A stretch of 33,303 bases of DNA from Clostridia bacterium (lineage in GTDB: Bacteria; Bacillota; Clostridia; Oscillospirales; Acutalibacteraceae): contig JAFXAK010000023.1 in the NCBI GenBank assembly GCA_017517135.1, positions 1 to 33,303 on the forward strand. Reading direction: 5' to 3'. Of the stretch, positions 1-33,303 are shown one piece after another (positions within the stretch are counted from its first letter, which is position 1; every line of letters starts with the position of its first letter). A program made the position numbers and the translations under genes. Under the pieces are notes generated by a model that worked only from the letters and a program-made list of their open reading frames with translations, did no database searches and was not told the origin of the DNA.

Positions 1-16
1 GAATGAGTAAACCGAG

Positions 17-44
17 CAAAAACAACACAAAAGTGTTGTTTTTG
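17..44 (-). terminator. Hairpin downstream of the lipoprotein gene, probable terminator
   Basis: A perfect 12-bp inverted repeat (17-28 with 33-44, loop of four A/T) whose outer stem is an A-run on one side and a T-run on the other, so it could stop transcription from either strand. It lies about 140 bases beyond the stop of the minus-strand lipoprotein gene. Terminator function is inferred from shape only; the window edge hides what lies on the other side. Confidence 0.4.
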
Positions 45-56
45 GTTTCCCCGACA

Positions 57-113
57 GCGTACAAAGGTACGCCGAGGGCGAGGTTTGCTTATAGCATAAA
101 ACTTGTTTTATGC
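57..113. other. Two further short inverted repeats in the left intergenic region
   Basis: Positions 57-62 pair with 67-72 (GCGTAC, four-base loop), and 94-102 pair perfectly with 105-113 (9 bp, two-base spacer). With the hairpin at 17-44 this gives three palindromes in 100 bases between the window edge and the lipoprotein gene. No open reading frame or RNA gene was recognised here. Confidence 0.45.
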
Positions 114-180
114 GGTCTGCACTTTTTTTACAACCCCTTTTGATTTTTTTAATATACAGAAAAATTATTGAAATGTAATT

Positions 181-858
181 TTATCCGAACATTGCTTCGA
201 TTTCCGTAATATCCTTTGTTGTTGCTGTTACTATTGCACCTACAATATATTTATCAATAGCTCTTACATAGTATGCCTGTGTCATTTCAGCACCTTCAAC
301 CGTTACTTCATAAACAGCCTTTTTGAATTCGGTATCACCGAATTTTATATCCGCTTTTTCAATCATAACATAATCATAGCCGGGTAAGCTTTTAAGAGAA
401 TTATCAAGCAATTCAAGATATTCTTCGGCAGTTACCTTTTTGAAGCCCGAAATCATAGTGTTTTCATAGCAGATCAATACATTGTTGCCAAAGCTGTCCA
501 TAGCAGCCATATCGTATAAGGTTGACTTTTCGAGAAGAGCCTGTTCTATTGAGTTAAGGTCCAGAACATCCTGACCTGCATTTATTTGTTCTGAAATTTC
601 CTCGTCAGTAAGATAAATCCAGGTTGAGGGCTTTGTGAATGTAAACTCTGCAAATTCATTTGTGTAAACATCTTCTGTTATTGTGCCTCTGGCAACGGTT
701 TTTTTGCTTTCTTCCTGTTCTGTTTCTTTTTCTGTTGTTTCGGAAATATTCACATCAGCGTCTGTTGTTGTTTCCTTATTGGTGTTTTCATTTCCAGAGC
801 AAGCTGCAAGTGTGAAAATTAAAACTGAACAAAGAATAAGTGAAATAAGCTTTTTCAT
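181..858 (-). CDS. Putative lipoprotein of unknown function
   Basis: The 225-residue product starts with a lipoprotein signal peptide: Met-Lys-Lys, a hydrophobic stretch and the lipobox LAAC with the lipidated cysteine at residue 20. A Thr/Glu-rich linker (about 25-55) follows, then a mixed alpha/beta domain that I do not recognise as a named family. It is therefore expected to be anchored on the outer face of the cytoplasmic membrane. A good ribosome binding site (AGGAG) lies about 8 bases before the ATG. It is the last gene of the minus-strand run and starts 40 bases after the GPH symporter stop, so it may be co-transcribed with it. A link to sugar uptake is only a guess from position. Confidence 0.75.
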   Translation of the reverse strand: MKKLISLILCSVLIFTLAACSGNENTNKETTTDADVNISETTEKETEQEESKKTVARGTITEDVYTNEFAEFTFTKPSTWIYLTDEEISEQINAGQDVLDLNSIEQALLEKSTLYDMAAMDSFGNNVLICYENTMISGFKKVTAEEYLELLDNSLKSLPGYDYVMIEKADIKFGDTEFKKAVYEVTVEGAEMTQAYYVRAIDKYIVGAIVTATTKDITEIEAMFG

Positions 859-898
859 AAATTTTTTCTCCTTTGTAAAATATATTCTGAAAGCCTGA

Positions 899-2401
899 TT
901 ACGGCTTGTCAGTTGATTCGGCTCCGCTGTCTATAACCTTTTCGGCTCTTGCTTTTGCAAGGTCTTTCATCATCTGCTCACGCGTTTTGCCGTGTACATT
1001 GAAGAAGCTCAGTGTTATACCCTTGAGAGTTCTTCCGATAGCGGGGCAGAGGGCGAAAACTATCCAGATGTTGCGAAGCATTTTCGGATCTGTCTGTCTT
1101 ATAAGCTGACCGCCGGGGGAATATACGGATTTTATCTTCATAAGTGTGATAAGACCGCCGCTTATAAGAGTTGCCGCCTGATTTGTTATGAGGCTTATAT
1201 ATCCCATTGCCGCGGAGAGTATACCCTCGTTTCTTATACCCGTTTTCCACTCAACATAGTCATACATATCTCCCGTGAGAGCGGTTGAGGAATATCTCTG
1301 AACGCTGTTGAGGCTTCCGCAGACGGTAAGTGCAAAGGTAACCCATGTAACATTTATCCATGTTTTTTTAGTGGGAGCATAGCCCACAAGGAACATTATA
1401 AAATAGGAAATTCCGCAGAAAAGATAGCTGAAGGAGGCAAGATTTTTAAGTCCCATTTTCTTTGTAAGCTTGGGAGCCAAGGGGAGTACAAAATAAGAGG
1501 GAAGTCCCGTAAACAGACCTGCTATAGTGCCGTAAGAAATTTTACCGAAGCAGTTAAGCCAGAAGTCGTTCTGTATTCTTGCACCTACTGCCTTTCCCAC
1601 ACCGAAAAAGCTCTTTATGAGGAGAATCCACATAGGCTTACACGATGCTACCTGCTTGAGGGATTTCCACACGCTTACCTCATTCATCTGAGTTCTTGAA
1701 GCAAGCGGAACTCTTTCTCTTAATGTGAAGAAGCCGTACACACGGAAAATAATTACCATTGCAATGAATATGAGTGCGGCGACCATATAGATATTTCTTC
1801 TTGCTATAGTTTCGGGCAGAAAGTCAACAAAGAAGGGGAAAAGAGACGGCAGCCACACACCGAGCAGGTCAACATATGTATCAGTTGCGATAAGGCGGTT
1901 TCTTTCCTGTACATTCGGTGTAAGATTATAAAGAAGTGCCGAGTATGCCGGGGTATAGAAGGAGTTTGCTATTGAGCCTATGTAGTTTATTACCGCATAG
2001 ATAATAAGATAGGTTAGCTGTGAAAGGCCTGCGGGAAGCACCCAGGGAGTGAATGTGCTTATGAACCATAAGGGCAGGGTGAGTATAAGATAGGGACGCA
2101 CTCTGCCCCAACGGGTTCTTGTTCTGTCAAGAATGGGACCCGAAATTGCATTGTCAAAGGTGTCCGCAAAGGTACAGATAACACTTGCCGCACTCAATGT
2201 TGCAGCAGAGGCACCGACCATTGTACGGTTGAAAAAGTCAAGATTTGCACCCGAAAAGGATTCCCAGTTCTTGTCTCCCGTGCCCGAAAGGACATATGCA
2301 ACATAATCCTTGGGGGAAAGATAGTTTTTATTCTGTTGTTCAAGCTGTCTGAGGACCTTTATATCATCAGACTGTATATTTGTTTCGGTCTGAGTACTCA
2401 T
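899..2401 (-). CDS. GPH-family (glycoside-pentoside-hexuronide:cation) MFS symporter
   Basis: A 500-residue polytopic membrane protein. The family signature is clear: after a first membrane region, residues 80-104 carry two Asp residues, then GPILDRTRTRWGRVRPY, the cytoplasmic loop motif typical of melibiose/xyloside-type GPH carriers. About twelve membrane segments can be traced, with a Lys-rich C-terminal tail. Such carriers import sugars or glycosides with Na+ or H+; the substrate cannot be read from sequence. The start is supported by GGAGAAAG upstream. It begins 12 bases after the stop of the DnaI-like gene, so it appears to belong to the same transcript. The GH27 enzyme at 13993-15285 could be a functional partner, but they are not adjacent. 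Confidence 0.88.
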   Translation of the reverse strand: MSTQTETNIQSDDIKVLRQLEQQNKNYLSPKDYVAYVLSGTGDKNWESFSGANLDFFNRTMVGASAATLSAASVICTFADTFDNAISGPILDRTRTRWGRVRPYLILTLPLWFISTFTPWVLPAGLSQLTYLIIYAVINYIGSIANSFYTPAYSALLYNLTPNVQERNRLIATDTYVDLLGVWLPSLFPFFVDFLPETIARRNIYMVAALIFIAMVIIFRVYGFFTLRERVPLASRTQMNEVSVWKSLKQVASCKPMWILLIKSFFGVGKAVGARIQNDFWLNCFGKISYGTIAGLFTGLPSYFVLPLAPKLTKKMGLKNLASFSYLFCGISYFIMFLVGYAPTKKTWINVTWVTFALTVCGSLNSVQRYSSTALTGDMYDYVEWKTGIRNEGILSAAMGYISLITNQAATLISGGLITLMKIKSVYSPGGQLIRQTDPKMLRNIWIVFALCPAIGRTLKGITLSFFNVHGKTREQMMKDLAKARAEKVIDSGAESTDKP

Positions 2402-2413
2402 TTACTTTCTCCG

Positions 2414-3400
2414 TCAGTCTTCGTTTTTTTGCTGGCGTATATCTGTACCGCTGAAATAAAGGGTTGAATATTCACCGATAAGTCTTGATGCAATTCGTCT
2501 GCCGTAGGCTTCTTCAAGCTCTTTATGGTCTAAATTTGTGCTGATTATCGTGGGTAAACAAAGATTTATTCTTGTGTTGATTATGTTATAAAGTGCCGCC
2601 TGGGTGAATGAGGTGGGAAATTCCGCACCGAGGTCGTCAATAACGAGCAGGTCACACTCTAAAATGAGTGCTTCATACTGTCCGTCTGAATTTTTCGAGA
2701 AACGGTCCTTCTGCAGCTCGTTAAATATGTTCTGTGCAGAGTTATAAAGCACCTTGTTGCCCTTTTTTATGACTTCACCCGCTATTGCAAGAGAGAGGTG
2801 AGTTTTACCGAGCCCCGTTTCACCCGAGAAAATGAGTGACGGGGAGGTTGATGTCTCAAAGGAAGCTGCATATATTTTGCAGTATTCAAAAATGGAGAAC
2901 ATTCTGTCCCTCGGAGAGGAAGCGGTTTCCTTTTCGTATTTATCCGAATAATATTCGAGCTTGAAATCCTCAAAGCTGCAGAATTTGAGAGGAGATTTTT
3001 CGCCTGCCTCGTCGAATGCCAGCTTTTTGAGAAGCTCTATGTGACATTCACACAGATGTGAGCCGTCAACACCCGAATCGTTGCATTTGGGACAGCTGTA
3101 GTGTACCTCTAAATAATCGTCGGCTAAATTGTTTTTTCTCAGCAGAAGCTTTATTTCCTGCTGAGCGTTGAGATTTCTCATTTTCTGCTCCTGAATGAAT
3201 TTAGGGGAGTCGAGAGGATTCATATCAATAGCCTTTATGACATCCCTGACGGAAAGTATCATTTCATTTTTCCATTTTTTATAGTCAGGCTCAAGGGAAT
3301 CAAACATACGCCTTTTTGCCTCGGCGGCATTTTCGGCATCTGCTTTTCTTCTTTCTATTATAGCCTGTGCTTTTTCAAAAATTTCTTTAGTGTAAGGCAT
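2414..3400 (-). CDS. DnaI/DnaC-like helicase loader ATPase
   Basis: A 328-residue AAA+ protein of the DnaC/DnaI/IstB group. The N-terminal part has a coiled, charged helix (about 1-95) and a zinc-binding cluster with Cys103, Cys106, Cys117 and Cys119, as in DnaI-type loaders. The Walker A motif GETGLGKT is at 193-200, Walker B LLVIDD at 251-256 and the arginine-rich sensor region GRRIASRL near 300-307. Family knowledge: these proteins load the replicative helicase. The ATG overlaps the stop of the DnaD-domain gene by one base (TGATG), so the two are translationally coupled. The pairing with DnaD supports a role in chromosome replication or restart rather than an IS21 helper; no transposase is next to it. 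Confidence 0.88.
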   Translation of the reverse strand: MPYTKEIFEKAQAIIERRKADAENAAEAKRRMFDSLEPDYKKWKNEMILSVRDVIKAIDMNPLDSPKFIQEQKMRNLNAQQEIKLLLRKNNLADDYLEVHYSCPKCNDSGVDGSHLCECHIELLKKLAFDEAGEKSPLKFCSFEDFKLEYYSDKYEKETASSPRDRMFSIFEYCKIYAASFETSTSPSLIFSGETGLGKTHLSLAIAGEVIKKGNKVLYNSAQNIFNELQKDRFSKNSDGQYEALILECDLLVIDDLGAEFPTSFTQAALYNIINTRINLCLPTIISTNLDHKELEEAYGRRIASRLIGEYSTLYFSGTDIRQQKNED

Positions 3401-4467
3401 CAGCGTTTCTCCCTTTTCTTGAATACGGGTACTGTGGTTTTTGCTTTTTTCATAGCGGCTTCAATATCGTATGAAGCCTTTTTGTCAGACTCTTTTGCCT
3501 TAGGCTTTACAGAGCCGTAGACATCCTTTTTGTTTTTTGATGCATATTTTTTATCCTGCATATCGGCAAAATCCGCCTGAAGCTTTTGTACATCCTCAGG
3601 TGTTTTCACATTTTTCAGGTGCCATGCGGATAAAATCTTATGCATATACTGAAAGCTTATATCATCGCCCTTATATTTCGACATTTCCTCGAAGGCAAGG
3701 GAGAGAATATTCATCGGGAATTTCCATTCGTCTATCCATATAGCGAGATATTTTGACTGCGCCGAGGTGGGCTTTGATTTCTTCATACCGGTAACGGCAC
3801 AGAATTCACCCCACGCACCGTTCACGGCTTCAATTTTCTTGAATTCCGCGTCGGCTCTTTCAATGGTATCTATTTCTCTCTCGCTCCAGTCAACGCCCAT
3901 TTTATATATGTAATTCATATTATGGCTTTTATTGTGAGTACGGGCAAATTCACATATAGCGAGTATGATTTCAATGGGAAGACCGTAGTAATCATACAAA
4001 AGCAGCAAAGAAGCCTGATCGCCCATACCGATTGTTTTTCCCAAGCACTGCTGTGCTTCGGAAAACAGTACCCTCACTTCCTCGGATTCCACGATACGCT
4101 TTCTTATCATTTCGTGTGTGGGCTTTGAGGGTTTCAGATTTATTCTTTCTTTTTTAGGCTCTTTTTCTTCGGGAACGCTTATATTTTCCCTTTTATTGCT
4201 GACTTCATTTTTTGTAACAAAGAGCTGTGCATCGCTTTTTATAAGCATACCGAGGTCTTCCCAATATGAGAATATATCGGGAAGCTCTTCTTTTTTTATG
4301 CCTGTTGCAGACGAAACCTCCTCCTCGGACGGGGTTTCATATGCGTGAGAATATAAATACAGTAAAACCTTTAACTGCTTTTCGGAGGACAGAATAAGAA
4401 ATTCGTCCGCAAGCCGTTTTGGCATAACGAAAACACCGTTAAAAGCCTCGGGATTGACCTTATACAT
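3400..4467 (-). CDS. DnaD-domain replication protein
   Basis: The 355-residue product has an N-terminal winged-helix-like part (about 1-85, including an SATGIKKEELPDIFSYWE stretch typical of DnaD-like proteins), an acidic/basic linker, and two copies of a DnaD-type helical region: about 115-205 (ending YIYKMGVDWSE) and about 215-310 (ending YMHKILSAWH). The YxxxILxxW-like ending is the hallmark of the DnaD/DnaB C-terminal domain. The tail is Lys-rich. Family knowledge: DnaD/DnaB proteins remodel origin DNA and help recruit helicase and loader in Firmicutes. It sits 17 bases after the aminopeptidase gene and overlaps the loader gene, which fits that role. Membership is firm; equivalence to B. 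subtilis DnaB or DnaD is not settled. Confidence 0.88.
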   Translation of the reverse strand: MYKVNPEAFNGVFVMPKRLADEFLILSSEKQLKVLLYLYSHAYETPSEEEVSSATGIKKEELPDIFSYWEDLGMLIKSDAQLFVTKNEVSNKRENISVPEEKEPKKERINLKPSKPTHEMIRKRIVESEEVRVLFSEAQQCLGKTIGMGDQASLLLLYDYYGLPIEIILAICEFARTHNKSHNMNYIYKMGVDWSEREIDTIERADAEFKKIEAVNGAWGEFCAVTGMKKSKPTSAQSKYLAIWIDEWKFPMNILSLAFEEMSKYKGDDISFQYMHKILSAWHLKNVKTPEDVQKLQADFADMQDKKYASKNKKDVYGSVKPKAKESDKKASYDIEAAMKKAKTTVPVFKKREKR

Positions 4468-4484
4468 AATTATACCTTTATTTA

Positions 4485-5882
4485 TTAATCGTTAAAGAAT
4501 TCGTAGCAAGCTCTGTAGGTCATATATACATCTATCTTGGAAACTGTTTCGTAGGGAGCGTGCATTGAGATTACTGCAACACCGATGTCAACAACATCCA
4601 TATTCAGAGATGCAACATACTTGGCAACCGTTCCGCCGCCGCCCTCGTCAACCTTGCCGAGCTCGCCTGTCTGCCAGCATACATTTTTCCTGTCAAGAAG
4701 CTCTCTTATTTCTGCCATAAATTCAGCAGAAGCATCCGATGTGCCCGATTTGCCTCTTGCACCTGTGTATTTGGTGATAACAACGCCTCTGTTTACGAAG
4801 GCTGTGTTGTTCTTTTCGAAAACCTCGGGGAAGTTTGTGTCATATGCGGCATTTACATCTGCAGAAAGGCACTTTGAGTTGGAAAGCACCTTGTAGCCCT
4901 TTGCACCCTGACAGTCAGCGAGTGCATATATAAAGAACTTGAGATATGAGGAGTTAAGACCTGTGTTACCGTCAGAGCCTGTTTCTTCCTTATCTGTGAG
5001 AACGCTTAAAACTGTGTATTCGGGAGTATCCGTGTCAAGAGCCGCCATAAGTGCGGGATAAGCACAAACTCTGTCGTCGTGGCCGTATGCACCGATAAGA
5101 GAACGGTCAAAGCCGATATCACGAGCCTTGAAGGCGGGAACTATTTCAAGCTCTGCGCTGAGGAAATCCTCTTCCATGATGCCGTATTTCTCAAAGAGAA
5201 TACTGAGAACATTGAGCTTTACATTCTGTGCTGCATCTGTGTTGTCAAAGGGACGGCTGCCTACGAGAACATTGAGGCCTTCACCCTTGATGCCCTCGGA
5301 CATAGTGCTCTTCATCTGATTTGAAGCAAGGTGGGGGAGAAGATCGCTTATAACAAAGCAGGGATCGTTTTCGTCTTCGCCGACATTGATTTCAACCGTT
5401 TCACCCTTCTTTTTGATAACAACACCGTGAAGAGAGAGAGGGATAGCAGTCCACTGATATTTTTTGATACCGCCGTAGTAGTGAGTTTTGAAAAGGGCGG
5501 TGTCTGCCTCTTCATATAAGGGGTTGGGCTTTAAGTCAAGACGGGGAGAGTCTATGTGTGCTGCTGCAATCTTTACACCGTCTTCGAGGTCTCTTGAGCC
5601 TATAACTGCAAGGATTACGGACTTACCTCTGTTGTTGAGATAAACCTTTTCGCCGGCCGCATATTTTCTGTCTGCCTTGAATTCAATAAAGCCGTTTGCC
5701 TTTGCAAGCTCTATTGTAACCTTGACGGCTTCTCTTTCTGTTTTTGCCGCATCAAGGAAATCCTTGTAGCCCTCGCAGAAATTATCTGCGGCGGCTGTTT
5801 CTTCGGCAGTAATTTTCTTTGAAGCGTGTTCATTCTTCATAAAAAGTTCGTTTCTGAGAGCTTCAGCTCTGTTTTCTTCCAT
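4485..5882 (-). CDS. M18 family metallo-aminopeptidase
   Basis: A member of the M18 (aspartyl aminopeptidase/aminopeptidase I) family, 465 residues from the start chosen here. Metal and catalytic motifs are visible: AAHIDSPRLDLKP (His and Asp ligands), DKEETGSDGNTG (Glu pair) and the C-terminal HAPYETVSKID (His ligand). No signal peptide, so cytosolic. It removes N-terminal residues from peptides in peptide turnover. An in-frame ATG exists 63 bases upstream (5945) but lies inside the Sua5/CoaE gene and lacks a ribosome binding site; the ATG at 5882 is preceded by AAGGAAG at good spacing and starts 13 bases after the upstream stop. It is the fourth gene in the minus-strand run. Confidence 0.9.
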   Translation of the reverse strand: MEENRAEALRNELFMKNEHASKKITAEETAAADNFCEGYKDFLDAAKTEREAVKVTIELAKANGFIEFKADRKYAAGEKVYLNNRGKSVILAVIGSRDLEDGVKIAAAHIDSPRLDLKPNPLYEEADTALFKTHYYGGIKKYQWTAIPLSLHGVVIKKKGETVEINVGEDENDPCFVISDLLPHLASNQMKSTMSEGIKGEGLNVLVGSRPFDNTDAAQNVKLNVLSILFEKYGIMEEDFLSAELEIVPAFKARDIGFDRSLIGAYGHDDRVCAYPALMAALDTDTPEYTVLSVLTDKEETGSDGNTGLNSSYLKFFIYALADCQGAKGYKVLSNSKCLSADVNAAYDTNFPEVFEKNNTAFVNRGVVITKYTGARGKSGTSDASAEFMAEIRELLDRKNVCWQTGELGKVDEGGGGTVAKYVASLNMDVVDIGVAVISMHAPYETVSKIDVYMTYRACYEFFND

Positions 5883-5895
5883 TTCAGGCACTTCC

Positions 5896-7527
5896 TTATT
5901 TAAAAATTTTTCTTTCAACCCGTCTGATTTCCTCATATACATCATACGGATGATAATTTTTTATCTTAAAATCCGCTTTTTCGGCAAGTGACATTTCTGT
6001 TAGCTGAGCCGAGAAGCGTTTTTTAATTTCCTCATCGCTTATTTTGTCGCGTTCTCTTATTCTCTCAATACGCACCTGCTCGGGAGCGAAAACGAGCAGA
6101 GAATAATCACAAATTTCGTTAAGTCCCGATGAAAACAGCAGGGGAGCATCAAGAATTACGGTTTTACCCTCGTTTGCCGCCGTTTCACAATGCTCTTTAC
6201 AGCGTTTTATTATTTCGGGGTGTGTAATCGAGGTAAGAAGAGCGGTTTTTTCTTCGTCTGCAAACGCTCTTGAAGCAAGTTTTCGGCGGTTTAACTCACC
6301 GTCGGGGGAGAGAATATCCTCACCGAAGGCAAGAGCTAATTTTTCAAGGACAGGGGAGCCTTTTGCGGTTATTTCTCTTGCTATCTTATCCGCATCAACC
6401 GTTACGGCACCCTTTTCGGTAAAATATGCCGCAACAAAGCTTTTACCCGAGCCGGAGGCACCCGAAAGACCTAAAATAACGCCCTTTTTCTCTTTTTCAT
6501 CATTGAGAAACCTGAATGCGGCGGCTCTGTACAGACGGTTGCATACTCCAAGTCCCACACCGCTCTCGTAAGGCTTGCGGACAAAGACCTTTTTTGCTCC
6601 CTTTTCGTCAAGCTCTCTTAAAGCATCAAAGATACGCTTTGCCTGAGAGAAGCTGTCATCGCTTGTTCCGAAGGTGACGGACGGCAAGGGCATTTTGTCT
6701 TCTTCACCCTCAAAGCACAGCACGAAATCGGCTTCGGACTTATGCTCATTTACATACGAGATAAACTGAGATAGATTTCCTCTTACTATGCTCAATTCAG
6801 CTTTGGGGGAATAGTGCTGATACTTCATTCCGGGGGAAGAAGCAACGGCATTCTTTTCGAGGGGATTGAGCACCGCCTTGTCTATTTTTATTTCACCCAA
6901 AACCTCTCTGAGCTGCTCGGGAGTAACAGCACCCGGTCTTAAAAGCGTGGGCGGCTCGGTTGCGAGTGTTATAACGGTGGATTCAATACCGCATTCGCAG
7001 TCTCCGCCGTCAACTATGGCACTTACTCTGCCTGTCATATCGTCCTCAACATACTGAAAGCAGGTAGGGCTCGGAAAGCCCGAAATATTCGCACTCGGTG
7101 CTGCAAGCGGAGTGCCTGCCGCTTCAATTATAGCCTGAGCCGCTTTATGTGCCGGAAAACGCACCGCAACTGTCGGCAGATTTCCGCTGACAACATCTGA
7201 TACACATTTTTTCTTCGGCAGAATAATCGTAAGAGGTCCCGGCCAGTATTTTTCGGCTAATTTTATCGCCTTTTCGGGGACCTTTTCAGCCAGTAAATAT
7301 ATATCCTCAAGCTTTGAAATATGGACAATCAGCGGATTGTCTGTAGGTCTGCCCTTTGCTTCAAAAATCTTTTTTACGGCATTTTCATTGAAAGCATCTG
7401 CCGCAAGGCCGTATACCGTTTCCGTCGGGATTGCAACAACCTCTCCGTTTTTTATGAACGAAGCAATTTTCTCTATTTCATTTTTCTGATTGTGAACATC
7501 TCGTATTCTGAAAAATTCGGTTTTCAT
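5896..7527 (-). CDS. sua5-coaE: Fused threonylcarbamoyl-AMP synthase (Sua5) and dephospho-CoA kinase (CoaE)
   Basis: One uninterrupted 543-residue frame carries two enzymes. Residues 1-340 are a full Sua5: the YrdC domain with PTETVYGLA at 34-42, the GRPTDNPLIVHI segment and SANISG near 145-150, then the Sua5 C-terminal domain introduced by SPGMKYQHYSPKA near 231-243. This makes threonylcarbamoyl-AMP for the t6A37 modification of tRNA. After a short charged linker (about 342-349) residues 350-543 are a complete CoaE with P-loop GASGSGKS at 356-363, DADKIARE, and the lid arginines in RIERIRERD; this is the last step of CoA synthesis. It starts 4 bases after prfA. Sua5 beside prfA is a common Firmicutes layout; the usual prmC between them is absent. 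Confidence 0.9.
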   Translation of the reverse strand: MKTEFFRIRDVHNQKNEIEKIASFIKNGEVVAIPTETVYGLAADAFNENAVKKIFEAKGRPTDNPLIVHISKLEDIYLLAEKVPEKAIKLAEKYWPGPLTIILPKKKCVSDVVSGNLPTVAVRFPAHKAAQAIIEAAGTPLAAPSANISGFPSPTCFQYVEDDMTGRVSAIVDGGDCECGIESTVITLATEPPTLLRPGAVTPEQLREVLGEIKIDKAVLNPLEKNAVASSPGMKYQHYSPKAELSIVRGNLSQFISYVNEHKSEADFVLCFEGEEDKMPLPSVTFGTSDDSFSQAKRIFDALRELDEKGAKKVFVRKPYESGVGLGVCNRLYRAAAFRFLNDEKEKKGVILGLSGASGSGKSFVAAYFTEKGAVTVDADKIAREITAKGSPVLEKLALAFGEDILSPDGELNRRKLASRAFADEEKTALLTSITHPEIIKRCKEHCETAANEGKTVILDAPLLFSSGLNEICDYSLLVFAPEQVRIERIRERDKISDEEIKKRFSAQLTEMSLAEKADFKIKNYHPYDVYEEIRRVERKIFK

Positions 7528-7531
7528 ACTG

Positions 7532-8605
7532 TTAACCCTCTGCGTTTTTCAGCTTTTCGGCTGTATCTGCAGTAATCAAGGCATCTATAAGCTCGTCAAG
7601 TGAGCCGTTGAGTATTGCCTCTATTTTATATAATGTGAGACCTATTCTGTGGTCGGTAACTCTGCCCTGGGGGTAGTTATAGGTACGGATTCTTTCGCTT
7701 CTGTCACCCGTGCCGACCTGTGAACGCCGCTCACCTGCTATTTCCTTTTCCTGCTTTTCCCTTTCGGCATCAAGAAGACGCGACCGCAGAATTTTCATAG
7801 CTCTGTCCTTGTTTTTATACTGGCTTCTCTCGTCCTGACATTCAACAACCGTGCCTGTGGGAATATGGATAATTCTTATTGCGGATTCTGTTTTGTTTAC
7901 ATGCTGACCGCCCGCACCCGAGGAACGGAAGGTGTCTATCTGCAGATCGGCAGGATTTATCTCTATGTCAACCTCTTCGGCTTCCGCTAAAACAGCAACC
8001 GTTACGGTGGAGGTCTGTATTTTTCCGTTTGATTCGGTTACGGGGATTCTCTGTACACGGTGAACACCGCTTTCAAATTTGAAGCGGGAATATGCACTCT
8101 CGCCCGAAATCATAAAGCTTACTTCCTTGAAGCCGCCTAACTGTGTGGGATTTGAGTTGAGAATTTCGGTTTTAAATCCTTTTGCTTCGGCATACATTGA
8201 GTACATTCTGAAAAGAACATATGCAAACAATGCACTTTCTTCACCGCCTGCACCCGAACGGATTTCAACGATAACATTCCTGTCGTCATTCTTATCCTTG
8301 GGTAAAAGGAGAATTTTCAGTTCCTCGTAATTTCTTTCGCTGTTTTTCTTGGCTTCCTCCATTTCCTCGAGAGCCAATTCCTTCATTTCTTTATCGAGAG
8401 AGCCCATATCGAGCAATTCTTTTGCTTCATTAAGGTCGGAAATATTCTTCTTATATTCTCTGTATTTTTCAACAATGGGTGTAAGTGTTTTAAGCTCCTT
8501 TAGCAAAGCGGTGCTGCGGCTTATATCCGTAGCAATCTCACCGTCACAAAGAAGCTCGTTTATTGTATCAAATCTTTCTTCAACATTTTTGAGTTTATTC
8601 AGCAT
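7532..8605 (-). CDS. prfA: Peptide chain release factor 1 (RF1)
   Basis: Full-length class I release factor, 357 residues. The codon-recognition tripeptide is PVT at 188-190, the PxT form that marks RF1 (UAA/UAG) and not RF2 (SPF). The catalytic GGQ lies at 232-234 within [17 protein letters not shown]. The N-terminal helical domain and the C-terminal basic tail are complete. It releases the nascent chain at the ribosomal peptidyl-transferase centre. Its ATG lies inside the 3' end of the DUF951 gene (11-base overlap), and the Sua5/CoaE gene follows 4 bases after its stop, so translation is probably coupled along the run. A GAGAAG ribosome binding site precedes the ATG. Confidence 0.96.
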
Positions 8606-8786
8606 TTTCTTCTCTTATTATCTTTTTTATATTTTTTTCAGCCTTGCTTCTTGCCACCATAACCTCATGGGAGCATTTTTCGCATTTTATCTTGAAATCC
8701 ATTCCGCTTCTCAGCACTATAAAGCGTTTTGAGCCGCAGGGATGCTGTTTTTTCATTTCGAGTATATCACCGACACGGACATCCAT
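8595..8786 (-). CDS. DUF951 family small protein
   Basis: A 63-residue protein starting [19 protein letters not shown], with [18 protein letters not shown] downstream: the standard DUF951 pattern, including the CGS and CxxC cysteines that may bind a metal. Function is unknown for the family. An in-frame ATG exists 39 bases upstream, but family length and AAGGGG before the inner ATG favour 8786. Its end overlaps the prfA start. It is the first gene of the long minus-strand run and is divergent from the S1-domain gene, so a promoter is expected in 8787-8886; the sequence ATTATA at 8811-8816 (TATAAT on the minus strand) is a possible -10 without a convincing -35. Confidence 0.88.
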
Positions 8787-8886
8787 AAAAAATCCCCTTT
8801 TTGCAGTTTCATTATATTTTAGCATACTTTTGTAAGAAGTTAAATACTATTTTAACAAGAAAGTTATTTTGGAAAGGAAAATATAT

Positions 8887-9810
8887 ATGAATGAATTTTT
8901 ACCTGAGGGTATGAAACAGACTGTTCCCGCAAGCAAGGGGAGTTTATCGGGCATTTCCTCGATAAAGGATGCAATAAATCAGGAAACAATTTTTGAATCG
9001 AGAGTGCTTTTATGCGATAAGGAGCACGCCTTACATATAGATTTAGGTATTATGAAAGGAATTATTCCGAGAAACGAGGGTGCTGTGGGAATTGAAGACG
9101 GAAGCGTGAGAGATATTGCCCTCATCTCCCGTGTGGGAAAACCCGTATGCTTTGTAATCACGGCTCTGAAAAAGAATGAAAACGGGAATTTTTATGCCGT
9201 GCTTTCAAGAAAAAGAGCACAGGAGAAATGTATGCGGGAGTATATAGACCTTCTCTCTCCCGGTGACATTATAGATGTAAAGGTAAGCCATATAGAGAGC
9301 TTCGGTGTTTTCTGCGACATAGGTGCCGGAATAAGTGCGCTTATGCCCATAGACTGTATATCGGTGTCGCGTATACCCCATCCGTCCGCGCGATTTTTTG
9401 TCGGCCAGCAGATAAAGGCAATAGTCAAATCAAAGGACGAAAAGGGAAGAATAACGCTTACACATAAGGAACTGCTCGGCACCTGGGAAGAAAACGCTTC
9501 ACTTTTCAGCGTGGGAGAAACTGTCCCGGGAATTGTGCGGTCTGTTGAAAATTACGGCATCTTTGTTGAGCTTACCCCCAATCTTGCAGGGCTTGCCGAG
9601 TTCAATCCGGAGGTGACCGAGGGGGAGTATGCCGCGGTTTATATCAAAAATATTATTCCCGAAAGAATGAAAATAAAGCTTGTTATAGTTGACCACGGCG
9701 GTGAAAAACCGCTCAGTTTCAACGAAAAGTATTTTTACGAGGGCGAGCATATATCGGAGTTTAAATATTCTCCTGAGTGCTGCGAAAGAATAAGCGAAAC
9801 AATTTTTTAA
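8887..9810 (+). CDS. Small S1-domain RNA-binding protein
   Basis: The 307-residue product is built from three consecutive S1-type OB folds. The first (about 27-95) is degenerate. The second (about 120-190) begins SPGDIIDVKVSHIESFGVFCDIG and is the most typical. The third (about 205-265) begins VGETVPGIVRSVENYGIFVELT. It resembles the short RpsA/YfrK-like S1 proteins of Clostridia rather than a four- to six-domain ribosomal protein S1. RNA binding is likely; the partner is unknown. A TTG at 8869 opens the frame earlier, but GGAAAGG at 8871-8877 is correctly spaced only for the ATG at 8887. It is a single-gene unit, divergent from DUF951/prfA. Confidence 0.85.
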   Translation: MNEFLPEGMKQTVPASKGSLSGISSIKDAINQETIFESRVLLCDKEHALHIDLGIMKGIIPRNEGAVGIEDGSVRDIALISRVGKPVCFVITALKKNENGNFYAVLSRKRAQEKCMREYIDLLSPGDIIDVKVSHIESFGVFCDIGAGISALMPIDCISVSRIPHPSARFFVGQQIKAIVKSKDEKGRITLTHKELLGTWEENASLFSVGETVPGIVRSVENYGIFVELTPNLAGLAEFNPEVTEGEYAAVYIKNIIPERMKIKLVIVDHGGEKPLSFNEKYFYEGEHISEFKYSPECCERISETIF

Positions 9811-9930
9811 TGAATAATGAATGATGAATATTGAATAATGAATAATTGAGGAAGACGCTTTGCGTCTTGGATTTTTAAAATGCCAACCGCAGGTTCCATA
9901 CTTTTTCACTATTACTTCTTACTTATTACT
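9811..9930 (+). repeat. Repetitive non-coding segment with hairpin, possible terminator
   Basis: Directly after the S1 gene stop comes a string of degenerate 9-10 base direct repeats of the type GAATAATGA (9811-9848). Then a hairpin follows with stem 9852-9858/9862-9868 (AAGACGC, loop TTT) ending in GGATTTTT, and finally a pyrimidine-rich ACTATTACTTCTTACTTATT tract (9907-9930). The hairpin plus T-run can act as the S1 gene terminator. The whole block resembles dispersed intergenic repeats common in Clostridia genomes; only one copy is in this window, so repeat status is inferred. Confidence 0.5.
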
Positions 9931-10677
9931 TCAATTCACTTCACCGTATGAAATAATTATTTCTTCGCCGTCGTTTGTTTTCATTACGGCGGCACCGTTT
10001 TTCTGAATGTCGGTTATATAACCCTCTTTTATTTCTCCGTCAAGGGTATATTTTACTTTTCTGTCAAAGGCGCGTAAAAGTGTGCGGATTTCGTCAAGTG
10101 AGGCTTCATTCAGGGAATAAAGCTGTTTTTGACTGTAAATATATTCATCAAGGCTTTGAACAATTTTTTTCATAAGTACTTCTTTTTCAGCAGAAAAGCC
10201 CTCAATCGAAAGGGAAGTCATAATATCCCGTAATTCCACGGGGATTTCCTCTTTTGAAAGAGAAATATTTATTCCTATTCCCGCAACGGCTGTCATTTTT
10301 CCGTGTGAAACGACTAATTCGCATAAAATTCCGCACAGCTTTTTTCCGTTAAGGTAAATGTCATTCGGCCATTTTATTACGGTTTCACAGTTATATAAGT
10401 CCTTCAGAGCCTTATGTACCGCAAGGCCCGAAAGCAGAGTAAGGCAGGGGATGTCCGTTTCATCACCGTTTAAGGGGTAGGAGACGGAAAAATACAGTCC
10501 CCCCGACGGGGAAAAGAAGCTTCTGCCGAGCCTGCCTCTGCCCGAGGACTGCTTTTTTGCACTAAGGCACATAAAGAGAGGCTCAGACGAGGAATATATT
10601 ATATTTTTCATATCCGCATTTGTTGAAGCACTTTCTTGCTTTTCCTCAAAAACACGGGGAAGCCGAAGAAGATACAT
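9931..10677 (-). CDS. birA: Biotin-[acetyl-CoA-carboxylase] ligase, without DNA-binding domain
   Basis: A 248-residue biotin protein ligase. Visible motifs: the biotinyl-AMP loop GRGRLGR at about 46-52, SPSGGLYFSVSYPL, KWPNDIYLNGKKLCGIL near 100-118 and GIGINIS. The C-terminal SH3-like domain (GEIKEGYITDIQKNGAAVM) is present. It attaches biotin to carrier domains of carboxylases. Residue 1 is directly at the catalytic domain, so the N-terminal helix-turn-helix of regulatory BirA is absent and it should not act as a repressor. It begins 3 bases after the MFS gene stop without a strong ribosome binding site, suggesting coupled translation. Whether the MFS carrier is functionally linked is unknown. 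Confidence 0.9.
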   Translation of the reverse strand: MYLLRLPRVFEEKQESASTNADMKNIIYSSSEPLFMCLSAKKQSSGRGRLGRSFFSPSGGLYFSVSYPLNGDETDIPCLTLLSGLAVHKALKDLYNCETVIKWPNDIYLNGKKLCGILCELVVSHGKMTAVAGIGINISLSKEEIPVELRDIMTSLSIEGFSAEKEVLMKKIVQSLDEYIYSQKQLYSLNEASLDEIRTLLRAFDRKVKYTLDGEIKEGYITDIQKNGAAVMKTNDGEEIIISYGEVN

Positions 10678-10680
10678 AGC

Positions 10681-11934
10681 TTATTTTATCTCTTTTTTTG
10701 AAAAATATTTCTTTATATATATAAGCAGGAACATACCGAGGAACGGGAAAAGTGAGGCTGTGAGCATACCTGCCTTCATTCCTATCTGCTCGGGGGTAAG
10801 GGAGAGTGTTTCGGCAAGGTTTAAGGCTGAATCGGATGCACTTACAGTATCGACCACAATTCCCAATAGCTGCGGAGCAACGGATGCACCGAAATCTCCG
10901 CCTGCCGCCATAAGAGCGTATGCCGCAACACCTAAGGCGGGGAGCTTTTCCTCCATCATTATAAGAGTACCGGGCCACAGCATTGAGGTACAGCAGCCTG
11001 TGAGCACACAGGCAATAAAGGATAAAATAACATTCTGCGAAAGTCCTGCAGTGATATAACACACAAACGCACATATCATAGAAACTAAAAGAGTGTTTAC
11101 AATGTTTTTGCCGTATTTGGCATAAAGAGTTCTGCCAAGCCCTAAAAGAATTGCAAACAGAGCCATACCGCATATATCTCCCCAGGCCTTGGGGATATTG
11201 AGGGCATTTTCCATATATCCCGAAATCCAGTTCGACATTGTGTTTTCAGCCGCAGAGCCGAGGAAAATACAGCCTAAGCAAAGCAGGAGACCGATATTTT
11301 TTTCCTTTGCGTTTTTGGTTTTCTGTGTTGATGCGGCGTGGCTTAAATTAAGCTCGGGCATAGGAGAGGTGGCAAAGAGATATGCCGCAAAAAGAGGTAT
11401 CACCGCAAAGAATAGCGTGAGGAACATCCAGTTTTCTCTGCCGAAAACGGTGAGAAAAACGGTGCTTATTATAACAACGCTCATAACTCCCCAAGCATAA
11501 AGGGAGTGAAGCAGGCTCATATCCTTGTCGGGAGTGTCCGACGGGATTGCCGCAACTATAGGACTTATCAGCACCTCGCAAAGACCTGCCGAGACAGAGA
11601 AAATCACGGTACCGACAACAAGTCCCAAGTATGCAATGTCGGGGAAAAACGACGGCACTAAGGCATATATGAAAAGTCCCGCACTTGTGATAAGCGGCAT
11701 TGCGATAACCGTTTTATGTATGTTGAAGTATTTTGTGAAAAAGCTGAAAATCAAATCGATTGTAAGCTGAGTGCAGAAATTTATAAGAACAAGCGTTCCC
11801 AAAAGGGTGTAGGATATGCCGTACATATCGCGGAATGTAACAAAAAGCAGCGGCGGCATAGAGAAAACCGATGCCGTTGCAAGATATGCAAAATAACAGG
11901 ATTTTTTTGTTCTTGAGAAGCTTCTCTTTTTCAT
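10681..11934 (-). CDS. MFS transporter (FucP/sugar-porter-like)
   Basis: A 417-residue protein with about twelve hydrophobic segments, arranged as two halves of six around a central charged loop (near residues 205-215). It resembles the FucP-like/YbjJ-like MFS group by overall pattern; the sequence gives no substrate. The C-terminus ends in a Lys-rich tail. It is the first gene of a two-gene unit with birA, and a matching promoter lies at 11972-12000 on the minus strand with GAGGAAAAA upstream of the ATG. Biotin transport would be an attractive guess from the neighbour, but biotin importers in Firmicutes are normally BioY, and no BioY similarity is visible, so I do not propose it. Confidence 0.8.
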   Translation of the reverse strand: MKKRSFSRTKKSCYFAYLATASVFSMPPLLFVTFRDMYGISYTLLGTLVLINFCTQLTIDLIFSFFTKYFNIHKTVIAMPLITSAGLFIYALVPSFFPDIAYLGLVVGTVIFSVSAGLCEVLISPIVAAIPSDTPDKDMSLLHSLYAWGVMSVVIISTVFLTVFGRENWMFLTLFFAVIPLFAAYLFATSPMPELNLSHAASTQKTKNAKEKNIGLLLCLGCIFLGSAAENTMSNWISGYMENALNIPKAWGDICGMALFAILLGLGRTLYAKYGKNIVNTLLVSMICAFVCYITAGLSQNVILSFIACVLTGCCTSMLWPGTLIMMEEKLPALGVAAYALMAAGGDFGASVAPQLLGIVVDTVSASDSALNLAETLSLTPEQIGMKAGMLTASLFPFLGMFLLIYIKKYFSKKEIK

Positions 11935-11971
11935 AGTATTTTTTCCTCAGTAAAAAATATATATTTAATTT

Positions 11972-12000
11972 ATTATACTACATATTTCTTAAAAAGTAAA
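11972..12000 (-). promoter_or_regulatory. Sigma-A-type promoter for the MFS-birA unit
   Basis: On the minus strand: -35 TTTACT (11995-12000), a 17-base spacer and a perfect -10 TATAAT (11972-11977), ending 38 bases before the ATG. The -35 matches the consensus in 4 of 6 positions. Confidence 0.55.
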
Positions 12001-12002
12001 AC

Positions 12003-12040
12003 AAAAAATTCAGGGTGCCTTCACCGGAGCGAAGACACCC
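12003..12040 (-). terminator. Intrinsic terminator of the YdbC-like gene
   Basis: Stem 12013-12022 with 12031-12040 (10 bp, one mismatch, GC-rich), loop of eight, followed on the minus strand by AATTTTTT (12003-12010). It lies 20 bases after the stop of the small minus-strand gene. Confidence 0.8.
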
Positions 12041-12060
12041 TTTCTGTGTTTTTATGCTGA

Positions 12061-12279
12061 TTATTCAACATCTGCCAGAAGCTCTTTAAGAGCCTTGACA
12101 TCTGCTGCCGAGAGGGTTATACCCTTGCCCATTTTTTCGTGTTCGGGGCCCCAGTCACGAATATCGTATTTGGGTTCTTTTCCGTTCCAGCTGATAAGGT
12201 TAAGCTCCTTTGCCCAGCCGCCTGAGCCCTCTGAAATAACACCGATGTGCTTGACTATCTCATATGTAAATTCAGGCAT
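12061..12279 (-). CDS. YdbC/PC4-like single-stranded DNA-binding protein
   Basis: A 72-residue protein with the pattern of the bacterial YdbC family: FTYEIVKHIGVISEG, GWAKELNLISWNGKEPKYDIRDWGPEHEKMGKGITLS, then a C-terminal helix. Family knowledge: the Lactococcus YdbC structure shows a homodimeric PC4-like fold that binds single-stranded DNA or RNA. Length is full for the family. A perfect AGGAGG precedes the ATG, a promoter lies at 12322-12350 and a strong terminator follows, so it is a single-gene unit expected to be well expressed. Its cellular role in Clostridia is not established. Confidence 0.88.
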   Translation of the reverse strand: MPEFTYEIVKHIGVISEGSGGWAKELNLISWNGKEPKYDIRDWGPEHEKMGKGITLSAADVKALKELLADVE

Positions 12280-12321
12280 TTCAAGGCCTCCTCTCTTTTA
12301 TAATGATTTATTATTAATATT

Positions 12322-12350
12322 ATAATATATATAAATAGTAAAAAAATCAA
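12322..12350 (-). promoter_or_regulatory. Sigma-A-type promoter of the YdbC-like gene
   Basis: On the minus strand: -35 TTGATT (12345-12350), 17-base spacer, -10 TATTAT (12322-12327). It sits 43 bases before the ATG. The divergent promoter for the Gly-rich gene starts only 8 bases away, so the two may be jointly controlled. Confidence 0.6.
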
Positions 12351-12357
12351 GTGTTTA

Positions 12358-12386
12358 TTGAAAAATAATCGTCAATATGCTAAAAT
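12358..12386 (+). promoter_or_regulatory. Sigma-A-type promoter of the Gly-rich membrane protein gene
   Basis: -35 TTGAAA (12358-12363), 17-base spacer, -10 TAAAAT (12381-12386), then a 41-base leader carrying GAAAGGTGG at 12411-12419. Confidence 0.6.
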
Positions 12387-12427
12387 ATAAGCAAATAAAC
12401 AAGTTTTTTTGAAAGGTGGTTATGTTT

Positions 12428-13666
12428 ATGCCGGGACCTGCAGGCGGAGGAAGAAGCGGAGGCTTCGGCGGCGGCTCACACGGCGGCGGCTCTTTCGGCG
12501 GAGGAAGAGGCGGTTCATTCGGCGGCGGTGCAAGACCGTCGGGAGGCTTTTCAGGCGGACACAGGCCGGGCGGCGGCTTCGGCGGACCCGGACACGGGGG
12601 CTTTGGCGGCCCACCGCACAGACCACCCCCGCACAGACCTCATTACGGTCCGTTTTTCGGCAGGCGGTGGGGCAGACCATATGTGGGCTACGGCGGCTTC
12701 GGCGGTGCAGGCTGTGCAGGAATATTTGTATTTCTGATTTTTATTGTTTTCTTTTTTGCAAGTGTAATATTGCCGTCGGGAGAGATACTTTTTTCGGATG
12801 TACCTGTATATGAAAATTATACCGAGATTATCCACACGGAAATTGTTGAGATGGATCCGCTCGACGAAGCCTTGTGTAAGCCCATTGACACATATTATGA
12901 ATGTACAATTGAAGATGCAATAACCGAGGAAAACGAGGAAGTTCTCATATCGGGCTTAAAGGATTTCTATTCACAGACGGGAGTTCAGCCCTATATAATT
13001 TTCACCAATGACCTTGACGGAGACACTTCCCCCGATTATGACACGGTAAACACATATCTGTATGACCGCTATATAGAGCTTTTCGGTGAGGATGAGGGGC
13101 ATTTCATTCTGCTTTATATAGAGGACGAAAACCGTGAATATGAATTATGGTATATAAGCGGATATGATGCAGAAAGCATTATGGATGACTACGCCTGCGA
13201 TATTCTGCTCGATAATGCACAAGAGCAGCTGTCCTACGGCGGAGACTATGCAAAGATTTTTTCAACCGCCTTTTCAGCATCTGCTAAAGAAATAATGTAC
13301 CGTGAGGAAAGCTATTATACCTATGAAGAGATAACACAGGCCGGTCCTGATAATGTTATAATATATGATGATGCAAATGATATAGTATCTATTCCCGAAA
13401 AAAGCACATTTTCAGTTACGGGAATATTGCTGATTGTTATCGGAATTGCCGCAGTCGGTGCAATTATCTTTATTATCTTTAAGAAAAACAAAAAAGAAAA
13501 GGAAGACTTTGCCCGTCAGGAAAAAAGAGAATCGGTATATAAAAACGCGGGTAAGCAATACGAATACGCGAAAACAGACACCCTTGTAACCTGCCCCCAT
13601 TGCGGAGCAACAGCTTATCCCGATTCAAACAACAACTGCAGCTATTGCAGAAAAAGCGTAAAATAA
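12428..13666 (+). CDS. Gly-rich membrane protein with TPM-like domain and C-terminal zinc ribbon
   Basis: The 412-residue product has four parts. The N-terminus (about 1-90) is a low-complexity Gly/Arg/His/Phe/Pro segment made of GGGSHGGGSFGGG-like units. A membrane segment follows (about 100-122). Then comes an acidic domain (about 130-300) with KDFYSQTGVQPYIIFTND, HFILLYIED and YELWYISG, whose order resembles TPM domains (YgcG/Psb32 type), although this is a weak match by eye. A second membrane segment (about 328-350) and a short charged linker lead to a zinc ribbon with CPHC and CSYC near the end. In-frame GTG and ATG codons lie at 12416 and 12422, but GGTGG fits the ATG at 12428. It is monocistronic. 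Function unknown; envelope stress or membrane-protein quality control would be a guess. Confidence 0.8.
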   Translation: MPGPAGGGRSGGFGGGSHGGGSFGGGRGGSFGGGARPSGGFSGGHRPGGGFGGPGHGGFGGPPHRPPPHRPHYGPFFGRRWGRPYVGYGGFGGAGCAGIFVFLIFIVFFFASVILPSGEILFSDVPVYENYTEIIHTEIVEMDPLDEALCKPIDTYYECTIEDAITEENEEVLISGLKDFYSQTGVQPYIIFTNDLDGDTSPDYDTVNTYLYDRYIELFGEDEGHFILLYIEDENREYELWYISGYDAESIMDDYACDILLDNAQEQLSYGGDYAKIFSTAFSASAKEIMYREESYYTYEEITQAGPDNVIIYDDANDIVSIPEKSTFSVTGILLIVIGIAAVGAIIFIIFKKNKKEKEDFARQEKRESVYKNAGKQYEYAKTDTLVTCPHCGATAYPDSNNNCSYCRKSVK

Positions 13667-13670
13667 AAGT

Positions 13671-13704
13671 AAAAAAATCACTTGCTGTGTGCAGGTGATT
13701 TTTT
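13671..13704 (+). terminator. Intrinsic terminator of the Gly-rich membrane protein gene
   Basis: Stem 13676-13685/13691-13700 (10 bp with one G-T pair), five-base loop, extended by A-run and T-run on the two sides, starting a few bases after the stop codon. Confidence 0.85.
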
Positions 13705-13753
13705 ATGCAATATACAGCAAATTTTCGTTTTTGTCTGCAATTCCGTCTTCGTC

Positions 13754-13898
13754 ATGGTAGGGGACGCTGCTCACAGCGTCCCGCATAAGGGGAATTCTAA
13801 CTTTTATACAACCAATTTATTGTCTGTAAAAAACAAATGTATAAACGGAAATAACCCTTCCTGTATAACGGGACGCTGTGAGCAGCGTCCCCTACCAT
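13754..13898. mobile_element. MITE-like palindromic element, copy A
   Basis: A 145-base unit bounded by a perfect 30-bp inverted repeat (13754-13783 and 13869-13898). Each arm is itself a hairpin: in the left arm 13761-13769 pairs with 13774-13782 around CTCA. The right flank up to about 13948 also resembles flanks of the other copies: ATTCGTAACCC at 13897-13907 is the reverse complement of 19643-19653, and 13927-13948 aligns with the outer end of copy C. It has no coding capacity. It lies between convergent genes. A non-autonomous transposable element is the best reading. Confidence 0.75.
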
Positions 13899-13962
13899 TC
13901 GTAACCCAGATTTTGCAGCAAAAACCTTAATTTGATTGGTGTATGGGCTTTGTATTGATGTA

Positions 13963-13988
13963 AAAAATTACCGCTATCGGCAATTTTT
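13963..13988 (-). terminator. Terminator of the GH27 gene
   Basis: Stem 13963-13973/13978-13988 with one wobble pair and a four-base loop, A/T-rich at the base so that it ends in a T-run on the minus strand, just after the stop codon of the GH27 gene. It may also back up the converging plus-strand terminator. Confidence 0.75.
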
Positions 13989-13992
13989 ATTA

Positions 13993-15285
13993 TTATTTAA
14001 GCCTGAAAATACGGGTATTTCTGCCGTCAACGGTAAAATTGAGCTTGTCGGAGTTTATGGGCTGTTCTTTTTTTGTCCATAAATCATATGCAGCTTCGAT
14101 TTTATCAATACCCAAATCCTTTGCCGATACAGAGATTTCCTGTTCTTCGTTTTTGAGGTTGAAGAGGGCAACCACAGTATTGCCGTCCTTGTCCTTACAG
14201 GTCCATACTGCTTTTTCTTTGTCGGAAGCAACAGGTCTGTTTTCGGATGAGTGCTGATTTATTTCGAGCAGCTCTCTGTTCTGCAGAAGTGACAGCGTGA
14301 AAGAGTCGAGCATTGTCATTTCACCGCCGAACATAAGGGGAGAGCGGAAGATGCACCACAGATTCATCAGCATATAGTGCTCACCTACGGTGAATCGGGT
14401 TTTTCTTGCACGGTATTCGGGGAGTATCTCGGTAAGCTGTATTGTGCCTAAAGGAATCATATCGCAGTCGGGCCAGCAGCCTGTTCCTACATGCGGATAC
14501 CATTTTTCGCAAAGCTCAAACATATGGTTGAGTGCCTCGCTTGTGTCCCAGAAGTCGCCCGACATTCTCCACATATTTGCATATTTTTTAAGATGCTCTG
14601 CGTGGTCAATGGGAGCAGGGCCGGGGGAGAGGCTGAGGACTATATCTCTGCCGCAGTTATCAATAGCTTTTCTTATCATTTCTATCTCTTTTTCGGCAGA
14701 ATAGGGCTTGTGGGGTAAGAATTCGGTGTTTGCGATATCGTCTACCTTAACAAAGTCAACGCCCCAGGAGGCGTAAAGCTCGAAAAGGGAATTGTAATAT
14801 TCCTGAGCGCCTTTAGCCTCATAGTTTACTCCGTACATATCCGTATTCCACGGGCATACGGAAAACTGCAGAGCGATATCCCTTGCAGTTACTCCCTCAG
14901 TCTTTGTGGGCGTGTTGCGGTGGACTGCCTGACGGGGAACACCTCGCATAATATGTATACCGAATTTAAGTCCGAGAGAATGTATTTCGTCTGCTATAGG
15001 TTTGAAGCCCTTGCCGTTTGCAGCGGACGGGAAACGGTTGGGAGCAGGCATAAGACGGCTGTATTCGTCCATTTCAAGCTCCGTGAAATTGTGATAATAA
15101 TAGCAGTCTGCCGTAGGCTCGTACCACTGTATGTCGCATACACAGTATATCCAGCCGTAATCTTTAAGGTTTTCAGCCTGAAAACGGGCATTGCTGAGAA
15201 GCTGTTCTTCATTTACTGCCGCACCGTAGCAGTCCCAGGTGTTGAAGCCCATAGGGGGAGTGGGTGCTAATCTGTTTTTATCCAT
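13993..15285 (-). CDS. GH27 alpha-galactosidase
   Basis: A 430-residue glycoside hydrolase family 27 enzyme. It opens with the family start PPMGFNTWDCYG (10-21). The nucleophile is Asp182 in WGVDFVKVDD (174-183), and the acid/base is Asp244 in WRMSGDFWD (239-247), aligning with the second catalytic Asp of human alpha-galactosidase. A C-terminal beta-sandwich (about 345-430) completes the domain order. There is no signal peptide, so it acts in the cytoplasm on imported alpha-galactosides such as raffinose-type or melibiose-like sugars. AAAGGTG precedes the ATG and the gene starts 19 bases after the pseudo-ATPase stop, so it is probably read through from rlmB. Alpha-N-acetylgalactosaminidase, also in GH27, cannot be excluded. 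Confidence 0.9.
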   Translation of the reverse strand: MDKNRLAPTPPMGFNTWDCYGAAVNEEQLLSNARFQAENLKDYGWIYCVCDIQWYEPTADCYYYHNFTELEMDEYSRLMPAPNRFPSAANGKGFKPIADEIHSLGLKFGIHIMRGVPRQAVHRNTPTKTEGVTARDIALQFSVCPWNTDMYGVNYEAKGAQEYYNSLFELYASWGVDFVKVDDIANTEFLPHKPYSAEKEIEMIRKAIDNCGRDIVLSLSPGPAPIDHAEHLKKYANMWRMSGDFWDTSEALNHMFELCEKWYPHVGTGCWPDCDMIPLGTIQLTEILPEYRARKTRFTVGEHYMLMNLWCIFRSPLMFGGEMTMLDSFTLSLLQNRELLEINQHSSENRPVASDKEKAVWTCKDKDGNTVVALFNLKNEEQEISVSAKDLGIDKIEAAYDLWTKKEQPINSDKLNFTVDGRNTRIFRLK

Positions 15286-15304
15286 TTTTTACACCTTTGA
15301 AAAA

Positions 15305-18300
15305 TCAGAATTCAAATTTCTTTCTGCTCTCCTCTTTAAGTCCCGCAAAGATGTTGTCATCCTCGTAGCGGCTGAAAAGAGCATCATCATAAATGTTTAT
15401 GGGAGTGTTATCCTCGGGGGGAACGAATTTAGCATTGAGGGGATCGTCTTCCTCTTTTTCCTTTTCGGGGAGATTGAAAACGGGAGGCTCGGGCATTTCG
15501 GGAGGAGTGAAATGCAGAGTTTCGTTCAGACTTCTTTTTTCTTCCTGAAGCTGTTTTTCGGTTTTGCGTTCGTTTCTCTCAGCGAAATCACCGAAAAGAG
15601 AGAACTTCTTTTGGGTGGGAAGCTGTGAAAAATCGTTTTCATTTACATTAACGCCCTTTTCTTCCTGAGCTTTTACGGGCTCTTCGCTGTATTCTTCATT
15701 TTTGCTAAGCTTTATTGAAGACAGAGATGAAGCTCCTTTTCTGATTGCCGATAAAAAGCCTTTTAAGGGAGCTTCTTTTTCTTCAATAGCTTCACTTATG
15801 GGAGCAGGATCGTCATCAGCAGTATTTCTACTTTCTTCTGTTTCGTCTGACATAGCCATAAAATCTGACTGAGGCTCACTTTGTTTTACGGTATGTACGC
15901 TCTTTGCCCCCTTTCTGACTGCGGTATTGCCTAAAGCAAAGGGAACACCGAAGCAGATGATGAGCCAGACTATCTGCAAGAGCACGGGCATAAAAGCGGC
16001 TGTTGAGGAGAATGCGCCTGTTATAACAAGTATGAGAGAAAGTACAAGTCCCACAAATGCTCCGCCCTCGCATATTCCCTTGCACAGCTTCTTTGTTCTG
16101 TCAAGTCTCAAAGCGGCTCCCGCACAGCGGCAGAGTGAATCAAAGGAGGATGTAAACACAATTCCCGCATCCTCTTTGTCGGTAACTGTATTTTTTGCAC
16201 CGTTGAGCTTTTCAACCGCAGCAGGGGAGATAATTCTCACGCTGTTTGCAGGTAATCCTAAAAGCTGCTCGGCGTATTCCTCTGTTATATTGGGATCGTT
16301 AGATGAAATGAGAATATTTGTGCCTGCTTCAACAAGAGAACGCAGATTTTCGCGCACATCTGCCTTACAGGAATATTTTACTGCGAACATTGCCGCAAAA
16401 TTACCCTCAAGAGAGAGGAAAAGCGGTTTTTCGTTTTCATTAAGGAAATGCATTGCCGCATTTTCATCGGGAGCCTTGACATTGTGATTTACAAGCAATG
16501 CCGCGGAGCCTAAGAGCACACGGCAGTTCTGAATCCATGCTGAGTGACCTAATTTGTATTCATAAGCATAGTCCTCAACCTTGGGGAAGCGGTCCTCAAG
16601 ACCTGAAACGCTTGCTTTGAAAGCAGATGAAACGGGAGAGTATACGCTGCTTGTGAGAACTGCGGCACAAAACTGTGCCTGTTTGTCATTGACACCCTTT
16701 GCGGTGAGGATATTTGTAATTTCAGCCTCGAAGAGCTCGTCTGTGCTTATAACAATATCGTCAACCGCCGCAAAGTCGCGGGCATCCGTATATGAATGAA
16801 CAAAAGAGGTTTTAAGAGAAAGCTTTTTATTTTCCTTTGAAATGAAGAAGCCTGTTGCTGTGATACAGCTTACGGGGAAGGAAAGGGCTGCACACAGCGT
16901 CATACCGCTGAGAGCATACAGGAAACCGCCCTTTGCTATCCAGGCAATGATACCCGCTAAAACGGAAGCTGCAATACAGATGAGAACAGTTCTTGACGAG
17001 GGCATACTGCCGACGGCACTTTTTGCACTTCTTCCGAGGAAATTGCTTATAAATCTTGTTTTTCCCGAATAAACAACATTTGCATCCTTACTTTCGTTGT
17101 CACGAAGCAGGGAAGAAACGGTCTCTTCATCGGAAACGCGGCGCAGATATGATTTCTCACTCTTTGCACCTGCCGCCTTGAAGCAATGACGGATGTTGTC
17201 GTAATAGAAAAGCTTTCCTGCGAGGTAGGGTACACATAAGAGAATTACCGCGGAAGCATAGATATGGTAATTTTCTTCTATTTTAAGCTGTGTGAAGAAA
17301 GAAGCAATACTCTGAATGAGAGCAGATACCATCATAAAAAGAAGCGCGGTATCTGTTTTCGGATGTGTTTTCAGAAGAGAGAACAAGCCGTTTTTAAGCT
17401 CCTTTGCAAGAAGCACACAGCAGATAAGCAGGGCTATAAGGTTTATTGCAACATAAACTGCACTCTCTCCGCCGAAAAGGGTGAAGAAGCCCGCATTCTC
17501 TGCTGCCGAAACACTTGTAAGGATGTTTATGACAAGGAGAATAATACCTGAAACGGCAACTGCCGCTGTTTTGAACAGGGTACGCCTTCTTGTTTCAAGA
17601 AGAGAGGTGAAAACCTTTTTTCTTGACTCAAATTCCTCAAATTCCTCGCTGTCAAGCTGAATAAAGTCATTGCTGAGGTGCTCGAAATTTGCCGATAATT
17701 TGTCTGCAACAGGCTTTAAGAACATAGGCAGAGAGGTTTTTTCCGCATCGGCAGAAAACTTTTCGTCGTCAACCTGTGCTCCGTCTGAATGGCCGCTCTT
17801 GTTCCAGAACTGAAAGCTGTTTACTCTTTTGCGGCGTACCTCAGACAGCTCCTGCTCAAGCCTTTTTTCTTCTTCCAAGGCTTCCTGTCTGGCTTTTTCT
17901 TCCTGTTCGGAAGTATCAAAGCCCTCCATCATAAGCTGATCGGGATTCTGACGGATATCGTCATTTGCGGTGAGTGCAATTTCCCGCATAAGAGAGCCCT
18001 TTTCGGAATCAAAATATTTTGTGGGCTCACCTGCTTCTTCAAGAATATCACCGAAGTCCTCGGAGATTACGAGCGGCTTTGTTTTTTCGTCGGTCTCCTG
18101 TGCTTCTTCAGAGACAGCCCTTTCTGTGTCAGGCTCCTCTTCATTTTCAGGAAGCTTTATGAATTTTTCGGTTGATGAATCGGACGAATGATTTTTTGCA
18201 TATGAAGATACGGCACCCGTTTTTGCAAAACGCTTTTTGCCTTTTGAACGCTGAGAAAGGCGGTCGGTGTATTTTTCAACATCTGTTGTTTCTTCCTGAG

Positions 18301-18556
18301 CATCTGTATTTTCGGATGTACTCACAAAGGGTGTTTCCCCTGTTTTTATAAATCTTGTGCTGTTTTCGGTTACAGGCTCCTCTTCGGGTGCATCAGGGAT
18401 GTGTACCTGTGAATTTCCCGATGTCTGCAGCAGAGGAGTGGTCTTTATATTTTTTTGTACACTTTCTTCTTCGGGGACAGCTTCTTTTGCAATTTCAGAC
18501 TGCTGAGAATTCATTTTCCCTTTGAAATGTGCGAGAAAGTCTTTATATTCACTCAT
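15305..18556 (-). CDS. Large membrane protein resembling a P-type ATPase that lost its catalytic motifs
   Basis: The 1083-residue product has a 310-residue acidic, low-complexity N-terminus with a short coiled coil (about 215-245), a membrane core (about 328-885) and a 200-residue charged, disordered tail. The core follows the heavy-metal P-type ATPase order: four membrane segments (328-348, 365-388, 402-424, 433-452), a short loop where the actuator domain belongs, two segments (521-541, 545-572) with a central Pro, a cytoplasmic region, and two last segments (833-850, 855-876). The cytoplasmic region has ATPase-like strands, but the DKTGT site reads STDEL (604-608), TGD reads SND (752-754), GDGxND is missing and no TGE is seen. 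I infer a pseudo-enzyme. It starts 12 bases after rlmB and precedes the GH27 gene. Confidence 0.75.
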   Translation of the reverse strand: MSEYKDFLAHFKGKMNSQQSEIAKEAVPEEESVQKNIKTTPLLQTSGNSQVHIPDAPEEEPVTENSTRFIKTGETPFVSTSENTDAQEETTDVEKYTDRLSQRSKGKKRFAKTGAVSSYAKNHSSDSSTEKFIKLPENEEEPDTERAVSEEAQETDEKTKPLVISEDFGDILEEAGEPTKYFDSEKGSLMREIALTANDDIRQNPDQLMMEGFDTSEQEEKARQEALEEEKRLEQELSEVRRKRVNSFQFWNKSGHSDGAQVDDEKFSADAEKTSLPMFLKPVADKLSANFEHLSNDFIQLDSEEFEEFESRKKVFTSLLETRRRTLFKTAAVAVSGIILLVINILTSVSAAENAGFFTLFGGESAVYVAINLIALLICCVLLAKELKNGLFSLLKTHPKTDTALLFMMVSALIQSIASFFTQLKIEENYHIYASAVILLCVPYLAGKLFYYDNIRHCFKAAGAKSEKSYLRRVSDEETVSSLLRDNESKDANVVYSGKTRFISNFLGRSAKSAVGSMPSSRTVLICIAASVLAGIIAWIAKGGFLYALSGMTLCAALSFPVSCITATGFFISKENKKLSLKTSFVHSYTDARDFAAVDDIVISTDELFEAEITNILTAKGVNDKQAQFCAAVLTSSVYSPVSSAFKASVSGLEDRFPKVEDYAYEYKLGHSAWIQNCRVLLGSAALLVNHNVKAPDENAAMHFLNENEKPLFLSLEGNFAAMFAVKYSCKADVRENLRSLVEAGTNILISSNDPNITEEYAEQLLGLPANSVRIISPAAVEKLNGAKNTVTDKEDAGIVFTSSFDSLCRCAGAALRLDRTKKLCKGICEGGAFVGLVLSLILVITGAFSSTAAFMPVLLQIVWLIICFGVPFALGNTAVRKGAKSVHTVKQSEPQSDFMAMSDETEESRNTADDDPAPISEAIEEKEAPLKGFLSAIRKGASSLSSIKLSKNEEYSEEPVKAQEEKGVNVNENDFSQLPTQKKFSLFGDFAERNERKTEKQLQEEKRSLNETLHFTPPEMPEPPVFNLPEKEKEEDDPLNAKFVPPEDNTPINIYDDALFSRYEDDNIFAGLKEESRKKFEF

Positions 18557-18568
18557 AGTTTTTTCTCC

Positions 18569-19399
18569 TTATCGTTTGTTTGCGGCTTCAAAGAGCAGTA
18601 CTGCTGCCGCAACAGAGGCGTTGAGGGAGTTTATTTTCCCTTTCATAGGGATTGACACAACAACATCGCAGTTTTCCTTTACAAGTCTGCTGATGCCTGC
18701 TCCCTCAGAGCCTATAACAATAGCACACGGCCCCGAAAAATCCGTTTTTCTGAAATCCTGACCGTCCATATCTGCGGCATATACCCATATGCCTTTTTCT
18801 TTAAGCTCTTTTATTGTGCTTGTGAGATTTGTAACCCTTGCGACCTTTACATATTCGAGTGCGCCTGCCGAGGTCTTGCCCACGATACCCGAAAGGCTTA
18901 CGCTTCTTCTTTCGGGAATAATAATCCCGTGGACACCGCAGCACTCGGCTGTACGGATTATTGCACCTAAGTTATGGGGATCCTCGAGAGAATCGCATAT
19001 AACTATAAAGGGAGGCTCGTTTTTATCCTCGGCTTCCTGTAATATTGCCTCAACCGTTGAATATTCGTGAGCCGCGGCAATCATAATAACGCCCTGATGA
19101 TTGGCATGTCCGCACATAAAATCAAGCTTTTTTGAATCAACCTCTTTGACGATTATCCCTTTTTCCTTACATTCTGCTATAAGGGGGAGAATTGCACCGC
19201 CCTTGTCGCCTCTTTCAACAAGGAGAGAATCCGCAGGTCTGCCCGATTTAAGTGCTTCTCTTACCGCATTCCTGCCGATGATAAGGTCGGTACGCGGCTC
19301 TGACCTTTCTTCCTTTGAAAAGTCACGGCGGTTATCAGAGTCCTTTTTTCTGTTCTGAAAATTATCGTTTTTCTTTTTATAGTATCTGTCAAAAGCCAT
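18569..19399 (-). CDS. rlmB: SpoU-family 23S rRNA 2'-O-ribose methyltransferase (RlmB type)
   Basis: A 276-residue enzyme. After a basic, Asn/Arg-rich N-terminal tail (about 1-35) comes the substrate-binding domain beginning IIGRNAVREALKSGR and then the SpoU knot domain. The three SpoU motifs are visible: DSLEDPHNLGAIIRTAECCG (motif 1), IVIGSEGAGISRLV (motif 2) and IPMKGKINSLNASVAAAV (motif 3). This is the pattern of RlmB (Gm2251 of 23S rRNA) and of TrmH-like relatives with the same fold; RlmB is the most likely. It heads a minus-strand run with the pseudo-ATPase and the GH27 gene. In many Firmicutes rlmB is next to cysS and mrnC instead; neither is here. Confidence 0.92.
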   Translation of the reverse strand: MAFDRYYKKKNDNFQNRKKDSDNRRDFSKEERSEPRTDLIIGRNAVREALKSGRPADSLLVERGDKGGAILPLIAECKEKGIIVKEVDSKKLDFMCGHANHQGVIMIAAAHEYSTVEAILQEAEDKNEPPFIVICDSLEDPHNLGAIIRTAECCGVHGIIIPERRSVSLSGIVGKTSAGALEYVKVARVTNLTSTIKELKEKGIWVYAADMDGQDFRKTDFSGPCAIVIGSEGAGISRLVKENCDVVVSIPMKGKINSLNASVAAAVLLFEAANKR

Positions 19400-19432
19400 A
19401 GTGTTCTCTTTTCATACTAAAAATAATTATAC

Positions 19433-19468
19433 AGTATATATTATAAATAAAATATAATCAATTTGCAA
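19433..19468 (-). promoter_or_regulatory. Overlapping sigma-A-type promoters of the rlmB run
   Basis: Two solutions on the minus strand, each with a 17-base spacer: TTGCAA (19463-19468) with TATAAT (19440-19445), and TTGATT (19456-19461) with TATACT (19433-19438). Both lie 35-70 bases before the rlmB ATG. Confidence 0.6.
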
Positions 19469-19480
19469 CACCAAAAAGAG

Positions 19481-19596
19481 GATAAAACAGCGAAAAAATA
19501 CATTATGTCTGTGTTTGTTTTTAATTCAGACATATATTTTATTCTTTTTACACTCTGACTTTTACATATTTTTTATTTTTTTAGTGCTAACATCTT
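19481..19596. other. AT-rich intergenic DNA with one inverted repeat
   Basis: Between the rlmB promoter and mobile element copy B. It contains an 8-bp perfect inverted repeat (19504-19511 with 19527-19534, TATGTCTG and its complement) and T-runs. No gene is visible. It may hold the original spoIIE promoter, but I could not recognise Spo0A boxes. Confidence 0.35.
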
Positions 19597-19890
19597 AGGG
19601 TGACGGTCAACGCAAGCAACTTAAGAGATTAACTGTGATTTCGGGTTACGAATGGTAGGGAACGATGCCCACATCGTTCCGCCTGCAGCAAATTCTATCT
19701 TTTATTGCAGAGAATTTTATTTTTGTAAAAATTTCAGCATTACATCAAACAAAAAATATGGGTAAGTAAAAGTTACTTTCCCTCCATACGGAACGATGTG
19801 GGCATCGTTCCCTACCGGTACAGACCTTTGGTTTTATCGCAAAGGCAAGTATCATATAGCATCGGTAACTTTAAGTTGCTGATGTCACCT
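19597..19890. mobile_element. MITE-like palindromic element, copy B (fullest copy)
   Basis: Core 19654-19816 has perfect 28-bp inverted arms (19654-19681 and 19789-19816), each arm folding on itself with a 9-bp stem. An outer inverted repeat can also be seen: AGGGTGAC and AGCAACTTAA (19597-19604, 19615-19624) against TTAAGTTGCT and GTCACCT (19871-19880, 19884-19890), giving a unit of about 294 bases. The interior near the left arm (19691-19703) matches interiors of copies A and C. No coding capacity. The right end stops 27 bases before the spoIIE start codon. Confidence 0.75.
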
Positions 19891-19917
19891 TAACAATGAA
19901 GAAACAGAGGAAAAAAT

Positions 19918-22239
19918 ATGACAGAGGTACTCGAAAAAATAAAGGAAAAAGTTAAAAAATCTCCCCTTGTAAAATTAAAAAAATTTGTATGGCACATTTT
20001 TTATGCACTCACGGCATTTTTTATGGGAAGTATAAGCTTTGCGGGGACAATTTCTCCTTTCTCGGCAGCCTTTGTTTCAGCCGCAACACCCGAATTTCTT
20101 TTACCCACAGCTTTAGGTGCGGCAGCCGGGTATCTTGTTTTCTGTACACAGCTTACTGCCCTGCAGTATGTGGGGGCCGTTACGGTAATCTGCTTTGTGA
20201 AATATTTTACCGGGCGGAGCGTAAAACCCTTTTTCAGAATGTACATATACACCCTTACGGGCTTTCTTGCCTTGCTTTTCAGCAGTATTCTTATCAGCAT
20301 TGCAGGCGGTGCTGCGGCTTCTCAGCTGCTTGTGTGCCTTTGTGAAAGCCTTATATGTGCCGCTGTTTCCTGCTTTTTCTACAAGATTTTCATAATGTTT
20401 TCGGGCGGACTTAAAAAGATATATTTTACTTCATCGGAAACTGCCGCATTTCTGTTTTTTGTGGGTGTGCTTCTGCTGCTTCTGGACGGTTTTCCCGTTT
20501 TCGGGGTATCCGTGTCACATATCGCGGCGGGCTTTGTTATACTGCTGTTTTCCTATTGCGGAAAGGAAGCCTCGGGCAGTCTTTCGGGGGTATGCTGCGG
20601 TGTTACATTGGGCTTTTCCGAATTTCAGCCGCAGCTTATGCTCTCTTATCCCTTATCGGGACTGCTTTCGGGTTTTTCTGCCGAATACGGCAAGGGTGCT
20701 GCGGCGGCAGGCTTTTTTATTTCTCAGATGCTCGCCCTCGTTATCAGGGGTAATCCCGATGCCGCAGCCTTTACCGTAGGAGAAAGCCTTGCTTCTGTTC
20801 TGATTTTTATGCTTATTCCCAAGGCTTATCTGAAGAAAGCCGCCGAAAGGCTCTCACCCTTAAGCCGTGATGCCTTTGAAAATGAGGCTGTGCAGATACT
20901 TTCTTTCAGGATAAAAAAATCCGCAAGAGCAGTAAGCGATATGGCACAGTCTGTTATGACGGTTTCCTCTGCCCTTGCAAAAACGGAAGCCACTACTGTT
21001 TCTTCAATTTATCTCAGCGTAAAAGAGGATGTGTGCGAATGCTGTTCAAAAAGGGAGCTGTGTTGGTATAAAAACGGAAAAACTACAGAACAGGCCTTCC
21101 GACAGGCAAATTCTTATCTTGTGAAAAAGGGAAAAATCAGTTCTGAGCTTCTTCCGGAAATAGTCAGAGCCTTCTGCGAAAAAACAGACGAAATAGCTGA
21201 GAGCTTCAGCAGAAATATGTGTGAATACAACGCGAATGAGGCTGTAAAGCATAAGCTTTTGCAGACAAAAGCCCTTGTTTCCGCACAGCTTTTAAGCGTT
21301 GGAAGGCTTTTGGAGGACACGGCAGAGAATGTAAACGAGGTCTTTTATACGGATGCCGTCAGCGCAACATATGCAAGAGAGGTCTTTTTACAGGAGGGCT
21401 TTTCTTTTTCTTCTCTTCTTGCCCGTACGGACAGCCTCGGCAGAAGCTTTTTAGAGGTTTTCTGCACGGCATTTCCCGAAAATCCCGATTATGTACATCT
21501 GTGCGAGGAGCTTTATCTGCGTACGGATATACAGTATATGCTCCCCGAAAGGGCGGACTACGGCGACACAGGTACGGTGCTGAGCTTCTGTGAAAAAACG
21601 GTGTTCACCCCCGAGTTTTCCTGCTTTTCTCACACAGGTACGGGAGAAAAATTCTGCGGAGACACATGTCGGAGCTTTTTTGACGGGAAAGGGAATTTCT
21701 ATGTGATTTTAAGTGACGGAATGGGAAGCGGACAAAGAGCCGCCCTTGATTCGCTGATGACGGCTTCTCTTTTGCACAAGCTTCTTATTGCAGGCTTTTC
21801 TGTGGAATGTGCCGCAGAGAATATAAACTGTGCCTTGATGATAAAATCAGACGACGAAACGCTTGCAACACTCGATGTTCTGAAAATCAATCTGTATACG
21901 GGAAGGGCTGAGTTTTACAAGGCGGGAGCCGCTTTTTCCGTTGTTAAAAAAGGGGAGAGAACAGCCCTTGTTGAGCAGTCCTCTCTGCCCTTGGGTATAA
22001 TAAAGGATGCTCAGATAAAGAAAACACAGCTTGACCTGTCTGAAAGAGACTGTGTTTTACTCATATCCGACGGAGCGGCTGTTTTAGCCCCCGAGCAGTT
22101 CAAGAAAATTTTTCACTCGAAAAAAGCAGACACACCCGAGAAAAAAGTCCGTGCGGTTGTTGAACACTCTCTTGAAATGTCCGTTTCGGGCAGAAATGAC
22201 GATATAACAGCCGCATTTGTACGGCTTAAAAGGAGCTGA
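19918..22239 (+). CDS. spoIIE: Stage II sporulation protein E, PP2C-type phosphatase
   Basis: A 773-residue membrane phosphatase. The N-terminal third (about 25-310) has roughly ten hydrophobic segments; a central regulatory part follows, including a Cys cluster (CECCSKRELCWY, about 370-381); and the C-terminal PP2C/SpoIIE domain (about 560-773) has DGMGSG with Asp600 and a late LLISDGA motif, the metal-binding aspartates. Family knowledge: SpoIIE sits at the asymmetric septum and dephosphorylates SpoIIAA to switch on sigma-F in the forespore. Length and order fit the family. AGAGGA lies before the ATG. In Firmicutes spoIIE is Spo0A-controlled; here a MITE-like element lies immediately upstream, so the promoter must be inside or beyond it. 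Confidence 0.95.
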   Translation: MTEVLEKIKEKVKKSPLVKLKKFVWHIFYALTAFFMGSISFAGTISPFSAAFVSAATPEFLLPTALGAAAGYLVFCTQLTALQYVGAVTVICFVKYFTGRSVKPFFRMYIYTLTGFLALLFSSILISIAGGAAASQLLVCLCESLICAAVSCFFYKIFIMFSGGLKKIYFTSSETAAFLFFVGVLLLLLDGFPVFGVSVSHIAAGFVILLFSYCGKEASGSLSGVCCGVTLGFSEFQPQLMLSYPLSGLLSGFSAEYGKGAAAAGFFISQMLALVIRGNPDAAAFTVGESLASVLIFMLIPKAYLKKAAERLSPLSRDAFENEAVQILSFRIKKSARAVSDMAQSVMTVSSALAKTEATTVSSIYLSVKEDVCECCSKRELCWYKNGKTTEQAFRQANSYLVKKGKISSELLPEIVRAFCEKTDEIAESFSRNMCEYNANEAVKHKLLQTKALVSAQLLSVGRLLEDTAENVNEVFYTDAVSATYAREVFLQEGFSFSSLLARTDSLGRSFLEVFCTAFPENPDYVHLCEELYLRTDIQYMLPERADYGDTGTVLSFCEKTVFTPEFSCFSHTGTGEKFCGDTCRSFFDGKGNFYVILSDGMGSGQRAALDSLMTASLLHKLLIAGFSVECAAENINCALMIKSDDETLATLDVLKINLYTGRAEFYKAGAAFSVVKKGERTALVEQSSLPLGIIKDAQIKKTQLDLSERDCVLLISDGAAVLAPEQFKKIFHSKKADTPEKKVRAVVEHSLEMSVSGRNDDITAAFVRLKRS

Positions 22240-22254
22240 ATTTCCAAAATGTGA

Positions 22255-22283
22255 TTGACTGCAAAGCCGTGATAATTTATTAT
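22255..22283 (+). promoter_or_regulatory. Sigma-A-type promoter of the U32 gene
   Basis: -35 TTGACT (22255-22260), 17-base spacer, -10 TATTAT (22278-22283), 33 bases before the ATG. It shows that the U32 gene is probably transcribed independently of spoIIE. Confidence 0.65.
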
Positions 22284-22316
22284 ATATAAAGAAAATAAGT
22301 TTTACGGAATTGCTTT

Positions 22317-24371
22317 ATGATTAAAAATTGCGAGAAAATTGAAATATTGGCTCCCGTGGGAGCGAAAGAACAGCTGTATGCGGCAGTCAAAAGCGGTGCC
22401 GATGCGGTCTATTTCGGTGCATCTTCCTTTAATGCAAGAAGAAATGCCGAAAATTTCAGCGATGAGGAATTTTTACAGGCGGTGCGCTACTGCCGCGAAA
22501 GGCGTGTAAAGGCATATATTACCCTTAATACGCTTATTACGGACAGGGAAATTCCCGCATTTGAAGACTGTCTTCGTCTTATTGCCAAAAGCGGAGCAGA
22601 TGCGGTTATTGTTCAGGATTTAGGGGCAGTTTCACTCATAAAAAAGCATTGTCCCGACATACCGCTTCACGCTTCAACTCAGATGGCGGTGCACAATGTA
22701 AAGGGAGCCGAAGTGCTCGAAAAAATGGGCTTTTCGAGAGTAGTTCCCGCAAGGGAGCTTACTTCAGAAGAAATACGGCAGATAAGGAAAGCAACAAATC
22801 TCGAAATAGAGGTCTTTGTTCACGGAGCGCACTGTATGAGTGCCTCGGGGATGTGCTATATGTCCTCAGCGCTCGGAGACAGAAGCGGCAACAGAGGTCT
22901 TTGTGCCCAGCCGTGCAGACTTAATTTCAGGTCTGCTGAACGGGAATATGCCTTGTCGCTCAAGGATATGTGTCTTATTGAGCATATAGAGGAGCTGAAA
23001 AAGGCGGGAGTGTGCTCATTTAAGATAGAGGGACGAATGAAGCGCCCCGAATATGTGGCGGCTGCAGTTACGGCTTATAAAAAGGCGTTGAACGGTGAAA
23101 AGCCCGATATTTCGGCACTTAAAAGCGTTTTTTCAAGAAGCGGCTTTACGGACGGCTATATAACAGGAAACAGGACTCCCGATATGTTCGGCTACCGCAC
23201 AAAAGAGGATGTTGTGTCCGCAAGCAGCGTTTTACCGTCCTTACAGGCATTGTATAAGGACGAAATAAAAGCGGCTCAGGTAAATATGTACTTTGAAGCC
23301 TTAGCGGACAAGCCGTGTATGCTTAAAATGTCGGACGGCACAAACGAGGTCTGTGTTTACGGTGAAATACCGCAGACGGCAATAAACCGCAGTATGGATG
23401 AGGAATATGTCAAAAGATTTCTCTTGAAGCTCGGCTCAACACCCTTTTCGGCAGGGGAGATAATATGCAATATTGAAGACGGGCTTTCCCTTTCCGCTGC
23501 CGCACTCAATGCTTTGAGACGAGAGGCCGCCGAACGGCTTTTGGAAGAAACGGGAAAGGCAAGGGAATATACCTTTTATGAGGCTGAGACAACAGAGGAA
23601 AATATATTTCCTTTACCCGAGAAGCCTGAATTGAGACTTCGTTTTGAAGCATATGAGCAGATACCCGAAAAAATAAATGCCAAAAAAATAATTCTGCCGT
23701 TGAGGGAGATAAAAAAACACCCTGAAATTCTTGTAAAATACAAGGAAAGCTGTGTGTGTGAAATTCCCGTTCTGCTGTACGGTAACGACGGAGAAAAGAC
23801 AGGTCAGGAGCTTATTTCCCTTAAAAATCAAGGCTTGAAATACACCCTTTGTGAGAATATAGGAGCAGTAAAGCTTTCGCTTGAAGCAGGACTTATTCCT
23901 CTCGGCGGTGCAATGCTCGCATGTTTAAATTCTCTGAGCCTTAGTGAGTATAAGCATCTGGGTGTTGAGGATATGACACTCTCAACAGAAATGTCCTTTT
24001 CGCTTATGAAGAACATAAAAAGAACACTCCCGACAGGCTTTATTGCATACGGGCACGCCCCTCTGATGCGTTTTCGCTGCTGTCCCGTAAAGACAAAAAG
24101 AGGCTGTGCCGACTGCAGCGGCAGACAGAAAATAACCGACCGCAAGGGATATGAATTTACCGTTTTATGCTCGGACAAAAAGTATCAGACACTCCTCAAC
24201 CCCGTTCCCGTATACACCGGCAATACGGATATGCCCCGAACGGATTTTGTTACACTCTTCTTCACAGTTGAAACAAAAGAGGAATGTTCACAAGTCATAG
24301 AAATGTTCATAAATAAACAACCCCCCGATTTCAGAAGAACATCGGGAGGGTATAATAAGGAACTTAAATAA
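22317..24371 (+). CDS. U32 family protein with DUF3656-type extension
   Basis: A 684-residue member of the U32 'peptidase/collagenase' family. The N-terminal barrel-like domain begins IEILAPVGAKEQLYAAVKSGADAVYFG and carries the U32 signature around residues 167-206 (EVFVHGAHCMSASGMCYMSS, then SGNRGLCAQPCR) with four cysteines that in relatives hold an iron-sulfur cluster. The remainder (about 300-684) is a DUF3656-like region with further cysteines (RFRCCPVK, GCADC). Family knowledge: U32 members with this extension include RlhA, a 23S rRNA hydroxylation factor, and TrhP acts on tRNA; an RNA-hydroxylation role is more likely than proteolysis. The ribosome binding site is weak (GGAA). The last codons overlap a hairpin (24321-24350). 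Confidence 0.85.
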   Translation: MIKNCEKIEILAPVGAKEQLYAAVKSGADAVYFGASSFNARRNAENFSDEEFLQAVRYCRERRVKAYITLNTLITDREIPAFEDCLRLIAKSGADAVIVQDLGAVSLIKKHCPDIPLHASTQMAVHNVKGAEVLEKMGFSRVVPARELTSEEIRQIRKATNLEIEVFVHGAHCMSASGMCYMSSALGDRSGNRGLCAQPCRLNFRSAEREYALSLKDMCLIEHIEELKKAGVCSFKIEGRMKRPEYVAAAVTAYKKALNGEKPDISALKSVFSRSGFTDGYITGNRTPDMFGYRTKEDVVSASSVLPSLQALYKDEIKAAQVNMYFEALADKPCMLKMSDGTNEVCVYGEIPQTAINRSMDEEYVKRFLLKLGSTPFSAGEIICNIEDGLSLSAAALNALRREAAERLLEETGKAREYTFYEAETTEENIFPLPEKPELRLRFEAYEQIPEKINAKKIILPLREIKKHPEILVKYKESCVCEIPVLLYGNDGEKTGQELISLKNQGLKYTLCENIGAVKLSLEAGLIPLGGAMLACLNSLSLSEYKHLGVEDMTLSTEMSFSLMKNIKRTLPTGFIAYGHAPLMRFRCCPVKTKRGCADCSGRQKITDRKGYEFTVLCSDKKYQTLLNPVPVYTGNTDMPRTDFVTLFFTVETKEECSQVIEMFINKQPPDFRRTSGGYNKELK
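24321..24350 (+). other. GC-rich hairpin inside the 3' end of the U32 gene
   Basis: CCCCCCGAT (24321-24329) faces ATCGGGAGGG (24341-24350) across an 11-base loop, with one mismatch. It ends 18 bases before the stop codon and is not followed by a T-run. It could be a degenerate terminator or a 3' mRNA stabiliser. Confidence 0.4.
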
Positions 24372-24377
24372 TAAAAA

Positions 24378-24430
24378 TGTAAAGTATACTTTATATTTTT
24401 GTTGACAAAAGTGTAAAGTATAGTTATAAT
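24378..24430 (+). promoter_or_regulatory. Consensus sigma-A promoter with repeated operator-like site
   Basis: A perfect promoter: -35 TTGACA (24402-24407), 17-base spacer, -10 TATAAT (24425-24430). The 11-base word TGTAAAGTATA occurs at 24378-24388 and again at 24412-24422, inside the spacer. The first copy is part of a perfect 14-bp palindrome TAAAGTATACTTTA (24380-24393). A protein bound to both would block RNA polymerase, so repression is likely. The regulator is not identifiable here. Confidence 0.75.
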
Positions 24431-24454
24431 TATTTGTAGGGGAGGCTTAATAAA

Positions 24455-25903
24455 ATGGCTATTACTACAAAAGAAAATATTCTGAAGGTTTTGCGTGGTT
24501 TTAATCCTTGGTGGATTAATGGTATGGTTACAAAAGCATTTTTAAAGGATTATAAACGTTTTGCTTATTATGAAGCATTAAAACGTTTAGAAGAAAACAG
24601 AATAAGACGGACTGTTGTGCTTACAGGAACAAGAAGAGTCGGAAAAACAACGATTCAATATCAATTAATTGACCATCTTTTGCAACAAGGGGTATCGCCA
24701 TCCAGAATTGTATTTATATCGTTAGATCATCCTATGTTGAAATTAGCAGGGCTTAACGATGTTTTAGAATGTTTTCATGAGAATATTTATGCTGAAAAAG
24801 ATGTTTATTATTTTTTTGATGAAATACAATATGCAACCGATTGGGATATATGGTTAAAAACAATATATGATACTCAACCTGAAACAAAGGTAGTTGCAAC
24901 CGGCTCTGCAAGTCCTGCATTAATTAAAGGAAGTGCCGAGAGTGGAGCAGGCAGATGGACAATAATTCAGGTTCCGACACTTTCTTTTTATGAATACTGT
25001 TCTTTGATCGGATTACCTGATTTGGATTTAGATCCTTCTTTGAAGCCTTCTCAACTTTTGAAACTATCACAACAGCAGCGAGGACAAATACTCAGTAAGC
25101 TGTCTGCTGTACAAAATCATTTCAACAGATATTTACAGGTAGGGGGGTTCCCTGAGCTCGCATTAGCAGGAGATGATTTGTTGGCAGAACAAGTTATGCG
25201 TGAAGATGTTGTTGATAAAGTTTTAAAAAGAGACTTGCCTGCATTGTATAATATAAGAAATGCAACGGAATTAGAGCGTATATTTTTATATCTTTGCAAT
25301 GTGTCATCTGAAATTGTTGCTATTGATGCAATGACTAAAGAGCTTAACGGCGTTAGCCGGCAAACTGTTTTAAATTATATAGAATATCTTGAAAGCGCCA
25401 ATTTGATTTACTTGAGTTACCCTGTTGATTTGTCAGGAAAAAAAATTCTTAAAGCAAAGCCTAAAATTTATATTGCTGATGCAGCAATAAGAAATGCTGT
25501 CTTAATGGATAAAGAGGTATTAACAAATCCGACGGAAATGGGAAAAATGGTCGAAACAGCAATTTACAAACATGTTGCGGCTTTTTATTACCAAAAAGCT
25601 ACCCGTGTTGGTTATTTCAGAGGTGGATCAAAAGATAAGGAAATAGATATTGTTGTAGATTACCCGAATATTTCAAACATACTGATTGAGGTAAAATACA
25701 GAGAAAATGCAACTATATCGGAGGATGATGCAATTATTCAATTTTCTGAAAATTCTGCTTCTTCAATAATCATAACAAAAAAAGCTGACGATTTCGGAGA
25801 ACACAATACAATGTGTGGACGAACACTTCTGAGAATCCCTGCCTTTGCTTTTTTGTATCTTTTAGGTCACGCAGAAAAAAATGGCTATAAGGGAATTCAA
25901 TAG
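24455..25903 (+). CDS. AAA_14/DUF4143 family ATPase
   Basis: A 482-residue ATPase of the type 'AAA domain plus DUF4143'. The P-loop GTRRVGKT is at 58-65, Walker B YYFFDE at 118-123, and VVATGSAS follows at about 146-153 as sensor. The C-terminal part has a winged-helix-like region (NGVSRQTVLNYIEYLESANLI) and a PD-(D/E)XK-like core: KEIDIVVDY then ILIEVKYRE. Such proteins are widespread, often multicopy and of unknown function; DNA handling or defence roles are suspected. GGGGAGG precedes the ATG. Codons are far richer in A/T at third positions than in neighbouring genes, and the gene has its own regulated promoter and terminator, so it looks recently acquired. Confidence 0.88.
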   Translation: MAITTKENILKVLRGFNPWWINGMVTKAFLKDYKRFAYYEALKRLEENRIRRTVVLTGTRRVGKTTIQYQLIDHLLQQGVSPSRIVFISLDHPMLKLAGLNDVLECFHENIYAEKDVYYFFDEIQYATDWDIWLKTIYDTQPETKVVATGSASPALIKGSAESGAGRWTIIQVPTLSFYEYCSLIGLPDLDLDPSLKPSQLLKLSQQQRGQILSKLSAVQNHFNRYLQVGGFPELALAGDDLLAEQVMREDVVDKVLKRDLPALYNIRNATELERIFLYLCNVSSEIVAIDAMTKELNGVSRQTVLNYIEYLESANLIYLSYPVDLSGKKILKAKPKIYIADAAIRNAVLMDKEVLTNPTEMGKMVETAIYKHVAAFYYQKATRVGYFRGGSKDKEIDIVVDYPNISNILIEVKYRENATISEDDAIIQFSENSASSIIITKKADDFGEHNTMCGRTLLRIPAFAFLYLLGHAEKNGYKGIQ

Positions 25904-25925
25904 TGTTATTATTTTCTTGCTATAT

Positions 25926-25970
25926 AAAATGTGCTGTAAAAAATGAAAGTTTTTTACAGCACATTTTTTT
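25926..25970. terminator. Strong bidirectional terminator
   Basis: A perfect 18-bp stem (25926-25943 with 25950-25967) with a six-base loop, T-run on the plus strand and matching A-run for the minus strand. It separates the convergent AAA_14 and GH30 genes. Confidence 0.9.
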
Positions 25971-25973
25971 TGA

Positions 25974-27398
25974 TTATTTATTCAGAGCAATCGTTGTAAT
26001 ACTTCTCGCAGGCAATGTAACGGTTTTGGTAAACTCGCCGTCGTATACCTTTTCGCAGCTTGTGTTTTTATCCGTGCGGTGGATTTGCATTGTGCTGTAG
26101 CTGTTCCACAGCTTTATGTCGCGGTCATTTTCCTCGTTGTTTACAAGCACGATAACCGTTTTCTCACCGTCCGTGAATGCGGTTGAGGAGACCTTGGAAT
26201 CCTCCTCGAAGCTGTCAAGAATTCCCGTTCTTGTCATTCCTGCTTCAATGAAAGAGGTAAAGTGCTTGAAGGCGTAGTATCTGTTATAGATAACAAGCTC
26301 GCCGTCCTTTATCTCCATAAGCCCGTCACCGTTTACGGCTGTCCAGCTCTGCCACGATACGGCATTGAGGAGATTTAAGTCTTCTATAATAACATTTGCC
26401 ATATGTATACCGCTGTCTATAGTGGTTGAATCTATGCTCAACGGCAGCTCGCACCATTCGCTCATTTCAAACTTTTTGTCGGGGTACTGCTCTTTGAACT
26501 TGTTGCCCGTTTCGGCTTTTGCGGTCTTGTTGCCGTCAAGCCAGTAGCTGTGACCTGCAAAGGAATCGCATACGCTGTTGAGGGTTTCGTTTGCAAAGAA
26601 TTTGTCAATAAGCTCGTAGTGGGGAGAATCCATCTGACCGCTTTCGGGACCGCTCAATTTATATGTACAGCCCCTCTCTGCCATTGTTTTTGCAAATAGT
26701 TCGAGAACTGCCACGGCTTCGTCCGTTGTATAGTGACAGCCCTCCTGACCTACCCATTCACCGCCCCAGCTCCATTGAGGCTCATTTATGGGAGAAACGG
26801 CTGTTACGGGATAGCCTTGTTCAACAAACCAATCGGCAATTGTGAGAACATAGTCAACAAAAGCCTGATAGTTTTCCTTGGGGAGATTTGAGGTATCTGC
26901 AGTAAGCGCACCGCTTGCGTGTCCGCTCTTTGTCATTGAAAAGTGGGGACTGTTGCAGAAGAGTATAACCTCGCTTGCACCGTATTTCACAGCGGCATCA
27001 AGCATCTGTCTTGCATTTTTGTCACGGGTGAAATCGTATTCGTATTCGCCTGTTTCCTCGTTAAGGACATAGAAGCTCTCTGTTCTTCTTGATGTGTCCC
27101 ATATACGGGTGTCGGGATTGTCTGTTTCGCCGCCGCCTATGTTGTAGCGGAAAATGTCAAGTCCGAGCCCCGTTTCCTTGTCATAGAGAAGACGGGCAAT
27201 TTCGTCTGCTGTTTCTGCGCTTTCTATTGTCTGTGCCCACCACGCTGAGCTTGTACCGAAGGTCTCAAATGTCTGTCCCATTTCGTATTTATTCACCGCA
27301 ATCGTCTGAGTTTTACTTGTCAATGTCAGCACATTGAATGCAAAGGGGATAATTGTCGCAAGGACAACACTTAAAAATTGCTGTAAAGAAAGAAGCAT
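25974..27398 (-). CDS. Secreted GH30 family glycoside hydrolase
   Basis: A 474-residue enzyme with an N-terminal hydrophobic segment (about 3-28) that acts as a signal peptide or anchor. The GH30 pattern is visible: GTSSAWWAQ near 48-56, RYNIGGGE near 84-91, acid/base Glu206 in SPINEPQW (202-209), nucleophile Glu314 in FEMSEW (310-315), and a C-terminal beta-sandwich (about 375-474). GH30 enzymes cleave beta-linked glycans; the QEGCHY segment after the acid/base resembles the endo-beta-1,6-galactanase subfamily, but the subfamily call is weak. It acts outside the cell, possibly feeding galactose-containing sugars to the importers. GGGAGG precedes the ATG, and the gene follows DUF3842 by 18 bases, so it is the last gene of a minus-strand run. 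Confidence 0.87.
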   Translation of the reverse strand: MLLSLQQFLSVVLATIIPFAFNVLTLTSKTQTIAVNKYEMGQTFETFGTSSAWWAQTIESAETADEIARLLYDKETGLGLDIFRYNIGGGETDNPDTRIWDTSRRTESFYVLNEETGEYEYDFTRDKNARQMLDAAVKYGASEVILFCNSPHFSMTKSGHASGALTADTSNLPKENYQAFVDYVLTIADWFVEQGYPVTAVSPINEPQWSWGGEWVGQEGCHYTTDEAVAVLELFAKTMAERGCTYKLSGPESGQMDSPHYELIDKFFANETLNSVCDSFAGHSYWLDGNKTAKAETGNKFKEQYPDKKFEMSEWCELPLSIDSTTIDSGIHMANVIIEDLNLLNAVSWQSWTAVNGDGLMEIKDGELVIYNRYYAFKHFTSFIEAGMTRTGILDSFEEDSKVSSTAFTDGEKTVIVLVNNEENDRDIKLWNSYSTMQIHRTDKNTSCEKVYDGEFTKTVTLPARSITTIALNK

Positions 27399-27416
27399 AG
27401 CTTTTTCCTCCCGTTT

Positions 27417-27827
27417 TTAGTTTTTTATTATTTTTTCTGCAAGCTGTATAGTGTCGCTTACAAGCTGAGGCAAGGTTTTTTCCTGAGTTCCCGCAACGAG
27501 GATATCACAGCGGTTTACGGGCAGAAGAATTTTTTTAGCGTCACTCTGACCTACCGCATTTGCTGCCTCGGGGGATATTTCACCCAGCAGGGCATCCGCA
27601 ACAACTATACCCACGGGGCCTACAATTATATCTGCCTTACGGGAGGCAACCTTTATTGCATTTTCGCCTGTTGCGGCATTTTTAATTCCTGCTTTTAACA
27701 TATTTGATGTCGCAATACTGTTTGTACCTACCGCGGTCAATGTACATTCGGGAAAGTGTGACAAAAAAGCTTCACAGATAAGCTTCCCCAACTTTCCGCC
27801 CTGACCGTCAATTATAAGTATATTCAT
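27417..27827 (-). CDS. DUF3842 family protein
   Basis: A 136-residue protein beginning MNILIIDGQGGKLGKLICEA, with VGTNSIATSNMLKAG, a GENAI segment, ADIIVGPVGIVVADALLGEISP and a final NRCDILVAG. This is the DUF3842 pattern. The glycine-rich start resembles a Rossmann nucleotide-binding loop, but function is unknown. A TTG frame opening 15 bases earlier exists; GGAAGGA and family length support the ATG at 27827. The ATG overlaps the stop of the HD gene (ATGA), so the two are translationally coupled. Confidence 0.88.
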   Translation of the reverse strand: MNILIIDGQGGKLGKLICEAFLSHFPECTLTAVGTNSIATSNMLKAGIKNAATGENAIKVASRKADIIVGPVGIVVADALLGEISPEAANAVGQSDAKKILLPVNRCDILVAGTQEKTLPQLVSDTIQLAEKIIKN

Positions 27828-28480
27828 AGTGTTTCCTTCCAATCGTAAGCTTCACTTATCTCGCTGAGCAGATTATTATAAAAATCCTCTGCGTGTTTTT
27901 TTCGTTTAAGGGCAATTTCTCTGCCCTTTTCGGTATAAAATCTGTCATAAAGTCTTTCGAGCTTGAATTTATACTCGGCAAAGAAGGTTTCGTCCTTTAT
28001 TGTGCCGTCGTTTATTTCGCTGTCATTTATAACAGAATAAAGCGGTCTTTTTGTCTCGCCCGAATAAATAAGTGTTCTTGCAACCCCTAAAGCACCCGCA
28101 ACATCAATTTTATCGGCATCAAAGAGTATTTTTGCTTCCGTGCTTTGGGGCTGACGGTCATTTCTGAAGCGGTGTGTCAGTATACAATCGGAGACTTTCT
28201 TTGCAAACGGTTCTTCAAAGCCGTTTTCGGTAAGAAAAATATACGCTTTTTCGGCTCCCTTTTCTGCGTGACAGATTTTCGGATTTTTCAGCTGCTCTTC
28301 TCTTGCGATATCGTGCAGCAGACACGCTGTGATGAGTATATCCGTATCAACATTTTCACAAAACTGAGCAATGTGCCGTGCGGTGTATAAAACTCTGTAT
28401 ATATGCTCCTTGTCGTGTGACGAATGACCGGCACACTTCAGCATATAGTTTTCAATAAGAGTGAAAATTTCCTTTGTCAT
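27824..28480 (-). CDS. HD-domain phosphohydrolase (YpgQ-like)
   Basis: A 218-residue HD-superfamily protein. The metal ligands are visible: His26 in HDKEHIYRV, the HD pair His56-Asp57 in LLHDIAR, His71 in CHAEKGAEKA, His103 in LTHRFR, and the late Asp in ILFDADKIDVAGA (118-130). The HRxR plus DADKID arrangement fits the YpgQ/YedJ-like group of HD hydrolases, thought to act on nucleotides; the substrate is not known here. It starts 3 bases after the DUF3048 lipoprotein stop and overlaps the next gene by 4 bases, so it is the middle of a tight four-gene run DUF3048-HD-DUF3842-GH30. Confidence 0.88.
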   Translation of the reverse strand: MTKEIFTLIENYMLKCAGHSSHDKEHIYRVLYTARHIAQFCENVDTDILITACLLHDIAREEQLKNPKICHAEKGAEKAYIFLTENGFEEPFAKKVSDCILTHRFRNDRQPQSTEAKILFDADKIDVAGALGVARTLIYSGETKRPLYSVINDSEINDGTIKDETFFAEYKFKLERLYDRFYTEKGREIALKRKKHAEDFYNNLLSEISEAYDWKETL

Positions 28481-28483
28481 AGC

Positions 28484-29554
28484 TTATGAAATAACGGTAT
28501 TTGCACTTCTTGTGCTTCTGACAAGTCCGAGGTAGGAGTTACCCGTATTGAGCTCAAGAGGATTGCCGTAGATGTCAAAAAGCTTGATAGGCTCTGTTTC
28601 GGCAGTCTTAGTCCAGGTGATTTCCTCATATGTTCCGCCTGAGGCATAAATACCCTTACCGCCGTTTTCAAGGAGCATTTCCTGATGTCCCTTTGCAGTT
28701 TCAAGGCTTACAATATCCGTGTAAAGAATGATTACATTCTTGTATGCACACTGAACACCCTTGTCGTCAACTCTGGGACTGCCGTTGATAAGTGTGTCAT
28801 ACTTGCCCGTTGCGGTATTGTAGTTAAAGGTATAATTATATGATGATGAGTAAGAAATTTTCATACTGTTGCAGGGGTTAACGGAGAGAATTCTCGGAGT
28901 CTGAGAGAACTTGAAGGGATTTACATAGTCTTCATTGTGTGTGCTGCTGAAGCCGACATATGAGAAGGAGTTGCGCAGAGATGAGCCCTTTGTGTAGCCT
29001 GTATGCTCACTTGAGACATTTCTTGTTGTGTCTCTGAAAAAGCACTTGTGATACATACCGTCACGGCGGGAGAGAGACTTGTCGTATTCTCTTATTTTTT
29101 CATATGCAAAGGTGCTGCCGCCCCAATGTACAAAAATGGCATTGAAGCCGTATGCAATTTCAACAACATCGTGTCTCGCACTTCTTACGGGACCGACCTT
29201 TTCGGGTATACGCTCAGAGTTTGCATATAACCATAACATTCTGGTAATACCGCCCTCAACCTCGTATTCCATAAGAATGTCGGGAGAGGTAAGTCCCCAT
29301 TGCGGTCTTGCGGCGGGCGTATTTTCAACAACTATTGCAACCATACGGTTGTTTTCGTCTGTAATTAATGCATCATATTCGCCTGTAAGAGCATTTATAC
29401 CTGCAGGGAGAGTGTCAACCGTGGTTTCTTCAACAACCGTGGTTTCCTCGGTTGTTGTTTCGGGCATATCAATGGTTATTTTACAGGCATTGAAAGACAC
29501 CAGAACGGATAAGAGAGTTACAACTGCCATAAGAACTGAGATAATTTTTTTCAT
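28484..29554 (-). CDS. DUF3048 (YerB-like) lipoprotein
   Basis: A 356-residue lipoprotein. The signal peptide ends in SFNAC with Cys24 as probable lipidation site, followed by a Thr/Glu-rich linker to about residue 48. The mature part shows the DUF3048 pattern: INALTGEY, MVAIVVENTPAARPQWGL, PDILMEYEVEGGITRMLWLY, VGPVRSARHDVVEIAYGFNAIFVHWGGS, and the C-terminal DUF3048 half with VIILYTDI and ITWTK. B. subtilis YerB belongs here; its biochemical role is not settled to my knowledge. AAGGAGCAG precedes the ATG and a promoter lies at 29596-29624. It is the first gene of a four-gene minus-strand run. Confidence 0.9.
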   Translation of the reverse strand: MKKIISVLMAVVTLLSVLVSFNACKITIDMPETTTEETTVVEETTVDTLPAGINALTGEYDALITDENNRMVAIVVENTPAARPQWGLTSPDILMEYEVEGGITRMLWLYANSERIPEKVGPVRSARHDVVEIAYGFNAIFVHWGGSTFAYEKIREYDKSLSRRDGMYHKCFFRDTTRNVSSEHTGYTKGSSLRNSFSYVGFSSTHNEDYVNPFKFSQTPRILSVNPCNSMKISYSSSYNYTFNYNTATGKYDTLINGSPRVDDKGVQCAYKNVIILYTDIVSLETAKGHQEMLLENGGKGIYASGGTYEEITWTKTAETEPIKLFDIYGNPLELNTGNSYLGLVRSTRSANTVIS

Positions 29555-29595
29555 ATTCTGCTCCTTTTTTACACAAAAAACATATATTCAGGGAT

Positions 29596-29624
29596 ATTAT
29601 CGCATAATCGGGAGCTTTTTGCAA
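29596..29624 (-). promoter_or_regulatory. Sigma-A-type promoter of the DUF3048-HD-DUF3842-GH30 run
   Basis: On the minus strand: -35 TTGCAA (29619-29624), 17-base spacer, -10 GATAAT (29596-29601), 41 bases before the ATG. Confidence 0.5.
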
Positions 29625-29704
29625 CTGTTTATTGTTTATATAATCATTATATATATGCTTTTTCAGAGAAATTGAGAAAAGCACTTTATTTTTTATTTCT
29701 TTTG

Positions 29705-29713
29705 TGTTATTAT
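29705..29713 (+). promoter_or_regulatory. Possible extended -10 promoter of trpS
   Basis: TG at 29705-29706, one base, then TATTAT (29708-29713), 30 bases before the trpS ATG. A poor -35 TTTATT (29685-29690) is 17 bases upstream. No T-box leader or tryptophan-controlled structure is visible in the short leader. Confidence 0.4.
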
Positions 29714-29743
29714 ACATTGAAACACACCACAGGAGGCATAAAA

Positions 29744-30754
29744 ATGGAAAACACTCAGACAGAAAACAAAAAGGTTGTTTTAAGCTTTGTTCAGGCATCA
29801 GGCACACCCACTCTCGGAAATTACCTCGGTGCATTCAAGAACTGGCATAATATGTCACAGGAGAACAACTGTATTTTCGGTGTTGCCGATTTGCATGCTA
29901 TCACCGTGAGAAGTCAGCCGGCAGATTTACGCCGCCGTTCTGTTGAAATGTATGCAATGCTTTTAGCATTGGGACTTGATCCCGAAAAGAATATAGTATT
30001 TCTTCAGAGCCATGTCAAGGATCACGCACTTCTTGCATGGGTACTCAACTGCTACACCATGTTCGGTGAAGCCTCAAGAATGACACAGTTCAAGGACAAA
30101 TCCTCAAAGCACGCAGATAATGTAAATGTAGGCTTGTTTACATACCCCATTCTTATGGCGGCAGACATTCTTCTTTACGGTGCAGACTGTGTTCCCGTAG
30201 GCGACGACCAGAAGCAGCATCTTGAAATTGCGAGAGATATCGCGGAGCGCTTCAACGGTATATACGGAAATGTGTTCAAGATTCCCGAGCCGTATATCGG
30301 CAAAAAGGGTGCGAAGATAATGTCTTTGCAGGAGCCCGAAAGCAAGATGAGCAAATCCGATCCCAATGTGAAGTCATTTGTATCTCTCACAGACTCAACT
30401 GATGTTATAGTTAAGAAAATCAAGAGTGCCGTAACAGACTCCGAAGCCAAGGTATGCTACAGAGAGGACAAAAAGGGTATAAACAACCTTATGAACATCT
30501 ATTCCTGCTGCACGGGACTTGATTTTGATGCTATCGAAAAAGAATTCGAGGGCAAGGGCTACGGAGATTTCAAGGCAGCCGTCGCCGAAGCCGTTGCAGA
30601 GGAAATCCGCCCTCTCAGAGAGGAATACGAGAGAATCCTCGGGGATCAGGCATACATTGAAGCGTGTGCAAAGTCAGGAGCCGAAAAAGCCCAGCGCCTT
30701 GCAGACAGAACAATGAACAAGGTAATGAAAAAGGTAGGCTTTTACCGTATATAA
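29744..30754 (+). CDS. trpS: Tryptophanyl-tRNA synthetase
   Basis: A 336-residue class I aminoacyl-tRNA synthetase. The HIGH-like motif is PTLGNYLGA near 25-33 and the KMSKS motif is SKMSKSDPN near 204-212. In between lie NCYTMFGEASRMTQFKDKS and PVGDDQKQHLE, both typical of TrpRS. It charges tRNA-Trp in the cytosol. The frame is open upstream to 29672, but AGGAGG and conservation begin with the ATG at 29744. It is a single-gene unit with its own terminator. No T-box leader is present, unlike many Firmicutes trpS genes. Confidence 0.96.
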   Translation: MENTQTENKKVVLSFVQASGTPTLGNYLGAFKNWHNMSQENNCIFGVADLHAITVRSQPADLRRRSVEMYAMLLALGLDPEKNIVFLQSHVKDHALLAWVLNCYTMFGEASRMTQFKDKSSKHADNVNVGLFTYPILMAADILLYGADCVPVGDDQKQHLEIARDIAERFNGIYGNVFKIPEPYIGKKGAKIMSLQEPESKMSKSDPNVKSFVSLTDSTDVIVKKIKSAVTDSEAKVCYREDKKGINNLMNIYSCCTGLDFDAIEKEFEGKGYGDFKAAVAEAVAEEIRPLREEYERILGDQAYIEACAKSGAEKAQRLADRTMNKVMKKVGFYRI

Positions 30755-30780
30755 TATATGTATATAATGTAATATATAAA

Positions 30781-30820
30781 AAGACCTCAATTATCGTGAT
30801 GATAGTTGAGGTCTTATTTA
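30781..30820 (+). terminator. Intrinsic terminator of trpS
   Basis: A 15-bp stem (30781-30795 with 30801-30815) with one G-T pair and a five-base loop, followed by ATTTA, starting 27 bases after the trpS stop. Confidence 0.8.
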
Positions 30821-30862
30821 TTGCACGCAATTGATTTTAGCACAAACAAAAAGGTCTGTAGC

Positions 30863-31005
30863 GGTAGGGAACGATGCCCACATCGTTCCGCCTGTAGCAA
30901 AGGTAACTTCCTTTTGCAGACATTTTTTATTTAAATAAGACCAATGGATGTGCAAAAAAGTTAGAATTTGCTTTTTGCGGAACGATGTGGGCATCGTTCC
31001 CTACC
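30863..31005. mobile_element. MITE-like palindromic element, copy C
   Basis: A 143-base core with perfect 29-bp inverted arms (30863-30891 and 30977-31005), almost identical in arm sequence to copy B and homologous inside. Each arm folds on itself (9-bp stem, loop CCCA). Left flank 30848-30862 is the near reverse complement of the right flank of copy B (from 19817), and the right flank ends in TTAAGTTGCTTGGCGTTG (31035-31052), matching the outer end of copy B. The full unit probably runs from about 30825 to 31055. No coding capacity. Confidence 0.75.
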
Positions 31006-31061
31006 TGACGAAGACACAAACTCGTAGCAAATCCTTAAGTTGCTTGGCGTTGGGCAGTGTT

Positions 31062-31113
31062 CCCTACTATTTATAACTTCAAATTTGCTGTAAATACTTA
31101 ATTTGCGTTGTTA
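31062..31113. mobile_element. Decayed fragment of the same element family
   Basis: From CCCTAC (31062-31067) to about 31113 the sequence can be aligned with the right end of copy A (13891-13942): TATTTATAACTT against CATTCGTAACCC, then AAATTTGC, and CTTAATTTG in both. The arm hairpin itself is missing. It looks like the remaining end of a fourth copy lying next to copy C. Confidence 0.5.
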
Positions 31114-31276
31114 CACGGTGTAGGTCTTTGTTTGTAAATGCTGTTGTGCATAAATGATGGGGTAAAATTTAATTTTTATTTTATTAAAGTTAGTACAGAT
31201 AGCGGGTATTTTTTTTGTGTTAAAACATAAAACAAAAAAATATTTACATAAAACATTAAAAACCATAAAAATATGC
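31114..31276. other. AT-rich upstream region with short direct repeats
   Basis: No gene. ACATAAAACA occurs at 31225-31234 and 31246-31255 (21 bases apart, two helical turns), and a related CCATAAAAAT occurs at 31263-31272, all just upstream of the -35 box of the next gene. They may be operator or UP-like sites. Confidence 0.4.
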
Positions 31277-31305
31277 TTGACAAATTATGTTTTACGATAT
31301 ATACT
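31277..31305 (+). promoter_or_regulatory. Near-consensus sigma-A promoter of the orphan gene at 31331
   Basis: -35 TTGACA (31277-31282), 17-base spacer, -10 TATACT (31300-31305), 25 bases before the ATG. Confidence 0.75.
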
Positions 31306-31330
31306 TAAGTCAAAAGGAGGTAAAACAATA

Positions 31331-32176
31331 ATGAGTAAACAAGTAAACATAAGCGAGGAGATTTATAAAAAATTTCAAGCAGCATTAATGTTGACAGGAC
31401 AGGATGAAGAAACTGTCTTGAATGAGTTGGTAAACAACTATGCTGTTTCTGCTTTTGAAAAAGCAATGGGTAGAAGTTCAGATTCAAATGAGGTTTTTGC
31501 GGAAAAGGCTGTTATAAGTAATTCCGGTAGTACAGCAGAAGAACAAAAACAGTTGTTTGTGAATTGGTTTCGCAGTTTGACAAGAAACGGAAGACCGTAT
31601 AATCCGGTTACAATCAGTGGGTATACTGGTCGAATTGAAAATGCATGTTCTGATTCAGTTTTTGCGGAAGTGCCTGTTGATAATTTGTTTGAAATTACAG
31701 ATTTATCTGAATTTGTTGAAATTCAAAAACAGTTGAAAGCATGTAATGGTTATTTTGAATATGATGCAAAATCCCATAACGGGTTTACTGCTGCATTAAA
31801 AAAGTATGAAGATTTTTTAAGATTTCAATCCGGCGGTAGTTTTTTGGTTCCGATGTATAAAACAACTGCTTCATATCCGCAACAATCAAGTGTTCATCGT
31901 TGGACAATGGAGGAAGATTTGATTTGTTGTAAACAATTTCTTGAGTATTATGTTGTTAAAAAAAGCAATATTGAGATCATTCAGTTTCTTAAAATGCTTA
32001 GTGTTAAGGTTCCTGATGTTTCTGAAGGATCTCTTAGAATGAAAATACAGAATATTAAATACTTATCTGTGAGTGCCGGCTTTAGTGACTCGGCGGCAAT
32101 CAAGTGGTTAAGTCAATATTCTGTTCAATGTGAAAAGGCGTTCAAGCAAGCTGTAAAAGAATTGAATTTGAAGTAA
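31331..32176 (+). CDS. Orphan protein with ribbon-helix-helix-like N-terminus, function unknown
   Basis: The 281-residue product starts MSKQVNISEEIYKKFQAALM, followed by a helix ending ELVNNYA; this strand-helix-helix order resembles ribbon-helix-helix DNA-binding domains. The middle (about 70-170) is a helical domain (FVNWFRSLTRNGRPYNPVT, then a Tyr-rich end) similar in feel to N-terminal domains of some restriction-type proteins. The C-terminal part (about 190-281) has HRWTMEEDLICCKQFLEYY and SLRMKIQNIKYL, a conserved-looking module I have met near nuclease-type genes but cannot name. A 38-residue upstream extension of the frame is rejected because AAAGGAGG fits the ATG at 31331. Codon use is AT-rich like the AAA_14 gene, and no partner gene lies next to it. 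Confidence 0.75.
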   Translation: MSKQVNISEEIYKKFQAALMLTGQDEETVLNELVNNYAVSAFEKAMGRSSDSNEVFAEKAVISNSGSTAEEQKQLFVNWFRSLTRNGRPYNPVTISGYTGRIENACSDSVFAEVPVDNLFEITDLSEFVEIQKQLKACNGYFEYDAKSHNGFTAALKKYEDFLRFQSGGSFLVPMYKTTASYPQQSSVHRWTMEEDLICCKQFLEYYVVKKSNIEIIQFLKMLSVKVPDVSEGSLRMKIQNIKYLSVSAGFSDSAAIKWLSQYSVQCEKAFKQAVKELNLK

Positions 32177-32181
32177 AAAAC

Positions 32182-32229
32182 AGCGGACTGTATTCTCATC
32201 TGTTTATGATGATTTGATACAGCTCCGCT
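32182..32229 (-). terminator. Terminator between the orphan gene and sleB
   Basis: Stem 32182-32193/32217-32229 with one bulged base, containing a small inner hairpin. On the minus strand it is followed by GTTTTTTAC, so it should end the sleB transcript; on the plus strand it directly follows the orphan gene stop but lacks a T-run. Confidence 0.65.
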
Positions 32230-32250
32230 TATTATATATTACATTATATA

Positions 32251-32955
32251 TTACAGACAAAAAACATGTCTTCCGATATGGGAAACAACTGTCCGTGAGC
32301 GTATCCAGGAGTTGGTGGCTGTATTAGGATTATAATAATATATAGCTCCGCCTGTGGGGTCCCAGCCGTTGAGAGCATCCTGGGCTGCCCGTCGGGAGGT
32401 CGCGTCGGGGGCAACGCTCCAGTTGCTGTCCCGTACACAGTCAAATGCACCCGCCTGATATATAACTCCGGCTATAGAATCGGGGAAGGAGGAGTGTGCA
32501 ACCCTGTTGAGCACCACTGCACCCACTGCTACCTGTCCCTTGTAGGTCTCTCCGCGTGCCTCGGCTGCTATGAGCTTTGCAAGCAGATATGTGTCCGAGG
32601 AGGAAAAACCGCCCGAGGAGGAAAGCCCGAGGTACAGCAGAGTGGTAGGTCCTGCAACACCGTCTGCGGTTATGCCCACGGATTTCTGAAATGCTCTTAC
32701 TGCCGACTGAGTGGCTGTGCCGTAAATACCGTCAACCGTGCCCGAGTAGAAGCCGAGAGAACGCAGCTTGTTCTGTATACGGCGTACCTCTTCCCCCTGA
32801 GAGCCGAGCTTCGATAAGGTCATTTCGGCAGAGATTCTTTCACCGATGTATTGCGCTGTGCCGGGATAAATGAATGCCGAGAAGATAAAAAGGGCACATA
32901 AGGTCACGGAAAGCACAATTTTTATCTTTTTTTTGAGCCTGGATTTTTTATGCAT
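32251..32955 (-). CDS. sleB: SleB-like spore cortex-lytic enzyme
   Basis: A basic N-terminus and one hydrophobic segment (about 13-35) give export. A peptidoglycan-binding domain follows (LGSQGEEVRRIQNKLRSLGFYSGTVDGIYG...AVRAFQKSVGITADG). Then the SleB/CwlJ hydrolase domain (about 115-234) starts LLAKLIAAEARGE, where the Glu of AEARGE is the expected catalytic residue, and contains GQVAVGAVVLNRV and GAFDCV, ending ATNSWIRSR. Family knowledge: SleB is a lytic transglycosylase that degrades spore cortex during germination. The frame is open to a TTG at 32997, but the ATG at 32955 gives a more usual signal peptide; neither has a strong ribosome binding site. Forespore (sigma-G) control is expected, but no convincing sigma-G promoter is seen. 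Confidence 0.88.
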   Translation of the reverse strand: MHKKSRLKKKIKIVLSVTLCALFIFSAFIYPGTAQYIGERISAEMTLSKLGSQGEEVRRIQNKLRSLGFYSGTVDGIYGTATQSAVRAFQKSVGITADGVAGPTTLLYLGLSSSGGFSSSDTYLLAKLIAAEARGETYKGQVAVGAVVLNRVAHSSFPDSIAGVIYQAGAFDCVRDSNWSVAPDATSRRAAQDALNGWDPTGGAIYYYNPNTATNSWIRSRTVVSHIGRHVFCL

Positions 32956-33139
32956 TTTTTGTACAACTTCTTTCAATTGTGTTATTCTGATATACAAGTA
33001 TTATTTCTCAGAAATTCAAAAATAATATAACAATATGTTGAAAATAGTTGTCAAAATTGTAAGCAAACACAATATATGGTATATTTTTGAAAAAGTTTAA
33101 ATTTTGAGAAAAATATACAAAAAAAGTTTAAAAAAACTG

Positions 33140-33168
33140 TTGACAAGCACAAAAAGTTGTGTTAATAT
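33140..33168 (+). promoter_or_regulatory. Strong promoter P1 of an off-window stable-RNA-like operon
   Basis: Perfect -35 TTGACA (33140-33145), 17-base spacer, -10 TAATAT (33163-33168). Upstream, A-tracts and AAGTTTA repeats (33090-33136) form an UP-like region. No coding frame follows within the window. Confidence 0.65.
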
Positions 33169-33213
33169 ATGCAAGCACTCGACGAGAGCGTGAGCGAAGA
33201 GGTTGAGGGCAAG

Positions 33214-33252
33214 CGGACAAAAAGGAGCAACGGGAGTTGCGAAAAAAGTCCG
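33214..33252 (+). other. Nested hairpin in the transcribed leader
   Basis: CGGAC (33214-33218) pairs with GTCCG (33248-33252), enclosing GCAAC (33227-33231) paired with GTTGC (33236-33240). It lies between the two tandem promoters, downstream of P1, inside GAGCG-rich leader DNA (33180-33215). Role unknown; rRNA leaders of Clostridia often show comparable spacers. Confidence 0.4.
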
Positions 33253-33272
33253 AAAAAAATCAAAAAAAGTGC

Positions 33273-33301
33273 TTGACAAGAGCGAATGATTATGATATAA
33301 T
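33273..33301 (+). promoter_or_regulatory. Consensus promoter P2 at the right edge
   Basis: Perfect -35 TTGACA (33273-33278), 17-base spacer, perfect -10 TATAAT (33296-33301), two bases before the window ends. Together with P1, 133 bases upstream, it forms a tandem pair as is usual before rRNA operons. Confidence 0.75.
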
Positions 33302-33303
33302 CA

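Follow-up and report, generated by a model that had tools for sequence, protein, structure and literature searches.

The window, the whole 33,303-nucleotide stretch of DNA analysed here, encodes on its minus strand an apparent relative of the heavy-metal pumps that lacks their catalytic motifs. We refer to this gene as X. The features of the locus are:

15305..18556, minus strand: gene X, pseudo-P1B-ATPase, 1083 residues plus stop, ATG start
18569..19399, minus strand: rlmB, 23S rRNA Gm2251 methyltransferase (TIGR00186, E 6.6e-74), the constant upstream partner, ending 12 nt before X
17627..18556, minus strand: N-terminal tail, residues 1-310, acidic (23% D/E) and largely disordered, with a predicted helix at 216-246
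17918..17938, minus strand: tail motif 2, QLMMEGF, residues 207-213, from a pattern search and the congener alignment
17171..17626, minus strand: membrane helices 1-4, residues 311-462, read from the model, with a weak alignment (13 bits) to LpCopA residues 82-217
16997..17170, minus strand: shrunken remnant of the actuator domain, residues 463-520, without TGE but with the family motif KTRFxxxF
16817..16996, minus strand: membrane helices 5-6, residues 521-580, with FPV at the CPC site and Pro561 retained
16733..16747, minus strand: STDEL at the aligned DKTGT site, residues 604-608
16370..16729, minus strand: remnant of the nucleotide-binding domain, residues 610-729, with YExKLGxSAW and VLLG present and the HP motif lost
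16283..16303, minus strand: SNDPNIT at the TGD site, residues 752-758 (SND, 752-754)
15914..16144, minus strand: membrane helices 7-8, residues 805-881, with GDGxND and about 50 residues ahead of helix 7 deleted
15308..15913, minus strand: C-terminal tail, residues 882-1083, acidic and largely disordered in the full-length model

The reading frame of X is unbroken and AAGGAG lies just ahead of its ATG. The original prediction had described an intact frame over 3.2 kb in which STDEL replaces DKTGT, SND replaces TGD, GDGxND is missing and a shortened actuator loop has no TGE. The frame, with its strand and start codon, is confirmed, the coordinates given for STDEL are exact, and the other three motif losses all hold for the window protein. 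Scanning the window against Rfam and for tRNA genes returned no matches, and a promoter and terminator scan gave a result near chance.

By descent and by the fold of its membrane, P and N domains, X is a P1B-type ATPase. The NCBIfam CopA model matches residues 610-760 of the window protein with an E-value of 4.4e-10, far below the cut-off of that model; no Pfam family is above cut-off for this protein, and among 39 members Pfam gave two families, each weakly matching a single member. A 39-row family profile, in turn, matches Legionella CopA (3rfu) with an E-value of 4e-35. The AlphaFold model of the core (pLDDT 88.5, pTM 0.83) has long helices that, as read from the model, group 4+2+2 into eight membrane helices, and P1B pumps lead its Foldseek matches (4bbj, E 4.3e-17, TM 0.50, rmsd 11), which bears out the P-type topology proposed from the sequence. 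With the Cu+-type P1B ATPases (CopA/PRK10671, TIGR01525; LpCopA, 3rfu/4bbj) X shares this helix arrangement, the A/P/N domain order, the nucleotide-binding fold, the Asp of TGD and the distance between the proline of helix 6 and the catalytic column, 43 residues both in the window protein and in each of six pumps. In a tree without outgroup, a single branch separates 52 X representatives from 19 P1B pumps, and its support is 1.0 or 0.78 depending on rooting; X apparently arose once from the heavy-metal pump group. Disordered ends of about 310 and 200 residues had also been predicted, and most of this stands: the full-length model scores under pLDDT 50 over most of residues 1-215 and of residues 883-1083. 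The N-terminal tail falls below that value at 13-160, 162-183, 204-215 and 248-273; the exception to the predicted disorder is a helix near pLDDT 80 within 216-246. Among the rows measured, long C-terminal tails are limited to the genus of the window, one member of which (L023) has a tail of 52 residues.

Unlike the Cu+-type pumps, X has a shrunken actuator domain, long and largely disordered tails at one or both ends, an adjoining rlmB and a P domain that has lost about 50 residues, so that only some 53 residues separate the TGD site from helix 7 in the window protein versus 103-108 in six P1B pumps. The defining feature of P-type ATPases is a phosphorylated Asp. DKTGT was found in none of 119 distinct X members, and the original reading is thus not refuted by any homologue with an intact motif. 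Whether the Asp itself is missing from all homologues has a divided answer: Asp occupies the catalytic column in 71 of the 119, and the remaining 48 show a gap or a different residue there (43 have one of S, N, R, G, K, T or H; the window protein has Ser), while KTGT is absent throughout, its K, G and last T occurring at the aligned columns in no member. GDGxND, with its deleted segment, is likewise absent from all 119, as is the His of the HP motif. No member has both Cys residues of the helix-6 metal site (CPC and SPC, 0/119 each); seven members retain one Cys at the first position and seven at the third, and the Pro is retained in 102. The letters TGE occur in the actuator region of two members, and anywhere in the protein in 40. 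A full TGD survives once, its Asp being retained in 116 members inside a new DPNIT motif. Because the phosphorylation motif, GDGxND, the TGE loop, HP and CPC are lost, we infer that X cannot run a pump cycle. A survey of P-type ATPases (PMC3896382) found no new class; it reports DKTGT in 99.77% of sequences and single point changes in that motif in 22 of 9,634. Those variants resemble X in being called P-type despite an imperfect motif; X differs from them in being a conserved family that has lost several motifs jointly.

X is a pseudo-P1B-ATPase present as a single copy in almost every sampled genome of one order of Clostridia, probably Oscillospirales. Exactly one match was found in 154 of 158 near-complete genomes of the order, in 97 of 99 genera. 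A phylum sample of 249 genomes gave matches in three, all members of the order, and 371 genomes outside the order in a class sample gave pump-like partial matches only. A scan of genome contigs with the window protein as single query found no relative. The four genomes of the order without X are also without an rlmB above the family cut-off, and this joint absence of adjoining genes could reflect a single deletion or a single assembly gap; in another genome (G031) rlmB is present and no X was detected. In 25 close pairs of relatives the core has a dN/dS of 0.03-0.14, and core and tail alike are under purifying selection; the window protein, with no relative above 52% core identity, is not part of these pairs. 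The original argument for selection and not decay is upheld to that extent. That X might be a pseudogene, a frameshift or a misassembled copy of a normal pump, as the missing DKTGT and an in-frame TGA that breaks one relative (L032) could suggest, is ruled out for practical purposes by the dN/dS values, the presence of the family in 154 of 158 genomes and the absence of DKTGT from all 119 members; moreover, the genome of the window encodes a genuine P1B pump with DKTGT (L073) elsewhere.

In 104 of 110 distinct loci rlmB immediately precedes X; the median gap is 20 nt (111 linked rows). Five of the six other loci are contig edges and one is a real exception; genome G037 has both genes, unlinked. 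The next commonest neighbour families reach 17 of the 104 loci, and the remaining neighbours vary. The original prediction had placed X in an rlmB-GH27 run, of which rlmB is the constant part. GH27 is incidental: it occurs in only six of the 104 related loci, adjoining X in three, which rules out a GH27-X unit. To judge by their adjacency, rlmB and X are probably co-expressed.

Two short motifs occur in the N-terminal tails far above chance, FSxDDILxE (motif 1) near the N-terminus and Q[LMI]x[LMF]xGF (motif 2) in mid-tail. Motif 1 has 17 strict matches versus 0.02 in shuffles and ranks top in de novo discovery on 51 tails of proteins less than 42% identical in the core; eight of those tails carry motif 2 as Q..L.GF, where none was expected. 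Motif 2 occurs in 59 of 114 tails versus 0.35 in shuffles, and 34 of the 114 have neither motif. In an alignment of 25 congeners Q207 and G212 are invariant and F213 is at least 90% conserved. The window protein carries motif 2, in a segment below pLDDT 50 in the full-length model, and its motif 1 is not significant (score 6.0). That model gave no confident docking of the tail back on the core. Searched as a DNA pattern in 79 genomes, motif 1 gave 12 exact matches, eight in X, one in an rlmB-adjoining ORF cut by a contig end and three elsewhere (reversed control, two matches); judged by this exact pattern, FSxDDIL is not widespread in these genomes, nine of the 12 being X or in the position of X, and these nine stem from only three families. 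Neither motif matched any known motif that could be named. Motif 2 resembles the beta-clamp-binding peptides (QxxLF; PMC12309361) in its Q1, usual L2, frequent L/M4 and disordered setting, and differs in having G6-F7 instead of F5; the canonical form Q[LIM]x[LM]F occurs in none of the 114 tails, and we rejected a clamp-binding assignment.

What such a protein does can be approached by comparing several roles. X could be a ligand or metal receptor, or a passive channel, whose domains relay membrane occupancy to the cytoplasm without ATP. The whole M domain is kept together with its kink proline, G683, G670 and D754 are nearly invariant, two membrane-helix Gln residues are fairly conserved (84/119 and 75/119), and a nucleotide-binding-like domain held at a dN/dS below 0.14 would be superfluous for a pure anchor. 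Yet the CPC pair is gone from every member, and no Cys, Asp, Glu or His is among the polar columns that are best conserved in the membrane helices; we regard this role as unlikely, though the strongest of the alternatives. It is quite improbable that X is a pseudo-subunit that pairs with the cell's genuine P1B pumps and regulates them. Potential partners are available, since a P1B match reaches E <= 1e-60 in 87 of 88 genomes of the order, that of the window included, and passes the family cut-off in 86, but P1B-like matches are equally frequent beyond the order, being present in 363 of 371 genomes there, and X was not found in those genomes, one genome with X (G502) has none at E <= 1e-60, and X is linked to rlmB with no pump gene noticed among its recurrent neighbours. 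Marginally less probable still is a cryptic enzymatic activity in some family members, such as phosphoryl transfer on a residual Asp. HAD chemistry requires the GDGxND Mg site, and the absence of that site and of KTGT from all members disfavours such an activity, as does the catalytic column, which lacks Asp in 48 members, the window copy among them. The Asp residues that persist at the catalytic column and the TGD site do make residual HAD-like chemistry conceivable in some members.

The reading that we put forward, with moderate confidence, is that X does not pump but serves as a docking scaffold, anchored in the membrane and expressed together with rlmB. The retained eight-helix body and nucleotide-binding-domain fold would anchor X in the membrane and may relay a ligand- or conformation-dependent signal, and the largely disordered N-terminal tail would present its short conserved motifs to a soluble partner. 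X may also be linked in function to RlmB. Co-expression with rlmB, as read from gene order, would suggest a connection to the ribosome or RNA, or at least shared growth-linked expression. The original proposal of a transporter scaffold turned into a sensor, scaffold or regulator is supported in this conditional sense, and the tail motifs favour scaffold or docking among the three. A bolder version, which we offer tentatively and consider somewhat doubtful, is that a copper pump became, across the order, a non-transporting membrane hub whose two lineage-conserved tail docking motifs tether a cytosolic machine to the membrane, which may be RlmB, ribosome maturation or some other core process; the hub and rlmB would be passed on together as an almost invariant gene pair.

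A literature search, thin in its coverage of subscription journals and bioRxiv and hence weak as evidence of absence, found no published description of the X family. Homology-based annotation may label its members copper exporters. The loss of the catalytic motifs under purifying selection means that a pump fold has been reused for something else, and the tail motifs and the nearly fixed rlmB neighbour make the function of X testable. The gene is usable as a marker of the order, and if the hub reading is true, X would constitute a conserved bacterial class of P-type pseudo-ATPase.

The window carries the pseudo-P1B-ATPase gene among the following genes:

5896–7527, minus strand: single ORF, threonylcarbamoyl-AMP synthase (Sua5_yciO_yrdC and Sua5_C) fused to dephospho-CoA kinase (CoaE)
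12416–13666, plus strand: TPM-domain protein (Pfam E-value of 1.8e-9) whose C-terminus gave weak zinc-ribbon matches below threshold
15305–18556, minus strand: pseudo-P1B-ATPase, 1083 amino acids
18569–19399, minus strand: rlmB, 23S rRNA Gm2251 methyltransferase

The ATG of the pseudo-ATPase lies 12 nt past the rlmB stop codon and is immediately preceded by AAGGAG. The protein is homologous to P1B pumps and has their fold. A Pfam scan returned no family over its cut-off, and NCBIfam gave a match to CopA (E-value of 4.4e-10, residues 610–760) far under the cut-off of that model. A family profile of 39 cores matched Legionella CopA (3rfu) at an E-value of 4e-35, with further P1B pumps ranking behind. 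The AlphaFold model of the core (pLDDT 88.5, pTM 0.83), in which the long helices appear to be grouped 4+2+2, retrieved P1B pumps as its top Foldseek matches; that to 4bbj (E-value of 4.3e-17) has a TM-score of 0.50 and an rmsd of 11, so the domain arrangement superposes poorly.

The roles of the HAD and P-type motifs are well known, and the catalytic and metal motifs tested here have been lost in the pseudo-ATPase. The alignment comprised 119 distinct members, some of them partial, and, for control, six genuine P1B pumps of the window's order, among them the window genome's own pump (L073), which has DKTGT, TGD, HP and GDGIND all intact. None of the 119 members has DKTGT, GDGxND, CPC or the HP histidine at its site; DKTG is found in two, each time within a tail. 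A lone Cys occupies the first position of CPC in seven members and the third in seven, and the proline of this site is retained in 102. The letters TGE occur within the actuator region of two members and anywhere in the protein in 40. The full TGD is at its site in just one member, while its Asp is retained in 116, inside a new, strongly conserved DPNIT segment. Between TGD and helix 7, where GDGxND would lie, the window protein has about 53 residues and the six pumps have 103–108. Conserved stretches specific to the family include YED-LGLSAW, VLLG and KTRFxxxF. The catalytic Asp is missing from the window copy, which has Ser in this column, but not from the whole family: 71 of the 119 members have Asp there.

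Our literature search yielded no account of a P-type pseudo-ATPase conserved in prokaryotes. The available part of a survey (PMC3896382) gives DKTGT in 99.77%, with point changes in 22 sequences and no new class, and the available part of a review (PMC10654040) contained no conserved prokaryotic P-type pseudo-ATPase.

The pseudo-ATPases form a single family that is ancient and has been maintained. A tree of the shared region places 52 of its representatives and 19 P1B pumps on opposite sides of one long branch, whose support was printed as 1.0 or 0.78 according to rooting; because no outgroup was kept, the direction of descent rests on motif loss and not on the tree. The family is under purifying selection, with dN/dS of 0.03–0.14 in the core and 0.06–0.19 in the N-terminal tail for the 25 closest of 65 pairs, several of which have dS > 1 and are less reliable. 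The window protein, whose closest relative reaches at most 52% core identity, lies outside these pairs.

The gene occurs order-wide in a single copy. Among genomes of the order at least 95% complete (the window's own genome is 94% complete), it was present in 154 of 158 genomes and 97 of 99 genera, with one match each at E <= 1e-45. In a class sample of 393 genomes, with at most three first-look candidates scored per genome, 21 of the 22 order members score at least 318 bits over nearly the whole profile; the best match among those listed for the 371 other genomes is 140 bits, and the matches listed there cover only about profile positions 194–488, like ordinary pumps. A phylum sample (249 genomes, five candidates scored per genome) gave matches at E <= 1e-45 in its three order members only. 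The order is probably Oscillospirales: 61 of the related loci are titled as MAGs or uncultured isolates of Oscillospiraceae, Ruminococcaceae, Clostridiales, Clostridia and similar, including Ca. Onthovicinus, placed in Oscillospiraceae.

The family has a nearly fixed neighbour in rlmB. The pseudo-ATPase was present in 119 of 120 loci examined, 110 of them distinct; in 111 of the 119 rows and 104 of the 110 distinct loci, the gene immediately upstream, in the same orientation, is rlmB. The median gap is 20 nt; an interrupted copy accounts for one gap of 1106. Of the distinct loci without adjoining rlmB, five reach a contig edge within 242 nt; the genuine exception is G037, a genome in which both genes are present and unlinked. 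Any further neighbour family is found at no more than 17 of the 104 loci, by a clustering that recovered rlmB itself in 90 of them, as greedy ORF choice loses some; flank lengths vary. Four genomes of the order sample in which the pseudo-ATPase was not found (G344, G475, G499, G495) have no rlmB over the family cut-off, only weaker relatives. The two genes thus seem to go missing together, a pattern that a single deletion or assembly gap would also produce. The pseudo-ATPase was also not found in G040 (55% complete) and G031 (92% complete). In G031 rlmB is present and the contig ends about 400 nt past it; a short open stretch behind rlmB runs off this end and may hold a displaced start of the pseudo-ATPase gene.

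In the window, spoIIE (19918–22239; TIGR02865 E-value of 3.2e-102, under its cut-off) is divergent from rlmB, and similar-looking divergent genes adjoin rlmB in some related loci. Judging by their sequences, genes upstream of the pair in a subset of the 104 loci are parB-like (17), serS-like (17) and parA-like (16), and an elongation-factor-G-like GTPase gene lies downstream in 14 (e.g. L197), directly adjoining in nine. An in-frame TGA, either real or a sequencing error, splits the copy in genome G058 (L032, 4164–6557) into two ORFs.

The N-terminal tail exceeds 60 residues in 114 of 119 members (median 313). In the full-length model of the window protein (pLDDT 67.3), residues 1–215 and 883–1083 are mostly below pLDDT 50, and a helix is predicted at residues 216–246 (pLDDT near 80). 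As far as examined, the tails are too divergent for alignment across families, yet this largely disordered region carries two conserved short motifs. Motif 1, FSxDDILxE, has 17 strict matches versus 0.02 in shuffles, all beginning within the first 70 residues. De novo discovery in 51 tails of members with core identity below 42%, a set that guards against kinship bias, ranked it first (DIL.E in 14 versus 0.25 expected), and a weight matrix found it in a further 19 of the 97 remaining tails at a threshold with 1.15 expected; the window tail has no significant match (score 6.0). At the DNA level, FSxD[DE]I[LF] gave 12 matches in 79 genomes: eight in the pseudo-ATPase, one in an ORF that adjoins rlmB and is truncated by a contig edge, and three in other ORFs. 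The first nine come from three families (f4, f7 and f25); the reversed pattern gave two matches.

Motif 2, Q[LMI]x[LMF]xGF, occurs in 59 of 114 tails, related sequences counting at full weight here and in the other counts over the 114 tails, versus 0.35 in shuffles, and as Q..L.GF in eight of the 51 less related tails (0 expected). The window has QLMMEGF at residues 207–213; across 25 aligned congeners, Q207 and G212 do not vary, and F213 is at least 90% conserved. Neither motif is found in 34 of the 114 tails. Motif 2 resembles the clamp-binding motif QxxLF, as described in the available part of PMC12309361, in the first four positions only; we did not class it there because none of the 114 tails has the F of position 5. 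Tails of the window's genus (L001–L026) also have a conserved LLREIA..A block ahead of motif 2 and RFIKT and TGxTGK patches still further upstream.

The rival explanation, a role as regulator of P1B pumps, is weakened because P1B-like matches are equally frequent beyond the order, in 363 of 371 genomes, and because genome G502 has the pseudo-ATPase and no P1B pump at E <= 1e-60. We infer that the protein works without a pump cycle and would serve as a membrane-held docking platform.
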